A stretch of DNA of 64,000 bases from Streptomyces mirabilis (GTDB lineage: Bacteria; Actinomycetota; Actinomycetes; Streptomycetales; Streptomycetaceae), in the NCBI RefSeq assembly GCF_039503195.1, contig NZ_JBCJKP010000001.1, positions 496,001-560,000 on the forward strand, written 5' to 3'. Both the position numbers and the translations under genes were made by a program. The notes beneath the pieces are model-generated. The model did no database searches, had not been told where the DNA came from, and saw nothing but the letters and a program-made list of their open reading frames with translations. The stretch's first letter is position 1. Each line of letters opens with the position of its first letter. Of the stretch, positions 1 to 64,000 are shown piece by piece.

Positions 1-1
1 C

Positions 2-52
2 GTGATCGACATGGCGCCGGACAATATCCGCGGACAGTTCAACAGCGCATAG
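2..52 (+). CDS. C-terminal end of a gene cut by the window edge
   Basis: An open frame enters from the left edge and ends at a TAG; only about 16 residues (VIDMAPDNIRGQFNSA) are visible. The frame has normal high-GC codon use, but the fragment is too short to assign a family. It could also be chance. Confidence 0.35.
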   Translation: MIDMAPDNIRGQFNSA

Positions 53-582
53 GCCAGGTGGGAGGGGTGGCGGGCGCGGTTCTTCGTCCACCAGGGTTGG
101 GTGGCTGCGCGATCAGCTCCGCGAAACCGGTCGCACCCGGCCTCTCCCCCGGCCAGAGACCGACCCAACGATGACCGCGCCGGACCCGTGATCCGGCCTT
201 TCCCACCCTCCGGGCCGCCGTGTCGGCCGGGAGTCGACCCATCGTGATCTGCGCGATCCGCACCTCGTGTCGGGCCCTCGCGCGCCACCACGAAACGGAG
301 CAACTCGTCGCGGAGGCGGCCGGATTCAAGCAGCCGCTCGGCCAGGATCCGCGCTGGAACGAGTACGGCCAGTCGCTCTGCCGGATCGTGACGCACCACC
401 GCCCCAGGAACGAGGACGCGGTCGTCGTCACCTCAGGTCCGGCGGCAGTCTCGCCACGCTCTGCGGCGCCCCGCTGTCCACGTCACCGGCGACCGTCGCA
501 TGTGCTCACCTATCGCTGAGGCCGACCGCCCTCCCGGCCGCGGCCCGCCCGTCACGCCGTTCCCGGCACCACCCGGGGGCCG
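53..582. other. Stretch without a supported gene
   Basis: About 530 bases between the left-edge fragment and the TetR gene. Several frames are open on both strands, as expected at this GC content, but none has a convincing start with a ribosome-binding site or a recognisable protein family. A + strand stretch around 280-440 has protein-like composition and may be a decayed gene. Confidence 0.4.
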
Positions 583-1206
583 CTACGCCCTGGCTCGCTC
601 GGACGGCTCGGTCGCCGCCTTCGACGCCACCGGGGATGCGGTGAACAGCGCGTGGACGGCCGTGCGGACCTGGTCGGCGACCACCTCGGGCGTGGAGGCG
701 TCGAGCTTGCCGTCCAGGTGCAGGAAGGCCAAGCCGTGGACCAGGGCCCACACCGTGGTCGACAGCGCGTCCGGATCGGCGTCGGGAAAGGTGTCCCGGA
801 CGATGCCGCGGACGTATTCCGACAGGGCGGCGGTCGCCTCCACCCGCTCCTCGTTGCCCGGGTCGCAGGGCTCCGCGAACATCACCCGGAACATCGCCGG
901 GTGATCGAGCGCGAATCGGACGTAGGCAACGGCGACCGCGGTGAGATCGTCAGGCGTCGCGGGCGCGGGATGCGCCGCGGTCAGGTATCCGGCGAGTTCG
1001 CGGTAGCCCTCGGCTGCAACGGAGGAGACGAGCGCGTCGCGGTCCGCGTAGTGGCGGTACGGGGCCGTCGCCGACACACCGGCCCGCCGTGCGACCGCCC
1101 GCAGGGACAGTCCGGCGCTGCCGTCCTCCTCCAGCAGCTCCCGCGCAGCGCGCAGGCAGGCGGCGCGCAGATCGCCGTGGTGGTACGAGTCATTCGCTTG
1201 TGGCAC
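583..1206 (-). CDS. TetR/AcrR family transcriptional regulator
   Basis: A 207-residue one-component repressor. The N-terminal helix-turn-helix lies at about residues 10-55 (SLRAVARRAGVSATAPYRHY, the recognition-helix region), followed by a helical ligand-binding domain with a C-terminal segment of the TetR_C_33/WHG type. I chose the GTG start at 1206 because a GGAGGG ribosome site lies 6 bases upstream; the frame stays open further upstream without such a signal. It is divergent from the old yellow enzyme gene with 89 bases between the starts, and a palindrome in that gap is its likely operator. It therefore probably represses the neighbouring flavin oxidoreductase and itself, with release by an electrophilic or enone-like ligand (inference). 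Confidence 0.88.
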   Translation of the reverse strand: MPQANDSYHHGDLRAACLRAARELLEEDGSAGLSLRAVARRAGVSATAPYRHYADRDALVSSVAAEGYRELAGYLTAAHPAPATPDDLTAVAVAYVRFALDHPAMFRVMFAEPCDPGNEERVEATAALSEYVRGIVRDTFPDADPDALSTTVWALVHGLAFLHLDGKLDASTPEVVADQVRTAVHALFTASPVASKAATEPSERARA

Positions 1207-1249
1207 GGAACACCCTCCCTCATGTTTACACCGCGCACATGGCCCGCCT

Positions 1250-1270
1250 AATGTGAACGGTGCACACATT
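1250..1270. promoter_or_regulatory. Candidate TetR operator between tetR and the OYE gene
   Basis: A perfect 6-base inverted repeat, AATGTG and CACATT, separated by 9 bases, lies in the divergent intergenic region. The inner part (TGTGAACGGTGCACA) is also partly symmetric. Position and symmetry suit autoregulation by the adjacent TetR protein; binding is inferred. Confidence 0.5.
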
Positions 1271-1295
1271 GTAATCGACGGAGAGGAGAATCCGG

Positions 1296-2528
1296 ATGGC
1301 CAGCGAGCTTTTCTCACCGCTGTCCCTGCGCTCTGGGCAGGTACTGGGCAACCGGATCGCGAAGGCGGCCATGGAGGAGAACATGGCCGGCGACGGCCAG
1401 CTGCCCGATGGCCAGCTGCTGTCGCTGTACCGGCGCTGGGCCACCGGCGGCACCGGACTCCTGATCACCGGCAACGTCATGGTCCACGCCGAAGCACTGA
1501 CCGGTCCCGCCGGGGTCGTACTCGACGATGCCGCGCCGCTGGAGCCGTTCACCGAGTGGGCCAAGGCCGGCAAGTCCGGCGGTGGAGCGATGTGGATGCA
1601 GATCAATCACCCCGGCCGCCAGATCCAGGCGGACATGCCCGGCGTCGTGTGGGGCCCGTCCGCGGTGGGGGTCGACCTGGGAAAGCACAGCAGCCGTTTC
1701 GGTCGACCTGTCGCCATGACCCCCGAGCAGATCGAGGCCACGGTGACGCGGTACGCGGTCACGGCACACCGCGCCGAGAAGGCGGGGTTTGACGGTGTGG
1801 AGGTCCACGCCGCGCATGGTTACCTGCTTTCACAGTTCCTGTCCCCGCTGGTCAACCAACGCACCGACGAGTGGGGCGGGTCCCTGGAAAACCGGGCTCG
1901 GATGCTGTTGGACGTCGTCCGGGCCGTGCGCGCCGCCGTCTCGCCGTCCTTCGCGGTCGCGGTGAAGCTCAACTCCGCGGATTTTCAGCGGGGCGGATTC
2001 GACGCCGACGATGCTCGGCAGGTGATCGCGATGCTCGAACCGCTCGGCGTCGACCTGGTGGAACTGTCCGGCGGCAGTTACGAGAGCCCCGCGATGTCCG
2101 GCCGCCCCGCCGATGCGCGTACCCAGGCCCGTGAGGCGTACTTCCTGGACCTGGCGAAGGACCTGGTCAAGACCAGTCCTCTCCCGCTGATGCTCACCGG
2201 CGGCATCACCCGGCGCGATACCGCCGAACTGGTCCTCGCCAGTGGCGTGGCACTCGTCGGGATGGGCACCGCCCTCGCCGTCACCCCGGACCTGCCCGAC
2301 CGCTGGCGCCACGGCCGCGAGGCGGACCGGCAACTGCGGCCGGTGACCTGGTCCGACAAGGCCCTCGCTTCCGCCGCGAGCACGGCGCAGGTCCGTCACC
2401 AGCTGCGCCGCATCGCCCGCGGAAGCCGTCCCAAGCCCCATACCCGCCCCGCGTACGCGCTTGTCGCCGAGCAGCGTCAGCAGCGACGGGCACTGCGCCG
2501 CTACCGCGCGTGGCTGTCGGCGTCCTAG
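1296..2528 (+). CDS. Old yellow enzyme-family NADH:flavin oxidoreductase
   Basis: A 410-residue FMN-dependent ene-reductase-type TIM barrel, predicted to reduce activated C=C bonds or detoxify electrophiles in the cytosol. The family signature around residues 168-200 is clear (HAAHGYLLSQFLSP, then a WGGSLENR stretch), and the C-terminal FMN phosphate-binding region TGGITRR is present near residue 301. A GAGAGGAG ribosome site precedes the ATG. The last about 40 residues are basic and repetitive in R and Q and extend beyond the usual barrel. It is divergent from the TetR gene and probably controlled by it. The exact substrate cannot be read from the sequence. Confidence 0.9.
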   Translation: MASELFSPLSLRSGQVLGNRIAKAAMEENMAGDGQLPDGQLLSLYRRWATGGTGLLITGNVMVHAEALTGPAGVVLDDAAPLEPFTEWAKAGKSGGGAMWMQINHPGRQIQADMPGVVWGPSAVGVDLGKHSSRFGRPVAMTPEQIEATVTRYAVTAHRAEKAGFDGVEVHAAHGYLLSQFLSPLVNQRTDEWGGSLENRARMLLDVVRAVRAAVSPSFAVAVKLNSADFQRGGFDADDARQVIAMLEPLGVDLVELSGGSYESPAMSGRPADARTQAREAYFLDLAKDLVKTSPLPLMLTGGITRRDTAELVLASGVALVGMGTALAVTPDLPDRWRHGREADRQLRPVTWSDKALASAASTAQVRHQLRRIARGSRPKPHTRPAYALVAEQRQQRRALRRYRAWLSAS

Positions 2529-2699
2529 AACAGGCGGTGGCAGAGCGGGCCGACACCCTCTGCTCCACGCACACCGAGTCGTGCCGGGCTCGGACGTACT
2601 CCTGGCTCTCCATCGCCAGCCGGGCCCGGGAGCCGGCCGCCCGGCGACGAAGCCTGGGGGAACAACAGACTCGCCGCCCTCCGGTCCCACCAGCATGCC

Positions 2700-2731
2700 C
2701 CGTGGAGGGCGGCCCCCCTCACCCTCCACGG
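2700..2731. terminator. Hairpin between the convergent OYE and RibD-like genes
   Basis: A perfect 10-base stem (CCGTGGAGGG with CCCTCCACGG) and a 12-base loop lie between two genes whose 3 prime ends face each other. No T-run follows, as is common in high-GC actinomycetes. It is likely a shared bidirectional terminator. Confidence 0.5.
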
Positions 2732-2765
2732 AGGTGCTCGCCGGCCGACGTCGACGCAGCGACAG

Positions 2766-3359
2766 CTAGGCGTCTTGGACCGGCTGGTAGGTGAGGAAGG
2801 CGAGGCCGTCGCCGACGGTCCGGGCGTGGACGAGGCGCATGGGCTTCTCGTCGCTGGTCTCGCCGAAGAGGCGCTCGCCGGCCCCGAGCACGACCGGGAA
2901 CACGGTGAGCCGCAGTTCGTCGACGAGGTCGTGCTCCATCAGCGTGTGCACGAGCCGGCTGCTTGCGTATACGACGAGGTCGCCATCCAGCTCCTGCTTC
3001 AGCTTCGAGACCTCGTCCACCACGTCCCCCTTGAGCACCCTGCCCTTGGATGCCGTCGAGTCGCTCCACTTGGGCTCTTGGAGGGTGGAGGACACGACGT
3101 ACTTGGGCAGGCTGTTCAACCTGTCCGCCCACGCGCCGGTACGGGACAGCCACCGCGTGGCGAACCACTCGTCGCTCCGCCGACCGAGGAGCAGGGCCTC
3201 GGCGCCCAGGGCCTCGGCGAGCAAGAGCTTCGCCCACGCCTCGCGGTCGTTGTCTCCCATCTGGAGGTACCAGCCACCCGGCCTGAAGCCCTCCTCACCG
3301 GTCGGATCCTGGACGACACCGTCGAGCGAGACGTTCTCGCTGATGATGATCTTTCCCAT
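2766..3359 (-). CDS. Dihydrofolate reductase / RibD C-terminal-domain family protein
   Basis: A 197-residue protein of the RibD_C (DHFR-like) superfamily. Visible signatures are MGKIIISENVSLDGVV at the N-terminus, LLLGRRSDEWFA near residues 56-67, and the nucleotide-binding half ending in a TVFPVVLGAGERLF stretch near residues 152-165. Members bind NAD(P)H, but most stand-alone copies in Streptomyces have no proven substrate and are not true folate enzymes. The gene is divergent from the ECF sigma factor gene, with 147 bases between the starts, so the two may share regulation. Confidence 0.85.
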   Translation of the reverse strand: MGKIIISENVSLDGVVQDPTGEEGFRPGGWYLQMGDNDREAWAKLLLAEALGAEALLLGRRSDEWFATRWLSRTGAWADRLNSLPKYVVSSTLQEPKWSDSTASKGRVLKGDVVDEVSKLKQELDGDLVVYASSRLVHTLMEHDLVDELRLTVFPVVLGAGERLFGETSDEKPMRLVHARTVGDGLAFLTYQPVQDA

Positions 3360-3506
3360 GGCGCTTCTCCCTGTGCTGTGTGGTCACTTGCCACTGAGGT
3401 AGACACCGAGAAACCGAGAAAGGGGCGCCCGCCAACCGCCCCCTTCGCCCCTCCGCCGGTGTCCATACAAGAAGGGCGACAAGATGCGGGAAGAGGTGAC
3501 CCGAGA

Positions 3507-4526
3507 ATGGGCGAAGCGGCAGCCGACTTGATCTCCAGGGCGCGGGCCGGGGACGGCGAGGCGTTCCGGCAGCTGACCGAGCCGTACCGCCGGGAGCTGC
3601 ACGTGCACTGCTACCGGATGCTCGGATCGTTCCAGGACGCCGAGGACGTCCTGCAGGACACGCTGCTGGCCGCCTGGCAAGGCTTCGCAGGGTTCGAGGG
3701 ACGCGCCTCGCTGCGTACCTGGCTGTACCGGATCGCCACCAACCGGTGCCTCAACGCGCGCCGGTCGGCCGGCCGACGCCAGGCCAAGGAGTGGGACGTG
3801 CCCAATGTGGAACCGCCCGCGCCCACCCGGCTGGGTGAGGTCGTCTGGCTCGAGCCCATTCCCAACGCCCTGCTTGAGGGGGTCATCGACGCACCGCTCG
3901 GCCCGGAGGCCCGCTACGAGCAGACCGAATCCATCTCCCTGGCCTTCATGACCGCCCTCCAGCTCCTGCCGCCTCGCCAGCTCGCCGTGCTCGTCCTGCG
4001 CGACGTCCTCGGGTTCCATGCCGCCGAGGTGGCCGACATGCTGGACGCGAGCATCCAGTCGGTCAAAAGCGCCCTCAAACGGGCGCGCGCCCGCCTGCAA
4101 CACCGACGTCCAGCGACCGAACCGCCGCCCGCCTCCGACTCACCCTCCGAGGACGCGATCGTGGCGAAATTCGTCCGCGCATGGGAGTCCGCCGACCTGG
4201 ACGCACTGGTGGCCCTTCTCACCGAGGACGTCTTCATGTCGATGCCACCGATGCCCTTCGAATACCAGGGCCGAGACGTCGTGGCCCGCTTCTGCGCCAG
4301 CATTTTCCGCGCAGATCGCAGGTTCGACCTCATCCCGACACGAGCCAACGGTCAGCCGGCGTTCGGCGCCTACCTGCGCGCCCGCAACGGCATCAGCCAC
4401 GGGACCGGTCTCTACGTCCTGACCCTCACCGGCGACCGGATCTGCGCCATGACCCGCTTCGAAAACGGCGTGCTGCCATCATTCGGGCTACCCCGATCGC
4501 TCCCTCATCTCCCGAAGCTGGGATAA
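3507..4526 (+). CDS. ECF-type RNA polymerase sigma factor with C-terminal SnoaL-like domain
   Basis: A 339-residue sigma factor. Region 2 spans about residues 15-85 (CYRMLGSFQDAEDVLQDTLL, then WLYRIATNRCLN), region 4 about residues 145-205 (LPPRQLAVLVLRDVLGFHAAE), and a SnoaL/NTF2-like domain about residues 215-339. This fused domain is typical of ECF groups that lack a classical anti-sigma factor and are thought to be controlled in cis. The start is the ATG at 3507; the frame is open much further upstream, but only antisense to the neighbouring reductase gene. No anti-sigma gene is adjacent, which agrees with that group. Target genes are unknown. Confidence 0.9.
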   Translation: MGEAAADLISRARAGDGEAFRQLTEPYRRELHVHCYRMLGSFQDAEDVLQDTLLAAWQGFAGFEGRASLRTWLYRIATNRCLNARRSAGRRQAKEWDVPNVEPPAPTRLGEVVWLEPIPNALLEGVIDAPLGPEARYEQTESISLAFMTALQLLPPRQLAVLVLRDVLGFHAAEVADMLDASIQSVKSALKRARARLQHRRPATEPPPASDSPSEDAIVAKFVRAWESADLDALVALLTEDVFMSMPPMPFEYQGRDVVARFCASIFRADRRFDLIPTRANGQPAFGAYLRARNGISHGTGLYVLTLTGDRICAMTRFENGVLPSFGLPRSLPHLPKLG

Positions 4527-4720
4527 CTCTTGCTGACGGGGCGGGTGATGCACAGCACGCTGCGCGCGCCCCGGCAACTCGCCAGAAAACTTGGCGCGTC
4601 GTTATCTCCGATGTGTCCAGGCGGGTTTGAGTCGAGAACGGCAGGGGTGCTGACGCGGGGCTGGACACGTCGTTCGCGTATCTGCCGAACGCGAGCGCCC
4701 AGCCCCCGCCTCGGTCGTGG

Positions 4721-5893
4721 TTAGGGCGTCACGACCTTCCCGCCGAAGGTCACGGCGAGGTGCCCGTCCGAGGCGAAGGACCAGCCCAGGGTTCCGCTGT
4801 AGGAGGAGCAGCGGGAGCCGTTCGTGCCGGTCCAGAACTGGTTCGAGCTGTCGGCGTCTCCGATGGTCTTGTCGTTCGAGCCGCTGACGCTGAAGCGGCA
4901 CGAGGTGTTGGTCCGGAAGACCGAAGTGCCCGCGTCGAAGGAGAAATTGCGTTGGGGGTTGTCGACGCTCGCGTTGTTCGAGATCGTCATCTTGCCCGGA
5001 TTGCTGTTGTACGTGAATCCGTGGTGACCGTTGCCGTAGGCGATGTCGTGCTGCACCACGTGGTTGACCGCGATGTCGTCACCGCCGAGCTTGTAGCCGT
5101 TGCGGTCGCCGTTGGAGTTCACGGTGCCGTCGCTCAGCGTCCCGTTCTTGTAGGACAGGGAGTACTCGATGGTCACCGGGCCGATCGCGCCCGTGTCGGT
5201 CTTCGTGTACAGGTCCCAACCGTCGTCGATGTTGTTGTGGGAGACGTCGTAACGGAAGACGTTCCCGGTGCCGGTGGTGAGCTTCGCGGCGAAGCCGTCG
5301 GCGTCCTCGCCGTCGGAGTCGGCGTTGTCGTGCGACTCCGAGCTCACGATCAGGTTGTTCGACGGCCACTGGCTGCTGGGAGTACTGGAGGAGATCCGAC
5401 CCAACTGCAGTCCCGTGTCGCGGTTGTACGCGGTCACCGTCCGCTCGACGACGTTGTTGCTGCCGCCGACGTAGATGCCGTTGTCGCCGGCGCGTTGGAC
5501 AGTGATGCCGTACAGACGCCAGTAGTTGGCGTACAGCTGGAGACCGCGGTTCGACGAACTCTCGCTCTGCGCCGAGAAGTTCAGCACCGGGGTCTCGCCC
5601 GGGTAGGCGGACAGGGTGGTGCGGGCGCTCGAGGTGCCGTTGTTGCCCGCCGGGATCGTGATCGTCGACGCGTAGTCGTACGTCCCGCCACGCAGGTAGA
5701 TGGTGCCGCCGGATGCGATGCGGCTGATCGCCGTGGTGAGCGTCGTCGGGGCGGACTGCGTGCCGGCCGCGCTGTCGGTGCCGCTCGGCGACACGTACTG
5801 GGTGGTACTCGCGGCCTGGGCCGGGGTGCCGGACAGCGCGACAAGCGCGCCGGCCAGCAGGCTTACACACGCGATGACGGGTCTCACTTGCAT
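4721..5893 (-). CDS. Secreted parallel beta-helix pectate lyase, PL9-like
   Basis: A 390-residue exported enzyme predicted to cleave pectate outside the cell. The N-terminus is a Sec signal peptide ending in AQAAS at about residues 26-30. The rest has parallel beta-helix character with many Asn and Gly turns. PL9-like motifs are SDGEDADGFAAK, supplying calcium-binding aspartates and a candidate catalytic lysine, followed by NIDDGWDLYTK. A GGAGG ribosome site lies about 8 bases before the ATG. The C-terminal 60 residues with two cysteines complete the barrel, and there is no separate binding module. Two LacI-type palindromes upstream suggest sugar-responsive repression. Substrate is inferred from the fold family. 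Confidence 0.85.
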   Translation of the reverse strand: MQVRPVIACVSLLAGALVALSGTPAQAASTTQYVSPSGTDSAAGTQSAPTTLTTAISRIASGGTIYLRGGTYDYASTITIPAGNNGTSSARTTLSAYPGETPVLNFSAQSESSSNRGLQLYANYWRLYGITVQRAGDNGIYVGGSNNVVERTVTAYNRDTGLQLGRISSSTPSSQWPSNNLIVSSESHDNADSDGEDADGFAAKLTTGTGNVFRYDVSHNNIDDGWDLYTKTDTGAIGPVTIEYSLSYKNGTLSDGTVNSNGDRNGYKLGGDDIAVNHVVQHDIAYGNGHHGFTYNSNPGKMTISNNASVDNPQRNFSFDAGTSVFRTNTSCRFSVSGSNDKTIGDADSSNQFWTGTNGSRCSSYSGTLGWSFASDGHLAVTFGGKVVTP

Positions 5894-5938
5894 CGTTCTG
5901 CCTCCAGGTTCGTCCGTGACCAGGGGTGCCGTGCAAGA

Positions 5939-5950
5939 GAAAGCGCTTTC
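5939..5950. promoter_or_regulatory. LacI-family-type operator upstream of the pectate lyase
   Basis: A perfect 12-base palindrome, GAAAGCGCTTTC, lies 46 bases upstream of the lyase ATG. It matches the central-CG operators typical of LacI-family sugar regulators in actinomycetes. Confidence 0.65.
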
Positions 5951-5972
5951 CCGCGTTCTCGAAGGGGACCGT

Positions 5973-5980
5973 AAGCGCTT
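5973..5980. promoter_or_regulatory. Second operator core upstream of the pectate lyase
   Basis: The same AAGCGCTT core as in the first operator recurs 32 bases away, about three helical turns. This spacing fits cooperative binding of two LacI-type dimers on one face of the helix (inference). Confidence 0.5.
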
Positions 5981-5993
5981 GCTATGAACGCGT

Positions 5994-7193
5994 CAATAGA
6001 TGGGTACGTGATTCTTATTCATGCTTGCGAACAACCGTCGGGGCGTCCGGACGGGTTGGCCGGGCGCACGGGGTCCGGGTGAAACCCAGGCCTGAACGCA
6101 TGAGAGCGGCTCCACGACCAGGCCCGCCGGTGCGCGGCGGCAGAGCACCAGCACGCCATCAGCGTGCGCCTGGGATCGCCGCGAAGCGGCGACGGAGGCG
6201 CCGCAAGGGGCGGAGCCCGGACGGTCGCGGGGGCGGAGCCCGGGGAGGGTGCCCATGCTGATGCCGGTTCAGCAGACGGTGGAGGCGATCGGGACCGGCG
6301 TGCCCGGCTTCCTCCGCGAGCGTCCAGCCGTTCTTCCGCCCCGGCTGAGCAGGCAGTCCCCGTAAAATAAGCCAACGCCGACTGACGCGGTCCCTCCCGG
6401 CTGAACCGACGCACGAACCGCTCGCGCACCGCACTCAGTTCGCCCGTCCGAAGAGTGGCATCAGCAAGATGCCCACCCGTAACCAGGCCAACAACGGACC
6501 CACCCAGTGGCCATGGCAAGCACCGTTGCAGCACCAGCCCGTTGCCACAGGCTGCCCTGACAGCGGTGGTGAGACCGGGGCCGCCAGGGGCACAGCAGTC
6601 CGGCTCGGGAGCGGAAGAGTCTGCGCGCGGAGGCGTGCGGTCAGCGGTCGGTCGACCTGAGGAGCCCTGCCACAGCTCGATCGTGGTGACCGGGCCCGCC
6701 GACCGGGGCGTCTCCATGCCACCAGGTGCGCGAAGCCGCTCATGGCCTCGACCGGTGTGGCGTATCCGGGTCTGTCGCCGTGGAGACCATCGGCGCCCTG
6801 CCCGGAGACATGGAGGGTCCATCAGCCGCCGCGGAAGGCGGACTGAGAGGCTGTGGCTCCCAGCAGGTAGCAAACCGGTCGTGGCTTCGGCCCGGGTCAC
6901 CGGCAGATGATGACTGCAGGGAGATCCGACGACTGGGCGGACCGGGGGCGGTTACGGCCGCTTGACCGGGCTCGTACGGCCCGCCGCATCTGTCAGGCCA
7001 CGCTCTCCGGCGTTCCGCAGGACACGCGGCGATGCGCGCCAGGCGATCGGGGTCGACCACGTCGGCGCCTGGGCCGTCCGCCAGGCTCTCGCCCCGATCC
7101 CGAGGGGATACGGCGGCGGCGTGCCGACGGGTACGCCATCGCCAACACCCTGCCGATCCAGTGTCCGCACCGCGCACAGCCCGGAGGCATCCG
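5994..7193. other. 1.2 kb with no supported gene
   Basis: All six frames were considered. Open stretches exist on both strands, but none combines a start, a ribosome-binding site and recognisable protein sequence. The minus-strand stretch ending near 6435 has a membrane-like tail and the region around 6960-7190 has protein-like composition, so this may be decayed coding DNA. Confidence 0.4.
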
Positions 7194-8213
7194 ATGAACC
7201 ACAAGCGCCCGGCAACGGATCCGCTCATCGTGACCGTGCTTGTCTTTCCGGGCGTGCGGCTGCTCGATGTGACGGGCCCCATCGAGGTGTTCACGACGGC
7301 TAACGAGTTCGGCGGGCGTTATCGGGTGCGGATCGCGTCCGAGGACGGGGCGGAGGTCATCACCTCCGCCGGGATCCGCCTCAGCGCCGACCTGTCCGCC
7401 GACGACGTACAAGAACCGTACGACGTCTTGGTGATCCCGGGCGGCCCGGAATGGGAGACGCTGATCAAGGACGACACCCTGCTGGATGCGGTCCGGCAAC
7501 TGAACGAGAAGAGCCGCTGCACGGCGTCGGTGTGCACAGGAGCATTTCTGCTGGCCGCAGCCGGACTTCTCAACGGCCGACGCGCCGCGACGCACTGGCG
7601 GCATTCACGGCAACTGGCCTCTCGTTTCCCGTCCGTGCGGGTCCAGCCGGACGCCATCTTCGTACGGGACGGGCAGATGATGACCTCGGCAGGTGTCAGC
7701 GCCGGTATCGACCTGTCCCTGGCGCTGGTCGAAGATCACTACGGTGCGGAGGTCGCCCGGTCGGTCGCCAAGGACATGGTCGTCTTCATGCAACGGCCGG
7801 GCGGCCAGTCCCAGTTCAGCGTTCGCTCCCGAGCGCCGCACACACGCCAGGAGATGCTCCGCCGGGTCCTGGACAGCGTCGCCGAGAACCCCGGGGCCAA
7901 CCACACACTCACGGCCATGGCCCGTAGAGCAGGCGTCAGCGTCCGGCACGTGACCCGGCTCTTCGACGAAGAGGTGGGAACCACTCCAGGCCGCTACGTC
8001 GAGCAGGTCCGACTGGAAGCCGCCCAGGCGCTGCTGGAGACGGGGGACGACTCCCTGCCGGTAGTGGCACGGCGCACCGGGTTCGGCTCACCCGAGTCGC
8101 TCCGTAGAGCGTTTGTACGACACCTGGGCGTGACACCGGGCGCATTCCGGACCAGCTTCCGCACGACCGGCGTGGGCACGAAGGATCCGGCACCCGCAGC
8201 GGTGTCCCCGTAA
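7194..8213 (+). CDS. GlxA-type regulator: DJ-1/PfpI domain plus AraC helix-turn-helix
   Basis: A 339-residue transcription factor of the GlxA/FtrA type. An amidase-like DJ-1/PfpI domain occupies about residues 10-190, with the elbow cysteine in SVCTGAF. The C-terminal AraC-family pair of helix-turn-helix motifs covers about residues 225-320 (MARRAGVSVRHVTRLF and VARRTGFGSPESLRRAF). I chose the ATG at 7194 with GGAGG upstream; the frame is open another 54 codons, but that part lacks family sequence. Such proteins usually activate neighbouring catabolic or stress genes; no obvious target lies beside it. Confidence 0.9.
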   Translation: MNHKRPATDPLIVTVLVFPGVRLLDVTGPIEVFTTANEFGGRYRVRIASEDGAEVITSAGIRLSADLSADDVQEPYDVLVIPGGPEWETLIKDDTLLDAVRQLNEKSRCTASVCTGAFLLAAAGLLNGRRAATHWRHSRQLASRFPSVRVQPDAIFVRDGQMMTSAGVSAGIDLSLALVEDHYGAEVARSVAKDMVVFMQRPGGQSQFSVRSRAPHTRQEMLRRVLDSVAENPGANHTLTAMARRAGVSVRHVTRLFDEEVGTTPGRYVEQVRLEAAQALLETGDDSLPVVARRTGFGSPESLRRAFVRHLGVTPGAFRTSFRTTGVGTKDPAPAAVSP

Positions 8214-8535
8214 CCAAGCCACGCCGAGGCACAAGCGGCCGACGACGGCGGACTGCCGGATCCCTGAAGCCGGATCATCCGACGTAGCCCACCGCACCGA
8301 CAGCAGTCGTCCCGTCCGGCATCGCCGAGTTTCCCCCTCGCCGCCGACGCCTGCGTCAGCGTCCGGGCTCAGGCGACGTCGGCACCCCGAGCCTCCGTCG
8401 GCTCAGTGCCGCCGGCTCAGTCCGCAAGCGATGGTGTGGATCAGCAGGCCCAGGTGACGAGGATGCCGGACATCTCGAGCGGGGCCGTCGAATATTCCCG
8501 TGCCATGCCGGTCGATGAGAGTGCAGACTCGCTTC
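8214..8535. other. Intergenic stretch, nothing clear
   Basis: About 320 bases between the GlxA-type regulator and the TOPRIM protein. No gene, RNA or strong hairpin was recognised. The promoter of the TOPRIM gene should lie here. Confidence 0.4.
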
Positions 8536-9153
8536 ATGGCGGACATGAGCGCATTCCGGGACGCGGTCAGCCGATGGGCGGCCGGCGGTCCCGGCGGACC
8601 GGCTAGTGACCTGGTGGTGCAACTGGGGCTGCGGACGGCGGTGCTCCTGGAAGGACCGAGTGACCTCGCGGCCGTCGAGGCGCTGGCCGCACGACGAGGC
8701 CGGGACCTGACCGCCGAAGGGGTGTGCGTCGTATCGATGGGCGGGGCGATGAGTGTCGGCCACTACGCCGGTCTCCTCGGACCACCCGGTCTTGGCCTGC
8801 ATCTGAGGGGACTGTGCGACGAGGGCGAGCGGCGCTTCTACGAGCGCGGCCTGAAGCGGGCCCGGGCGCCGCACCGGGGCTTCTTCGTGTGCGTGGCGGA
8901 CCTGGAGGACGAACTCATCCGCGCGCTGGGCACGGCGCGCGTCGAGGAGATCATCCGGGCCGAGGGCGACCTGCGGGCCTGGCAGACCTTCCTGCACCAG
9001 CCCGCACACCACGGTCGGCCCCGGCAGCAGCAGTTGCGGCGCTTCCTCGGCACGAAGAAGGGTCGCAAGATCCGCTACGGGCATCTCCTGGTCCACAACC
9101 TCGACCCCGGACAGGTACCGGCCCCGCTAGACGACCTCTTCACGAGTCTGTGA
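8536..9153 (+). CDS. Stand-alone TOPRIM-domain protein, OLD-nuclease-like
   Basis: A 205-residue protein resembling the TOPRIM part of OLD-family ATP-dependent endonucleases, without the ATPase half. The TOPRIM glutamate lies in VLLEGPSDLAAVEALA, and the acidic pair in VCVADLEDELIRAL. The C-terminus is basic (RRFLGTKKGRKIRYGHLLV). The start is uncertain: ATG at 8536 (MADMSAF) is preferred, with an in-frame ATG at 8500 as alternative. Metal-dependent nucleic-acid cleavage or nucleotidyl transfer is inferred from the fold. No partner ATPase lies next to it. Confidence 0.72.
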   Translation: MADMSAFRDAVSRWAAGGPGGPASDLVVQLGLRTAVLLEGPSDLAAVEALAARRGRDLTAEGVCVVSMGGAMSVGHYAGLLGPPGLGLHLRGLCDEGERRFYERGLKRARAPHRGFFVCVADLEDELIRALGTARVEEIIRAEGDLRAWQTFLHQPAHHGRPRQQQLRRFLGTKKGRKIRYGHLLVHNLDPGQVPAPLDDLFTSL

Positions 9154-9246
9154 CCGACGCGCGAAAGCGCGGTCACGGCGACGAGTTCGGGCGCTCCGTG
9201 CCACTGTCCGTCCGAAGCGGCCAACTGGCGCTGCCAACGGCCATAC

Positions 9247-9440
9247 GGGCTCGGAGGACTGACGCTCGCCCGCCTCCTCCACGTCCACGGCATTCCCGCG
9301 ACGGTCTACGAGGCGGAGACCTCACCGACCGTCCGCACGCAGGGCGGCATGCTCGACATCCACGACTACAACGGCCAACCGGCACTCCAGACGGCAGGCC
9401 TGATCGACGAGTTCCGCGGCCTCATCCTGGAAGGCCGCGG
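9247..9440 (+). pseudogene. Remnant of a TetX-like FAD-dependent monooxygenase
   Basis: One frame reads [20 protein letters not shown], then YEAE and [15 protein letters not shown]. This is the FAD-binding N-terminus of TetX-type flavoprotein hydroxylases. There is no start codon for it, the first strand of the Rossmann fold is missing, and family sequence stops after about 65 codons. Only a fragment remains. Confidence 0.7.
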
Positions 9441-9772
9441 GTCCTCGACCGCTCGCCGCGCTGCACTTCGGGGCGTCCACCCGTGCCGTCGTCGGGTTCG
9501 TCGAGGAGCACGGTTCCGTCCCCTGTTCTTCAAGAACCTTACAGCGGCGGACAGTTCACCTCGGACCCCGCACTCGTACGGAATGAATCTGCTGCGCTCA
9601 CGGACAAGCCGGTCCGCATCCGCTGATACTGCAGCAAGGGGTCCACAACATGCCTTCCTTCGCCGCTCTCAGCAGGCCGACCAGTGCCGGAAGCGCTGAT
9701 TCCTGTGACCGGAAAACTCAGCGTCGAAAGTCTCAGGGTGTGGTTTCGGCGCTTGCCGGCGCGGGCCGATGC
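9441..9772. other. Stretch downstream of the TetX-like remnant
   Basis: No intact gene. A + strand reading near 9530-9626 ([20 protein letters not shown]) looks protein-like and may be another gene end, but I do not recognise it. Confidence 0.35.
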
Positions 9773-10144
9773 TCAGCTCAGGCGGGCTTGCAGGAGGCAG
9801 AATTCGTTGCCTTCGGGGTCCACGAGGCAGTGCCAGGGCTCATCGCCGGTCTGGCCGATGTCGGCCGGGCGCGCCCCGAGCTTCAGGAGGCGTTCGAGTT
9901 CGGCGTCCTGATCCCGGTCGGTGGCGTTGACGTCGATGTGCAGCGGCAGTTTGCCCGCCTTGGGCTCGGTGGTGGGGCTGAAGACCAGAGTCGGCTGCAA
10001 TCCGCCGAACCCTTCCCGTGGTCCGATCTCCACCGCGCCGTCGTCGATGTCGAGCACGATGAAGCCCAACACCTCGCACCAGAACGCCGCCAGCCGTTGC
10101 GGGTCCCGGCAATCGATCACCAGCTCGGAAATGCGACAAGCCAT
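9773..10144 (-). CDS. VOC (glyoxalase/bleomycin-resistance) family protein
   Basis: A 123-residue single vicinal-oxygen-chelate domain pair. Visible features are an N-terminal beta strand MACRISELVIDCRDPQRLAA, the FWCEVLGF segment, LHIDVNATD near the middle, and the terminal DPEGNEFCLL motif. This compact form is common in Streptomyces and has no assigned substrate; it may bind a metal or a small hydrophobic ligand. The ATG at 10144 gives the normal family length. Confidence 0.82.
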   Translation of the reverse strand: MACRISELVIDCRDPQRLAAFWCEVLGFIVLDIDDGAVEIGPREGFGGLQPTLVFSPTTEPKAGKLPLHIDVNATDRDQDAELERLLKLGARPADIGQTGDEPWHCLVDPEGNEFCLLQARLS

Positions 10145-10649
10145 GACCGGGACCCTACAAGGCATCAACCCCACGCAGCCACTCCTTAAACAGCCCAGGG
10201 CCGCAAGGCAATGGGCACCCGGGAGCGGCGGGCCCTGCCGAGTCCGCGCCCGGCTTTCAACGCCGCCCGGACCTCGACCAGTTGGCCGTGGGAACCAACA
10301 CGACACGCGGTTCCAGATCAAGCCGGGCGGCAGGGGCTGGTCGGGTGGGCTGAGGCGGAGCCCGCGACCCTTTTCTGCCGTATGCGCCGTCCGCTCTCCA
10401 GTCCGCGTACTTGAACGTCGCCGCCCCTCACCCGAGGTGATGTTCGCACTGATCGCGGACTTCTTCGGCGCTGGAGAAGCTCCGCCCAGCCACTGCCCCG
10501 ATGGGAAGGAATCACGGGACGACCCGCACCAGCGTGGACGATCTGTATGACGTGGTCGGAGCGGACTTGACCTTGACGCTGGGTCAACCCTCCATCCTTC
10601 CGGCAGAGCTTCCGCGCAGTCGCCCGGAACAGCTCCACAAAGGAGGCAG
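10145..10649. other. About 500 bases without a supported gene
   Basis: Lies between the VOC gene and the ABC transporter operon. A short + strand reading at about 10439-10550 (MFALIADFFGAGEAPPSH) looks protein-like but has no start signal or family. The transporter promoter is expected near the right end. Confidence 0.4.
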
Positions 10650-10655
10650 ATGGCT

Positions 10656-11453
10656 ATGAAAGCCCCATCGATCGCCGGTCCGGCGATTCGCGTGCAGGGT
10701 CTCGAGAAGTCGTACGGAAAGCTCGAAGTGCTGCGCGGTGTGGACTTCGACGTGGCGCGGGGCGACATCTTCGCCCTGCTCGGCTCCAACGGGTCGGGCA
10801 AGACCACGACCGTGAGGATCCTCGCCACGCTCCTCAGGGCCGACGCGGGGACGGCGAGCGTCAATGGCTTCGACGTCGCCACGCAACCGGCGAACGCGCG
10901 GGAGTCCATCAGCCTCACCGGGCAGTTCGCGGCCGTCGACGAGATCCTCAGTGGTCGGGAGAACCTCGTACTCGTCGCCAAGCTGCGTCACCTCAAGGAC
11001 CCGGGCGCGATCGCGGATGACCTGCTCGATCGTCTCTCGCTGACCGAAGCGGGCGCGCGCAGAGTGTCGACATATTCGGGTGGGATGCGCCGCCGGCTGG
11101 ACATCGCGATGAGCCTCATCGGGAGTTCGCCGGTGATCTTCCTGGACGAGCCGACGGCCGGGCTCGACCCCGAGGCGCGCATCGAGGTGTGGCAGGCGGT
11201 CAAAGAGCTCGCCGGCTATGGAACGACGGTGCTGCTCACCACGCAGTACCTGGACGAGGCCGAGCAGTTGGCCGACCGGATCGCGATCCTCCACCAGGGT
11301 CGGATCATCGTGAACGGCACCCTCACCGAGCTCAGGCAGCTCTTCCCGCCCACCACGGTCGAGTATGTCGAGAAGCAGCCGACCCTGGAGGAGATCTTCC
11401 TCGCGATCATCGGCGACGACGACAAGAGCGACGCCACCGGCACGAACAGCTAG
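10656..11453 (+). CDS. ABC transporter ATP-binding protein, DrrA-like
   Basis: A 265-residue nucleotide-binding subunit of a drug/daunorubicin-type exporter. Walker A is GSNGSGKTT, the signature is STYSGGMRRR, Walker B is VIFLDEPTAGLD, and the switch region LLTTQYLDEAEQLADR follows. The C-terminal LEEIFLAIIGDD segment is typical of DrrA-like proteins. There are two candidate starts: ATG at 10650 is only 3 bases from the GGAGG, while ATG at 10656 has a 9-base spacing and is preferred. The permease follows after 9 bases and a MerR regulator after that, forming an operon for efflux of an unidentified compound. Confidence 0.93.
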   Translation: MKAPSIAGPAIRVQGLEKSYGKLEVLRGVDFDVARGDIFALLGSNGSGKTTTVRILATLLRADAGTASVNGFDVATQPANARESISLTGQFAAVDEILSGRENLVLVAKLRHLKDPGAIADDLLDRLSLTEAGARRVSTYSGGMRRRLDIAMSLIGSSPVIFLDEPTAGLDPEARIEVWQAVKELAGYGTTVLLTTQYLDEAEQLADRIAILHQGRIIVNGTLTELRQLFPPTTVEYVEKQPTLEEIFLAIIGDDDKSDATGTNS

Positions 11454-11462
11454 GGGACAAGG

Positions 11463-12224
11463 ATGACCGCGTACTTCTTCGGCGACACTGCTGTTCTCAC
11501 GGGGCGGACCCTGCGCCATGTCACACGCAGCATGGACACCATCATCACGACCGTCATCACGCCGGTCGCCATGATGCTGATGTTCGTCTACGTCTTCGGC
11601 GGGGCGATCGACACCGGGTCGGTTTCGTACGTGAACTACATGCTGCCCGGCATCCTGCTCATCACTATCGCGTCGGGCATCTCCTACACCGCGTACCGGC
11701 TGTTCACCGACATGAAGAGCGGGATCTTCGAGCGATTCCAGTCCATGCCGATCGCACGGTCAGGTGTGCTGTGGGCACATGTCTTCACCTCTCTGGTCGC
11801 CAACCTGATCTCGCTCGTGATCGTCGTGGGCGTCGCTCTGCTCATGGGCTTCCGTTCAGGGGCAGGTGCACTGGCATGGCTCGCGGTCGCCGGCATCCTG
11901 CTCCTGTTCACCCTGGCGCTGACCTGGATCGCCGTGATCCCCGGGCTCTCCGCGGCATCGGTCGAGGGCGCGGGCGCGTTCGCCTACCCGCTCATCTTCC
12001 TGCCGTTCATCAGCTCGGCGTTCGTGCCCACGGAGACCATGCCTGGCCCGGTGCGCTGGTTCGCGGAACATCAGCCGGTGACGTCGATCGTCAACACGAT
12101 CCGCGACCTGTTCGCCCGGCAGCCGGTCGGCGACGGCATCTGGATCGCGCTCGCGTGGTGCGTCGGCATCCTCGTCGTGGCGTACGTCTTCGCGATGGTC
12201 GCCTATCGCCGGAAGATCGCCTGA
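11463..12224 (+). CDS. ABC-2 type transporter permease
   Basis: A 253-residue membrane subunit with about six hydrophobic segments (for example residues 30-50, 60-80, 105-130, 140-165, 225-245). The family segment FERFQSMPIARSGVLWAHV is present, as is the late SSAFVPTETMPGPVRWFAEH stretch of DrrB-like permeases. It starts 9 bases after the ATPase stop and is translationally close to it. The pair would form an exporter in the cytoplasmic membrane. Confidence 0.92.
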   Translation: MTAYFFGDTAVLTGRTLRHVTRSMDTIITTVITPVAMMLMFVYVFGGAIDTGSVSYVNYMLPGILLITIASGISYTAYRLFTDMKSGIFERFQSMPIARSGVLWAHVFTSLVANLISLVIVVGVALLMGFRSGAGALAWLAVAGILLLFTLALTWIAVIPGLSAASVEGAGAFAYPLIFLPFISSAFVPTETMPGPVRWFAEHQPVTSIVNTIRDLFARQPVGDGIWIALAWCVGILVVAYVFAMVAYRRKIA

Positions 12225-12239
12225 GGCAGGCTGAGACCC

Positions 12240-13031
12240 ATGCTCACCATCAGCCAGCTTGCGGCGTATTCCGGGGTGACGGTGCGGGCGGTACGCCATT
12301 ATCACCAGATCGGGCTGCTGCCGGAGCCCGAACGCGACCGATCCGGGTACCGGATCTACGACGCTGCCGCGGTCGTACGACTGATCCGGATCCATACCCT
12401 GGCAGATGCCGGCGTGCCGCTGGCCAGGGTGCAGGAACTCCTCGACGCCGACCCGGAGGAGTTCGCCGATGGCGTCCAAGAAATCGACAAGGACCTGCGT
12501 GCCGAGATCCGGCGGCTGCAGGGCACGCGCAGACGACTCGCCCGGCTCGCCGCCGGAGAGCACCTGGCGCTCCCCCGGAGCGTCGTGGACTACCTCGACC
12601 GGCTGCGCGGTCTCGGTGTCGAGGAGCGGTACATCGAGCTGGAGCGGGATGCCTGGATCATGATCGCCGCCCAGGTGCCGCACCTGATCGACGCCGTGAT
12701 CGCCAAGAAGCACGAGCAGTTGGACGATCCCGACATGGTGAGGCTCTACAGCTTTCTCAGGGGGGCGCTCGACTGCTCGGCCGACGATCCGCGGGTCGTC
12801 GAGGTCGCCGACATCCTGGAGCGCCTGAGGATTCGGGCTGTGGAGGCCGGCGAGGTGGGTGCCGACGGCTTCGACGACCAGTTCGTCGACCTGCTGGACT
12901 CCACCATGGTCGAGTCCTCACCGGGCGCCGAGCGGGTGCTGGCGATCCTGGAGGAGCGAGGCTGGAGGGGCTGGACCCGTATCGAACGCGTGCCTGCCGA
13001 CAGGCTCAACACTGAGCTGCCGCCGTCTTGA
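12240..13031 (+). CDS. MerR family transcriptional regulator
   Basis: A 263-residue regulator. The N-terminal winged helix is plain (MLTISQLAAYSGVTVRAVRH, then YHQIGLLPEPERDRSGYRIY), followed by a dimerising helix and a long C-terminal effector domain of about 150 residues. It is the third gene of the ABC transporter operon, 15 bases after the permease, so it probably controls that exporter in response to its drug substrate. The effector domain has no TipAS-like signature I could recognise. Confidence 0.9.
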   Translation: MLTISQLAAYSGVTVRAVRHYHQIGLLPEPERDRSGYRIYDAAAVVRLIRIHTLADAGVPLARVQELLDADPEEFADGVQEIDKDLRAEIRRLQGTRRRLARLAAGEHLALPRSVVDYLDRLRGLGVEERYIELERDAWIMIAAQVPHLIDAVIAKKHEQLDDPDMVRLYSFLRGALDCSADDPRVVEVADILERLRIRAVEAGEVGADGFDDQFVDLLDSTMVESSPGAERVLAILEERGWRGWTRIERVPADRLNTELPPS

Positions 13032-13171
13032 GGGCAGTTCAGGAGCCCGGTGTGACGCTGGTCGGGGGTGGTTGCGCTCTCCGGGGCGGCAGTCTGCCGT
13101 GCAGATCTTCTGGCAGGACGCTTTCGGGACTTTCCGCTCGACGTCGCCGGTGTTGCCGCACGATCAGCCCC

Positions 13172-13625
13172 ATGACGGACCCCGTGGTGCTGGAGCGGAT
13201 CGCCACGCCTCGTGCGGAACTGGACGGACTCGAAGAGCAGTTGGCCAAGCAGCTGGAGGAGGTGCACGCCGAGCGGGACGAACTCGCGGTCGCCGAGAAG
13301 GTGCCGGAGCGGCCGAGCGAGAAGGTCGCCACGGCACAGGCGTCGACCGCGCCGGGTCTGCGCAGGTGGGCGGGCGCGGGGCACTGCCGGTCCCGCACCG
13401 CGCGCCGGGCGTGGACCAGAGGGCGCTGCCTCCGGAGTACCAGCGCATCCTCGCCGTCGCGCAGCATGCCGCGGGGCCGGTGAAGACCCGGCAGGTCGGC
13501 GAGCCGTTCGGGCTGACACCGGGGGGCGGGGCGCCCTGGAGCCGCTGCGCGGGTAGCTGACCAAGCTGGCCGACCGCGGCTGGCTGCGGAAGCTTCCCGA
13601 CGGGAAGTTCACCGCTCGGCTGTAA
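13172..13625 (+). pseudogene. Broken small coiled-coil protein gene next to the IS5-like remnant
   Basis: The first frame starts MTDPVVLERIATPRAELDGL and continues as a charged coiled coil. The reading then moves to a second frame (ALPPEYQRILAVAQHAAGPV) and back to a third stretch ending KLADRGWLRKLPDGKFTARL. There is a TAG just before that end. I read this as one gene of about 150 codons with at least two frameshifts and one nonsense codon. The family is a conserved Streptomyces hypothetical with a winged-helix-like C-terminus; function unknown. Confidence 0.6.
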
Positions 13626-13662
13626 GCGTAACCGCGGTCTGCCGGGCGGCCGTTGAGTTTGT

Positions 13663-14196
13663 GTGACCAAAACCAAAGGGCCCGCCAAGGGGCACCGTCT
13701 CCCTTGTCTACCGGTGTGGTCTGCCGCTGTCCAAGCGCGCGCCCTGACCCACGTCGCCGACCTGCTTCGGCGCCACCTGAAGGCGATACGCTCGCGCCGG
13801 CGGGCGCTGCCGCCCGGGAAGATCGCGCTGATCGTCCTCGCGGTGCTTTGGCACGACCCGCGCCTGGCCGACATGGCAGGCGGCAGCAACATCTCCGCCA
13901 CCACCGTGCGGCGCTGGTGCGACGAGGTCATCGGCCTACTCGCTGCGAAACCTTCGCGGCTGGACCGCGCCCTGAGAAAGATCGCCAAGCGGGGCGGCGA
14001 AGTCGTCCTGATCGACGGCGCCCTCATCCCCACACAGCGCCGCACCGGCGCCGCGAACCGCCCGAACTGTTCCGGCAAACACCACCGCCGCTGCCTGCAC
14101 GTCCTGGCCCTGACCGACGAGCGAGGCCGCGTGATCTGGATCTCCGCCACAGCACCACCCCTGACCAGCTACTTCGAGATGGTGCATGCTCACCGT
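13663..14196 (+). pseudogene. Truncated IS5-type transposase
   Basis: From GTG/ATG-like start MTKTKGPAKGH the frame reads an N-terminal helix-turn-helix region and the first half of a DDE domain (VVLIDGALIPTQRRTG contains the first Asp). Family sequence ends at YFEMVHAHR, after about 175 codons. The second catalytic half is missing. The frame then happens to run on into the downstream dehydrogenase without a stop, which is a chance fusion rather than a two-domain protein. Confidence 0.75.
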
Positions 14197-14340
14197 TCGT
14201 CAAATACTTCCTCGGACCGTTGGTCCTGGGAAGACAGCTCCGTTTCTGAACCGTTGAATGCGATGGCCCGGTCGATGTGTGGCCGTCCAGGGCGTGACCG
14301 TCCAAGACCTGTCCGAACGAGGAAGAGCGGTGATCACGTG

Positions 14341-15258
14341 ATGAAGGCGGTGCGGTTCCACGAGTACGGCGGGATCGATGTGCTGCGGGTGGAGGAGGTG
14401 GAGCGGCCGGCGCCCGGCCCCGGGCAGGTGTTGGTCGAGGTCCGCGCGGCCGGGATCCAGCCCGGCGAGACGATGATCCGCAAAGGCGCGCGGCACGGAC
14501 GCTGGCCGGCGACCTTCCCTTCCGGGCAGGGCAGCGATCTGGCCGGCGTCGTGGTGGAAGCCGGTCCGCAGGTGCGTGGCTTCGCAGTGGGCGACGAGGT
14601 CCTGGGCTTCACCCATCACAGGGCGAGCCACGCGGAGTTCGTCGTGGTCGACGACGTGAATCTGACCTCGCGCCCGGAGGGGCTTTCCTGGGACGTGGCC
14701 GGGTCGTTGTACGTGGCCGGCACGACCGCGTACGCCACCGTGTTCGCCGTGGACCCCCAACCGGCCGAGACAGTCGTCGTGTCCGGTGCGGCGGGCGGCG
14801 TCGGGTCTCTTGCCGTACAGCTCGCGCGGCGACGCGGCGCCACGGTGATCGGGCTGGCCAGCGAACAGAACCATGCCTGGTTGAAGGATCGCGGTGTCAT
14901 CCCGGTCGAATACGGGCAGGACGCCGCCGAACGGATCCGGCAGGCTTCCGGCGGGAACGTCGACGCGTTCATCGACACGTTCGGCGACGGCTACGTGAAA
15001 CTGGCCGTGGAGTTGGGCGTGTGGCCCGAGCGGATCAACACGATCAGCGACTGGCAGGCCGCGGCCAGGGTGGGGGCGCGAACCTACGGAGAAGGTGCGG
15101 CGGCGTGCGCCGTCGTGCTCGGCGAGCTGGCCCGGCTTGCCGCGCGCGGAGAGCTGGAAGTGCCGATCGCCCGCACATACCCGCTGGAGCGGGTGCGAGA
15201 CGCGTTCCGCGAACTGGAACGACGACACACCCACGGCAAGATCGTGCTCCGGCCCTAG
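14341..15258 (+). CDS. Zinc-independent medium-chain alcohol dehydrogenase / quinone oxidoreductase
   Basis: A 305-residue NADP-binding MDR-family protein. The GroES-like half begins MKAVRFHEYGGIDVLRVEEV, and the Rossmann half carries AAGGVGSLAVQLARRRGATV. Zinc-ligand cysteines of classical ADHs are absent, as in quinone-oxidoreductase-type members. The ATG at 14341 is chosen because family similarity starts exactly there, and a GAGGA lies upstream. The frame is open upstream only through the transposase remnant. It is the only apparently intact gene in the 13.1-17.0 kb remnant zone. Confidence 0.88.
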   Translation: MKAVRFHEYGGIDVLRVEEVERPAPGPGQVLVEVRAAGIQPGETMIRKGARHGRWPATFPSGQGSDLAGVVVEAGPQVRGFAVGDEVLGFTHHRASHAEFVVVDDVNLTSRPEGLSWDVAGSLYVAGTTAYATVFAVDPQPAETVVVSGAAGGVGSLAVQLARRRGATVIGLASEQNHAWLKDRGVIPVEYGQDAAERIRQASGGNVDAFIDTFGDGYVKLAVELGVWPERINTISDWQAAARVGARTYGEGAAACAVVLGELARLAARGELEVPIARTYPLERVRDAFRELERRHTHGKIVLRP

Positions 15259-15266
15259 GTCCTCGT

Positions 15267-15377
15267 CAAATCCCCTTCGGTGGCGTCGAACGCAGCGGCT
15301 ACGGACGCGAGCTGCCCGACCTCGCCCTGCGGGAGTTCATGAACGCCAAGACCGTCTGGATCACCCAGGACGCCTGA
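15267..15377 (+). pseudogene. C-terminal scrap of an aldehyde dehydrogenase
   Basis: The frame reads QIPFGGVERSGYGRELPDLA and then REFMNAKTVWI before a TGA. This is the last about 36 residues of a succinate-semialdehyde-type aldehyde dehydrogenase. The catalytic glutamate and cysteine regions are absent. Confidence 0.8.
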
Positions 15378-15452
15378 ACCCCTTGGCACCGGACGGCAGT
15401 CGACACCGCTGGCATGCGCGCGTCGCGGCGCGCGTCGCGTGGAGGCGCGACG

Positions 15453-15854
15453 ATGAGCGGAACGAACGGACCCCGCCGTCCGGGCAGGGTTGGCCCGTGG
15501 TCGCCGTGCTCGGCACAGGGACCACGGGGGAGGCCATGGCACGCAACATCGCGGCGGCGGAAGTGGGGCTGCGCGCCTGGAACCGAAACCGCGCCGCCGC
15601 CGAGCCGCTGGCCGACACCGGCACCACGGTGTGCGACACGTCGGCCGCGGCCTGCCAAGGCGCCGACATCGTACTGACCGCGCTCGCGAACGAGAAGCCG
15701 GTCGCCGACGTGATGGACCAGGCCCGCGACGGTCTGGGCGGCCACGGTGTGGGTGCAGACGTGCACCGTCTCCCCGGACGGGTCCCGCCGTCTCGCGGAA
15801 CAGGCGACCCGCCTGAACGTCGCGTACGTCGAAGCCCTGCTCCTCGGCACCTGA
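15453..15854 (+). pseudogene. Frameshifted N-terminal half of a 6PGDH-like NAD(P)-dependent oxidoreductase
   Basis: An ATG with GGAGG upstream begins MSGTNGPRRPGRVG. A second frame then gives the Rossmann start VVAVLGTGTTGEAMARNIAA and runs to about residue 90. A third frame supplies TVWVQTCTVSPDGSRRLAEQ and ends VEALLLGT before TGA. This is the NAD-binding domain of a beta-hydroxyacid/imine-reductase-type enzyme with at least two frameshifts; the C-terminal dimerisation domain is missing. Confidence 0.75.
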
Positions 15855-15890
15855 CTGGACCGTCCCTTCGAGAGAGGCGAGGGAGGAACG

Positions 15891-16443
15891 ATGACCCGTG
15901 CCGGCATCGCCGCCGTACGTTCGAGCACGGCGCAACTAGTTGAGAGCATCCCCCAGGTGGACGACGAGCAAGGGGAGCTGCCGTCCTCGTGCGGCGGCCG
16001 GCGTGCCATCGACGGGGTGGCCCACCTCGCGGCCCTCACCTCCGAGGCCGTGGACCCACCGCCGCCGGCCCTTCCCTGCCGAAGAACCGCGAGCGGTACC
16101 AGGACCTGCGCGTCGACGAACGCAGTAGCTGGAGCGATGCGGAAGTCCTCGACGAGTGGCGGCGCGGCAACCCCCGGCAACTGGAGCTCCTGGAAGCGGC
16201 CCAGGAACCGCCCGGGCCGACGAGGCCGTCGAATGCCCGGGCTCGGTACGTATCCGCGCCATCTCCTGGCGAACACCATGGCGTTCAACGTCTTCTGCCA
16301 CGTGCGCCACAACATGCACGCCCGAACGGCCCGCTCCCGTTCACCCTGCCGGAACCGACCCACGGCCAGGTCGCCCCCGCCGTCGACTTCGTGCTCGCCG
16401 GTCTCCCCCAGATGCAGGGACCCGAACTGACCGCCACCGTCGA
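15891..16443 (+). pseudogene. Shattered maleylpyruvate-isomerase-like (mycothiol-dependent, DinB-fold) gene
   Basis: Three frames must be joined: MTRAGIAAVRSSTAQLVESI up to AALTSEAVDPPP, then NRERYQDLRVDERSSWSDAE up to RQLELLEAA, then LGTYPRHLLANTMAFNVFCH, and finally PEPTHGQVAPAVDFVLAGLP. Together these follow the order of the maleylpyruvate isomerase N-terminal-domain family. The C-terminal part is replaced by hydrolase sequence at about 16450. Confidence 0.65.
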
Positions 16444-16458
16444 TGGGCCCCGCACCCG

Positions 16459-17040
16459 CGGATCTACGAGGTGTCGCCGGATCAGGGAGGTGACATTCTG
16501 GCCGGCCTGCAGACCGGAGAAGGTGTCACGAAACCCGACGTCGAGGAGGAATGGGTGACCGTCGACGCCGGCAAGTGGGGGCAGGTACGCACCCGCGTCG
16601 TGCGCCCGCGCGGCATCTCCGGGACGCTTCCGGTCATCCTCTACATCCCCGGAGCCGGGTGGGTGTTCGGCGACGAGAACACCCACGACCGCCTCGTACG
16701 CGAACTCGCCGTCGGCGCCGGTGCGACTGCGGTCGCCCCCGTCTACGACCGGGCCCCGAGGCCAAGTACCCCACCCAGATCGAGCAGAACTACGCCGTGG
16801 CCCATTGGTCCGCCCGCGAAGGCGCACAGCACGGCCTGGATGCCTCGCGCCTCGCCGTGTGCGGCGACTCCGCGGGCGGAAACATGTCCGCGGCCCTCGC
16901 CCTGATGGCCAAGGACAGGGGCGGTGATGTCCGGGTCGGTTGCCAGGTCCTGCTCTACCCCGTCACGAACGCCGACTCGACACCCCGTCCTACCTGCAGT
17001 TCGCGGACGGGGAGTACCTGACCCGACGCGGTAAACCCGG
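16459..17040 (+). pseudogene. Truncated, frameshifted alpha/beta hydrolase (HSL/lipase-like)
   Basis: The first frame carries EEEWVTVDAGKWGQVRTRVV and the oxyanion-hole strand ILYIPGAGWVFGDENTHDRL. The next frame carries LDASRLAVCGDSAGGNMSAA with the nucleophile serine in GDSAGG, and a third frame gives DTPSYLQFADGEYLTR. The usual HG of the HGGGW/HGAGW motif reads PG here. Catalytic Asp and His lie beyond the truncation, so the gene is dead. Confidence 0.75.
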
Positions 17041-17076
17041 CGACGTCGGCGGTGATCCCCGGGATACTGGTCGCCC

Positions 17077-17823
17077 ATGGATGAGGTCAACGTCGTTGTC
17101 GCCCATTCCGAGCGCGCGACTCTGCGCGTCGGTGACGTGTTCTTGAAGGTGGACGCCGATCAGGCGCGCATCGACGTCGAGGTCGAGGCGATGTCCCTCG
17201 CGCCGGTCCCGACCCCGGAGGTCCTGTGGCGCAAGCCGCCCGTGCTCGCGCTCGCCGCACTCCCCGGGACGACGCTTGGGCGCCTCGGCGGGCCGGCGAC
17301 CGGGTCGTCGGCGGCGTGGGCCGCGGCGGGCGCCGCCATCCGGAAGCTGCACGACGCGCCGCTGCCGCCCCTGCCGGGCCGGGCCGGCCGGAGCATCGTC
17401 GCGCTGGCGGCGGAACTCGACGACGAGTGCGAGTTGCTCGTGACGAACGGTGTCCTGCCCGCTGACCTCGTCACCCGCAACCGCCAAGTCGCCGAGGCCG
17501 CGCTCCGGCCGTGGACTCCGGCGTTCACGCACGGCGACCTGCAGATCGCGCACGTCTTTGTCGACGGCGGCGAGGTCACGGGCATCATCGACTGGTCCGA
17601 GGCGGGCCAGGGTGATGCCCTGTACGACCTCGCCACCTTCACGCTCGGACACGAGGAGCACCTCGACGACGTCATCGCCGGCTATGGCACCGACATCGAC
17701 CTCGACGTGATCCACGCGTGGTGGTCGTTGCGAAGCCTGCTGGTGGTTCGCTGGCTGATCGAGCACGGCTTCGACCCGTTCGAGCCGGGCTGTGAGGTCG
17801 ACGTGCTGAGATCCCGGAGGTGA
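17077..17823 (+). CDS. Aminoglycoside-phosphotransferase-like (APH) family kinase
   Basis: A 248-residue small-molecule kinase of the APH/choline-kinase fold. The catalytic loop is FTHGDLQIAHVFVDGGEVTG and the metal-binding DFG-like segment is IIDWSEAGQGDALYDLA. The N-terminal lobe is short, with a lysine in GDVFLKVDAD. The ATG at 17077 begins MDEVNVVVAHSERATLRVGD. The substrate is unknown; such proteins phosphorylate antibiotics, sugars or macrolides. It stands alone between remnants and is apparently intact. Confidence 0.85.
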   Translation: MDEVNVVVAHSERATLRVGDVFLKVDADQARIDVEVEAMSLAPVPTPEVLWRKPPVLALAALPGTTLGRLGGPATGSSAAWAAAGAAIRKLHDAPLPPLPGRAGRSIVALAAELDDECELLVTNGVLPADLVTRNRQVAEAALRPWTPAFTHGDLQIAHVFVDGGEVTGIIDWSEAGQGDALYDLATFTLGHEEHLDDVIAGYGTDIDLDVIHAWWSLRSLLVVRWLIEHGFDPFEPGCEVDVLRSRR

Positions 17824-17859
17824 GGCTGCGCGGGCACGACCGCTGTGAGTACGTTCTGA

Positions 17860-18042
17860 CGCATCGAGCAGGCCATCCCCTGGGGGTACTTGCTGCCGGC
17901 CTTGCCCCATCCACCGGGGACGGACCGGTGGCCGGCCCGCCCTACATCCCCGCAGCCGTCGCCAGCAGGCCATCCCCGAGCCGAAGCCCAGCTCCTGGGG
18001 CAGAGACAGCCCCCTTCGGCCAGCATCAACCAGAACTGACAT
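17860..18042 (-). pseudogene. Internally deleted IS5-family transposase remnant
   Basis: On the minus strand one frame reads SLPQELGFGSGMACWRRLRG, the N-terminal domain of IS5-type transposases. Another frame slightly further reads GKAGSKYPQG, resembling the GKTGSKHH segment that comes about 80 residues later in the family. The middle is deleted and the rest absent. Confidence 0.5.
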
Positions 18043-18286
18043 AACGTCATTGCCAGAGGTCCAGAAGCCTCTTTGAAGAGCCGATATAGGCATTCGGTCT
18101 ACGCATACGAGGCCGCGGCAGGTTGAGGCCGCCGGAGCGGGGCGTGGCGGGCTACTTCGACGTGCTGTGCCGGCTGGGCAGTTCGAGGGCGTGGTCCTGC
18201 CGGGAGAACAACCGTCGGTCGGAGGCCAGCGAAGTGTTCGCGGCCACGTCGAGGCACCTGAGGACTACCGCTGTCCGAACTGACGA
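18043..18286. other. Short stretch between IS5 remnant and Imm49 pseudogene
   Basis: No gene recognised. Open readings on both strands lack family sequence or start signals. Confidence 0.35.
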
Positions 18287-19279
18287 CTACTTGACGGTCC
18301 AACGTCCCGGGCCATTTCCGCCGGCGTCTTCCGCTCGCCGCAGCGCCTCCGGGGAACCCAGCATGCCCTGCGGCAGACAGCCGGACCGGACGCCCAAATC
18401 CCACCCATGCACTTGGACCGCAAGGGCGGCCAGGGCAAGGGCGCTGAACGGCAGCAGAGTACGGGGGGCGGGATCGGATCCCACGCACTCCCGGTGCTCG
18501 ATGAGCCGGGCCACGAGAGCCTGCTCAAAGACGTGCTGGTCATCGTCGAGAAGTACGCGAAGGAGGCGCTGATCCGGTGTCAGGGGGCGGGCCGCGTCCA
18601 GTTTCCGGGCCGCCTCGGCGCGCTCGTCGGTGTCCGGCTTGCGCAGGGTCACGGTGGGCCAGTCCCGGGGCAGGTGCCCGCGCGCCTGGGTCAGGTAGCC
18701 GCACAGTGCGTCCATCGCGGCGAGGTCCGCCGGATCCGACGTCGAATTCAGCTTCGAGTACGGCACTCCGTCGCGGATCGCGGGCGCGTAGTCGCTCCGC
18801 AGCAGCAGACCGATCACCCGCTGCCATTCTCACACCAGTCCGCTGACCAGGCACATCGCAAACCCGTCGCACCACCATCTGGCCGTGGGGACCTGCTCGA
18901 TGGCGTCGCCGAAGGCGATGTCCTCGCTGCTGAGTGTCTCGCCGATCAACGAGAAGTGGATTTCCTGGTCACCGTCGAGGAAGCAGCCCACGCTCAGCGC
19001 CCCCAGGGAGCACTCCGCCGCGGTCCGCAGTGCCGTGCGCGACGACTCGTCGAATGCGGGATCCTCCACGGTGCGCGCGGCGATGTGGTCGAGGAGCTCG
19101 TCATGCATCTCCTGTAGCTTCTCCGGGGACGGGTCGTCGTAGCGCATCCAGTGCCACCGCCGCCGGGTCCGTCGGCTGATGTCGTCGAGTGCCTGGGCTA
19201 TGCGCGGTCCGCTGACCTGCCCTCCACGACAATGATTCAGGGCTCTGAAACGCAGGCCTCTGAGCTGTGCGATGTGCAT
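18287..19279 (-). pseudogene. Imm49-family immunity protein gene interrupted by one stop codon
   Basis: The two halves are in the same frame and separated only by a TGA at about 18830-18832. The N-terminal half reads ARIVEDPAFD-like sequence (DHIAARTVEDPAFDESSRTA) and ends WWCDGFAMCLVSGLV. After the stop the frame continues EWQRVIGLLLRSDYAPAIRD through DLAAMDALCGYLTQARGHLP to HVFEQALVARLIEHRE. This is the Imm49 family, proteins that neutralise polymorphic toxins. The stop probably replaced a Trp codon (TGG to TGA). The true start is unclear because a ribosome site near 19222 has no start codon after it. No toxin gene is nearby. Confidence 0.75.
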
Positions 19280-19315
19280 GGGCTGAGCCGGGCCGGACGG
19301 TGACCGCATGGGCAC

Positions 19316-20160
19316 AGCCCCGTTGCCCCGGCTGAGGCTGGTCGTCGTGGCCGGTCACGATCCTGAGACGGGCCATCAGATGTGCCCCCGCTTGCGGCGA
19401 CCCGCAGTGGGCGAAGGCGGCGGTGGTGGTGCACGTAATATCCCCTCACCGGTCGCCGAACGGGCGGCGGGTGACACGTCGCAGCCGCCCGGCCTACCTC
19501 TCAGTCGGGCCGGGCGATTGTCGTCGTCGCCCTTACGGGCTGCAGGTTGCCGGAGGGGTGGACGTGTCGGGCTTGGTGCACAGGGGGCCGAGACCAGCAA
19601 CGGCGTTCGGACGGGTGATGAAGACCAGCGGGCCGGCCTGATGCTCGCCCTTGAACGGTGTGGGCGGGCCGGTGAGAGCGCAGGCTACGGCGGCCGGTGG
19701 GGTGGTTGAACCAGAAGCCGACGTGGAAGGTATTCGTCGGCTGCAAGGCGACGTCCGGATCGAAGCCGTGCCGTCCTCGCGCCAAGACATGACCCCGGCA
19801 AGGCCGTTGGCGTCGAACGGCAGCGCGCACAGGTCGTACCGCACGAACACCAGTCGCTCGCCCGGCCGGAGCGACTCGAGGACGACGAGGAGCGCGAGCC
19901 CGGACCTCGAGGAGCAGCTCACCGACGGCACCTGGCAACCCGCCGACGAGGACGAGACCTGCCATACCCGCTTGGAGACCACCCTCGTCGAGCTCCACGG
20001 CGTCCGTCCCGGAGTACGTCGCCCCTGACGCCCCGACGCCGCCGGCAACGTCCTCGACGCCTCCCCCTCGATCCCGATCCGAGCCTGCCCCCGTCCGCGA
20101 CGCTTCGTCGTTCCTCCTGGCCGTGCCGGGGAGTGCGCCGTTGACAGGGCTGGTTAATAA
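19316..20160. other. Stretch of remnants without an intact gene
   Basis: The minus strand near 19840-19880 reads LRPGERLVFVRYDLCALPFD, resembling region 4 of an ECF sigma factor, and nearby frames give FHVGFWFNHPT. These are short, in different frames, and I cannot join them into one gene. A separate B3/4-like scrap lies on the plus strand near 19900. Confidence 0.35.
19897..20028 (+). pseudogene. Scrap of a B3/4-domain protein
   Basis: The reading LEEQLTDGTWQPADEDET closely resembles LEQQLADGAWQPADEND in the intact B3/4-domain gene at 36.3-37.0 kb. Only about 35 residues are present, and there is no start or following domain. Confidence 0.45.
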
Positions 20161-20172
20161 GATTAGCTTTTA

Positions 20173-20187
20173 GCTAACAGAGTTAGC
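20173..20187. promoter_or_regulatory. Candidate operator upstream of the hydrolase/TetR operon
   Basis: A perfect inverted repeat GCTAAC-AGA-GTTAGC (6-3-6), with an overlapping TTAGCTAA at 20170-20177, lies 15-30 bases before the hydrolase ATG. AT-rich sequence around it suits a promoter. It is the likely site of the TetR regulator encoded by the second gene. Confidence 0.6.
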
Positions 20188-20202
20188 CAGATAGGGGATG
20201 CC

Positions 20203-21039
20203 ATGACCGAGTACCTTGCCGTCGACGGCGGCACGATCGCATACGAGGTGGCGGGGTCCGGCCCGCTGATCGTTCTCGCACACGGTATGGGCGACAGCCG
20301 CGGCGCCTACCGTGCCGTGATCCCGCCACTGGTGGCGGCGGGCTATCGGGTCGCCGCGGTCGATCTGCGCGGCTGCGGCGAGTCCAGCGTCGGCTGGCCG
20401 GCCTGGAGCCGCACCGCCATCGCCGGCGACCTGCTCGCCGTGATCCGCCACCTGGGCGGCCCGGCCGTGCTCGTCGGCCACTCCATCTCCGGCGGCGCCG
20501 CCACCATCGCCGCGGCGCAGGAGCCCTCGCTGATCACCGGGGTCGTCGAGTTGGCGCCGTTCACCCGCAAGCAGTCGATCCGCCTCGGCGACCTGCGGGT
20601 GAAACGCTTCCGGCAGGGCATGTTGCGGCTGCTCGGCGCGGGCACGTTCGGCAGCGTGCCGCTCTGGCGCTCGTACCTCGACGTGGCCTACCCCGGCGTG
20701 AAGCCGGCCGACTGGTCCGAGCGGCTCGACCGCATCGACTCCCTGCTGCGCGAGCCTGGCCGGATGAAGGCCATGCAGGGCATGGGCCGCAGCGCCCCGA
20801 CCGATGCCGGCGCGCAGCTCGGCAACGTCCGCTGCCCGGTCCTGGTCGTGATGGGCACGCTCGACCCCGACTGGGCCGACCCGCATGCCGAGGGTTCGGC
20901 GATCACTGACGCGCTGCCGTCCGGCCTCGGCCGCCTTGAGATGATCGAGGGCGCCGGGCACTACCCGCACGACCAGTTCCCCGAACAGGTCATTTCGCTC
21001 ATGCTCGCCTTCCTCGGATCGGACGCCGCTCGTGCCTAG
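20203..21039 (+). CDS. Alpha/beta hydrolase
   Basis: A 278-residue cytosolic hydrolase of the haloperoxidase/epoxide-hydrolase-like group. Visible are the oxyanion-hole strand VLAHGMGDSRGAYR, the nucleophile elbow VGHSISGGAATIAA (Ser in GHSISG), a late acid in VMGTLDPDWADP, and the catalytic His in GAGHYPHDQFPEQV. AGGGG precedes the ATG. The gene overlaps the following TetR gene by 8 bases, so they are co-transcribed. The regulator presumably senses the substrate or a related compound; chemistry unknown. Confidence 0.88.
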   Translation: MTEYLAVDGGTIAYEVAGSGPLIVLAHGMGDSRGAYRAVIPPLVAAGYRVAAVDLRGCGESSVGWPAWSRTAIAGDLLAVIRHLGGPAVLVGHSISGGAATIAAAQEPSLITGVVELAPFTRKQSIRLGDLRVKRFRQGMLRLLGAGTFGSVPLWRSYLDVAYPGVKPADWSERLDRIDSLLREPGRMKAMQGMGRSAPTDAGAQLGNVRCPVLVVMGTLDPDWADPHAEGSAITDALPSGLGRLEMIEGAGHYPHDQFPEQVISLMLAFLGSDAARA

Positions 21040-21595
21040 GGTCGGCCTGGACCCGGCGGCCGTGGTCGCGGCCGGCGCCGCCCTCGCCGACGAGGTGGGC
21101 CTCGCCAACCTGACGATGGGGTCGCTGGCCGAGCGGGTGGGCGTGCGCACGCCGTCCCTGTACAAGCACGTGGGCGGCCAGGAAGACCTCAACCGGCGTA
21201 TCGCGGCCTTGGCGTTGAGCGAGGCCGCCGACGCGGTCGGCGGCGCGGTCCAGGGGTACGCGGGTCGCGACGCCCTGGCGGCCGCGGCGCGCGCCTTCCG
21301 CGCCTTCGTCCTGGAGCACCCCGGCCGGTACGCCGCGACGATCGGCGTGGAACCCTCCGGCCCGGACGATCCGCTGGCCGTCGCGGGTCAGCGGCTACTG
21401 GGCGCGTTCATGACGGTCCTGCGCGGCTACGAGGTCCCGGAGTCCGACGTGGACCACGCCCTGCGTATGCTCCGCAGCCTCTGCCACGGGTTCGCCACGT
21501 TGCAGGTGGCCAACGGCTTCCAGTGGAGCGCCGACATCGACGAGAGCTTCGAGTGGCTGATCGCCTTCGCCGACCGGGGCCTGCGCGCCATGTGA
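21032..21595 (+). CDS. TetR family regulator with WHG-type C-terminal domain
   Basis: A 187-residue repressor starting with a GTG that overlaps the hydrolase stop. The helix-turn-helix covers about residues 20-55 (LTMGSLAERVGVRTPSLYKH). The C-terminal half carries the LRSLCHGFATLQVANGFQ region of the WHG/TetR_C_13 group. It is in an operon with the hydrolase and should bind the inverted repeat upstream of that gene, giving autoregulation. Confidence 0.9.
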   Translation: MPRVGLDPAAVVAAGAALADEVGLANLTMGSLAERVGVRTPSLYKHVGGQEDLNRRIAALALSEAADAVGGAVQGYAGRDALAAAARAFRAFVLEHPGRYAATIGVEPSGPDDPLAVAGQRLLGAFMTVLRGYEVPESDVDHALRMLRSLCHGFATLQVANGFQWSADIDESFEWLIAFADRGLRAM

Positions 21596-21898
21596 GCATG
21601 CTGCCGCCGACGGTCGCCACATTTCCGGGGCCAGGCGTACGGCTTCCAGCGCCCGGAACAGCCGTACGTCGAAGAAGCCAAGCGCCCGCAGCGAGTCGGA
21701 CATGGACCGGAACACCGGATTGAGATGGGCGCTGTAAGCAGATGCCCCGGGCTCGCGGTCACCGGGCTTTCAAGGGCCAACCGCGATACGTAGTGCCGGA
21801 ACGGCTTCCCACTCTTCACCGCGTGATCGCACCGAACCGCCGAACGGCCAATCGAGATGACATGGATGGGCCCACGCGCTGTCTCCCCGGCCGCGGCC
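21596..21898. other. Stretch without a supported gene
   Basis: The minus strand near 21620-21710 reads SMSDSLRALGFFDVRLFRAL, which looks protein-like but is not recognised and lacks a start. Confidence 0.35.
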
Positions 21899-22133
21899 CT
21901 ACGCCTCCTGACGGCTCAGCCATTCCTTCTCCTGACCCGGGTCGGGCAGGACCTGGCCGCCTTCGAGGGCGGAACGCGCGGGACTGTCCTGGATCACCAC
22001 CAGGATGCGGCGTTCGGGGATCCCGGTGATGCGGGAAGCGGCCGCCGACGAGTGCCGAGCGGGTCGTCTCCTGCGGGTGGCCGCGGCACGCCCAGCCGCT
22101 GATCAGGAGCGGCGCTCCCGGTTCTCCGAGCAA
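21899..22133 (-). pseudogene. Frameshifted tautomerase-family protein
   Basis: One frame reads APLLISGWACRGHPQETTRS and ALVGG. A one-frame shift then gives AAASRITGIPERRILVVIQD and ends GQVLPDPGQEKEWLSRQEA before TAG. The order matches 4-oxalocrotonate-tautomerase-like proteins of about 75 residues. The shift lies in the run GTCGGCGGCCGC. The N-terminal catalytic proline start is not convincingly present. Confidence 0.6.
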
Positions 22134-22249
22134 TGCTCATGACCTGTGGATCGGCCTCGGGTGGGGCGCAAAGGGCGTACCTTCCCGAGTGATCGACTTC
22201 TGGTCATCGAGTAGGCCGACGTTGCACCGTCGGTCGGGAAGGCACGCCC

Positions 22250-22684
22250 GTGCTGAGCGTGGTGAATGCCGAGGGAACGACCGAGACCGGCTTCCTGATC
22301 GACGACATCGTCCGCGAGGGCGCGAGGCGGATGCTCGCCGCCGCCCTGGAAGCCGAAGTCAACGCGTATATAGCAGAGTTGGCCGACCAGCGCGACGAGC
22401 ACGGGCGCCGCCTGGTGGTCCGCAACGGCTATCACCGGCCGAGGAAGGTCACGACCGCGGCCGGGGCGGTCGAGGTGAAGGCACCACGGGTGAACGACAA
22501 GCGCGTCGACGAGGCCTCGGCGAGCGCAAGCGGTTCTCCTCCGCGATCCTGCCGCCTTGGCGCCGCAAGTCCCCGAAGATCAGCGAGGTGCTGCCCCTGC
22601 TCTCTCTCCACGGCCTGTCGTCTGGCGACTTCGTGCCCGCACTCGAGCAGTTCCTGGGGTCGACGGCCGGGCTGTCGCCGGCGA
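22250..22684 (+). pseudogene. N-terminal remnant of an IS256-family transposase
   Basis: The frame opens MLSVVNAEGTTETGFLIDDI and runs EAEVNAYIAELADQRDEHGR to TTAAGAVEVKAPRVNDKRVD, which is the IS256 N-terminal region. A frameshift follows, and the next frame gives RKSPKISEVLPLLSLHGLSS and FVPALEQFLGSTAGLSPA. The DDE catalytic part is missing. Confidence 0.85.
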
Positions 22685-22711
22685 GGGGCATTGCGCCCAC
22701 AGTCCGGGCTT

Positions 22712-22997
22712 GTTGATCACTGGAGTGGTCGGAAGCGTGACCCTGACTTCGAAGGACCCGGTGGCGAGTGCGTTGACCGAGGTCAGTGTGTACGACCCGC
22801 CTGCCGTAGCGGTTGCTTGCGGTTGTCCCTGAGCCTTCTGCTCCTCCATCGAGAGGCTCAACTTCGCACCGCGGTCGCAGCGGATCCTGACGCTCGGTTC
22901 CGTGATCGGAGGAGGCGAGCGCCGTCGTGGCCCATATGGCGCAAAGACCCACGGCGCCCACGCCGACAGCGGCAAATCCCCATGTGTGGCGCTGCAT
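22712..22997 (-). pseudogene. 5 prime part of a secreted small protein gene, frameshifted and abutting the IS256 remnant
   Basis: The minus-strand ATG at 22997 with AAGGA upstream begins MQRHTWGFAAVGVGAVGLCA and continues to ATTALASS, a plain signal peptide. A second frame then gives ITEPSVRIRCDRGAKLSLSM and AGGSYTLTSVNALATGSFEV. The frames meet near 22925. The right reading is lost where IS256 sequence begins at about 22690-22710. It is probably an exported Streptomyces protein of unknown role. Confidence 0.6.
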
Positions 22998-23515
22998 AGT
23001 CGATCCTTCGTTCGTCCTGGAGGAAAGATCCGACGGCCTGAACCACTGGGGGGAGCCCCGCCGCCGTCTCACCACCCCCACGCCACAGACGTCCGCCCAG
23101 CACACACAGCACGACCCTTCGCCATCAAATCGTGACGAAATACGAGTACCCCGGCCAACGAGCATGGCCCAACCAGCAGTTGCCAGTGCTGGACTACCGA
23201 ACAACCGTCATCTTTCGGCGTCACCCGAGGAGCCGGGGCGCCTGTCCGAAGAGGGCGAAGAAGAGGATCTCACCGAGCTCTCCCCTCTTGGCGAAGAGCT
23301 GAAGCGGGGGTTGCAGCGCCGCCAGGGCCTCCTGCTGAGCCGCGGCGGCGACCTCCTCGGCGTCGGCGAAGCGGTGGAGCGGGGCGACGGACGGTGTCTC
23401 GGTTCCTGCCGTACCTCCCTACCGGGTGGGGAAACCCAGCCGACGGGGCCTGTTTGCGCAGACCTGTCGTGCGCCTTTCCCACGGTTGGTGGGACAGGCG
23501 ATTAAATACCGGAGC
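22998..23515. other. About 520 bases without a supported gene
   Basis: Open frames on both strands lack recognised families. The composition around 23215-23400 is protein-like in several frames at once, which is uninformative at this GC content. Confidence 0.35.
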
Positions 23516-23773
23516 ATGACTACAGAGCCGCAGCGCTTCCGTATCTTGTTGGTACCTGAACACATCGAGGGCAGAGGCGGCGCCTCTGTGGAGGACTCGG
23601 CCGTGCGATCGGCAGTCGTCGAGGCGACGGGCGAGACGGGCGCCTCGGGCTACCCCCGCTACGCAGGGGACGGGATCGTGGCCGACATCGACCCCAGTAC
23701 ACGCACGGTCGAGGCGGTGCTGGTCGATGGTTCAGAACTGGACTACGGGCTGAACGCCAGGATCGCTTCCTGA
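23516..23773 (+). CDS. Small hypothetical protein
   Basis: An 85-residue protein beginning MTTEPQRFRILLVPEHIEGR. It is moderately acidic and lacks cysteine, membrane segments or a signal peptide. The central part GYPRYAGDGIVADIDPSTRT and the end VDGSELDYGL suggest a small beta-rich domain. A GGAG lies only one base from the ATG, which is poor spacing, so the start could be wrong. I do not recognise the family. Confidence 0.5.
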   Translation: MTTEPQRFRILLVPEHIEGRGGASVEDSAVRSAVVEATGETGASGYPRYAGDGIVADIDPSTRTVEAVLVDGSELDYGLNARIAS

Positions 23774-24191
23774 TCGTTCCTGGTCTCCCGGTGGCGCCGC
23801 GTGGCGAGTGCCACCGCCTGCTCGATGGCCCGTTGAACGCAACGGGCCATCCAGCAAGGCGACAGAACATTCGGTAGCGCCGACTGACGTCGTAATTGAC
23901 AGCCGACGCTGCTCGTCGCCGAGTTTGGGCTCACCGAGCCGAACCGAAGTTCGCGCAGCGGCGCGCTTTCTACGACGGAAGCTGGTCGAGCCAGTGCTTT
24001 GCGCACGGCTCCGGACGGTCATCGGACCGCACACAGGGACACGACGTAGGCTCCGAACACCCTTTGCCTCCGGCATTCACTCCCGGGGCGTACTTCTTTC
24101 ACCCGTTCACCCGATTGGAGTGCTGGCCGAGCCTGCCGGTGCGGACGCCTGAACAATCCGTGTCATAGGTCTCACGGAAAGCGAGAACGGC
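23774..24191. other. Intergenic stretch of about 420 bases
   Basis: Nothing recognised on either strand. The promoter of the downstream exported hydrolase should lie near the right end. Confidence 0.4.
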
Positions 24192-25178
24192 ATGCCAGCA
24201 TTTCCGGTCCCGGGTTCACGGAGCCGAATACATCGCGCGCACGTCATGGCGGCGGGGTGCGCCGTGGCCTTGTCCACGGTCCTGGCGGTCCCTGTCGCCG
24301 CGGACGCCGGCAAGACCACAACCGCGACCACGACCAAACCCACGATCGTGCTGGTGCACGGGGCGTTCGCGGACGCCTCCAGTTGGAATGGGGTAGTAGA
24401 ACGGCTCGAACGCCGTGGCTACACGATCATCGCTCCCGCCAACCCGCTGCGCGGGCTGTACACCGACTCCACCTACATCGCCTCCGTACTGGACAGCATC
24501 AAGGGCCCGATCGTGCTGGCTGGTCACTCATACGGCGGCGCCGTGATCAGCACGGCCGCCGCGGCCAACCCCCGGGTGAAGTCCCTGGTGTACGTCTCGG
24601 CACTGATGCCCGATGTGGGCGAGAGCGGAATGTCCCTGGGGGCCAAGTACCCCAGCGAACTCGGCACCGCCACGAAGTCCGTTCCCTACCGGGCCGGTGG
24701 CGTCAGCGGGACAGACCTGTATCTCAAGCCCGACAGGATCCATTCGGTCTTCGCCGCGGACCTGCCGGTCAACACCGCGAGGGTCATGGCGGTCACCCAG
24801 CGACCCGCGGCAACGACCGCGTTCTCGGAGACGGCCAAGGTGGCCGCCTGGAAGCACATCCCGTCGTGGTTCCTCGTCGCGAAGCAGGACAAGACCATCA
24901 ATCCCGATCAGGAACGCTTCGAGGCGAAACGCGCGGGTTCACACACGGTGGAGATCAACTCCTCCCACGTGGCCATGGTCTCCCACCCCGACGCGGTCAC
25001 CGCCCTCCTCCTCCAGGCCGCCACGGCTGCCGATCCCGCCCGGCCTGCGCTGGCCGCCACCGGAACCACCCATGACGCCCGGGCCGAGACCGCACTCACC
25101 GGCATCGCCACCGGCACGTTGATCGCCGGCACAGGAGCCATCCTCCTGGGCCGCCGCCTGAGGCGCTCCCGGCCCTGA
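24192..25178 (+). CDS. Exported alpha/beta hydrolase with LAXTG sortase anchor
   Basis: A 328-residue protein. Residues 1-40 form a long signal peptide ending VPVAADAG. The hydrolase domain carries LVHGAF (His56), GHSYGG (Ser113), an acid in LVAKQDKTI, and His in NSSHVAM. It resembles the YdeN/EstA-like secreted hydrolases of Streptomyces. The C-terminus has LAATG at residues 287-291, then a short spacer, a hydrophobic segment, and RRLRRSRP. This is a class E sortase (LAXTG) sorting signal, so the enzyme should be covalently attached to peptidoglycan on the surface. A hairpin about 60 bases downstream ends the unit. The substrate is unknown. Confidence 0.87.
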   Translation: MPAFPVPGSRSRIHRAHVMAAGCAVALSTVLAVPVAADAGKTTTATTTKPTIVLVHGAFADASSWNGVVERLERRGYTIIAPANPLRGLYTDSTYIASVLDSIKGPIVLAGHSYGGAVISTAAAANPRVKSLVYVSALMPDVGESGMSLGAKYPSELGTATKSVPYRAGGVSGTDLYLKPDRIHSVFAADLPVNTARVMAVTQRPAATTAFSETAKVAAWKHIPSWFLVAKQDKTINPDQERFEAKRAGSHTVEINSSHVAMVSHPDAVTALLLQAATAADPARPALAATGTTHDARAETALTGIATGTLIAGTGAILLGRRLRRSRP

Positions 25179-25241
25179 CAATGCTCCGGAACGGCGTCAT
25201 CCCGCGGCTGATGGCGAGAGTGGCGGGCGAGGAGCGTGCGC

Positions 25242-25271
25242 GGGTCCGCCGACCGTCCGGTCGGCGGACCC
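25242..25271. terminator. Strong hairpin after the sortase-anchored hydrolase
   Basis: A perfect 13-base stem (GGGTCCGCCGACC with its complement) and a GTCC loop lie between the hydrolase and the convergent GNAT gene. It is probably a bidirectional terminator. Confidence 0.65.
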
Positions 25272-25471
25272 GGTGATCAGCAGCGGTCAGTCAACGGTCA
25301 CGGAGTCCTTCGCGGCGGAATGACGTCGGGGACGGCTGTGGGGACGAAGGGGCATGCGGCCTCCGGGCGGGGCGAGAAGCGCGATGGTGACGGATTGCCG
25401 GCAGTACGGACAGTGCCGGGCCGCGGTCGGTCCCAACGGGTCGCGCTCCAGGGTCGGTTGGCGGGGCCAGG

Positions 25472-25960
25472 TTAGAGGTGGCGCTGATACCAGGTGCCTG
25501 GCTTGCCGCCGACATCGGCCGGATCGGCAGGGCCGACCGGGACGAACCCGGATTTGGTCAGCACCTTTTGTGACGCGGCATTCTCGCGGGCCGTAGCCGC
25601 CCTGAGTGTGCGCAGCCCGTGCCGCGTCGCCGCCAGCTGACACAGGTTCCGGACGGTCGCGGTCGCCACGCCGCGCCCGGCAACGTGTTGCGCGACCCGG
25701 TAGCCGAGTTCCGCGGTGTGATCCTCGATGTTGACCAGGTTGAACCGGCCGAGCACCGAGCCGTCTTCGGCGACGAGCACATAGAAGGCGCAGGTGTCGG
25801 CCTCCTGCTCAGCCAGCAAGGCGCTGTGCCGGTCGGCGAACTCGTCGAAGTAGTCGTCGCCGCGGTCGGAGACCGCGGCAGCGAAGTAGGTGCGGTTCGC
25901 CAGCTCGAAGGCCAGGACCGCCGACGCATGGTCGGCCTGGAGTCGCTGCAGCTCGGGCAT
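25472..25960 (-). CDS. GNAT family N-acetyltransferase
   Basis: A 162-residue acetyltransferase of the RimJ/RimL-like group. The acetyl-CoA-binding loop is VAGRGVATATVRNLCQLA, preceded by the beta-strand region DHTAELGYRVAQH. The terminal TARENAASQKVLTKSGF motif is the typical beta5-alpha4 segment. The ATG at 25960 begins MPELQRLQADHASAVLAFEL. It probably acetylates an amino group of a small molecule or a protein N-terminus. Confidence 0.88.
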   Translation of the reverse strand: MPELQRLQADHASAVLAFELANRTYFAAAVSDRGDDYFDEFADRHSALLAEQEADTCAFYVLVAEDGSVLGRFNLVNIEDHTAELGYRVAQHVAGRGVATATVRNLCQLAATRHGLRTLRAATARENAASQKVLTKSGFVPVGPADPADVGGKPGTWYQRHL

Positions 25961-26322
25961 GGCTCGACTCTACCCAGATGGTGCGCTGAGGCCACCTGGG
26001 TTTCCGCCGTGCCCGCTGGCCTGCCTGACGCTTGGCGAAACGGGGTACCCGCCCTTCGACACCGTGCCCGGACTGTGGTGCGGTATCCCGTCGGGTGCAC
26101 AGCCGCTACCGTCCCACTCTGGCCGACTGCCCTGTAGGCGGTCGTCCGTGGCTGGTCCGGCCGACCGTGCGCCGGTTCTTCCAGGATGCTCCAACCCTGT
26201 GTGGTTTGTGAGTTCGTTGAGCAAGTGCCAGGCCTGATGGAACGTCACCAACAGAACTACGGAGTCGGCTCCGAGCTGTCGCGGCAGAGTCGGGTGGCCG
26301 GGTCGGTCGGCACACGGCTGTG
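25961..26322. other. Stretch of about 360 bases, nothing clear
   Basis: No gene recognised. The minus strand near 26200 reads VVLLVTFHQAWHLLNELTNH, protein-like but of unknown origin. Confidence 0.35.
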
Positions 26323-26730
26323 ACGGAACCATCGTTGTCGATATCGAGAGCCGACACCCGGACGACGTCCTTCCGGACCGGACCTCCGAGACGCCGGTCC
26401 GCAAGGCCGTGCGCCGCTACCGCGACACCAGTTTCGACGTCCTGCTCGCATCCGCCCGCGACCGCAGGGACGTACCCCTCGACCGGTTCAAGCCGTATTC
26501 GCAGGCCGAGTTCACCACAGGCAACACCGTTGCCACCGAGCTGTACCAGTAGATCCGCGAACGGGGCTTCCGCGGCGGGTACTCAACACTCTCCCACTAC
26601 GTGAGGACCCTGCTTGACGGCACAGCCGTCCCGGCCCCTGCGTCCGTCCCTGCTCCCCGCAAGGTCACCGGGTGGATCATGCGACCACATGAGAACCTCC
26701 CACCGCGAGAAGCGCACGCCTCCGAGCGCG
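26323..26730 (+). pseudogene. ISL3-family transposase remnant
   Basis: The frame reads IVVDIESRHPDDVLPDRTSE and then jumps, by internal deletion, to RKAVRRYRDTSFDVLLASAR. It continues to ATELYQ, hits an in-frame TAG at 26550-26552, and goes on RERGFRGGYSTLSHYVRTL up to RKVTGWIMRPHENLPPREA. The order matches ISL3 transposases. It lacks both ends and is inactive. Confidence 0.75.
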
Positions 26731-26769
26731 GATTCTCACCCCACCGTGTGCCGACCCCCGTGCCGAAAC

Positions 26770-27414
26770 TCAGCTCGGGTTGCGCGGAGATTCGTTGCGC
26801 AGCCTCCAGATCTCCTTCCACTTCCGGGCGTGATCGGCCGCCAACAGCGGGTCGGGCGCTTCGGCCCGCCGCACCGCGAGGCTGACCCCGCATTCCCTGC
26901 ACAGCTGATGGATCCGGTGGACACCGTCGTGCCAGGCGCTGGTGTTGTCCCGGCTTCCGCACACCCGGCACGTCAGCGCAGAAGCTTCATCGGGCGGGAC
27001 CGACGAGCGGAGCACCCGCTCGACAACCACTGGCAGCGGCTCTTCGGGATGGATCGTCGGCTCGGGACAGTAGGCGATGTTCCCCCACCCACGCTGCCGG
27101 CCCCGCCAGGACTCGTCGGCTTTCACCTGCCGAAGGCCGCGCGCTTTGTCCGCTCGGCGACTGTTGGCATAGGCGCGTTCGTCAGCGAGCCAGAGCTGTC
27201 GGGCGTGGTGCAGCTCCTCGACGGCGCGTATCAGGGAGCTCGGATCCTTCTCCAGATTCTTGGGAATCCCCGCACTCACGCAGAGGTGGTGATAGGTGGC
27301 TCGGAAGCCATAGGGCGCGAAGTGGACGAGGCAAGACCGCAGATTCGTATGCCGGACACGCGCGGGCCGGCCCTCGTCGTAGACCCGTCTCCGGTGCGTG
27401 TTGAAGCTGCTCAT
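26770..27414 (-). CDS. Hypothetical protein with C-terminal zinc-ribbon-like motif
   Basis: A 214-residue protein not assigned to a family. The first half is helical and basic (FAPYGFRATYHHLCVSAGIP, then SSLIRAVEELHHARQLWLAD). Near residues 160-186 there is CRVCG, then a 20-residue spacing to CRECG, which looks like a zinc ribbon. The tail is basic and helical. Composition and length suggest a real gene, although the ribosome site before the ATG at 27414 is weak. Nucleic-acid or protein binding is possible; no function is proposed. Confidence 0.6.
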   Translation of the reverse strand: MSSFNTHRRRVYDEGRPARVRHTNLRSCLVHFAPYGFRATYHHLCVSAGIPKNLEKDPSSLIRAVEELHHARQLWLADERAYANSRRADKARGLRQVKADESWRGRQRGWGNIAYCPEPTIHPEEPLPVVVERVLRSSVPPDEASALTCRVCGSRDNTSAWHDGVHRIHQLCRECGVSLAVRRAEAPDPLLAADHARKWKEIWRLRNESPRNPS

Positions 27415-27653
27415 CCCAGGACGCTACGGCCTGCCGAGCCCGCATCGCACTTCAGTTGTGCCCAAGGCCTCGCCCCGGCAGTGCCCTTCACGAAAATGCT
27501 GCCGGAACCGGAATCAAATAGCCCCACCAACGTCCTTTGCCTAGCTGGCACATGCGGGCGGTGCGGGACTTCCTGTCGCTCAGCGTGTGAGAGACGGCCG
27601 GCGCGATGCCTCACACGAGGTGCGCTGCCGGGCACCGGCAACGGACTGTGTCT
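27415..27653. other. Intergenic stretch, nothing clear
   Basis: No gene recognised between the zinc-ribbon protein and the downstream minus-strand fragment. Confidence 0.35.
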
Positions 27654-27845
27654 CTAGTCGGTGTCCGTCGCCGCCAGCACGGCGATCCGGCGGCAGTCAC
27701 GGGAGAGTGCGGCTATGCCGTAGTCGGAGCCGATGTCGTTGTGGAACCAGTCCGTATCGGCCTCGAAGGGGAACCATGTGCTCTGCCTGGCATGGCGCTC
27801 CACCTCGTCCGCGTCCGCGCCCTCCGGAGCGCCGCTGAGATCTAC
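27654..27845 (-). pseudogene. C-terminal fragment of an unrecognised gene
   Basis: The minus-strand frame reads APEGADADEVERHARQSTWF, then TDWFHNDIGSDYGIAALSRD and VLAATDTD before TAG. The sequence is acidic and clearly protein-like, but a TGA closes the frame upstream and there is no start codon. The gene appears truncated next to the hairpin at 27859-27897. Confidence 0.45.
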
Positions 27846-27858
27846 CCGTAGCGGCCAT

Positions 27859-27897
27859 CACGCGATGCGTCACGGCACGCCTGGTGTGCCGCGACGC
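27859..27897. terminator. Long imperfect hairpin
   Basis: Arms CGATGCGTCACGGCA and TGCCGCGACGCATCG pair over 15 bases with one mismatch around a 9-base loop. It lies next to the truncated fragment and upstream of the FUSC-like gene. It could be a terminator or an element end. Confidence 0.45.
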
Positions 27898-28052
27898 ATC
27901 GCTGTGTTCATCGAGAACCGGATATCCTCCGAACGCATTTTGATCCTCAGTGATATTTGCGATGCAGAACATGCTCCAGGCTGATCAATCGGAGAAACGA
28001 TGGCCCCCTTCGATCGCATCGTCAGTCCAGCAACCGTGGTCGGAGGGAGCCG

Positions 28053-28622
28053 GTGAAGGCAGACCTACTGAAGGCGGCGCCTGTGAAGACGCTGAACTAT
28101 GCCGTGACGGTCGGCTTGGCCAGCCTGCTCAGCTATTGGCTGACCATCACCATCATGTCGGACGTCCACCTGTCACACGAAGACGGTCGACTCGGCGGTA
28201 TGTGTGCCGTGATCGCCACGATTTTTGTGCTGCGGGCGAGCCGGCAGAAGAGCCTCCATGCGGCGTTCGCCCGCATGTCGGCGACGCTCGTGAGCTTCGC
28301 GCTGTGTCTGGCCTACCTGGCGATCTGGCCCTTCCACCCCTGGGGCCTCGCTCTGCTTGTGGCGATCAGCGTGCTGATCCCCGGACTGATCGGCCAGCCC
28401 GACGCCGAGGTGACCGCGGCCATCAGCACCACGGTCATCATGGTCGTCGCAAGTCTCAGCCCGCAGGAGGCATGGAAGGAGCCGCTCCTGCGACTGGCCG
28501 ACACCATCATCGGTGTGGCCGCCGGTGTCGCTGTGGCGATCCTCCTGAACGAGATCGGCAGACGGAGGCGGGGAGCCCGCCGTTCTCAGCACGAAGGGCC
28601 GCAGGCAGATCCGCCAGGCTGA
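28053..28622 (+). CDS. FUSC-like / aromatic acid exporter family membrane protein
   Basis: A 189-residue protein with about five to six hydrophobic segments (for example TLNYAVTVGLASLLSYWLTI, SATLVSFALCLAYLAIW, LALLVAISVLIPGLIG, and IIGVAAGVAVAILL). The layout resembles the N-terminal membrane half of FusC/ArAE efflux proteins, with the terminal LADTIIGVAAGVAVAILLNE motif typical of that family. The GTG at 28053 has a GGAGGG site; the cytosolic domain is absent, as in short actinobacterial members. It is probably an exporter of aromatic compounds, but substrate evidence is lacking. Confidence 0.75.
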   Translation: MKADLLKAAPVKTLNYAVTVGLASLLSYWLTITIMSDVHLSHEDGRLGGMCAVIATIFVLRASRQKSLHAAFARMSATLVSFALCLAYLAIWPFHPWGLALLVAISVLIPGLIGQPDAEVTAAISTTVIMVVASLSPQEAWKEPLLRLADTIIGVAAGVAVAILLNEIGRRRRGARRSQHEGPQADPPG

Positions 28623-29011
28623 CCTCCTGAACATCGCCTCGCTCTCCGGGCGCCGCGTCGTTCGCCCTCCGCGCCACGCACGCCTCAGTCGTTGGCGACC
28701 CGGCATCGCGGGCCCTGCTCTCCCGGCCGGCCGCGCCGACGCCGAAACCATGGAGTTGTCACACCATTTCACGCAGGTGCGGTTCCCGTGACGTGCAGTC
28801 GCCACTAGTGTTTTCTTCTGCCCGACCCCCTCTTCGATCTCGGTTCCTCGATCTCAGCACTCAACGTTTCTGCCGGCGCTGGAGCCGACGCCGACGCGGA
28901 CTTCGATTCGCCCCGTCGACGTCATCATGGACGACTCCTGACGGCGGGAGGCGATGCCCACGATGGGCGCCGTCCGCCCGGACCGTCCCACCGCGCAGCG
29001 GAAGGTTCACC
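28623..29011. other. Intergenic stretch of about 390 bases
   Basis: No gene recognised. Four copies of short A/T-richer runs (GTATTGG, TTCGTCGTACC) near the right end suggest the MFS promoter region. Confidence 0.35.
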
Positions 29012-30337
29012 GTGACTCCGCGGCACTGGTTTCGTCGTACCGCACCGGATTTCCGCCGTAGCGTACGGGGACTTCGCCATACCGTATTGGTTCGGACGGA
29101 AACCGTCTCCTACCGTTCAGCCCTCCAGACCCCCGGCGCGACGGCCTTCTTCCTGGCCTCGGCTCCTGCCCGGGTCGGGGTGGCTATGGCCGGCCTCGGC
29201 ATCGTCTGGCTGGTCCATGCCGAGACCGGGTCGTTCGGGGTGGCCGGCCTGGTCACTGGCTCGTTCGCCGTGGCCGAGACCCTGACGGGCCCGCAGACGG
29301 CCCGTCTCATGGACCGTTTCGGACAACCGCGCGTCCTCATCCCCCTCCTGTGCGCTCATGCCGGTGCGATCGCCGCCCTGGTCGCGCTGACCCTGACGGG
29401 GGCGCCCGCGGTCCCGCTGATGGCGGCCGGCCTCGCCGCCGGGGCGACCATCCCGCAGTTCGGTGCGCTCTCCGCGGCCCGCTGGTCGGCCTTGCTGCAC
29501 GGCAGGGCCGAACTCACTCCGGCCTTCGCACTCGAAACGATCAGCAACGAAGCCGCCTTCCTCCTGGGTCCCACCCTCGCGGTGCTGACGGCGACCCAGG
29601 TGCACCCGGCCGCGGGTACGGTGCTGGCGGGGGCGCTCGTCGTCGGCGCCGGACTGGCCTTCGCGGCGCTGCGTCGTACGGCCCCGGCGCCCGCCCCGGA
29701 TCGTACGGCCGCCCGGGGCCCAGGCCCTCTGTTGACCCGCAACTTCGCCACCCTGCTGGCGGTCAACCTGGCCCTGGGCGTCTTCTTCGGCTCGATGCAG
29801 GTCTCGGTGAGCGCCTTCGCCGACGTTCACCACGCCGCCGCGGCAGCCGGGCTCCTGTACGGACTGATGAGTGCGGCGAGCCTGCTGGCGGGTCTGGCCT
29901 ACGGGCGACACCGCCGACACACCCCGCCCGCGGCCCAGCTGCCCCTGATCCTGACCTTTCTCGCCTGCGCATCGCTGCTGCCGCTCCTGGCCAACTCCCC
30001 CTGGCAGCTCGGCCTTGCCCTCCTGCTCCCCGGTGCGGGCATCGCTCCATGCATCATCGTCTCCTCGACGCTTGTCGAGTCGGTCATGGACCGGTCGGTC
30101 CTGACCCAGGCCTTCACCTGGACGAACTCCGCGAGCGCGGCGGGCATCGCCGTCTCTGCCGCCGCGGTCGGCCGACTCCTCGACGGTCCAGGCGGCCCAC
30201 GAGCCGGCTTCACCGTCCCCTTCCTCGCCCTGACCGCAACCGCGGCCCTGACCTGGTCCAGCCGTCATGCACTCACTCCGGGTACCACGGCATCCGGGCA
30301 GACGCCGTCGACCGGTAGTGGTCGGCCGCGGGGGTGA
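29012..30337 (+). CDS. MFS transporter
   Basis: A 441-residue major-facilitator protein with about twelve hydrophobic segments, beginning at AFFLASAPARVGVAMAGLGI and ending at FLALTATAALTWSS. The loop 2-3 motif region is TARLMDRFGQPRVLIPLL. I chose the GTG at 29012 because GGAAGG lies 6 bases upstream. A TTG at 29087 is the alternative and would remove a basic 25-residue leader. It is an exporter-type member; the substrate cannot be predicted. The downstream LysR remnant, separated by an ISAs1 remnant, may once have regulated it. Confidence 0.85.
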   Translation: MTPRHWFRRTAPDFRRSVRGLRHTVLVRTETVSYRSALQTPGATAFFLASAPARVGVAMAGLGIVWLVHAETGSFGVAGLVTGSFAVAETLTGPQTARLMDRFGQPRVLIPLLCAHAGAIAALVALTLTGAPAVPLMAAGLAAGATIPQFGALSAARWSALLHGRAELTPAFALETISNEAAFLLGPTLAVLTATQVHPAAGTVLAGALVVGAGLAFAALRRTAPAPAPDRTAARGPGPLLTRNFATLLAVNLALGVFFGSMQVSVSAFADVHHAAAAAGLLYGLMSAASLLAGLAYGRHRRHTPPAAQLPLILTFLACASLLPLLANSPWQLGLALLLPGAGIAPCIIVSSTLVESVMDRSVLTQAFTWTNSASAAGIAVSAAAVGRLLDGPGGPRAGFTVPFLALTATAALTWSSRHALTPGTTASGQTPSTGSGRPRG

Positions 30338-30339
30338 TG

Positions 30340-30891
30340 TTGGTCCAGCCGGCGTAACGGCGTAGACCGTCTTCGTCTGGACGTCGCCCGTCTTGGTGTT
30401 GACGCGGCGTCGCTTGATCTCGACGGCTCGGAGGGCGTGGGGAAGAGGCTTGGAGGGCGTGGGGAAGAGTGGTCCGGCTTGGACGGTGCACACCTTCAGC
30501 CGTAGGGCCCCGCGTCGGCGGTGACGACCACGGCGCGCAGGTCGAAGCGGGCCAACAGCAGGGGGAACACCGGGATCTCGTTGCTTTTGGCCGCTACTTG
30601 GCGCTGGGCGATGACGGTCCGGCTGCCGTGCAGGGCGGCAGCCGGCAGGTGGACCGCCGTTTTGCTGCCGGTGCGCGAACCGCGCACCGCCTCCCCGCCC
30701 GGGTCGAGTCCGGCGCGGACCTCCGGAGGGGTGTCCGCTGCGTACCGAGCGGTCTGCGCGAGGAAGCGGGCTTCGCCGAGCACCCGCGTCAGGCACAGGG
30801 CCGGCAGCACGCCGAGGTGGTACCGGCGCCCGCGCACACGGCGGGGATCAGGCACGGCGGCCGGCACCTCGGATTGGGATTCCCGGCTCAC
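30340..30891 (-). pseudogene. ISAs1-family transposase remnant
   Basis: The minus strand reads RRVRGRRYHLGVLPALCLTR through YAADTPPEVRAGL, then jumps to EAVRGSRTGSKTAVHLPAAA and RTVIAQRQVAAKSNEIPVFP. Past a stop, another frame has RAVEIKRRRVNTKTGDVQTK and TVYAVT. These are segments of an H-repeat/ISAs1 transposase in the correct order, with internal deletions and a frameshift. The element is inactive. Confidence 0.8.
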
Positions 30892-30906
30892 TGAAGCTTT
30901 CTCAAC

Positions 30907-31644
30907 GTGATGATTTCACCGATCGCCCTGGCGCAGTGCCCGCTGCGGCCGGCACTCCGTCTTTACACAGAGGATCTTGGGCCGCGCCTGTTCCAACTCG
31001 CGGTGCCCGCGCTCCACGCCCGCTTTCCCGCCATCCGGCTGGCCCCGCAACCGATGACGACTACCGCCCAGTTGTCCGAGCTCAGTGACCGCCGTCTCGA
31101 CCTCGGCTTCTGCTGGACCGCCCAGCACCCTCCCGAGCTGGCCTCTCTGCTGGTGGCCCGCGCACCGCTCGTGGTCGCACTCGCCGCCGGTCATCCCCTC
31201 GCGGCCCCGGACACGATCGACCCCGTCCAGCTGTCCCACCAACCCCTTGTCATCGTCGAGCGCGAGGTCAACCCCTGGCTGCACGATCACTTGGTCAGCC
31301 AGCTCGAGTCCCGCGGTGCCACGGTGACCGTCCACCGCGAGATCTCCAGCCTCGACCGGCTCCTCCCCATGGTGCTCACCGGCTCGGCCATCGGCCTCAC
31401 CATCACCAGCGCAGCCGCGGCAAGGCCCTTCGCGGGAATCGTCTACCGCCCCTTCACCGACCCGAGCTCCTACGCCGACCACCGCATCGTCTGGCGCCGC
31501 GACAACACCGACCCCGCCGTCACCGCGCTCGTCGACATCGTCCGCGAGCTGCGCGACACAGCGGCCTTCCTCCCGCCCGAAGTCCCCCACGCATCCGACA
31601 TGCCACACCGCGGCAGTACCACCGGCGGCGTGAGGCCGGACTGA
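30907..31644 (+). pseudogene. LysR regulator lacking its DNA-binding domain
   Basis: A 245-codon frame consisting only of the LysR substrate-binding domain. It begins near RLYTEDLGPRLFQLAVPALH, with the two-lobed alpha/beta pattern (LDLGFCWTAQHPPELASLLV and GSAIGLTITSAAAARPFAGI). The N-terminal winged helix of about 60 residues is absent, and ISAs1 sequence lies immediately upstream. It is either a dead regulator or an orphan ligand-binding protein if a new start is used. No convincing start with a ribosome site was found. Confidence 0.65.
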
Positions 31645-31704
31645 CCGAATGCGGTGGCGGCGGCAACGACTCGCCGGTTCCCGGCAGCCCCAAAGCTGCT
31701 GAAA

Positions 31705-31745
31705 ATGAGGGGCCGGTACGCGGGTTGCGCGTACCGGCCCCTCAT
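31705..31745. terminator. Perfect 17-base-pair hairpin
   Basis: ATGAGGGGCCGGTACGC and its exact complement flank a 7-base loop (GGGTTGC). It sits between convergent genes, the LysR remnant and the surface-protein gene, and has A-rich sequence on the left. It is the strongest terminator candidate in the window. Confidence 0.8.
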
Positions 31746-31766
31746 GTGTGTTCATCCGCCGCGAGG

Positions 31767-34046
31767 CTACTCCTGGGCGGTCTTGCGGCGGCGCATCCAC
31801 CACACGAGCGCCCCACCGGCCACGGCGAGGGCGGCGGCGATGCCCGAGATCAGGCCGATCGGGGAGTCGTTGCCGGTGTGCGCGAGGTCACCGCCCGGCT
31901 CGCTGGGTGCGGGCGTGGCGGGTGGCGGGGTGCGCGTGCTTCCGCCGCCTCCGGCGCTGTGGGTCGGGGTGGGGGTCGGCTTACCCGTGTGCGTCGGTGT
32001 CGGGGTCGGCGTGGGTGTGGGTGTGGAGGTGCCGGTGTCGTCGGCGGCCGTGTTCGCGCCGAGGAGGACCCGTCCCGTCATGTCGGTGTTGTCGGTGAGG
32101 GTCTTCACGCTGGTCTGCGCCTGTCGGGGCAGGTAGCGGTGCTGGGCGGTGAAGCGTGCCTTGCTGACGTTGTGCTTGGGCTGCTTGGACAGGTCGACGC
32201 CGCCCACGAGGTAGACCTGGACGGTGCCGTTCGCAGGAATCTTGTACTCGAACTCGCCGTGGGTGTAGATGTACCGGTACTTGTTGAACAGGGCCTCGCG
32301 GGTCCAGTTCTGGTTGGGCGCGCGCAGCGGCCAGCGGGAGACGTCACCACTGTTGATGATCTTGTGGTAGTCGGTGGGCGCCTTGGCGTCCTGCTGGCGA
32401 ATGTACTCGGCCGCGACGCGGGCGGTGTAGACGCGCCGCAGGTCGGCGTACTGGGGTGCGGTGTTGATGGTCTTCTCCACCGCGGGGACGATCATCTGGT
32501 CGATGACGCGCTGTGCCGCCTTGGTCTCGGCCTCGTTCGGGGTGCAGATCGGCGTGCCAGGGCCGGGAGTGATCGTGGTCTGCGCGGTCGACTTCAGACG
32601 CAGCGGAGTGTCAAGGATGTAGATGCCGCCGTCCTGCTCGCGGACCTGCGCGGTCTTCGGCTCGATCCAGTTGCGCAGGCCGGGCATGCACGGGTAGCCG
32701 TTCTGCTTGGGCAGGGCCGCCCAATAGCGTTTGCCGAGGTCGGTATCGGGGTCCATGGCCTTGTAGAAGTCGTGCTTCATCTGGAGGTCTGCTTCCAGGA
32801 GCACGCGGCCGGCGTCGGTCTTGCCGAACTTGGCGTCCATGATGCGGTCCGGCTCGTCCGGGTTGAGGTTGACCCAGAACTTGTCGGGGCTCAGGGCGAG
32901 CCAGGTGAAGAACGCGTCCGAGATGAGCTGGGCCTTGGCCTTGCCTCCCCATCCGGACTTCTCGGTGGGGTCTTCGTTCGCGTCGAACGCGAAGTCGACG
33001 CCCTTGCCCTTGACCGGCTTGCCGATGTACTTCAGGTCCAGGGTGGAGAAGTCGACGCCGCCGGGGCCACGGGGCAGACCACCCGGGTTGGCTACGTTCC
33101 TGCGGTTCAGGTATTCCGCCATGTCCTTCGGGGTGGGCCGCGACTCGCGGATCAGGTCGGTGGCGCCGCCGCGGGTGGTGCCGGACTGGCCCAAAGGCTC
33201 CAGCAGACTGCTCGTGGCGCGCTGTCCGCCCTTGGGGGCGAGCTCCACGCGGTCGGAGCGGTAGTTGTACTCGGTGACCCGGTCCCCAGCGATCTGGCGC
33301 ATGTCTCCCAGGAACTTCTTCGCGTCGGCCTTCTGGGGCTCGGCGAAGACGAACTTGGCCCGGCTGTCCTTCCAGTTGGGGTCCTTGGCCCATGCCAGGT
33401 CCTTGGGGATTTCTCTACGGTCCGGGCTGCCGTTGGACTTGATCTCCAGGATCTGCTTAGTGCGCGTGTTGAAGGCGTCGAGCTTGCGCCGGTAGGTCTT
33501 GCCGGTGTCGGGGTCCTTGAACTCGACCTCCTTCTGGCAGATCCAGTCCGGTCCGACCAGCCCGTGATCCTTGATCACCTTCCGTTCGAAGGCCTTGCCG
33601 CGGGGGTCGTTCCCGGAGTTCGTGATGAACTTCGCGTCCCGGTAGTCCTCGAACTTGGGGTATTTGTCCTTCTGTTGGAGCCACCTCCACCAGACCCGGT
33701 CAGGCTGTGTCGCCGGGGCCTTGGTCAGCTGCGACAGTGCGGCTTCCTTGGCGGCGGACGGCGGCCCGAGACCGTCCCACTCCTTGGCAGGGTTGACGTA
33801 CTCGTATTCGTCCCACTGGGACTTCGCGCGGGAGGCGTCGAACTCCGGCAGAGCAACGGTCGGGCTGGTGCTGCTGGGCAGGCCGTACAACTCGTCACAG
33901 CGCTTGCCCGGGTCCAGCGGCTTCGGTGCAGCGGTCGCCAAGGTGATTCCGGGAAGCCCGGTGAGGGCCATGACCGAAGCGCACGCGAGTGCGACGGCCG
34001 ACCGGCGCAGCGCACGCAACCGCCGGTTGCGTATGGGTTTTGGCAC
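31767..34046 (-). CDS. Sortase-anchored surface protein with a PD-(D/E)XK-like motif
   Basis: A 759-residue exported protein. Residues 1-40 are a signal peptide (VALACASVMALTGLPG, cleavage near TAAP). Residues 145-235 look like a restriction-endonuclease fold: GKAFERKV with Glu154, KLDAFN with Asp190, and ILEIKSN with Glu201 and Lys203, the spacing of a PD-(D/E)XK site. Residues 380-470 hold FWVNLNPDEPDRIMDAKFGK and TDAGRVLLEADLQMK, a conserved motif I cannot name. A Thr-Pro-rich stalk covers about 670-720. LAHTG at 721-725, a hydrophobic segment and RRRK form a class E sortase signal. It is predicted to sit on peptidoglycan. Nuclease activity is inferred only. Confidence 0.82.
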   Translation of the reverse strand: MPKPIRNRRLRALRRSAVALACASVMALTGLPGITLATAAPKPLDPGKRCDELYGLPSSTSPTVALPEFDASRAKSQWDEYEYVNPAKEWDGLGPPSAAKEAALSQLTKAPATQPDRVWWRWLQQKDKYPKFEDYRDAKFITNSGNDPRGKAFERKVIKDHGLVGPDWICQKEVEFKDPDTGKTYRRKLDAFNTRTKQILEIKSNGSPDRREIPKDLAWAKDPNWKDSRAKFVFAEPQKADAKKFLGDMRQIAGDRVTEYNYRSDRVELAPKGGQRATSSLLEPLGQSGTTRGGATDLIRESRPTPKDMAEYLNRRNVANPGGLPRGPGGVDFSTLDLKYIGKPVKGKGVDFAFDANEDPTEKSGWGGKAKAQLISDAFFTWLALSPDKFWVNLNPDEPDRIMDAKFGKTDAGRVLLEADLQMKHDFYKAMDPDTDLGKRYWAALPKQNGYPCMPGLRNWIEPKTAQVREQDGGIYILDTPLRLKSTAQTTITPGPGTPICTPNEAETKAAQRVIDQMIVPAVEKTINTAPQYADLRRVYTARVAAEYIRQQDAKAPTDYHKIINSGDVSRWPLRAPNQNWTREALFNKYRYIYTHGEFEYKIPANGTVQVYLVGGVDLSKQPKHNVSKARFTAQHRYLPRQAQTSVKTLTDNTDMTGRVLLGANTAADDTGTSTPTPTPTPTPTHTGKPTPTPTHSAGGGGSTRTPPPATPAPSEPGGDLAHTGNDSPIGLISGIAAALAVAGGALVWWMRRRKTAQE

Positions 34047-34253
34047 GTGATGTCCCCGTGGGGGCCCAGTAGGGCATGGGGTGTTCGTGGCGCCAGGGGC
34101 CCCCGTGGTCGATGTGGCGCCGACGAACGGAGCTCACGCTAGACACACGCGCGTATCGGCCGTAGCCGATACACGGTTCGACAACCGGGTCAACTCTCCT
34201 TCTCCACAGGACCGTTACATCCGGATCGCGGGCTGCGGCATACGCTCGGCGGC

Positions 34254-34964
34254 ATGAGTCCCGTATCCCCCGGAACGCAGGTGAATCCCCGTCACAGCGG
34301 GCACGCGCATCTGGTCATCGTCCATCCCCCCTTCGCGGCCCCGCTCCGGCCCAACGAGCGTCCGTCTGCCACTGCCCACGACCCGGCGGTGGCCAGCGCT
34401 GCGGTGCTGTCCCTGTCGACCGTCTCAGCGATCCACCACGAGTACGCTCCGTCCCGGCTGGGGCATCCTGGAAGCCCGGCCAAGCGGGAAGAGCTGGACG
34501 GCGTACGCGCGGCCGCGTGGGGCTCCACGGTGAAGATCAGTGACCCGGCGCTTGTCGAAGACGGGGTGATGGCCACTGCTTTGGAGGACGAGTTCCAGGC
34601 GCAGAGGAAGAAGCATCCGGACGCCCGGATCGTCGCTGTCTGCGAACGCGACTTCGGCGCCTCGTACACGAAGATCCTCGTTGCTGTGCCCGGTACCCCG
34701 GATCTGATGGTCGAGGGCTTCGACGAGCTGGAGATCACCGGCGACCCGCGTGCCACGCTGGCCGCTGCGGGGATCGACCTCGACCCGTTGGGTGAGGGAT
34801 ACGACATCAGCGATGAAGGGTTCTTCGACTACGACGGCTTCCTCCATATGCTCACCGGCGGCGCCCTGTCCGTCTACGCGGATGAGGACCGCTTCGAGTC
34901 GGCGTTCGTTGTCGACCGGAGCGAGGAGGGCGAGAACAGCATCTGCGAGGTCTGGTTTCCGTAG
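34254..34964 (+). CDS. Acidic hypothetical protein, DUF6333-like
   Basis: A 236-residue cytosolic protein. The start carries HAHLVIVHPPFAAPLRPNER, the middle VKISDPALVEDGVMATALED, and the C-terminal half is very acidic (DPLGEGYDISDEGFFDYDGF). The HPPF and ISDPAL motifs resemble the Streptomyces family I recall as DUF6333; this is from memory and not checked. The gene is divergent from the surface-protein gene, with 207 bases between the starts, so joint regulation is possible. Whether it acts with that protein is unknown. Confidence 0.65.
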   Translation: MSPVSPGTQVNPRHSGHAHLVIVHPPFAAPLRPNERPSATAHDPAVASAAVLSLSTVSAIHHEYAPSRLGHPGSPAKREELDGVRAAAWGSTVKISDPALVEDGVMATALEDEFQAQRKKHPDARIVAVCERDFGASYTKILVAVPGTPDLMVEGFDELEITGDPRATLAAAGIDLDPLGEGYDISDEGFFDYDGFLHMLTGGALSVYADEDRFESAFVVDRSEEGENSICEVWFP

Positions 34965-35260
34965 CAGGCACCGAGGGTGCGACCACCGGAGGTCTTGCGA
35001 CGGAGGACAGAGCCCCGCCGGAGCACCGTCGTCCACGCACTCACGCGCGCCTCCGACGGACCCGTCTCGCCCGACAGCGGACGGGACGGAACCGCCCACG
35101 GCCTCGGCGAAGTCCACCGGCCGCAGCTGTCATTCCGCGTGTTCTTGGAGCGCTACCGGAGCTGGCTCGCCTCTGCCCCAGCGCGAGCTGATCACCTGGT
35201 CTCGGGCGTCTTCGCCGCCACCGCGCTCAACATCATCCGCATCGACCGATGGCTGACTGC
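34965..35260. other. Possible transposase tail
   Basis: The + frame near 35130-35260 reads ARADHLVSGVFAATALNIIR, which resembles the C-terminal end of transposases of the IS1182/IS5 type. It directly precedes the first TnpB-associated repeat. Too short to be certain. Confidence 0.35.
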
Positions 35261-35856
35261 GGCTGCGACGCGGAGTGTTGCGGTGCCGGGTGGGGTGGGC
35301 GCGGAGCGCCCGCAGGGCTGCCGGTGGAGCCGGGGAATGCTTCGTCCGGGCCGGTGTTGCCCGCACGACGGCGGTGCAGCAGTGCGGAAGTGTTCGGGTG
35401 GGGCTGGGTTGGGCTGATGGGGTCGGGGTTGTCGGTGGTGGGTGTTGGCGTCCGGATCATGCAGCTTCGGTATGCCTTCCGTCTCGACCCGGGGTCCGGT
35501 CAGCGCGTTGCGCTGGCGCGGGCGTTGGGGTGTGCGCGGGTGGTGTACAACGACGCGGTCGCCGCCCGGGAGCGGGCCCGGCGGGAGGGTGCTGCGTTTC
35601 CGAGTGCGGGCGTGCTGTCGAAGACGCTGATCACCGAGGCGAAGCGGAGCCCCGGGCGGCAGTGGCTGTCCGAGGTGTCGGCAGTCATCCTGCAGCAGGC
35701 GCTGCGGGACGTGGAGCGTGCCTACTCCAACTTCTTCGCCTCGGTGAAGGGCGTCCGGAAGGGGGCACGGGTGGGGGCGCCGCGCTTCAGGTCGAAGCGG
35801 GATGCCCGACAGGCGATCCGGTTCACCGCGAAAGATCACCGAGGCGGGGCGGCTGC
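35261..35856 (+). repeat. Copy 1 of a 0.6 kb duplicated TnpB-containing segment
   Basis: This segment is nearly identical to 52382-52980. It includes about 190 bases upstream of tnpB and the first third of the gene. The right end is lost at about 35856, where transporter-like sequence begins. It has an 11-base deletion relative to copy 2 at about 35831. Confidence 0.85.
35459..35856 (+). pseudogene. Truncated TnpB (IS200/IS605-IS607 type), copy 1
   Basis: The frame starts MQLRYAFRLDPGSGQRVALA and continues with ALGCARVVYNDAVAARERAR, the TnpB N-terminal helix-turn-helix domain, to about residue 125 (ARQAIRFTAK). An 11-base deletion then shifts the frame, and the gene ends abruptly. The RuvC catalytic residues and the zinc ribbon are absent, so it is inactive. 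Confidence 0.88.
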
Positions 35857-36048
35857 GTCACCGCCCTCGTGTCCGCCGTGCTGCCCGTGGCCGTGGGCCT
35901 GCTGCACGGCGAGCACCTGGGCGCCGCCGGGCTGATGGGCCTGCCGCTCGCGCTGGTCGCGGTGACCCTGGTCAGCGCCGGGTCGGCACGCCCGTCGCGC
36001 ACCGCGCTGCTGTCTGCCTTCGGCGCGGGTGGCAGCATCCGGCCGTAG
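35857..36048 (+). pseudogene. Fragment of an EamA/DMT-family transporter
   Basis: The + frame reads ALVSAVLPVAVGLLHGEHLG, then MGLPLALVAVTLVSAGSARP and a TAG. This is two membrane segments of a drug/metabolite transporter, joined directly to the truncated tnpB. Confidence 0.6.
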
Positions 36049-36340
36049 GGCGGCTGATCGACGGCGACGGGGGCGTGGTCGCCGTCGGGACTACACAGCC
36101 GTCCAGTTCACCTGCCGCACCCACATCATTGCTCACCGTCTTCGGCGACTACGCGTTCATCCCCGGCCCCTGGCGCGCCCCAGCCGGCAGCCCGCCCACC
36201 GACGGCGTCCCCACCAGCCACGCGGCCAGGGCCTCGACGTGCCCACCGCCCTCCAGCAGCGCCGCCGCCTGGAACCGCATCGGACCCTGGAAGCCCTGAC
36301 CCGCGCCCATCCGCACCCACACAGGAACGGAACACCGCCC
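36049..36340. other. Short remnant region before the B3/4 gene
   Basis: A + frame near 36135-36175 reads SLLTVFGDYAFIPGPWRAPA, reminiscent of the start of PaaX-type regulators, but it stops being coherent. No complete gene. Confidence 0.35.
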
Positions 36341-37048
36341 ATGACCGTCTTCCGCCTCAGCCCCGCCGTCGCCGACGCCTTCCCCGACACCCTTGTCGCC
36401 CTGATCACCGCGACCGGCCTGCGCAGCCATGAATCCTGGCCCCACACCACCGCCGCCGTGGAGGAACTGGAGCAGCAACTTGCCGACGGCGCCTGGCAGC
36501 CCGCCGACGAGAACGATCCCCGTATCGAGGCGTGGCACACCGCCTACCGCGCCTTCGGCACCAACCCCCGCCGCATCCGCCCCAGCGTCGACGCGCTCGG
36601 TCGCCGCCTCGCGAAGAAGGGGGAGCTGCCGCGCGTCAACCCGGCCGCCGACTCCTACAACGCCGTCTCCGTCCGCCACGGCCTGCCCGCCGGCGCCTTC
36701 GACCTCGACCACGTCACCGGCGACGTCGAGATCCGCCACGCGGACGGCACCGAGACCTTCACCCCGCTCGGCGATCCCGACACCATCGAGAACCCCAAGC
36801 CGAGCGAGATCATCTACGCCGACACCACCGGCGTCCTGACCCGCCACTGGAACCACCGCGACGCCCACCGCACCCGTGTCACCAAGGACTCCACCCACGT
36901 CACCTTCGTCCTCGAAACCCTCCACGCCACCCGTGACGGCGGCCTTCTCAAGGTCGCAGCCGAGGAGTTGCAGGGCCTGCTCATCCCGCACGTCGAACAG
37001 ACCGCCGTGCACTACCTCAGCCCGGCACACGACCAGGCCACCGCCTGA
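36341..37048 (+). CDS. B3/4-domain protein (phenylalanyl-tRNA-synthetase beta-like editing fold)
   Basis: A 235-residue stand-alone B3/B4 domain. Motifs include WQPADENDPRIEAWHTAYRA, a GTNPRRIRPSVDALGRRLAK stretch and the strand ADSYNAVSVRHGLPAGAFDL. These are characteristic of free B3/4 proteins that resemble the tRNA-editing module of PheT. The end VETLHATRDGGLLKVAAEEL-like part (ETLHATRDGGLLKVAAEELQ) completes the domain. The ATG at 36341 is chosen because family similarity begins there. Trans-editing or tRNA binding is inferred from the fold; most members are uncharacterised. Confidence 0.85.
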   Translation: MTVFRLSPAVADAFPDTLVALITATGLRSHESWPHTTAAVEELEQQLADGAWQPADENDPRIEAWHTAYRAFGTNPRRIRPSVDALGRRLAKKGELPRVNPAADSYNAVSVRHGLPAGAFDLDHVTGDVEIRHADGTETFTPLGDPDTIENPKPSEIIYADTTGVLTRHWNHRDAHRTRVTKDSTHVTFVLETLHATRDGGLLKVAAEELQGLLIPHVEQTAVHYLSPAHDQATA

Positions 37049-37246
37049 AGCCCCCAGGCGAGTCCTTGACCAGCGCCGCGGGTCCCCCCTCACGCAGGGC
37101 TGTTGCGCTCTCATGACACCAATGTGAGGGGTCGGCCTGGGGAGTTGGGGCGATCGGGTCGTCTACGCACCAGACAAAGGCCAACCCCTCTTCAGGGGCA
37201 AGTAGCCAGTAGCGGGGCACGGTCAGTTGCCTCGATCAGACCTCAA
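37049..37246. other. Stretch with a protein-like minus-strand reading
   Basis: On the minus strand MPRYWLLAPEEGLAFVWCVD starts at 37220 and continues DPIAPTPQADPSHWCHE. It could be a short gene or fragment; no family was recognised, so it is not called as a gene. Confidence 0.35.
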
Positions 37247-37412
37247 CTACCGGTTCTTCTCAAGCTCCGCAACCAGCTGTTCGGCGTCCGCCGCGCTGAC
37301 GCGGTGGTTGATCGCGACGGTCGCTCCGTCCTGCGCGAGGCATTCCACGACGCCTTCGCCGATGGCGCGACCCGGCTCCGGCGACCAGCACAGCGTTACT
37401 GGTGAGGTTTCC
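37247..37412 (-). pseudogene. N-terminal fragment of a short-chain dehydrogenase
   Basis: The minus strand reads GRAIGEGVVECLAQDGATVA, then INHRVSAADAEQLVAELEKN before TAG. This is the start of an SDR Rossmann fold. The first strand (AVLVAGAGS) lies in another frame, so there is a frameshift in the cofactor loop, and everything after about 50 residues is missing. Confidence 0.65.
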
Positions 37413-37895
37413 CAGCGCACCAAGGCCGAATTCGCGCGCGCCACATGCCTGTCACCTGCCGAGGTACGGACCCTCGGGCTACGACGCCATGCGCACGGCC
37501 CTCGGCACTCACCCCGAACGAGGACCCCGGCCCGTGTGCGTCCGGTGCCGGCCCCGGGCCATGCGCATCCCGGAAGCCGTCCCCCCGACAGCACCGACAC
37601 CCGCCAGAGAACCACTTGCAAAACAAAACCGCTCGGCCGGTTTCACTATAGCCTCACCCGAGACCCACACAAGAGACCCCAGCACACCCCCACAACCACC
37701 CGACCCCGAGCCTCGCACACCACCCCCAACCCCCGGAAGACACCCGCAGAACGGAATCAAAACCCCCGCTTATCCAGCGAAGATCCCCACCCCACACCCA
37801 CAGCGAACCAATGAATATGCACCCCGCACACCCCCACCCGACCCCCGGACCAACCCCCCGGCCCGCCCCCGCGAAATTCCCCGCCCACCCTTGAA
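37413..37895. other. Noncoding upstream region with strong C bias
   Basis: From about 37600 the + strand becomes poor in G and rich in C and A, although it appears noncoding. This is the same skew as in the downstream AfsA gene. No gene or terminator was recognised. Confidence 0.5.
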
Positions 37896-37919
37896 AAGAA
37901 AACCGGTAGGTTCGTATCT
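37896..37919. promoter_or_regulatory. Autoregulatory element (ARE) for a gamma-butyrolactone receptor
   Basis: The minus strand of these 24 bases fits the ARE consensus remembered for ScbR/ArpA-type receptors at 23 of 24 positions (AGATACGAAC at the left, CGGTTTTCTT at the right). The half-sites AAGAAAACC and GGTTCGTATCTT face each other around GGTA. It lies 54-77 bases upstream of the AfsA-type gene, where a promoter is expected. Confidence 0.8.
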
Positions 37920-37972
37920 TATGACCCTGCACGGTCCATCCCGGCACCTCCCACAGCGCCACGGAGACCCAC

Positions 37973-39133
37973 ATGACCCTGCTCACCGTCCACCAGGACA
38001 ACCACCCCACCCCCGCCACCACGGCAACGGGAACAGGAACGGCAACGGGAACGGGAACGGCAACAGGCCCCCACCCGGCAGCAGAACCAGACCCCGCCAC
38101 GCAGACCAGCACGGAAACAAAAACGGGCACCGACACCCGCGCAAAAACACCCGTCGACCCCGCCCGCATGCCCCGCCTCACCACCACCGTCCCCCGCGAA
38201 TACGTCCACCGCTCCACCCTCGCCGAGGTCTTCCTCACCGGCTGCGAACAAACCGGCAACACCCACTACACCCTCACCGCCCAATGGCCCCGCGCCCACA
38301 CCTTCTTCACCACCCCCGACGGCACCCACCACCACCCCCTCCAAGCCGCAGAAACCATCCGCCAAACCGGCATCTACCTCGCCCACGCCGAACTCGGCAT
38401 CCCCCTCGGCCACCACTTCCTCATGCGCAACCTCCACCTCACCACCCACCCCCAACACCTCACCATCGGCCCCACCCCCACCGACCTCACCCTCACCGCC
38501 ACCTACACCCCCCACCACCCCCACACCAAACGCCCCACCGACTTCACCATGCACATCACCATCACCCGCAACGGCCACCCCACCGCCACCGGCACCGGCC
38601 GCTTCACCTGCCTCACCCCCACCACCTACCAACGCCTCCGCCACCCCCACACCACCACCCCCACAAACACCACAAGCACCACAAGCACCACAGCAGCAGG
38701 CACCACCGCGATCGGCACCAGCACCGCCGGCACCCAACACCAACCCCCCAACCCCCCACCCACCCACTACGGACGCACCCTCCCCCACGACATCGTCCTC
38801 ACCCCCACCCCCCACCCCCACACCTGGCAACTCACCCCCAACCCCCACCACCCCATCCTCTTCGACCACACCACCGACCACATCCCCGGCATGGTCCTCC
38901 TCGAAGCCGCCCACCAAGCCGCCACCGCCCACACCCACCCCACCCCCACAACCCACCCCACCCACCCCACCACCCTCCACGCCACCTTCCACCACTACAC
39001 CGAACACCACACCCCCACCTACATCACCACCCACACCAACACCAACGACCAAACCCCCACCACCCACATCACCGCACACCAAAACAACACCACCGTCTTC
39101 ACCGCACAACTCACCACCCACACCCCCACCTGA
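37973..39133 (+). CDS. AfsA/ScbA-family gamma-butyrolactone biosynthesis protein
   Basis: A 386-residue member of the A-factor synthase family, which condenses a beta-keto acyl chain with dihydroxyacetone phosphate to start gamma-butyrolactone signals. It has two hot-dog repeats: the first has YVHRSTLAEVFLTG and LQAAETIRQTGIYLAHAELG; the second has FDHTTDHIPGMVLLEAAHQA, each with the conserved acidic residue. A 45-residue N-terminal tail contains a six-base repeat giving Gly-Thr-Ala-Thr. Codon use is extreme, nearly always ending in C, with almost no G on this strand. An ARE lies upstream. No receptor gene is adjacent, which is unusual because afsA-like genes are often beside one. Confidence 0.88.
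   Translation: MTLLTVHQDNHPTPATTATGTGTATGTGTATGPHPAAEPDPATQTSTETKTGTDTRAKTPVDPARMPRLTTTVPREYVHRSTLAEVFLTGCEQTGNTHYTLTAQWPRAHTFFTTPDGTHHHPLQAAETIRQTGIYLAHAELGIPLGHHFLMRNLHLTTHPQHLTIGPTPTDLTLTATYTPHHPHTKRPTDFTMHITITRNGHPTATGTGRFTCLTPTTYQRLRHPHTTTPTNTTSTTSTTAAGTTAIGTSTAGTQHQPPNPPPTHYGRTLPHDIVLTPTPHPHTWQLTPNPHHPILFDHTTDHIPGMVLLEAAHQAATAHTHPTPTTHPTHPTTLHATFHHYTEHHTPTYITTHTNTNDQTPTTHITAHQNNTTVFTAQLTTHTPT
38021..38067 (+). repeat. Six-base tandem repeat in the AfsA N-terminal tail
   Basis: Degenerate ACGGCA/ACGGGA/ACAGGA units are repeated about eight times, encoding Thr-Ala/Thr-Gly pairs. The number of units may vary between strains. Confidence 0.7.
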
Positions 39134-39407
39134 GAAGTTCTGACGAGACAGGAACTCAGCTTCGGTTCGGGCATGGTCGGAGTCCGGTGTGGCTCCACTG
39201 GCCTGGCATGCTGTTTGTACAGATGTCCACGCGGCGCCGATGGATTGCTGAGACAGTGCGCACCTTCCTGCGTCATGCCATGACCGCGAGCCGACCGCGC
39301 TCGTGACCCGGCTCGCGGAGATCACCGAACGGCACGTCGCCGACCAGGACCTCGAGTTGGAGACCGTTCGGCACATTCTGGACCGGGCAGCACTGACGCT
39401 GCGGCCC
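39134..39407. other. Stretch between AfsA gene and VOC gene
   Basis: The + frame near 39303-39410 reads LAEITERHVADQDLELETVR, helical and protein-like, but it is a short tail with no start. Not recognised. Confidence 0.35.
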
Positions 39408-40211
39408 TCAGCCCGTCCTTCGCGTGGTCACAAAGAAACGGGCTCCGTCGGGGTCGGTGAGGATGGCCTCGGTCGAGCCGAGTCCCTGCTGGTGGGCCGT
39501 GCCGCCGTGGGCGCGGGCGGCGCGGGCGGCGGCCTCGACGTCGTCGACGGTGAAGTGGATCTGCCAGTGCGGCCGGATGGTCGGGTCGGGCGCGGCCTCG
39601 ACCGCGCCGGAGTGGATACGGGCCACGACGTCGCCCCGGCTGCGCAGCACGACCTCGTTGTCCTCGTAGCGCACCTCGCAGGACCGGGGGTCCGAGGACG
39701 CCCACTCCAGGACCTCCGCGTAGAAGATGGCGGCGTCGAAGGCGTCGCGGGTGTGCAGCCGCACGAAGACCGGTGCCGCCCGGCGCCACTCCTCCCAGCC
39801 GGCCACCAGCTCGCCCTCCCAGATGCCGAACACCGCTCCGTCCCGGTCGGCCAGCAGCGCCGCCCGGCCCGGCGGGAACGAGATCGGCCCCACCGCGGTC
39901 GTACCCCCGCGCTCCTGGCTACGCGACACGGTCTCGTCCGCACTCGCCACCGCGAAATACGGAGTCCACACGACGACCGTGTTGACCCCGAAGTGCACCT
40001 CCGAAACCCCTGCGACCGGGACCCCGTGCACGCTCGCAACACGGTACTGGTCGCCCACCGTACTGCTCGTGCGCCACTCCCAGCCCAGCACGGCGCGGTA
40101 GAAGTCCTCCGCCGCCCGCAGATCGCGCGTGGTCAGACTCGCCCAGCAGGGGGCCCCGAACACCGAGTGACTGGCGGTGACCTCACCGTGCAGTGCTGCG
40201 TCGCTCTTCAT
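39408..40211 (-). CDS. VOC family protein with two glyoxalase-like domains
   Basis: A 267-residue protein with two VOC modules. Module one starts SVFGAPCWASLTTRDLRAAE and ends FGIWEGEL. Module two starts RRAAPVFVRLHTRDAFDAAI and ends LTDPDGARFFVTTR. This two-domain form is common in actinomycetes (27 kDa antigen-like) with no fixed substrate. The ATG at 40211 is chosen because it begins at the domain edge; a GAGG directly abuts it and GGCGG lies upstream. Likely a resistance or small-molecule-binding protein. Confidence 0.85.
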   Translation of the reverse strand: MKSDAALHGEVTASHSVFGAPCWASLTTRDLRAAEDFYRAVLGWEWRTSSTVGDQYRVASVHGVPVAGVSEVHFGVNTVVVWTPYFAVASADETVSRSQERGGTTAVGPISFPPGRAALLADRDGAVFGIWEGELVAGWEEWRRAAPVFVRLHTRDAFDAAIFYAEVLEWASSDPRSCEVRYEDNEVVLRSRGDVVARIHSGAVEAAPDPTIRPHWQIHFTVDDVEAAARAARAHGGTAHQQGLGSTEAILTDPDGARFFVTTRRTG

Positions 40212-40532
40212 CCTCGTACCGCCTGACCTGCCTGACACCACTGCCATCAAGGGGCGTGGACCGACCCAGGGACCCGGTGCCCGCCCAAAAGCCGGGTGCC
40301 CCTTCGAGCGCACGGCAACCGGCTGCTCCACGCTCACCGCGCGGCGACCGCCGCCAGACGCGTCGCACCCCCTGCCGTGGCGGGCAACAGACCGAGGCGG
40401 TCGGGGCTGTCCCGGCCGCCTCGAATCGGCTCACGCAGCCACACCGCAGGTGGTGCCGACCGTCGAGATCTTCGGACTCGGCGTTCTCTCAGCTCGTGCG
40501 TCCCGTCGAATGTGTCGCCGGAGCGAGCAGTC

Positions 40533-40706
40533 CTACCGGCCGGTCCTCTTCACACGGCCCGCCGCCTTGTCCGCGGTCTCCTGCGTCTTACCGGCGATCT
40601 GCTCACCATGGCCCTCGACCTGCATGCCCTCGTCGTCCATGGCCTTGCCGGTGGTCTCTTTCAGCTTTCCTTTGACCTGCTTGGCCTTTGCCTTCGCCTT
40701 GCTCAT
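40533..40706 (-). CDS. CsbD family stress protein
   Basis: A 57-residue protein. The sequence begins MSKAKAKAKQVKGKLKETTG and continues KAMDDEGMQVEGHGEQIAGK with the terminal KTQETADKAAGRVK pattern. This is the small charged helical CsbD family, often induced by osmotic or general stress under sigma-B-like control. TGGAGGG lies 10 bases before the ATG. Function is not established. The gene is short and convergent with nothing; it stands alone. Confidence 0.9.
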   Translation of the reverse strand: MSKAKAKAKQVKGKLKETTGKAMDDEGMQVEGHGEQIAGKTQETADKAAGRVKRTGR

Positions 40707-41036
40707 GATCCGTTGCCCTCCAGTGAGGCTCGAATTGGTGCTTAAACCATGCGCTGGGCACGACGGCTCCGCAACCTAGCCGCAAGGCGGTCGAGCAGCC
40801 GTGTCCGCGGAATGTGGCAGTACCAAGAAATGTCAGGACGAAACAGATCGAGGGCGAGACGAGGAAGATTCCCCGGCAAAGTCCTGGCCTACCAACCCAT
40901 ACAGCGGTCAGGCCGGCGAGCGAACAGCTTCGCCGCAAGGCCCGGGAGACAGGGTGGAAGCGTTCTCGCCCGGCGGATACGGGTCACGTCCGCCGGCTTG
41001 GTGTATCGACGACCACTCGGTGATCTCATTTTGAGG
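40707..41036. other. Upstream region of the CsbD gene
   Basis: No gene recognised. The promoter of csbD must lie near 40720-40800 on the minus strand, but I found no clear GGGTA-type sigma-B box. Confidence 0.4.
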
Positions 41037-41219
41037 CTATGCAGTGCGTTCGGCGGGTAGGACGGGCCTCGTCCGTTTCGACTCGATCGGGTGGAGGCGG
41101 GCCCTCCTGAGCAGGTCGAGTCCCATACAGCGGCAAGCCGCAGTCCGTTCGCCGTTCTGCTCGGCCAGCACGGCACCAACCAGGCGGGTGAGGGCAGTAC
41201 GGTCGGGAAAGATATCGGC
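41037..41219 (-). pseudogene. C-terminal remnant of an IS256-family transposase
   Basis: The minus strand reads DIFPDRTALTRLVGAVLAEQ and ends with a YMGLDLLRRARLHPIES-like stretch (CRCMGLDLLRRARLHPIESK). This is the end of IS256-type transposases. No catalytic part remains. The IS256 N-terminal remnant at 22250 is a separate copy. Confidence 0.7.
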
Positions 41220-41502
41220 CACGTCGGTGCTCCGCTGAATCCCAGCGGGACGTTGGCCGCGAACGACGATCCGCCCGGGCGGCGGATCGCCGTTCCCTGC
41301 CCTGCTCCGCAGGAGTCCGATTCCTCTCCGCCCTGAAGAGCGGAGTATCCACGGAAGGATCAGAGGAACGCCAAGAACGTGGACCGCGGCTCAGGACGAC
41401 CAGGGAGTCCGTGCGAGATACGAGGCGACCGCCGCCTCATAGGGGGTGGCGGTCTCACTCGCCGCGTTCATACTCTGGGTGAAATCCGATGGAGTACGGA
41501 CC
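41220..41502. other. Intergenic stretch
   Basis: Nothing recognised between the IS256 fragment and the membrane protein. Confidence 0.35.
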
Positions 41503-42219
41503 CTAGTGCAGGACACTGACGGCGCGGGCGATCACGAGGAGCGAGGTCAACAGGGCGGAAACACTCTGGATGCTCATCATGATCTTGGCTCTCGTCGACA
41601 GCGGCATGGTGTCGGTCGGACTGAATGCGGTGGAGTTCGTGACCGACACATACAGGTAGTCCACGAGAGTCGGAACCCAGTCGGACGTGCCACTGGCGCC
41701 ATCGGCGACTTCCTCCACGGCGTCGTCGTTCTCGTCCTGCGAGAATCGGAAGTCCGCCATGGGCAATGCGCCGCGGGACTCCTGGGTGCGGCTGACAGGG
41801 CCGCCCCGGTCCAGTTCCCAGTAGGCCAACCCGAAGACGATGACGTTGGTGAGCCAGACCTGCAAGGCTGCCAGCAGCAATGACCGGCCGTCCTTCACCC
41901 CGGCGTACACCAACTCGTGAATCAGGATGCCCAGCGCCACCAGATTGCCCGTCGCGATGATGGCTACGAGCAGCAGGGACAGGACGCGGAAGGCTCGGGT
42001 CTGGCGGGTCAGGCGCCTCGGGTTGATCGCGATGAGCGGTACGAGCAGAATCAATTCCAGAGCGGGCAGCACGTAGCGAGGTGCGATCAGCAGCCGCTGC
42101 GGCAAACCCAGGTACAGCGTGATCGCGGCGAGTGTCGCGATCACGCCGGGCAGGCGTGCTTCCCCTCGACGTTCGTGCCGAGGGTGTCTCGTCCGGGCCT
42201 CTGCGCGCGAGTACGGCAC
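41503..42219 (-). CDS. Multi-pass membrane protein with TNxTAFSPTD motif
   Basis: A 238-residue protein with about five hydrophobic segments: LPGVIATLAAITLYLGL, LPALELILLVPLIAI, FRVLSLLLVAIIATGNLVAL, VWLTNVIVFGLAYWEL and IMMSIQSVSALLTSLLVI. The stretch YVSVTNSTAFSPTDTMPLST before the last segment is the conserved signature of an uncharacterised actinobacterial membrane family and is reminiscent of pore loops. The ATG at 42219 begins MPYSRAEARTRHPRHERRGE, a basic cytosolic tail. Function unknown. Confidence 0.8.
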   Translation of the reverse strand: MPYSRAEARTRHPRHERRGEARLPGVIATLAAITLYLGLPQRLLIAPRYVLPALELILLVPLIAINPRRLTRQTRAFRVLSLLLVAIIATGNLVALGILIHELVYAGVKDGRSLLLAALQVWLTNVIVFGLAYWELDRGGPVSRTQESRGALPMADFRFSQDENDDAVEEVADGASGTSDWVPTLVDYLYVSVTNSTAFSPTDTMPLSTRAKIMMSIQSVSALLTSLLVIARAVSVLH

Positions 42220-42987
42220 GTCCCGCCCCCTCCCTCACGTCTTATGAACAACGCACCGAAATTCTAACCACACGGCAAAAACCAACGGGGCTGCATTTCA
42301 GCGTGTTCGCCATCGCGACCAATCTGTCGTGGCGTCTGATCGCGTTTCTGTGACACTCCATCCCGTCACCTACCGCAATATAGTGCCGCCCTGGAATTTC
42401 TCGAACTGCTCGGAATCTGTTCCATTCCTCGACCGTCGGAGGGGCATGGAGCGAGGATCTAAGGGATGCCGAAACCAGAACGGCATGTACGACATGCCGG
42501 AGCACCGCCCGGTGTGGAAGATCCTGCCAGTAGTACGTGTCGTGTGACGGTCGCGCTGATGATCCTTCGGCGTCCTCGCCCCTGCGATCTGGCTGATCAG
42601 CTCCGCCGGATTCGCGTTCTGTGGTGCGAATTTGGCCTCATCCAACACGGCCTACGACACGATGTCCGGGGGCGTTGTCTGCCTGGTGTGTGATGAATCA
42701 GCAACCTGGCGGTCCTGTTGGGTCTGGAGTTCGACGCCGAGACGCTCCGCCCCCGGCGGCCACCCGCCGGGGGCGGAGCGCTGTGCCCAGCCGCGTGACA
42801 CCCACGTGGGACGAGGAAGACGTACGCCGACTCGGCGACACTTGCATGCCAGTCCCGGAGTGCGTGGCCCCTCGGGCCAGTTCGCATGCACTGCCCTGAA
42901 CTGCTCTGTTCGGGGTACTCGCTCCTTCACTGACTGCCGGGTCTCGTCGCAGGGCCTCGGCAGTGACCGAGGAGACAGGCGGGAGGT
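42220..42987. other. About 770 bases with a protein-like remnant and a hairpin
   Basis: The + strand near 42556-42690 reads LAPAIWLISSAGFAFCGANL, a membrane-like piece in a frame that soon breaks. A strong hairpin lies at 42744-42779. No intact gene. Confidence 0.4.
42744..42779. terminator. Perfect 16-base-pair hairpin
   Basis: GCTCCGCCCCCGGCGG and its exact complement flank a CCAC loop. No T-run follows. It is a probable terminator after the membrane-like remnant upstream. Confidence 0.65.
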
Positions 42988-43319
42988 GATGGCCGTGTCG
43001 ACTGTGCGGCCGCACGCCGACGAGCCCGGTGAACAGGCACGGGGGTCCGGGTCGGATGAGGTGGGAGAGCTGGTGCACCGGGCCGCGCGGCAGCTGACCG
43101 AGCTGGTCCGGGGCGAACTCCGCCTGGCGCAGACGGAGATGAAGAGCAGGGCAGGCGCTAGGGCGCGAGCGGCGGACTGTTCGGAGGCGCCGGGGTTTGG
43201 GAGCCATGGCCCTGACCGGGAAGAAACAGGTCGCTCAGGCGGCGCCGCCCATGCCGGAGCAGACAATCGAAAATGTGAAGGCCGATGTGGCCGAGATCAA
43301 GAGGAGTGCCCAGCGATGA
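42988..43319 (+). pseudogene. Phage-holin-family (DUF1469-like) gene with its membrane region deleted
   Basis: The first frame reads MAVSTVRPHADEPGEQARGS, then LVHRAARQLTELVRGELRLA, the cytosolic head of Actinobacteriophage-holin-type proteins. The two hydrophobic segments that should follow are absent. A different frame resumes at LTGKKQVAQAAPPMPEQTIE, ending ADVAEIKRSAQR and a TGA that overlaps the next gene by 4 bases. It is an internal deletion that removed the membrane part. Confidence 0.7.
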
Positions 43320-43765
43320 GCAACCCGTCCGACCACGAGCAGACCGCTTCCCCTCCTGACGAACTGCGTGAGCAGGTCGAGCAGACCCGTGCCGAGCTCG
43401 GGGAGACGATCCAGACACTGGCCGACAAGGCCGCCGTCAAAGCCCGGACCAAGGAGAAGACCGCCGAGGTCAAGGAGCAGGTTGTGGCCAAGGCCGGTGA
43501 GCTGAAGGCCAAGGCTGCCCAGGCCGCGCACTCGGTCCAGGACAAGCTGCCCGACCAGGTCAAGGACAAGGCGGCGCAGACCGCCGGACAGGTCCGGGAG
43601 AAGACCGCGCAAGCCGGGAACGTGTGGGAGGAGAAGGCTCCCGAGCCGGTGCGGCAGCAAGCCGCTCAGGGTGCCCGGATGGTGAGGGACAACCGCAAGC
43701 TGCTGCTGGCGGCCGCGGGCGCAACGGCCCTCGCTTGGCTGGCGTTCCATCGCAGGAAGGGCTAG
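43316..43765 (+). CDS. DUF3618 family protein
   Basis: A 149-residue protein. The start SPPDELREQVEQTRAELGET is the DUF3618 signature, followed by a long Lys/Ala/Gln-rich helix (residues 35-120) and a C-terminal hydrophobic segment LLLAAAGATALAWLAF near residues 127-143. It is probably a membrane-tethered coiled-coil, associated with envelope stress; the exact role is unknown. The ATG overlaps the holin-like stop (ATGA), which preserves the usual gene pair even though the partner is broken. Confidence 0.88.
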   Translation: MSNPSDHEQTASPPDELREQVEQTRAELGETIQTLADKAAVKARTKEKTAEVKEQVVAKAGELKAKAAQAAHSVQDKLPDQVKDKAAQTAGQVREKTAQAGNVWEEKAPEPVRQQAAQGARMVRDNRKLLLAAAGATALAWLAFHRRKG

Positions 43766-43810
43766 GCAACCCTTGTCGCCCTACGCCACGCCCATCAGCG
43801 ACGCCTGATC

Positions 43811-43845
43811 GCCCGTGCCCGCCGCTCGGTTCGGCGGGCACGGGC
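43811..43845. terminator. Perfect 14-base-pair hairpin
   Basis: GCCCGTGCCCGCCG and its complement flank a 7-base loop between the convergent DUF3618 and HAD genes. It is a likely bidirectional terminator. Confidence 0.7.
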
Positions 43846-43896
43846 TGGCATCAATCAGCGAAGTGTCCCGTTTGCTGCCCCCTTTTGGAGCTCCGG

Positions 43897-44568
43897 TCAG
43901 TCCCGGTCGGCAAAGGCGCTGCTGTCCAAGTGTTCCAGGAGGTCGGCGGGGTCGCGGTACACCGCGCGGGCGCCGGCTGCCTCCAGGTCCGCGCGCGGGA
44001 TCCCGCCGGACAGGACCGCGACGGGGACCACGCCGTCCCGCACGGCGGCTTTCATGTCCCAGACGGTGTCGCCGACGAACACGGCTCGTTCGCTCGGTAC
44101 GCCGGCGAGTTCCCTGGCCTGTGCGACGGGGTCAGGGGCGGGTTTGCCGTCGGCGACGTCGTCCGCACTGGCTGACCCGAGGATGACGTCGTCCGCGTCG
44201 ATGGCACTTCGTAGCGCTGCGAGCTCCGCGCCGCCCGCCGAGGTGGCCAGTACGATCTCCCAGCCTCGCGCGGCCAGAGCGCGCAGCAGGTCGGCCGACG
44301 AGTCCAGTGACGGCAGTCGCTCGAAGTACGTGGCGTAGAGGGCGTGGTGGGCCGCGGTGAGCTGCTCGTCGTCGTCAGGGTCGCGGTCGTCGCCGAGCAG
44401 GTGGTCGATCAGGTCGCCGCCACTGAGGCCCACGGCCCGGTGGATCTCACGCATGGGGACGTGGTGACCGGCCTGCCGAAATGCCTCCCACCAGGTGACG
44501 ACATGCAGGTGATTGCTGTCGACAAGTGTTCCGTCGACATCGAAGATCGCAGCACGTTTCGTGGTCAT
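43897..44568 (-). CDS. HAD-family hydrolase, phosphoglycolate-phosphatase-like
   Basis: A 223-residue haloacid-dehalogenase phosphatase. Motif I is FDVDGTLVDSN, motif II ATSAGGAELAALR, motif III lysine in DGKPAPDPVA, and motif IV GDTVWDMKAAVR. The cap domain is the beta-PGM/Gph type between motifs I and II. It begins 19 bases downstream of the F420 oxidoreductase stop on the same strand, so they may be co-transcribed. Substrate unknown. Confidence 0.9.
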   Translation of the reverse strand: MTTKRAAIFDVDGTLVDSNHLHVVTWWEAFRQAGHHVPMREIHRAVGLSGGDLIDHLLGDDRDPDDDEQLTAAHHALYATYFERLPSLDSSADLLRALAARGWEIVLATSAGGAELAALRSAIDADDVILGSASADDVADGKPAPDPVAQARELAGVPSERAVFVGDTVWDMKAAVRDGVVPVAVLSGGIPRADLEAAGARAVYRDPADLLEHLDSSAFADRD

Positions 44569-44587
44569 CTCAGGCGTCCTCGGCCTT

Positions 44588-45553
44588 TCACAGTGCGCGC
44601 AGGGCGGGCAGCAGCTTTCGCTGGGCCCAATCCAGGTACGGCTCCTGGTGGTCGCCGCCGATCTGGACGAGGGCGACCTCGGTGAACCCCGCATCGACGT
44701 AGGGGGACACGGCCTTGACGACGGCGTCCACGTCGTCGCCGCAGGGAATGGACCGGGCCACGTCTTCGGGCCGTACGAGCTGGGTGGCACCGGCGAATCC
44801 GGCGGGTCCGGGCAGTTCGGAGTTGACCGGCCAGCCGCTGCCGAACCAGCGGAACTGGTCGTGGGCGCGGGCGATCGCCGCATCACGGTCGGTGTCGTAA
44901 CAGATCGGCAGTTGGCCGACCTTGGGCTTGCCCGCGCCGCCGTGCCGATCGAACGCGGAGATCAGTGTCTGCTTGGGTTCAGTCGCGATCAGAAGATCGG
45001 CAAGATGACCGGCGAGTTCGCACGAGCGGTCACCGGAGACGGCGACACCGATCGGCGGCAGCGAGTCGGGCAGGTCCCACAGTCTGGCGTTCTCGACGTC
45101 GAAGTGGACGCCGTGGTGGTTGACGTTCCCTCCCTCGAAGAGCGAGCGGATGATCTCCACTGCCTCCTCCAGCATCTCCAGCCGGACGTGCGCGGCGGGC
45201 CATCCGCCGCCCACCACATGCTCGTTGAGGTTCTCCCCGGAGCCGAGTCCGAGGCGGAAGCGTCCCTGGGAGAGGAGTTGCACGGTGGCGGCCTTCTGGG
45301 CAACCACCGCCGGGTGGTAGCGGGTCGTCGGGCACGTCACGTACGTCATCAGGGGAATGCGTTCGGTGGCCTGCGCGGCGGCACCGAGCACACTCCATGC
45401 GTAGGAGGCGTGTCCCTGCGATTCCAGCCAGGGGAAATAGTGATCGGATGTGACGGAGAAGTCGAAGCCGGCGTGCTCGGCTCCGACCACATGGTCGACG
45501 AGCTCCCTCGGGCCGGCCTGCTCGGTCATCATCGTGTACCCGATCTGCACCAT
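44588..45553 (-). CDS. F420-dependent LLM-class oxidoreductase (TIGR03557-like)
   Basis: A 321-residue luciferase-like monooxygenase-fold enzyme. The N-terminus MVQIGYTMMTEQAGPRELVD and SVTSDHYFPWLESQGH is the TIGR03557 signature of F420-using members related to glucose-6-phosphate dehydrogenase Fgd. GRFRLGLGSGENLNEHVVGG is the cofactor-binding region. It follows the formate-dehydrogenase gene group on the same strand, separated by 70 bases. The substrate is unknown. F420 dependence is by family. Confidence 0.88.
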   Translation of the reverse strand: MVQIGYTMMTEQAGPRELVDHVVGAEHAGFDFSVTSDHYFPWLESQGHASYAWSVLGAAAQATERIPLMTYVTCPTTRYHPAVVAQKAATVQLLSQGRFRLGLGSGENLNEHVVGGGWPAAHVRLEMLEEAVEIIRSLFEGGNVNHHGVHFDVENARLWDLPDSLPPIGVAVSGDRSCELAGHLADLLIATEPKQTLISAFDRHGGAGKPKVGQLPICYDTDRDAAIARAHDQFRWFGSGWPVNSELPGPAGFAGATQLVRPEDVARSIPCGDDVDAVVKAVSPYVDAGFTEVALVQIGGDHQEPYLDWAQRKLLPALRAL

Positions 45554-45623
45554 GTCGCTCTTCTCCTCCTGGTTGGGGCCGCTCGGGCACGCATGGAGCT
45601 GCGAGAACGCGGTGCCCCTGTCA

Positions 45624-45968
45624 CTACGGCTTCCTCCGGAGCTGCAGGTCGACCTCCTTCTCCTGATCTCCCGACGCCGTGCCCCGCTCGTACACGGCGA
45701 ACGCGGCTCGCAGGGCTTCGCAGAGCTGGTCCACGGCGACGTAGCCGCCCTGCAGCGTGGCGGTGAGCGAACCCTCCAGCGGGGTCGACCCGGTGGGTAT
45801 GCGCTCCTGCGTCGGCTCGAACTCCGCGGTCCACACGACAGGGTGGTCTCCCGGCTGCTCCTGGGGCGCGGCGTCGGAGGGCCGGTCGGTGGGGAACGCC
45901 GTCCTCAGGACGTCGAAGACGGTGGCGGCGTCCTGCTTGGACGCTCCGGTGAGGGACACAGTGACCAT
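45624..45968 (-). CDS. Hypothetical protein at the 3 prime end of the formate dehydrogenase operon
   Basis: A 114-residue protein beginning MVTVSLTGASKQDAATVFDV. It is weakly acidic with no membrane segment. It carries a hydrophobic strand SLTATLQGGYVAVDQL near residues 67-83 and ends in QEKEVDLQLRRKP. It starts 5 bases after the NrfD gene, so it is the last gene of the operon. I do not recognise a family; an assembly or accessory role is only a possibility from position. Confidence 0.65.
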   Translation of the reverse strand: MVTVSLTGASKQDAATVFDVLRTAFPTDRPSDAAPQEQPGDHPVVWTAEFEPTQERIPTGSTPLEGSLTATLQGGYVAVDQLCEALRAAFAVYERGTASGDQEKEVDLQLRRKP

Positions 45969-45973
45969 CGGGG

Positions 45974-46894
45974 TCACACTCCATTCCGCTGAGGTAGGAC
46001 GGTGTACTTCGGATCCTCGGCGGAGGCGATGCCCGCCGCGAAGACCCCGAAGCGGGTGCAGACCGAACCCGCGAGCAGTGCGAGCCCACCCACCAGGGCA
46101 GCCGGCCGACTGCGGCCGCCGGCCAGCGCCGCGGTCGCGGCGCCCGCCAGGGTGAGGGCGCGGGCGGTGCGCATGAGCGTGCCCGCGCGGCCTTCGCGCC
46201 AGGTCTCGGCAACCAGTCCCAGGCGTCGTTCCGCGGCCTCGGTCACCACGCTTTCGGCGGCTGCGGCGAGTACCGCCGCGCAACGCGCGGGACCGCTCTC
46301 GCGCGTTGGCGCGACGATCAATGCCATCCCCGAGGCGGCGGCCGTCGCAGACGCCGTGAACAGATAGGGAAGTTCTCGGTGAGCGCCGTGCCAGGCGGGA
46401 ACGGCGGTGTCGGCGGCAAGGACCGCGGTGTACGAGGCCAGAGCCGGCCCGAGCAACGCCGCTCCCACGGTCGCGGTGGCGCCCGCCCGGGGCATCCGAC
46501 CGGTGACGGCACTGAGAGCGGCTGCGCCGGCGGCGGGGCCGTACGCGCTGAGCAGCCATGAGCCCATGCTCATCGGGGACGTGGGTTTGAACACCCGCAG
46601 CATGTTGGCGAACCGGCCGGGTCTGCCCAGGTCGTGGATCAAGGCGGCGGCTGACAGCGAAACGGCGGCGAGGGACGAGACCTTCATCGCGGTGGCGGTA
46701 CGGGGGCGCCCGGTGAGTTGAGCACCTGCAGCGAGCACCGAGCCCGCTCCGGCGAGACCGCCGAGGAAGAAGTACCCCGCGATGTCCCGGGCTGCCCAGG
46801 ACGGAGCGTGGATGATCGGGCGCCCGTAGTAGGACTCGAATTCCGCGCGCGGAACCATGAGCTGTTCGCCCCGTCGCTGCCGGGTCCTGCTCAT
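45974..46894 (-). CDS. NrfD/PsrC-type membrane anchor of the formate dehydrogenase
   Basis: A 306-residue protein with about eight hydrophobic segments (for example IAGYFFLGGLAGAGSVLAAG, SSLAAVSLSAAALIHDL and LFTASATAAASGMALIV). The family segment DLGRPGRFANMLRVFKPTSP with MSMGSWLL is the NrfD/PsrC quinone-side signature. It overlaps the iron-sulfur subunit gene by 4 bases (ATGA), so the two are translated together. It should pass electrons to menaquinone in place of the usual FdnI cytochrome b. Confidence 0.88.
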   Translation of the reverse strand: MSRTRQRRGEQLMVPRAEFESYYGRPIIHAPSWAARDIAGYFFLGGLAGAGSVLAAGAQLTGRPRTATAMKVSSLAAVSLSAAALIHDLGRPGRFANMLRVFKPTSPMSMGSWLLSAYGPAAGAAALSAVTGRMPRAGATATVGAALLGPALASYTAVLAADTAVPAWHGAHRELPYLFTASATAAASGMALIVAPTRESGPARCAAVLAAAAESVVTEAAERRLGLVAETWREGRAGTLMRTARALTLAGAATAALAGGRSRPAALVGGLALLAGSVCTRFGVFAAGIASAEDPKYTVLPQRNGV

Positions 46895-47805
46895 CGTGCC
46901 TCCTTGGTTCGACCGGCCAGTGCGAAGGCGAGCGCGATGCTCCCGGCGAGGGACAGCGCGGCGGTGCCCGCGTGTCTCCACATGGCCGGAAGGTCACGGG
47001 TGGTCACGACAGGGTCGGGCGGAAGTCCGTACACCTCCGGCTGGTCGAGGAGGAGGAAGAAGGCTCCGTCACCACCGACCCCGTCCTGCGGATCATGTCC
47101 GTACAAGTGGGCTCGTTCCACGCCCTGTTCATGCAGTTGGTCCACACGCAGGGTGGCACGTTCGCGCAGCTCGTCCAAGGGGCCGAACTGGATGGACTGG
47201 GTCGGGCAGGCCTTCGCGCAGGCCGGTTCCTGGCCCGCGCCGAGGCGGTCGTAACACATCGTGCACTTGAACGCCCTTCCGTCGTGGGGGCGTTGCTCGA
47301 TCACCCCGTACGGGCAGGCAGGCACGCAGTAGCCGCAGCCGTTGCATATGTCCTCCTGAACGACGACCGTGCCGAACTCCGTGCGGAACAGGGAGCCGGT
47401 GGGGCAGACGTCCAGGCAGGCCGCGTGGGTGCAGTGCTTGCAGACGTCCGAGGACATCAGCCAGCGCATGTCGCCAGGCGCCTGCGGAGGTTCGGGAGCC
47501 GCAGGCGCTCCCTCGATGAGCGAGAGCTCGGTGCGACCCTCCGGCGCAGGCACCTTCTGCTCGATGAAGGCGACATGACGCCACGTGGAGGCGCCCAGGC
47601 CCTGGGTGTTGTCATAGCTCATGCCGCTCAACGGCATCCCGTCCTCCGGGATCGCGTTCCACTCCTTGCAAGCCACTTCGCAGGCCTTGCATCCGATGCA
47701 CACGGATGTGTCGGTGAAGAATCCGACGCGTTCCGGGGGGTCGGGGTGCCCGGCGTCGCGGGCAGGGTCCGGTTCGGGGCCGCTCAGCAGGTGCCGGTCC
47801 GTCAT
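46891..47805 (-). CDS. Formate dehydrogenase iron-sulfur subunit
   Basis: A 304-residue four-cluster ferredoxin-like subunit (FdnH/FdoH type). Cysteine groups are CIGCKACEVACK, CKHCTHAACLDVCP, CNGCGYCVPACPYG, and CTMCYDRLGAGQEPACAKAC. The C-terminus holds one membrane-spanning helix (residues 280-297, AGTAALSLAGSIALAFAL), as in membrane-anchored beta subunits. It overlaps both neighbours by 4 bases (ATGA), so all three subunits form one operon. It relays electrons from the molybdenum subunit to the anchor. Confidence 0.92.
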   Translation of the reverse strand: MTDRHLLSGPEPDPARDAGHPDPPERVGFFTDTSVCIGCKACEVACKEWNAIPEDGMPLSGMSYDNTQGLGASTWRHVAFIEQKVPAPEGRTELSLIEGAPAAPEPPQAPGDMRWLMSSDVCKHCTHAACLDVCPTGSLFRTEFGTVVVQEDICNGCGYCVPACPYGVIEQRPHDGRAFKCTMCYDRLGAGQEPACAKACPTQSIQFGPLDELRERATLRVDQLHEQGVERAHLYGHDPQDGVGGDGAFFLLLDQPEVYGLPPDPVVTTRDLPAMWRHAGTAALSLAGSIALAFALAGRTKEAR

Positions 47806-50800
47806 GTTCGGGTCTCCGTCCCGGTCGTGTCGGTGATGCCCGCGCGCCGGCGGTACTCCGCGACCAGCTTCGGCAGGTCGGGCCCACGGGGTCGGCGGCC
47901 GGGGCGGATGTCGGCGGTGAGTGCCTTGTCCTCCTGGATATGGGCGTTGGGGTCGAGCGCGATGGCCATGAGCTCGTTGGCCGCGTCCCCCGTGGAGATC
48001 CCGTTGGGCCCCCAGTGGAAGGGCAGCCCGATCTGGTGGACGGTCCGCCCGTGAACGGTCAAGGGCTTGAGCCTCTCGGTGACCATGACGCGCGCCTCGA
48101 CAGCGTTGCGGGCGGTGATGATCGTGGCCCAACCGCCGTGCTCCAGGCCTCGCTCGGCAGCCAGCTGCGGGGAGAGCTCGCAGAAGAACTCGGGCTGGAG
48201 CTCGGAGAGGTAGGGAGACCAGCGACTCATGCCTCCGGCGGTGAAGTGCTCGGTGAGACGGTGGGTGGTGACGATGTACGGATACACATCCGCGCCCGGC
48301 TCGTCGCCACTGGGGTGGTAGCGGTTGCCCTCGCGGGGCAGCAGCCGACGTACGGGCGAGCGCGCGGTCGACGGGTAGAGGGCGTTGGGGAAGGGCGAGT
48401 CCTGCGGTTCATAGTGGGTGGGAAGCGGCCCGTCTTCCAGGCCCGCGGGCGCGTACAGCCAGCCCTTGCCGTCGGCCTGCATGATGAACGGGTCGTCGCC
48501 GCGCAGGGCTTCGGGCCCGGTCGCACCTTCCGGTGGCACGTGGTCGGGCGCGCGGTCGGGTATGAAGTCGGGGACGTCGCGGCCGGTCCACTTCCCCTCC
48601 GCGCCGTCCCACCACATGTATGCCTTGCGGTCGCTCCACGGGCTGCCGTCGGGGGCCGCGGAGGCACGGTTGTAGAGGATGCGGCGGTTGGCGGGCCAGG
48701 CCCAGGCCCAGTCGGCGGCCACGTAGTCCTGCTCCGTGTGGGGTGTGCGGCGAGCGGCGTGGTTGACGCCGTCGGCATACACCCCGCAGTAGATCCAGCA
48801 GCCGCAGCGGGTGGATCCGTCGTCTTTCAACTCCGTATAGGCGGAGAGCGGACCGCCGTCCGGGCCGTGTCCGTTGATTTCGGCCAGGATCGTGTCGGCG
48901 ACGGGCTCACGCAGCGGCCCTTCGACGGGGTAGTCCCAGGTGAGATCCCGGACGGGCTGGTCCATGGGGTCGGTCGAGCCGGCCAGCTTCTCCTTGATGC
49001 GGCGGCCCAGGTGGTACATGAACCACAGGTCGCTGCGGGCGTCCCCTTCCGGTTCCACGGCCGCGTGGTGCCACTGAATCCACCGGTTGGTGTTGGTGAA
49101 CGAGCCGGATTTCTCGGTGTGAGCGGCGGCCGGGAAGAAGAAGACCTCGGTACCGATCGATTCGGTGCTCAGTTCACCCGTTTCGATCTCCGGTCCGTCC
49201 TGCCACCAGGTCGCGGACTCGATGAGGGAGAAGTCTCGGACGACCAGCCACTCCAGATTGGCCATGCCCAGGCGTTGGAGGCGGGTGTTGGCCGACCCGA
49301 CGGCCGGGTTCTCGCCCATCAGGAAGTAGCCCTTGCAGTCGCCGTCGAGCTGCGCCATGACCGTGTCGTAGGTGGAGTGGGAGCCGGTGAGGCGCGGCAG
49401 GTGGTCGAAGCAGAAGTCGTTGTCCGCTGTGGCGGCGTCGCCGTAGTAAGCCTTGAGCAGGCTGACGAAGTAGGCCCGCATGTTGCCCCAGAAGCCCTTG
49501 TCGGTGCGGGTGGCCTCGACGAAGGTGTCCAGGTCCTCGTGGGCGTGGGCGTGCGGCATCGGCAGGTAGCCGGGGAGGAGGTTGTAGAGGGTCGGGATGT
49601 CGCTGGAGCCCTGGATGGAGGCATGGCCGCGCAGGGCCTGGATGCCGCCGCCGGGACGACCGATGTTGCCGAGCAGGAGCTGGAGGACGCAGGCAGCGCG
49701 GATGTACTGGGATCCGGTGGAGTGCTGGGTCCAGCCGACCGCGTACACGAAAGCACTGGTGCGCTCGCGACCGGAGTTGGCGGTCAGGGCTTCGCAGACG
49801 CGCAGAAAGGTCGCACGCGGGATTCCGCAAGTCTCTTCGACGAGTTCGGGGGTGTAGCGGGCGTAGTGGCGTTTGAGGATCTGGTAGACGCAGCGCGGAT
49901 GGCTGAGCGTCTCGTCGCGTGGCGGCTGGGCACCGGTCCGCGCTCCTCCCGACCCGTGGCTCTCGGCGCGGCCCGAGCCCTGTGTCTTCTGCTCGTACTG
50001 TTCGTCGACGTCGCCGGAGGGCGCCTGGACCTCCACACCCTCGTACTGCCAGCTGCGCGGGTCGTAGTGGTGCTCGTCGACGTCAAGTCCCGAGAAAACA
50101 CCGTCCAGGTCCTCGGTGTCCTGGAAGTCCTCGCTGACGATCGAGGCGGCGTTGGTGTAGGCGAGCACGTACTCCCGGAAGTCCTTCTCCTCGGTGAGCA
50201 CATGGTTGATCACTGCGCCGAGGAACGCGATGTCGCTGCCGGCCCGGATCGGAACGTGCAGGTCGGCGAGGGCGCTGGTGCGCGTGAAGCGTGGGTCGAC
50301 GTGGATGATGCGGGCGCCACGCTCCTTGGCCTCCATGACCCACTGGAACCCGACCGGGTGCGCCTCCGCGAAGTTGGAACCCTGGATGACGATGCAGTCG
50401 GCGTGCTGGAGGTCCTGCATGAAGGTGGTGGCGCCGCCACGGCCGAAGGACGTGCCCAGGCCCGCGACGGTGGAGCTGTGGCAGACCCGCGCCTGGTTCT
50501 CCACCTGTACGACGCCGAGCCCGGTGAACAGCTTCTTGATCAGGTAGTTCTCTTCGTTGTCGAGGGTCGCGCCACCGAGGCTGGCGATGCCGAGCGTGCG
50601 TGCGGTGCGCAGCCCGTCCTTCTCCCACTCCCAGGTCGCACGACGTGTCTCGACCACTCGGTCGGCGACCATGTCCATGGCCGTCTCCAGGTCGAGGGGC
50701 TCCCAGTCGGTGGCGTACGGGCGCCGGTAGAGGACCTCGTGACGACGCGCGGAGCCCGTGGTGAGCTGAAGGGTCGCAGATCCCTTCGGGCAGAGGCGCC

Positions 50801-51047
50801 CTCGGCTGATGGGCGACGCGGGGTCGCCCTCGATCTGGACCACCTTGTCGTCCTTGACGTAGATCTGCTGGCCGCAGCCGACCGCACAGTAAGGGCAGAT
50901 GGAAGAAACCGTCCGTTCGGCGGTGTCGGTGCGCGGTCTGAGCTGCCTTGTGTGGGCCGACACGGCGGCCCGGCCACGCGCCAGCGGATCGGCTCCGGTC
51001 AGCTGTCGGTAGACGGGCCAATCGCTCACCCAAGTGCGTACACCCAT
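47802..51047 (-). CDS. Formate dehydrogenase catalytic (molybdopterin) subunit, cysteine form
   Basis: A 1081-residue bis-MGD oxidoreductase. The 4Fe-4S ligands lie at residues 51-87 (CPYCAVGCGQQI and GRLCPKGSA). The active-site residue is Cys in NQARVCHSSTVAGLGTSFGR, so no selenocysteine is needed. GSNFAEAHPVGFQWVMEAKE and the late PNGISTGDAANELMAI region bind the cofactor. There is no Tat motif visible at the N-terminus, which starts MGVRTWVSDWPVYRQLTGAD, so the cell side is uncertain. It oxidises formate to carbon dioxide and passes electrons to the downstream subunits. The related FdnG/FdoG subunits are usually exported by Tat. Confidence 0.93.
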   Translation of the reverse strand: MGVRTWVSDWPVYRQLTGADPLARGRAAVSAHTRQLRPRTDTAERTVSSICPYCAVGCGQQIYVKDDKVVQIEGDPASPISRGRLCPKGSATLQLTTGSARRHEVLYRRPYATDWEPLDLETAMDMVADRVVETRRATWEWEKDGLRTARTLGIASLGGATLDNEENYLIKKLFTGLGVVQVENQARVCHSSTVAGLGTSFGRGGATTFMQDLQHADCIVIQGSNFAEAHPVGFQWVMEAKERGARIIHVDPRFTRTSALADLHVPIRAGSDIAFLGAVINHVLTEEKDFREYVLAYTNAASIVSEDFQDTEDLDGVFSGLDVDEHHYDPRSWQYEGVEVQAPSGDVDEQYEQKTQGSGRAESHGSGGARTGAQPPRDETLSHPRCVYQILKRHYARYTPELVEETCGIPRATFLRVCEALTANSGRERTSAFVYAVGWTQHSTGSQYIRAACVLQLLLGNIGRPGGGIQALRGHASIQGSSDIPTLYNLLPGYLPMPHAHAHEDLDTFVEATRTDKGFWGNMRAYFVSLLKAYYGDAATADNDFCFDHLPRLTGSHSTYDTVMAQLDGDCKGYFLMGENPAVGSANTRLQRLGMANLEWLVVRDFSLIESATWWQDGPEIETGELSTESIGTEVFFFPAAAHTEKSGSFTNTNRWIQWHHAAVEPEGDARSDLWFMYHLGRRIKEKLAGSTDPMDQPVRDLTWDYPVEGPLREPVADTILAEINGHGPDGGPLSAYTELKDDGSTRCGCWIYCGVYADGVNHAARRTPHTEQDYVAADWAWAWPANRRILYNRASAAPDGSPWSDRKAYMWWDGAEGKWTGRDVPDFIPDRAPDHVPPEGATGPEALRGDDPFIMQADGKGWLYAPAGLEDGPLPTHYEPQDSPFPNALYPSTARSPVRRLLPREGNRYHPSGDEPGADVYPYIVTTHRLTEHFTAGGMSRWSPYLSELQPEFFCELSPQLAAERGLEHGGWATIITARNAVEARVMVTERLKPLTVHGRTVHQIGLPFHWGPNGISTGDAANELMAIALDPNAHIQEDKALTADIRPGRRPRGPDLPKLVAEYRRRAGITDTTGTETRT

Positions 51048-51138
51048 GACATGTCCTCTCGGGCGGCCGGACTCCTGTCACCAGTCGCGGGTATCTCTCC
51101 CAGCGTCACCCGCCGGGGCTCTCGCGGCACGCGGAGCG

Positions 51139-51399
51139 TCAGGCGGGCGGTTCGTCGGGGACGGGATGCTCCGGGCGTCGGCTGCCGGAGTGCGGGGCGC
51201 CCCTGCGGCCGGTGCCGGCCTCGTCCGTATCGGGAATCTCCAGGTCTGGCTGCCCCTCGGCGGTGGACTTCGTCGGGACGCCGGCGGCGTCCCAGGGGTC
51301 CACGTCGGCGGTGGCCTGCTGATCGGGCGGATCCCTGGGTACCGGCTTCGGTATCGGCTTCCCGCTGGTCCCAGGGGCTTCCGGGCGGCGCTCGCTCAC
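51139..51399 (-). CDS. Small disordered hypothetical protein
   Basis: An 86-residue protein, very rich in Pro, Glu, Asp and Gly, with no predicted fold. It begins MSERRPEAPGTSGKPIPKPV from a GTG, and ends RRPEHPVPDEPPA. GAGGA lies about 11 bases upstream. It is 91 bases upstream of the formate dehydrogenase operon on the same strand. Composition is too regular to be chance, and a link to that operon is possible. Not recognised. Confidence 0.55.
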   Translation of the reverse strand: MSERRPEAPGTSGKPIPKPVPRDPPDQQATADVDPWDAAGVPTKSTAEGQPDLEIPDTDEAGTGRRGAPHSGSRRPEHPVPDEPPA

Positions 51400-52055
51400 G
51401 GGGTTCTCGCTTCCTCGAGCATGGGTTGGTGTGAGTCGCAGGTACCCCGGCGGCCGACGATGATGCCGATGATCCAGGCCCCGCCCCGATGCTGGTCGGC
51501 GCTGCGCAGAGGGTTGCCGAGTTCCCCCACGGTCGTGAGCGACCGCCTCTCGATCCCGACGTTGCTATCGCGCAGCGATGCTGCTGATCCCCGACGAGGA
51601 CTACATGAGTGTTGTCGTGACCAGCCAGCAGCACGCCCTCCGCGCCACGGCAAGATTCCTCAGGGACATGCGGCATTCCTCAGGGACATGCGGCACCCAA
51701 TGACCAACGACGACCTGGCACCAGCCATCGACCATTTCGCTGCCTGATCGGTTGCGGGAACGCATCCGTACGCCGCGGCGGGCGGCACCAGCCGTCCGCC
51801 GCCATGTGGACTTCGTGGTCAGTCCGCCGCGCGAGCGGCCAAGAGCTTCACCGGCCGCATCGCCTCCGCGAGGAACGGACGCGGGCCCATGTGCACATGT
51901 GCCTGCGCGCACATGCGAACTGATCTTTGTGTGGCCCCATTTGAAGCAGCATTCGACGTTCGACGACATCGGGCTCTCCCCCGCCCTGCACGCCGTCACC
52001 TACCGGGCGGCGAGCCATGCAGGCGCAGACCGACGCTGGCGACTCGAGTGTGCCG
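51400..52055. other. About 650 bases without a supported gene
   Basis: No gene recognised. A perfect 20-base tandem duplication occurs at 51655-51694. Readings on both strands lack families. Confidence 0.4.
51655..51694. repeat. Perfect 20-base tandem duplication
   Basis: ATTCCTCAGGGACATGCGGC occurs twice with no spacer. It looks like a recent slip or duplication event in noncoding DNA. Confidence 0.8.
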
Positions 52056-52262
52056 TCACCAGACCTCAGGGCCCCCGCCGTACCACTCGATGACCGGTGA
52101 GTCCGCCACATCGATCTCATCCAAGCCCACCCAGCCCGCCCGCCGCATGATCTCGGCCAAGCCTCGCAGACTGGACGCCGCCCCCACAGGCTCCCCGTCC
52201 ACGCGTACCTGGCGCCCCTCCCCCTTGACGGGCGGGCAAACGGTCACGGAACGCTCGGTCAT
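52056..52262 (-). CDS. Small conserved Streptomyces hypothetical protein
   Basis: A 68-residue protein starting MTERSVTVCPPVKGEGRQVR and ending DVADSPVIEWYGGGPEVW. The VDGEPVGAASSLRGLAEIMR stretch and the terminal IEWxGGGP motif recall a small Streptomyces family I have seen as hypothetical only. There is no known function. It lies just upstream of, and divergent from, the second TnpB segment. The ATG at 52262 is followed by good codon use. Confidence 0.6.
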   Translation of the reverse strand: MTERSVTVCPPVKGEGRQVRVDGEPVGAASSLRGLAEIMRRAGWVGLDEIDVADSPVIEWYGGGPEVW

Positions 52263-52381
52263 TCGGCAAGCATCGCCCGCCAACGCACGCCGCGCATCCG
52301 GACGTAGCACGCGGTGCTGTGCCGGGGGCGTGCTACCGAACTTCTTGCGCAGTGCTACAGGCTTCAGCCTGGGGGTCCTGT
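52263..52381. other. Gap before the second TnpB segment
   Basis: No gene. Divergent promoters for the small protein and the TnpB segment may lie here. Confidence 0.35.
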
Positions 52382-52980
52382 GGCCGCGACGTGGAGTGTT
52401 GCGGTGCCGGGCGGGGTGGGCGCGGAGCGCCCGCAGGGCTGCCCGGCGGAGCCGGGGAATGCTTCCTCCGGGCCCATGTTGCCCGTATGACAGCGGTGCG
52501 GAACTGTTCGGGCGAGGCTGGGCTGGCTGATCGGGTCGGGGTTGTCGGTGGTGGGTGTTGGCGTCCGGATCATGCAGCTTCGGTATGCCTTCCGCCTCGA
52601 CCCGGAGCCCGGTCAGCGCGTTGCGCTGGCGCGGGCGTTGGGGTGCGCGCGGGTGGTGTACAACGACGCGGTCGCCGCCCGGGAGCGGGCCCGGCGGGAG
52701 GGTGCTGCGTTTCCGAGCGCGGGCGCGCTGTCGAAGACGCTGATCACCGAGGCGAAGCGGAGCCCCGGGCGGCAGTGGCTGTCCGAGGTGTCGGCAGTCA
52801 TCCTGCAGCACGCGCTGCGGGACGTGGAGCGCGCCTACACCAACTTCTTTTCCTCTCTGAAAGGAGCCCGCCAGGGGGCACGGGTAGGGGCGCCGCGCTT
52901 CAAGTCGAAGCGGGATGCCCGCCAGGCGATCCGGTTCACCGCGAACGCCCGATGGAAGATCACCGAGGCGGGGCGGCTGC
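52382..52980 (+). repeat. Copy 2 of the 0.6 kb TnpB-containing segment
   Basis: Nearly identical to 35261-35856. Both copies share about 190 bases of upstream sequence, including the run GTGTTGCGGTGCCGGG, and the start of tnpB. Copy 2 extends further into the gene. Confidence 0.85.
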
Positions 52981-53438
52981 TCCTGCCGAAAATCGGCGAG
53001 GTGAGGGTGCGCTGGTCGCGCAGGCTCCCGTCGGCCCCGTCGAGCGTGACGGTGATCCGGGACGCGGCCGGCCGGTACTTCGCCTCCTTCGTGATCGAGA
53101 CCGACCCGGACGCCGACCTGGCGCGGATGCCGGATGCCGACGGTCTGCCGTCTGTGGGGATCGACTTGGGCCTGACCCATTTCGCGGTCCTGTCGGACGG
53201 GACGAAGATCGACAGCCCGCGGTTTCTGCGCCGGGCGGAGAAGAAGCTGAAGAAGGCGCAGCGGGAGTTGTCCCGCAAGCAGAAGAGGTCGAAGAACCGG
53301 GAGAAGGCCCGTCTGAAGGTGGCCCGCGCGCACGCGCAGGTCGCCGACGCCCGCCGCGAATCGGTCGGTTCGTGGTTCGGTTCGTGGTTCGTCTGGACAC
53401 ACATCACCGCTGTCCCGGGCGAGAGGCGCCTTCGGTAG
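52572..53438 (+). pseudogene. Truncated TnpB (IS200/IS605-IS607 type), copy 2
   Basis: A 288-codon frame starting MQLRYAFRLDPEPGQRVALA. The N-terminal domain and the first RuvC motif (SVGIDLGLTHFAVLSDG) are present, followed by the Lys-rich bridge ELSRKQKRSKNREKARLKVA. TnpB sequence stops near VADARRE, and the rest (WFGSWFVWTHITAV) is unrelated. The RuvC-II and -III residues and zinc finger are missing, so it is inactive as an RNA-guided nuclease. It ends where the element right end and its guide RNA would be. Confidence 0.88.
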
Positions 53439-53548
53439 GCCCGGCGTGCTCCTCCACACCGACCGCCTGGTGAACGTCGGCGGCCGGCGGGTACACGTCA
53501 TGGTGCTTCGCAGTGCTCCGGGTCGAAACGCCGGGAGAGGACGACTTC

Positions 53549-55087
53549 TCAGTGAACGAGCGCCTTGCGCAGCCCGGGCTTCGATGCGTCGGCCCACGCG
53601 GTCGGCAGTTCCCGTTCGCGGCGTTCGGCCACGGCTTGCTCCTGGCCGTACAGCAGGCCCCAGGTGAAAGCGGGCTCTCCCGCCGCGTGCGCCGCCAGGG
53701 CCAGGTGCCGCAGGGCGTCCCGCGCGACGACGGTGTCCTGATGGTCCCCGAGCACCTTCTGCACGGCCTTGACGCGCTTGCCGAGCCGCTTGGCGGGTTT
53801 GCCGAGCGAGGCGCGCGCCGGTTCGGTGGCGTACCGCATCTTCTTCGCCGCCTTGCGGGCCTGGTGGAGGGCCGCGTCGCGTTCCGTCCCCGGGGAGAGT
53901 TCCAGCGCGTGCGCCACCCGGCCGGCCAACTGGTCGTACTCCTTGAGGATCGCCTTGACCATGACTTTCTCCGGCTTGCGAGCGGCCCTACGACGCAGTG
54001 GGGGCTGCTGCGTGAGCGTGGCCAAGGAATTCAGAAGGGCCAGGTAACGGGGTGAGACCAGGGCGTCGAGGGTGCGCTGCCGCGCCTTGGAGGTACGGGA
54101 GACGTTCCACACCTGCAACCTGGCTTCGACGGGCCCAAGGACCAACTCCCGGGGCGAGGCCCCGATGCGCACGCCGAGCCGCTCCATGAGGACCTCCTGG
54201 TCGCGTTCGGCGCCCAGCTCGCCGCCCAGCCACCTGAGCTCCTCGCGGATCGGATCGGTGACCTCACGTTCCAGCACCGCCCGGTAGGAACGCAGGGTGC
54301 TGCGCAGTCGGCGGCAGGCGACACGCATCCTGTGCACCGAGTCCGGCAGGCCGCGGCGTACGGCGGGATCGAGGTCCACCAGGGCGTGCACCTGTCCGTC
54401 CACATACCTGAGAACCTCTTCGGCGGCCGAGCCGGGTACGACGGTCTCGGCACGTGTGTCCGGCAGACGCGACGCTCCCGTTCCTGTTTCCTCCAGGGCC
54501 CGGCTCAGCTTGGACGGACTACGCGCACGGTCGATGCCCTTCTTGCGCAGCGCCTTGTCCAGGAGGTCGAGGAGCAAGGGATCGGCGTCCTCGGCGAGTT
54601 CGACTTCCATCTCAGTCCATGAGGCCCGTTTGGTCCTGGCCAGAAGGGAATCCGCGCGGACCTTGTCGAGGCTCAGCTCAGCGAGGACCGCACCTTCGGA
54701 ATCGACGAGGTGCCGCGTGCTGCGAGTGGACCGGATACGGACGACTGGCCTCAGCTCTCCCCCTCGGGTGCGAGAAAGGGCCAGGTCACGCAAGGCGTCC
54801 GGAACCGTGTCGGACAACGGGACCTGCACCTCCTCCCGGCTGTCCCCGGAGATGGGCAGTTTGAGGTGCCAGCCCGCATCAGCCCTGCCGGTCCTTCGCC
54901 GGAGCGTCGCCGACGCTCCAACCAGGCGCAGGTCGTCAGTGTCGTAGTACACGGCGTCCAGTTCGTCGAGGCCCTCTCCCACGACCGATGCGATGCCGTC
55001 CACGCTGGTGAGGTCCGGCAGCCACGAGGTGTCCTTGGTCGACGGAGCTTCGTACTTTCGCTCTGTCTCTCGTTTCGTATGGGTCAT
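53549..55087 (-). CDS. CYTH and CHAD domain protein
   Basis: A 512-residue two-domain protein. Residues 1-200 are the CYTH domain (ETERKYEAP at the start, ADAGWHLKLPISGDSREEVQ, SWTEMEVELAEDADP), a triphosphate tunnel fold. Residues 230-510 form the CHAD helical domain, with SVHRMRVACRRLRSTLRSYR and ALHQARKAAKKMRYATEPAR. CHAD binds polyphosphate granules, so the protein probably processes or localises with polyphosphate. Start chosen at MTHTKRETERKYE (ATG 55087); an upstream GTG at 55102 is in frame. It is isolated from the stress operon but shares its theme. Confidence 0.9.
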   Translation of the reverse strand: MTHTKRETERKYEAPSTKDTSWLPDLTSVDGIASVVGEGLDELDAVYYDTDDLRLVGASATLRRRTGRADAGWHLKLPISGDSREEVQVPLSDTVPDALRDLALSRTRGGELRPVVRIRSTRSTRHLVDSEGAVLAELSLDKVRADSLLARTKRASWTEMEVELAEDADPLLLDLLDKALRKKGIDRARSPSKLSRALEETGTGASRLPDTRAETVVPGSAAEEVLRYVDGQVHALVDLDPAVRRGLPDSVHRMRVACRRLRSTLRSYRAVLEREVTDPIREELRWLGGELGAERDQEVLMERLGVRIGASPRELVLGPVEARLQVWNVSRTSKARQRTLDALVSPRYLALLNSLATLTQQPPLRRRAARKPEKVMVKAILKEYDQLAGRVAHALELSPGTERDAALHQARKAAKKMRYATEPARASLGKPAKRLGKRVKAVQKVLGDHQDTVVARDALRHLALAAHAAGEPAFTWGLLYGQEQAVAERRERELPTAWADASKPGLRKALVH

Positions 55088-55220
55088 ACCGGGCGCGTGC
55101 ACGCCTCAGCGCCGCTCAAACACTCGTGAGGCAACATGTGCGGCCTCCGGCAAGGAGGCCCGGCCGAGGGCCGCATCGAAGGACATGGTCGTGAAGGGCG
55201 TTCGCCGGTGTTCGCGGCAC

Positions 55221-55604
55221 TCATGCCGTGCCGGGTCGGGCGGCGATACGCGTCACCGTGACCGCGACGGTGACGGTGACCGGCGCCGCGACGCCGTGAG
55301 CGGCGAGGTGGGACGTGGCTGCGGTCCGTACCCGGTCGTGAACGTTCTGGGCGGTGTCCAGGGTTCGGTGGCCCTCGGCCAGGACGCAGCGCACCTCGAT
55401 GCGCCATCCCGAACCGTCCGGCGCCCGGTCGGCGCGGATGCCCGCCTCGGGCGGCATGCGGTGCGGTGCGGTGTCCGTCCGGGTAAGCGCGGCGGCTGCC
55501 GCGAGGCAGTGGGCCAGGCGGGGTTGCAGGTCGGCCACGCCGGGAACCGCGAGGGCCGCCTCGGCCGCGACGCCGAGGAGCGTGGGCGTGCCGGTGGCGG
55601 TCAT
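55221..55604 (-). CDS. Asp23/Gls24-like small protein
   Basis: A 127-residue protein: LLGVAAEAALAVPGVADLQP is an Asp23-like opening, and GWRIEVRCVLAEGHRTLDTA with VHDRVRTAATSHLAAHG is the amphipathic core. It is a shortened member of the Asp23/Gls24 envelope-stress family. Its ATG overlaps the preceding gene by 4 bases (ATGA), so it is the last gene of the sigma-factor operon. The longer upstream reading is antisense and lacks family sequence. Confidence 0.75.
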   Translation of the reverse strand: MTATGTPTLLGVAAEAALAVPGVADLQPRLAHCLAAAAALTRTDTAPHRMPPEAGIRADRAPDGSGWRIEVRCVLAEGHRTLDTAQNVHDRVRTAATSHLAAHGVAAPVTVTVAVTVTRIAARPGTA

Positions 55605-56275
55605 CACGTGCCACCGCCTGTGGGATGGCCGGGGCTCAGGGGTGGCCACGGCTCCAGAACGTCGACCACGACGATGTCGACAGTCGTCACCGCCAGACCC
55701 AGGTACGGTCCTGCCGAGTGGAGCACCGATCGGCGTACCTGATCAACCCGGTCGGGCAGCGGGCGGTCGAGGGAAGCGGCCAGGGTCATGGTCACCCGCA
55801 CGTCGGTGCCCTCGCCCGCGGGTACGAGCCGACAGGTCGAGGCCCTCACACCGGGGACCGTGTCCGCGGCCTGCCGCAGTACCTTCGCGGCAGCGTTCTC
55901 GGCGATCCGCAGCTCCCGGTCCGGGTCGGCCAGCGGCAGCAGCCGTCCGAGCCGGATTTCCGCCCTGACGACGTTCATGACACGGTCGGCGAGTGTCTGC
56001 AGGCCGGGAGGGTCTTCCGCACGCAGCGCCTGGGTGGCCGCGGTCACCGTGGCCAGTCCCTCGACCGCCTCGCGGCAGTGAGGACAGGACACCGTGTGCG
56101 GGTCCGCGGCCGGTGCGGCGTCCCGCACCTGTTCCCAGACCCTGCTGAGCAGGCGACCGCAGGGCAGTACCTCATCACCCACGAACGGGAGCAGGCCGGC
56201 GGCGGTGCGGCCGGGACGGTGCCCGTCGGCGTGGGGCGGCTCGGAAGGCCAGACGTGCGGGTCGTCTAGCGCCAT
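55604..56275 (-). CDS. Zinc-finger-like N-terminus with Asp23/Gls24-like C-terminus
   Basis: A 223-residue protein. Residues 35-75 carry CGRLLSRVWEQVRDAAPAAD and PHTVSCPHCREAVEGL, resembling the HxxxCxxC zinc site of anti-sigma factors. The C-terminal half is Asp23-like (ADRVMNVVRAEIRLGRLLPL, ENAAAKVLRQAADTVPGVRA). It overlaps the sigma gene by 10 bases and may act as its anti-sigma factor, coupling it to the Asp23 machinery. The role is inferred from the cysteines and gene order. The CxxC motif is a single short one, so the call is cautious. Confidence 0.72.
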   Translation of the reverse strand: MALDDPHVWPSEPPHADGHRPGRTAAGLLPFVGDEVLPCGRLLSRVWEQVRDAAPAADPHTVSCPHCREAVEGLATVTAATQALRAEDPPGLQTLADRVMNVVRAEIRLGRLLPLADPDRELRIAENAAAKVLRQAADTVPGVRASTCRLVPAGEGTDVRVTMTLAASLDRPLPDRVDQVRRSVLHSAGPYLGLAVTTVDIVVVDVLEPWPPLSPGHPTGGGT

Positions 56276-56844
56276 GGGCCCATCGCCTCCTGCAGGGATC
56301 GGCGTGCTCTGAACAGTCTGCCGCGCACGGTCTGCTCACTGGTCCGTGTCACGTGGGCGATCTCGTTGTAGGGCAGGCCCTGCAGTTCACGCAGGATCCA
56401 GCAGATCCGCTGGCCGTCGTCCAGCTCGGCGAGCGCGCGGGAGAGGGCCTCGGTGGCCGCGTCCTGCTCGGCGGACCGGGCCGGCTGGCTCCTCGCGTCG
56501 CCCGTCGCGGGTTCGGCGACGGTGTCCAGGGGGACAGGCGGCGGTCGGCGCCGCCGTCGCATGGTCAAGCAGCGGTTGATGGTGATCCGGTACATCCAGG
56601 TGCTGAACTCCGCACTGTGACGGTACTCCGGTAGACGCCGCCAGGCGCTGACGAAGGCGTCCTGAACGGCCTCTTCGGCGTCCTGGGGGTTGCCGAGCAT
56701 GCCGCGGGCCAGGGCCAGGAGGGACCGGTTGTGCCGCTGGACGAGAACGGCGAAGGAGTCTTCGTCTCCCTCGGCCGCCCGCACGGCAAGCAGTCCGTCC
56801 GGCAGGTCGCATCCCCGTTGTGGGGAAGCAATACGTTGAGTCAT
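56266..56844 (-). CDS. ECF RNA polymerase sigma factor
   Basis: A 192-residue ECF sigma factor. Region 2 covers about residues 30-95 (LALARGMLGNPQDAEEAVQD, then FSTWMYRITINRCLTMRRRR) and region 4 about residues 135-185 (LDDGQRICWILRELQGLPYN, then RTSEQTVRGRLFRARRSLQE). The first gene of a leftward operon: the next gene overlaps it by 10 bases and encodes a zinc-finger-like, Asp23-like protein, a typical sigma/anti-sigma arrangement. It is divergent from the rightward Asp23 cluster, which it may control. A GCAT-N16-GGGTAC sequence upstream resembles a sigma-B-type promoter. Confidence 0.9.
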   Translation of the reverse strand: MTQRIASPQRGCDLPDGLLAVRAAEGDEDSFAVLVQRHNRSLLALARGMLGNPQDAEEAVQDAFVSAWRRLPEYRHSAEFSTWMYRITINRCLTMRRRRRPPPVPLDTVAEPATGDARSQPARSAEQDAATEALSRALAELDDGQRICWILRELQGLPYNEIAHVTRTSEQTVRGRLFRARRSLQEAMGPWR

Positions 56845-56875
56845 GACGCTCTCGCAGGTGGCTCGGTAAGAGCGT

Positions 56876-56901
56876 GTACCCCTACCACGCCTGTGTGATG
56901 C
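56876..56901 (-). promoter_or_regulatory. Possible sigma-B-type promoter for the sigma operon
   Basis: On the minus strand GCAT and GGGTAC are separated by 16 bases, close to the GNNT-N14-16-GGGTAC pattern of stress sigma factors. The last base of the -35 overlaps the CRP-like palindrome. The start codon is about 30 bases further on. Unproven. Confidence 0.4.
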
Positions 56902-56910
56902 ACATCACAC
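56893..56910. promoter_or_regulatory. CRP-like palindrome between the divergent stress operons
   Basis: GTGTGATG-CA-CATCACAC is a perfect 8-2-8 inverted repeat. Its core TGTGA-N6-TCACA is the consensus CRP/FNR half-site pair. It lies between the sigma operon and the Asp23 cluster, so one regulator could govern both. Streptomyces Crp is the obvious candidate. Confidence 0.65.
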
Positions 56911-57001
56911 GCTATGCCTGTGAGAGGTAAGCCGCCTCGGGTGTCCAAACTGTTGAGAGACACCACGCAGGTGTCACACCGAGCCACTCGAGGCGACCGC
57001 C

Positions 57002-57490
57002 ATGACGGACAACATCACCAGCGTCGGCGGGGGCAACCGGCCAGACACAGGCGTGAGCGCGCTGAAGGGCCGTACCGGGGCCGGAGCACCGGCCGAGACA
57101 CGGGGGAAGACCACCATCGCGGACGGCGTGGTGGCCAAGATCGCGGGCATGGCCACACGCGAGGTGCCGGGCATCCACAGCCTGGGAGCAGGGATGGCCC
57201 GCGCATTCGGCGCCATGCGGGAACGTGTCCCCGGCGCAGGTGGCGGCGGGGGCGTCACGCGTGGGGTGAAGGTCGAAGTCGGCGAGCGCCAGGCCGCGGT
57301 GGACCTGGACGTCGTCGTCGAGTACGGCGTCTCCATCGTCGATGTCGCCGGTGCCGTGCGCACCAACGTGATCAGCGCCCTGGAACGAATGACGGGACTG
57401 GAGGTCGTCGAGGTGAACATCGCCGTCGACGACGTCCACCTCCCCGACGAGGAGGAAGAGGCCGAACGGGACGAGGGCCGCGTGCGGTGA
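57002..57490 (+). CDS. Asp23/Gls24 family envelope stress response protein
   Basis: A 162-residue protein. The opening KTTIADGVVAKIAGMATREV and VPGIHSLGAGM, then GVKVEVGERQAAVDLDVVVE, are Asp23/Gls24 signatures. The C-terminus is acidic (DEEEEAERDEGRVR). Family members form a membrane-tethered layer via AmaP. First gene of a rightward cluster that includes AmaP, DUF2273, a second Asp23-like gene and DUF6286. The first gene in the cluster is preceded by a GGCGACCGCC stretch rather than a clear ribosome site. Confidence 0.9.
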   Translation: MTDNITSVGGGNRPDTGVSALKGRTGAGAPAETRGKTTIADGVVAKIAGMATREVPGIHSLGAGMARAFGAMRERVPGAGGGGGVTRGVKVEVGERQAAVDLDVVVEYGVSIVDVAGAVRTNVISALERMTGLEVVEVNIAVDDVHLPDEEEEAERDEGRVR

Positions 57491-57571
57491 CCGACCGCCG
57501 TGACCACGGCCATGCCCTGGGCATGAGCGGGTGCTCACACGGACGGTCTCGTTCGCGAGACGGGTGAGTGG

Positions 57572-57736
57572 ATGATGAACGCAGCGACGACGGGCCTCGC
57601 GGCCGGCATGGCCCTGGGCTTCGCCGGATACTTCGGAGGCTTCTGGGCATTCCTGCTCGTCCTGGTTCTGGGTGCGGCGGGGCTGATCATCGGCCTCGTC
57701 GTGCAGGGCGACCTCGACCTCCATAGGCGGAGGTAG
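57572..57736 (+). CDS. Small membrane protein, DUF2273-like
   Basis: A 54-residue protein: MMNAATTGLAAGMALGFAGY, then FGGFWAFLLVLVLGAAGLII and QGDLDLHRRR. It has two hydrophobic segments and a basic end. DUF2273 proteins are found in Asp23/AmaP clusters; size and context fit. The gene ends 2 bases before the next one and is probably co-translated. Confidence 0.8.
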   Translation: MMNAATTGLAAGMALGFAGYFGGFWAFLLVLVLGAAGLIIGLVVQGDLDLHRRR

Positions 57737-57738
57737 CG

Positions 57739-58152
57739 GTGAGTACCCGGCCCGGTTCCCAACCCTCTGGCGAAGGGCCCGGCCCACCCGGGCGATCCGC
57801 CGACCTGCCACCTCCGGCCGAACGGGGGGCCACCGTCATCCCGGACAGGGTGGTCGCCCGTATCGCCGCCAGGGCCGCACGCGCAGCCCAGTCCCGACGC
57901 GCCGCCGTACCGCCCGACCGGGGTGGGGCGGCGGCACCCGGCGCCTCCGCAGCCGTCCGTACCGGATCGGTGCGCCTGCACCTGGCCATGGACCTGCCCT
58001 ACCCCACCGACATCCCCCACGTCTGCGAGCGGATCCAGCACGACGTCGCCGAACGGGTGACGCAGCTGACCGGCTTGGCGGTGGGAGAGGTCACCCTCAC
58101 CGTCCGGCGGTTGGTGACTGCCGCCGACGCGAGCCGGGGACGGGTCCGATGA
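57739..58152 (+). CDS. Second Asp23/Gls24-like protein of the cluster
   Basis: A 137-residue protein from a GTG start 2 bases after the DUF2273-like gene. Residues 30-50 read GATVIPDRVVARIAARAARA, and GSVRLHLAMDLPYPTDIPHV leads to VTQLTGLAVGEVTLTVRRLV, the amphipathic half of Asp23-like proteins. The N-terminus is Pro-rich. It is probably a companion subunit of the envelope layer. Confidence 0.8.
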   Translation: MSTRPGSQPSGEGPGPPGRSADLPPPAERGATVIPDRVVARIAARAARAAQSRRAAVPPDRGGAAAPGASAAVRTGSVRLHLAMDLPYPTDIPHVCERIQHDVAERVTQLTGLAVGEVTLTVRRLVTAADASRGRVR

Positions 58153-58204
58153 GGCGCCACGCCGCCCGGGCCGCCGGGCACGCCGCGCAGAAAGGAGGAC
58201 CGGA

Positions 58205-58915
58205 ATGACACCCGACCCGGACCCTCCCGCACGCGGCTCCACGCCGTCCGCGCGCCGTGCCACCGTGCCGATGACGAAGGAGCTCGAGGAGCCGAGAGAG
58301 CCGACAGAGCCCGGTCCACCCGAACACGACGCGCCCCTTCCGCCGGAGTTGGCGGCGGGCGAGCACGACAGACGCCATCGGACCCACCGCCCGTGGTCCG
58401 CGCGCCGCATTCCGGCCGCGCTGGTCGCCTCGGTGATTCTCGTGGCGGCGGTCGCGGCGCTGTTCGACGTCGTCGCCGTACGGGCGGGACGCCCTGCGGC
58501 AGCCTGGCGACGGCACCTGGCCGACGAATTGGCCACCCGCCCCTTGGACGATGTGTGGGTGCTCACGGGGGCCGCCGTGGCCGCCGCGCTCGGCATCTGG
58601 TTGATCGTCCTGGCCCTCACCCCCGGGCTACGCCACTGGCTGCCCCTGCGCTCCCCCGCGCCCGGGCTGCGGGCTTCCCTGGACCGCGACGGCGCCGCCG
58701 ACCTGCTGCGCGACGCCGCCATGCGGGTCCCGGGAGTCAGCAGGGCTCGCGTCCGGGTGCGCCGCCACCGCATCAAGGCCCGCGCGGACGTCCGCTTCCG
58801 CGACCCCCAGCAGGTGAAGGACGACCTCACCGCCGTCCTCGGCGAGGAGCGCGATCAGCTCGTCCTCGCCCGCCCTCCTCGCATCGTCGTACGCGTGCGG
58901 CAACGCACCGGCTGA
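58205..58915 (+). CDS. DUF6286-type membrane protein
   Basis: A 236-residue protein. A charged N-terminal 65 residues (EPREPTEPGPPEHDAPLPPE) precedes two hydrophobic segments (AALVASVILVAAVAALFDVV and LTGAAVAAALGIWLIVLALT). The C-terminal domain LLRDAAMRVPGVSRARVRVR is Asp23-like in style. The family is DUF6286 in memory, a conserved member of actinomycete Asp23/AmaP clusters. Its role is presumably to anchor the layer. Confidence 0.78.
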   Translation: MTPDPDPPARGSTPSARRATVPMTKELEEPREPTEPGPPEHDAPLPPELAAGEHDRRHRTHRPWSARRIPAALVASVILVAAVAALFDVVAVRAGRPAAAWRRHLADELATRPLDDVWVLTGAAVAAALGIWLIVLALTPGLRHWLPLRSPAPGLRASLDRDGAADLLRDAAMRVPGVSRARVRVRRHRIKARADVRFRDPQQVKDDLTAVLGEERDQLVLARPPRIVVRVRQRTG

Positions 58916-58943
58916 GCGAACCCCCAACACCGGAGCCCACACC

Positions 58944-59561
58944 ATGACGCCGCGAACCGTACTCAACCGCAGTCTGCTGGCCCTCGCCGGACTGGTACTG
59001 CTCGGCGGCGGTCTGCTGATTCTCTTCGCCGGGCTCGACGTCTACCGGCGACACGATCTGATTCCGCCCGTCGGCTGGCCCCTCACCACCCCGCACGACG
59101 TCCTGCTCGGGTCCGCCGACCGGGCCCGCTGGAGCGGTCAGGGCTGGTGGTGGTGGCCCGCCGTCATCGCCGCCCTCACGCTCGTCGCCCTGCTCGCCCT
59201 GTGGTGGCTGCTCGCCCAACTGCACCGACGCCACCCCGGAGCGCTGCCCGTCGGCGGCACGCCCCCGCAGGAAGGCGTCGAACTGCGCGACCACGCGCTC
59301 AGCGACGCGATCGCCGCCGAAGCCGGTGCCCAGCCGGGCGTTGAGCATGCAACCGTGCACATCACGGGCCGACCTGCCCACCCCCGCACCCACATCACAC
59401 TCGCTCTCACCCCCCAGGGTGCGCCCGGCGCCGCCCTCGACGCCGTGTACGAAGGCCCGATCCGTACCGCTCGTCGGTCCACCGGCTCCCCCGACACCCG
59501 CCACATGCACACCGACGTCCGCCTCCAGGTCGCCCACCACAAACCGCACCGCGCACAGTAA
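58944..59561 (+). CDS. amaP: AmaP, alkaline shock response membrane anchor protein
   Basis: A 205-residue protein with two membrane segments: SLLALAGLVLLGGGLLILFA near the N-terminus and WWPAVIAALTLVALLALWWL around residue 75. The C-terminal soluble part carries ALSDAIAAEAGAQPGVEHAT. This is the AmaP anchor that holds Asp23. Gene order (Asp23, DUF2273, Asp23, DUF6286, AmaP) supports the call. Symbol by family. Confidence 0.82.
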   Translation: MTPRTVLNRSLLALAGLVLLGGGLLILFAGLDVYRRHDLIPPVGWPLTTPHDVLLGSADRARWSGQGWWWWPAVIAALTLVALLALWWLLAQLHRRHPGALPVGGTPPQEGVELRDHALSDAIAAEAGAQPGVEHATVHITGRPAHPRTHITLALTPQGAPGAALDAVYEGPIRTARRSTGSPDTRHMHTDVRLQVAHHKPHRAQ

Positions 59562-59717
59562 GGCAGGACACCGACGGCCTGCCTCAGCAGCGGATCCCGC
59601 TTGCAAGCACGAGGTGCTCCCAGTTGCCGAGCCCCGCGGGCAGGCGCACGGTGAACAAAGATGTGTCGGTCCTGGACGGGCCGCGTTTCCAGCGTCTTCG
59701 AGAGGACGGCGATTCCG

Positions 59718-59906
59718 ATGGCCAAGGCCAAGGGCAAGGGCAATGCGAAGGTGCATCAGATCACGGGCAAGATGAAGGAGACTCTCGGCAAGGCCCTGGG
59801 GGACTCATCAATGCAGCAGGCAGGGCGTGGGGAACAGTTGCGCGCCAAGGCACACGAGATGACGGAAAAGGCGACAGGCCACCTCCGTAAGCGGAGCGGG
59901 CACTGA
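59718..59906 (+). CDS. CsbD family stress protein
   Basis: A 62-residue protein: MAKAKGKGNAKVHQITGKMK, then TLGKALGDSSMQQAGRGEQL and HEMTEKATGHLRKRSGH. It is CsbD-like with a short basic N-terminus. It sits between the AmaP cluster and the gas-vesicle accessory genes. Function unproven, general stress. Confidence 0.85.
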   Translation: MAKAKGKGNAKVHQITGKMKETLGKALGDSSMQQAGRGEQLRAKAHEMTEKATGHLRKRSGH

Positions 59907-60160
59907 TCGAGGGCGTACGGCTGGTCCGCGTCTTCGGGGGCTCGTGTCGTCAACGTCGATATCCCGCCGGACGCGGGTGAGCGCGCAGTGGTTCAAGCGC
60001 CGCACCCGCGTCCGTCCGACGGCTTCTCCAACTGGTGGCTCACTCCGGCCAGAAGACGAGGCCCGAGAGTCCGGGAACACCAGCCGACCAACTCTCGGGG
60101 CAGGTCACGCCGTCTCTCGGGGCAGGTCACGCCGAGGGGAACCGCACGGCTCGAGCCGCG
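59907..60160. other. Gap with a direct repeat
   Basis: No gene. A 21-base direct repeat lies at 60092-60134, just downstream of the leftward SRPBCC gene end. Confidence 0.4.
60092..60134. repeat. 21-base direct repeat, 22-base period
   Basis: CTCTCGGGGCAGGTCACGCC occurs twice (21 identical bases) with one base between. The context is noncoding, just downstream of the SRPBCC gene. Confidence 0.75.
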
Positions 60161-61147
60161 TCAGCCCTCGTCCTCGTCGTCCTCCCCTTCCTCCTCGGCG
60201 TACTCGTCCTCTGGCTCTTCTTCGTCGTACTCCTCTTCTTCCTCTTCTTCCTCGGGCGCCTCTTCCTCGGGCGCCTCTTCGTCGTACTCCTCCTGCTCCT
60301 CGCCCTCCCCTGCCGCTTCCTCCTCTTCCAGTGCTTCCTCGTGGCTGCGAACTACCTCGCCGTCGCGGATCTCTCCGCGCCAGCCCTCGACGTCCTCGTC
60401 GGCGAACGTGACGTAGCGCTGGAAGTTCTTGAAGTCCAGCCGCAAACGGCGTCCTTGGGCACGCCACAGGTTGCCCGTCTTCTCGAAGAAACCCGAGGGG
60501 TAGTACTCGACGACAAGCACGATCCGCGTCAGGTCGGGCGTGAGTTCGTGGAAACTGACACAGCCGTGAGTAGTGCCCTTCGCACCCTCGGAACTCCACA
60601 CGATCCGCTCGTCCGGCACTTGTTCCTGAACCGTCGCCTTCCAACCGCGAGTCGAGGGGCCGACCTTCACCTTCCAGTCACTGGTGGTCTCGTCGTTCCG
60701 GGACACACTCCGTACGCCTTTGGTGAAGTCGCTGAACTCCTCGTACTGGGTCCAGTAGTTGTATGCCACGCGGATCGGCACACCGACGTCCAGCACTTCA
60801 ATGATGTTCATCACCTTGGTGCTGCCGGACTTGCCTCCGCGTCCCCCGCCGAAAACGCTCTTGACCTTGTCCATCACATTGTCTTTGAGGCCCTTGGCCT
60901 TCTCGCCGACGAACGCCTTCAAGGGGGAATCACCTTTGAGGATGCGTCCGCCGATACCGAGAAGAGATCCACCCGATCCACCATTCTCGGCCGTGTCAAG
61001 GAGTTGGTCGGTGACATCCCCCAACTTTTCCCCGGCCTTGTCGACGAGATGTTCGACCTGAGCACCGAGGAAGTCGGTCAGTTCGTCGCGCAACATGTCG
61101 AGGCCGGATCCCTCTCCCCGGCCGGAGTCTCGCTCTTTGTCGGCCAT
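60161..61147 (-). CDS. SRPBCC family protein of the gas-vesicle locus, GvpZ-like
   Basis: A 328-residue protein. Residues 110-255 are an SRPBCC/polyketide-cyclase fold (VLDVGVPIRVAYNYWTQYEE, then VVEYYPSGFFEKTGNLW). The N-terminal 105 residues are helical and charged. The C-terminal 55 residues are almost pure Glu with Asp and Tyr, an acidic tail. In Streptomyces gas-vesicle clusters an SRPBCC gene lies next to a primase-like one, which matches the neighbour here. It may bind hydrophobic ligands or aid assembly. The start ATG follows the neighbour stop by 3 bases. Confidence 0.8.
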   Translation of the reverse strand: MADKERDSGRGEGSGLDMLRDELTDFLGAQVEHLVDKAGEKLGDVTDQLLDTAENGGSGGSLLGIGGRILKGDSPLKAFVGEKAKGLKDNVMDKVKSVFGGGRGGKSGSTKVMNIIEVLDVGVPIRVAYNYWTQYEEFSDFTKGVRSVSRNDETTSDWKVKVGPSTRGWKATVQEQVPDERIVWSSEGAKGTTHGCVSFHELTPDLTRIVLVVEYYPSGFFEKTGNLWRAQGRRLRLDFKNFQRYVTFADEDVEGWRGEIRDGEVVRSHEEALEEEEAAGEGEEQEEYDEEAPEEEAPEEEEEEEEYDEEEPEDEYAEEEGEDDEDEG

Positions 61148-61150
61148 GAC

Positions 61151-62143
61151 CTACCTCCGCCGCGCGGGAGTCTTCTTGGCAGTCGCCTTCTTCGCGGAGG
61201 CCGCCTTCTTGGACGGGGCCTTCTTCGCGGACGCGCTCTTCGTCGGTGCCCTCTTCGCCGCCGCCTTCTTGGCAGGGGGCGGAGACTTCTTCGCGGTCTT
61301 CTTCGCCGGCGGCGACTTCTTGGCGGCAGTCTTCTTGGCTGCCGGCCTCGGCGCCGACGACTTCTTGGCCGGGGGCCTCTGCGCCGCGGTCTTCTTCGCG
61401 GGGGCCTTCTTCTCGGGCGTCCTCCTCGCAGGAGTCCTCTTCCTCTCGGGGGCGGCTTTCTTGGCGCCCGCCCTACGGGGAGAGGGTTTGGCCGCCTGCT
61501 TCTTTCCCGCTACCGGGCGGCGACGACGCCGTGGCGGCTCTTCCTCGGCTTCTTCCTCTGGCTCTTCCTCCTCCTCCGGTTCTTCTTCCTCTTCTTCCTC
61601 CTCCTCCGCTTCTGCCTCCGGTTCTTCTGCCTCCGGTTCTTCTTCCTCCGGTTCCTCCTCCTCTTCTTCTTCGAATTCCCCCTCAGGTTCTTCCTCGCCC
61701 TCTTCCTCCTCCGGTTCCTCCTCTCCCTCTTCCTCCTCCGGTTCCTCCTCGCCCTCCGTCTCCTCCTCGTCTTCGTAGCGCTCCTCGCCCTCCTCCGGTT
61801 CCTCCTCGCCCTCTTCCTCCTCGCCCTTCTCCTCACCGATGCGCAGCGTGCGCTCATGGAGAGAATCGGCGAGGCCGGCGAGGCGCCGGTCGGCGGTGGC
61901 GGCCAGGGCTTTGCGTCCGGCGTCCAGCAGCTCGCCGCGCACCTGCTCGTTCAGCTCGGCGACTCCAGGAACGTCACCGAGTTTCTTCAGGCCGGTCGTC
62001 AACAGCTGCTGCGGATCGAGCCCAAATCGGCGACCTGCGATATAGGTTGCCAGCCCGAAGGCGAAACGGGCTTTCTTCGTACGTCCGAGCACATAGCCGG
62101 CTGCGACCGCGGCGGCGAGGCCGATCTTGGTCGTGTCGTTCAT
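61151..62143 (-). CDS. Gas-vesicle-locus protein with acidic block and H1-like basic tail, GvpY-like
   Basis: A 330-residue protein. Residues 1-100 are a small helical domain (IGLAAAVAAGYVLGRTKKAR, GRRFGLDPQQLLTTGLKKLG) often mis-annotated as primase in Streptomyces. Residues 105-215 are nearly all Glu and Pro. Residues 215-330 are a Lys/Ala/Pro-rich histone-H1-like tail (AAKKSPPAKKTAKKSPPPAK). The neighbour order suggests GvpY. The tails are discussed under findings. The start ATG at 62143 has an upstream GAGGTG-like region; divergent from gvpO. Confidence 0.78.
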   Translation of the reverse strand: MNDTTKIGLAAAVAAGYVLGRTKKARFAFGLATYIAGRRFGLDPQQLLTTGLKKLGDVPGVAELNEQVRGELLDAGRKALAATADRRLAGLADSLHERTLRIGEEKGEEEEGEEEPEEGEERYEDEEETEGEEEPEEEEGEEEPEEEEGEEEPEGEFEEEEEEEPEEEEPEAEEPEAEAEEEEEEEEEPEEEEEPEEEAEEEPPRRRRRPVAGKKQAAKPSPRRAGAKKAAPERKRTPARRTPEKKAPAKKTAAQRPPAKKSSAPRPAAKKTAAKKSPPAKKTAKKSPPPAKKAAAKRAPTKSASAKKAPSKKAASAKKATAKKTPARRR

Positions 62144-62421
62144 GAGGCGGTTCCCTTCGGAAAGGGGAGGTGAACACACTCGAATTCGGGCCAACATCCC
62201 CTGCCCAACCAGTGGTTGAGACAGAAGCAGATCGCACGCGACGCGCCTTTCGGCTGCTGGGAGCACCCGAGACACGTCATGCGGCCCCACGGGGGCGGGT
62301 CCTTGCCCCACCGGGCAGGTTCGCTCAGAGCCATCCGTGCCCGACGATATGTACCCCTATATGATGGAATTATAGTGTTCGTGCGTGGAGTATGGCGCGC
62401 GCTCCGACCACCGGAGAGACC
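62144..62421. other. Divergent promoter region of the gas-vesicle genes
   Basis: The region between gvpY-like and gvpO is AT-richer around 62340-62395 and holds a TATAGT at 62371-62376 that may be a -10 for gvpO. I could not place a -35. Confidence 0.4.
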
Positions 62422-62772
62422 ATGGCCGCAGCAGAACCCCGGCGGCGATCCAGCAGCAGTAGCCGCGGCACGGACCGGGGGACCACAGATGGCCCCCGGC
62501 GACGCTCCGGCAGGGGCAACGCAGCCTGGGCCATTCGTTCCGCAGTCGAACAACTGCAGGAGTTGCTCGGGCGGGCCCCCGAGTCCGTCTCGGCACTGAA
62601 ATCCACCGAAGCCGGTTGGGAGGCCGACGTGGAGGTACTCGAACTGGAACGCGTCCCCGAAACCACGAGCGTGATGGCTACCTACCGAGTGACGCTGGAC
62701 GAGGAAGGCGACCTGGTGGAGTACCGAAGGACGCGTCGCTACAGCCGCGGCCAGATCGACCGACTGGGCTGA
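62422..62772 (+). CDS. gvpO: Gas vesicle protein GvpO
   Basis: A 116-residue protein. After a Ser/Arg-rich N-terminus comes [40 protein letters not shown] and [20 protein letters not shown], the GvpO signature. An earlier in-frame ATG exists at 62392, but GGAGAG before 62422 decides the start. It is the first gene of the rightward gas-vesicle operon; GvpO is an accessory assembly protein. Confidence 0.88.
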
Positions 62773-62800
62773 GGCCGCAACAGCCATGAAGGGAGGCACC

Positions 62801-63274
62801 ATGACGGTGGTGCCGCAGAGTGGAGGCGCTGTCGCGCGCGGTGGTGGTGGCACCAGCCTCTACGACGTCTTGGAACTCATTCTGGATCGCGGGCTTGTCA
62901 TCGACGTCTTCGTCCGCGTGTCACTGGTGGGGATCGAAATCCTCAAGATCGACGCTCGTATTGTCGTGGCCAGTGTCGACACCTATCTGCGTTTCGCCGA
63001 GGCATGCAACCGTCTCGACCTCGAGACCGGGAGGAAGGCACCCGCCCAGTTGACCGACATCGTCGGAGACACGGTGGAGAGCGGGGCCAAGGGCAAATCC
63101 AAGGGGGCCCTCTCCGGCGCGGCGGAAGCGGTCACCGATTCCCTCAAGGGAATCACCGGCCGTGACGGCGGCGAAGAGGAGGAGGCCGAGGAAGAAGACG
63201 AGGCCAAGGAAAAGGAACCCGTGGAGAGGCGACGGCGGCCGGCTCGACGCACCTCCCGACGTGAGCGCGAGTAG
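62801..63274 (+). CDS. gvpA: Gas vesicle structural protein GvpA/GvpJ-type with acidic tail
   Basis: A 157-residue protein. The GvpA core is very clear: [36 protein letters not shown] and the [17 protein letters not shown] end. The core ends near residue 75, and a 75-residue tail follows, acidic ([17 protein letters not shown]) then basic. GGGAGG before the second ATG (62801) decides that start rather than 62786. Canonical GvpA is about 70-80 residues, so this could be a GvpJ-type member; both are close. Confidence 0.85.
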
Positions 63275-63301
63275 GGCTCGCCCGGCGAGAAGGAATGAGC
63301 C

Positions 63302-64000
63302 ATGGCCGTATACATCTACTCCATCACCGGCAAACAGCACCCGCTCCGCCTCGACGGTCTCAGCGGAGTCGGTGAGTCACCGGCGGACCTGCGGGCAGTG
63401 ACGGCGGGGCCGCTGTGCGCTGTGGTCAGCGACGCGCCCGAGGATCTACGCCCCAAGCGTCGCGACATCATCGCCCACCAGGAAGTGCAGAAGCGCCTCA
63501 TGGCTGACGGCACTGTGCTCCCCATGCGGTTCGGCCTCCTCGCCGAGGACGACGAGGCCGTCCGGCTGGCTCTGGAGCAGAACGCCGCAGACTATACGGA
63601 CAGGCTTCAAGTACTGGACGGGTGCACCGAGTACCACCTCAAGGCGTCGCAGGACGAAGACGCGCTCCTGCGGCAGATCCTGCGGGAGTCGGACGCGGCG
63701 CGAGAGCTCAATGACGAGATCCGCGGCGGCACCGCCGACCCCGACGCATCGCTGCGACTCGGTGAGCTGGTCGCCCAGGAGGTGCAGGCACGGCAGGAGG
63801 CGCTGGCGGCGGGTGTGGTCGAAGCACTGCGGCCCTTCGCCCGGACGCTTGACACATCCCAGCCGACGGGGTCGGACTTCCTCAACGTGTCGTTCCTGGT
63901 GACCGAGGACCAGGAAGAGACGTTCCTCGCCTCGGAGTTGAGCGTCGCCCACCAGATGGGTGACGACTTCGACTTCCGGCTCAACGGCCCCCTGCCCCCC
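63302..64000 (+). CDS. Gas vesicle protein GvpF/GvpL, cut by the right edge
   Basis: A protein of at least 233 residues starting MAVYIYSITGKQHPLRLDGL, with RRDIIAHQEVQKRLMADGTV and VLPMRFGLLAEDDEAVRLAL, the GvpF/L family signature. It lies in the gvpO-gvpA order. The frame is open to the last base, so the C-terminus is missing. GvpF is the usual member here; F and L cannot be separated without the rest. Confidence 0.85.
   Translation, partial: MAVYIYSITGKQHPLRLDGLSGVGESPADLRAVTAGPLCAVVSDAPEDLRPKRRDIIAHQEVQKRLMADGTVLPMRFGLLAEDDEAVRLALEQNAADYTDRLQVLDGCTEYHLKASQDEDALLRQILRESDAARELNDEIRGGTADPDASLRLGELVAQEVQARQEALAAGVVEALRPFARTLDTSQPTGSDFLNVSFLVTEDQEETFLASELSVAHQMGDDFDFRLNGPLPP

Follow-up and report, generated by a model that had tools for sequence, protein, structure and literature searches.

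P0001 and P0002, two divergently oriented genes, probably encode a toxin displayed on the cell surface and the matching immunity protein. The pair quite possibly belongs to an undescribed Streptomyces antagonism system, in which exchangeable N-terminal toxin domains would be held by a sortase signal or in the membrane on a conserved central chassis domain (CEN), at times near PrsW, and in which the nuclease version would be neutralized by DUF6333 or by a second protein family, P2. The original prediction, which read the pair as a possible contact or defence system, was supported. Both genes were recovered at precisely the coordinates given beforehand, and they lie in a window of 64,000 nucleotides, i.e. 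the whole stretch of DNA that was analysed, in a genome of 11.1 Mb and two contigs. Table 1 summarizes the features.

Table 1. Features of the P0001/P0002 locus, with positions in the window
Feature	Position	Strand	Basis or remark
P0001 gene, 759-aa surface protein	31767..34046	-	Open reading frame; one full-length copy in this genome
Signal peptide of P0001, aa 1-40	33927..34046	-	Hydrophobic N-terminal stretch; boundary by eye
PD-(D/E)XK-like domain of P0001, about aa 45-270	33237..33914	-	Fold prediction, alignment, PDB comparison
Active-site codons of P0001	E154 33585-33587; D190 33477-33479; E201-x-K203 33438-33446	-
CEN, conserved central chassis domain of P0001, aa 325-640	32127..33074	-	Cys453 and Cys501 conserved
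LAHTG sortase signal of P0001, aa 721-725, then hydrophobic helix and RRRK	31872..31886	-
Intergenic region between the divergent P0001 and P0002 genes, 207 bp	34047..34253	.
P0002 gene, DUF6333 protein, 236 aa, pI 4.6; candidate cytosolic immunity protein/inhibitor	34254..34964	+	PF19859 match

Domain organization and anchoring of P0001

P0001 was found to consist of a signal peptide, a nuclease-like domain, a linker, CEN, a Thr-Pro stalk, LAHTG, a helix, and a basic tail, in this order. The elements that had been read from the sequence beforehand were all located: the N-terminus carries a hydrophobic signal, Glu154, Asp190, Glu201, and Lys203 stand at the positions given for them, the second motif is present as FWVNLNPDEPDRIMDAKFGK/TDAGRVLLEADL, and a Pro/Thr stalk leads to LAHTG, the helix, and RRRK. 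Thus, P0001 has what is expected of a LAXTG-type sortase substrate, namely, LAxTG, a hydrophobic helix, a positive tail, and sortases in the genome, where nine sortase-family genes were counted. LAXTG is described as the class E sortase signal in the available text of PMC5148588. In NCBIfam, the LPXTG anchor model TIGR01167 scored 16.8 on P0001 against a cut-off of 15.9, and NF041528 (strep_LAETG) scored 26.4, which was under its cut-off of 30. The mature protein contains four cysteines (50 and 170 in the N-domain, 453 and 501 in CEN), which would suit two extracellular disulfides.

Full-length P0001 occurs once in the genome, and four further matches were limited to the region from aa 668, which comprises the stalk and anchor. 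P0001 matched no Pfam family up to E = 1, and hence no curated nuclease or toxin family; the search against PDB sequences returned three matches with E 0.17 and up, none of which was relevant. A sigma-70 consensus scan of positions 31500-35100 yielded no promoter-like site.

Distribution and conservation of the CEN chassis

Searched with P0001, species genomes yielded 17 loci and plasmids six records, all of them from Streptomyces; in three of the plasmid records the match does not begin until about aa 328. With CEN alone as the query, at least 49 matches were obtained in at least 42 of 199 Streptomyces genomes; the counts are lower bounds, as the best 11 or fewer candidates were scored per genome. 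The possibility that P0001 is a lone curiosity was ruled out by this distribution. In a phylum-wide sample, with at most five candidates scored per genome, at least 4 of 396 genomes had a CEN match, three from Streptomyces and one (L152) from another actinobacterial family; 250 other genomes of that family gave no CEN match. The N-domain of L152 appeared PD-(D/E)XK-like by eye (RRPDF...EIVEIK) and had no significant Pfam match. Phage records and viral contigs contained no relative at the sensitivity applied.

Including that of the window, 64 CEN genes were tabulated. They comprise 44 of nuclease type, grouped by sequence alone, 17 with an HSE...C...C pattern (deaminase-type), and three others, one of which is a remnant (L146). 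Partial matches (L017-L019), C-terminal matches (L020-L022), a broken remnant (L085), a locus with no CEN open reading frame (L147), and L152 of the other family were left out of the table.

Among the larger parts of the nuclease-type proteins, CEN is the best conserved. In a comparison with seven divergent relatives, 30-residue segments of aa 331-630 reached an identity of 0.51-0.85, and those of aa 61-330 one of 0.17-0.51. The CEN tree separated the 44 nuclease-type rows from the deaminase-type rows, the others, and L152, with a support of 100/99 and an arbitrary root. The CEN profile had no match among PDB sequences. The structure prediction of the CEN part of P0001 was poor. The CEN motif may be similar to proteins found in Omnitrophota and planctomycetes.

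The nuclease-like N-terminal domain

The N-domain of P0001 is a predicted metal-dependent PD-(D/E)XK nuclease, which would be expected to have nuclease activity. The nuclease fold had been an inference of the original prediction, and the structure prediction that was run agrees with it: the predicted elements follow the PD-(D/E)XK order, with an alpha-beta-beta-beta-alpha-beta core, and the D190...E201-x-K203 signature lies on the predicted strands 183-192 and 197-202, with K203 just beyond. The PDB matches to the predicted N-domain point the same way, though they are weak; EndoMS, Can2, Card1, and NucS head the VIA list, which also holds two CdiA-CT toxins and TseT.

Loss of Asp190, Glu201, and Lys203 in most homologues was looked for, and these three residues were invariant in the alignment of the 44 nuclease-type sequences. 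E154 was present in 32 of them and was replaced by M in eight and by H in four. As such retention would not be expected by chance, the active-site signature is taken to be genuine. R187, S204, and D216 were likewise kept in all 44. The replacement of E154 in 12 of the 44 could also indicate a catalytically dead surface protein, binding or developmental in function, that keeps the fold only; with D190, E201, K203, R187, S204, and D216 all retained throughout, this reading is very improbable. By a simple hydropathy rule, 41 of the 44 nuclease-type proteins begin with a signal-like hydrophobic N-terminus.

Partner genes of the nuclease-type proteins

The neighbour, which had been called DUF6333-like, was found to be a true DUF6333 protein, as P0002 matched PF19859 with 168.7 bits (E 2e-49) against a gathering cut-off of 31.4. 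P0002 is the sole DUF6333 gene found in the genome, and an export signal was absent by eye. As to the expected co-occurrence of the two genes, a profile scan within 3 kb detected a partner at all 44 nuclease-type loci, so that a pairing as such was upheld; DUF6333 itself accounted for 28 loci and P2 took its place at the other 16, and the two were never found together. The same scan detected DUF6333 or P2 at none of the 17 deaminase-type loci and none of the three others. The partner gene is invariably 5' of the toxin gene and lies directly upstream at most loci, with a distance of about 1 kb in L014 and L081.

Because 16 of the 44 nuclease-type loci had been fetched via DUF6333, and the partner profiles had been built from 16 (DUF6333) and nine (P2) of the same loci, the CEN-only search of the 199 genomes serves as the fair sample. 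In this sample, 30 of 30 nuclease-type loci had a partner (DUF6333 at 17, P2 at 13), compared with 0 of 16 others, namely, 14 of deaminase type and two of other types. Three fragment matches occurred in two genomes; that of L146 was scanned, with no partner detected, and that of L147 was left out. An independent genome search located P2 in all 13 P2-type genomes, although the match in G106 spans a stop codon. DUF6333 and P2 are both infrequent, occurring in 22 and 24 of the 199 genomes, respectively.

The two partner families do not match each other in sequence. A Pfam scan of three P2 members gave one weak DUF6278 match below the cut-off (E 0.0024), and an NCBIfam scan of one member gave nothing useful. 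Switches between the families were repeated: at least six are needed on the CEN tree, of which at least four are forced by well-supported branches, and five on the N-domain tree, all of them forced in this way. DUF6333 distances gave a partial r of 0.585 with those of the nuclease domain, higher than the 0.113 obtained with CEN. The matched parts of the partners are acidic (pI 4.1-5.3), compared with pI 6.8-9.9 for the nuclease domains; equally acidic products made up 35% of 311 control gene calls, a control that still includes partners.

Since the partner alternates between two families at nuclease-type loci only, and never accompanies the deaminase type, it appears to answer to the toxin domain rather than to the chassis or its export. 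An immunity protein is the best reading of a partner that is linked to the toxin domain, is acidic against a mostly basic domain, shows no evident export signal (P0002), and is drawn from two exchangeable families. In an alternative reading, DUF6333 and P2 would regulate the surface protein or act as its chaperones and inhibit nothing. The divergent arrangement in the window and at all 16 P2 loci is in line with such a role, as are the solitary DUF6333 genes in unrelated neighbourhoods, which made up nine of the 28 fetched DUF6333 regions. However, DUF6333 is divergent from the toxin gene at only 11 loci and co-directional at 17 of 28, so that the association persists despite varying orientation. 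In addition, the two unmatched families alternate solely at nuclease-type loci and are absent from all 17 deaminase-type ones; regulation or chaperoning is accordingly judged improbable.

The remaining fetched DUF6333 regions comprised 16 with a nuclease-type gene and three with fragments or remnants. Immunity genes that stand alone as orphans are well known. When the gene lists around the nine solitary DUF6333 genes were read by eye, no second toxin was recognized; a general role in the cell would suit these genes as well. An immunity protein with a wide occurrence elsewhere has a precedent in Tdi5b (PMC13392607). At one locus (L061, genome G137), two tandem DUF6333 genes stand upstream of a single toxin gene, and two more copies lie elsewhere, an arrangement that is poly-immunity-like.

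The main rival to an antagonistic role is a wall nuclease serving nutrition, biofilm control, or neighbour exclusion, whose inhibitor guards against mis-exported enzyme and which requires no delivery. Barnase and barstar are the model for such a pair of nuclease and cytosolic inhibitor. The coupling to a partner fits this explanation equally well, and wall-anchored nucleases are known in the streptococci S. sanguinis and S. gordonii (SsnA). For Streptomyces, PMC12691689 describes an enzyme that is normally exported and becomes toxic only when it stays in the cytosol. Repeated exchange of partner families would be more typical of conflict, and the CEN chassis also carries other N-terminal domains, as described below; on balance, the wall-nuclease explanation is considered unlikely, though well above the regulatory one.

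Other N-terminal domains on the CEN chassis

Apart from the remnant L146, all tabulated CEN genes (63) have their variable domain at the N-terminus. Judged by sequence, three kinds of N-domain are present on the one chassis, and all may be toxic. In the deaminase-like N-domains, the residues H, S, E, C, and C are invariant in 17 of 17, with varying Cys spacing. The family PF14440 (XOO_2897-deam) matched seven of the 17 at E up to 1, the best at 1.7e-10, and ten had no match. Comparison of the set with PDB sequences returned APOBEC3G alone, which was non-significant (E 0.049), and NCBIfam gave nothing useful. XOO2897 is named among the toxin deaminases in the available text of PMC3482391.

Two further proteins, L141 and L142, carry a third kind of N-domain that matches neither the nuclease nor the deaminase type. 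Their CEN is 75% and 77% identical, respectively, to that of L134, and they group among the deaminase rows; their N-terminal likeness to L134 is limited to the linker and signal regions. Such close CEN sequences with unlike N-domains point to domain exchange on one chassis. The presence of other N-domains on CEN favours a weapon over a nuclease for nutrition, since deaminase-like domains, some of them matching a family listed among toxins, would have no obvious nutritional use.

The deaminase-like versions also bear on an anti-phage reading, in which a surface nuclease would cut incoming DNA. Such a nuclease could conceivably meet injected DNA. However, phage DNA is normally shielded on entry, the other chassis versions carry deaminase-like domains, and neither P0001 nor P0002 had a PADLOC match up to E 0.1 among the described systems that PADLOC covers; thus, an anti-phage function is highly unlikely.

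The anchors of the chassis versions differ. LAxTG was present in 42 of the 44 nuclease-type proteins versus none of the 17 deaminase-type proteins, and a hydrophobic C-terminal helix was found by a simple rule in 43 of 44 and 15 of 17, respectively. By clustering, a gene for a PrsW-like intramembrane protease adjoins six of the 17 deaminase-type genes (L025, L131, L132, L137, L139, and L145). Two of these neighbours were confirmed by Pfam and one is so annotated; tblastn with one PrsW recovered five of the six deaminase-type loci and no nuclease-type locus. The position of PrsW beside membrane-held versions of the chassis suggests release by cleavage. Clustering of the neighbours revealed no recurrent immunity gene beside the 17 deaminase-type genes.

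Proposed mechanism

From these results, we infer toxicity, delivery, release, and inhibition by DUF6333. P0001 would be exported by its signal peptide and then fixed to the wall by sortase through LAHTG, with the PD-(D/E)XK domain held at the outer N-terminal end on CEN and the Thr-Pro stalk. When a competing cell is touched, the nuclease domain would enter it and cut nucleic acid. DUF6333 would stay cytosolic and block the nuclease in the producer and its kin. As a guess, CEN may help the N-terminal domain leave the chassis or cross the target wall and membrane.

If the proposal is correct, Streptomyces would have, in addition to its antibiotics and umbrella particles, a protein weapon displayed on the cell surface, and the usual polarity of polymorphic toxins would be reversed. 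Moreover, DUF6333 and P2, a second orphan family, would each receive a role, and a conserved chassis domain of 316 residues with a possible delivery role would be defined.

Comparison with known systems

Polymorphic toxin systems, as set out by Zhang et al. 2012 (PMC3482391), share with the CEN proteins a conserved carrier, exchangeable toxin domains, including restriction-endonuclease-fold and deaminase domains, and an adjacent small gene. Some of them also contain PrsW peptidases according to that text; here the PrsW-like protein is beside six of 17 deaminase-type genes and is separate, not fused. In the descriptions available in PMC3482391 and PMC13392607, the toxin domain is C-terminal, whereas the CEN proteins are reversed, with an N-terminal toxin and a C-terminal carrier. 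The sortase or membrane anchor also sets them apart; neither "LPXTG" nor "sortase" appears within the first 300,000 characters of the main text of PMC3482391.

The predicted nuclease fold is similar to those of two CdiA-CT/CdiI systems (4g6u and 4zqu), with modest Z (5.5 and 4.8), and both have a neighbouring inhibitor. The PDB search gave no sequence match between them and P0001. Among nucleases of other folds, the streptococcal wall-anchored enzymes have wall anchoring in common with P0001; the text on them that was available does not mention an inhibitor gene or domain exchange. CDI toxins use two-partner secretion, carry a C-terminal toxin, and belong to Gram-negative bacteria.

The umbrella toxins, in the available text of PMC11062931, are likewise polymorphic toxins of Streptomyces, and an immunity gene adjoins some of them. 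Their toxin protein UmbC is different: it has ALF repeats along with a TAT signal, its toxin domain is C-terminal, and it assembles with UmbA and UmbB into secreted particles. As P0001 had no Pfam match, no ALF repeat was found in it. Tde5 resembles the present case, within the part of PMC13392607 available, in that one nuclease family has unlike immunity proteins, one of them widespread outside toxin loci. Tde5 differs as a T6SS-associated beta-beta-alpha-metal nuclease with two immunity genes together in one locus, whereas DUF6333 and P2 are mutually exclusive. Within the open-licence literature, no paper was found on DUF6333, on a polymorphic toxin that combines sortase, Streptomyces, and deaminase, on the present protein family, or on an N-terminal toxin carried by a sortase-anchored protein; a description elsewhere may exist.

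Neighbouring genes in the window

Convergent with the P0001 gene, an open reading frame at 30907-31641(+) encodes a LysR substrate-binding domain only (PF03466), without the DNA-binding part. An AfsA-type A-factor biosynthesis gene (PF03756, 1.7e-38) is at 37973-39130(+), 3 kb from the P0001/P0002 pair. Two apparently partial open reading frames of the IS605 OrfB (TnpB) type were also found, with closely similar N-termini. The first, at 35249-35932(+) and 0.3-0.5 kb past the DUF6333 gene, matched HTH_OrfB_IS605 only (1.3e-12), and the second, at 52542-53435(+), also matched OrfB_IS605 (9.4e-21). At locus L027, an IS200/IS605 transposase pair is close to the toxin locus.
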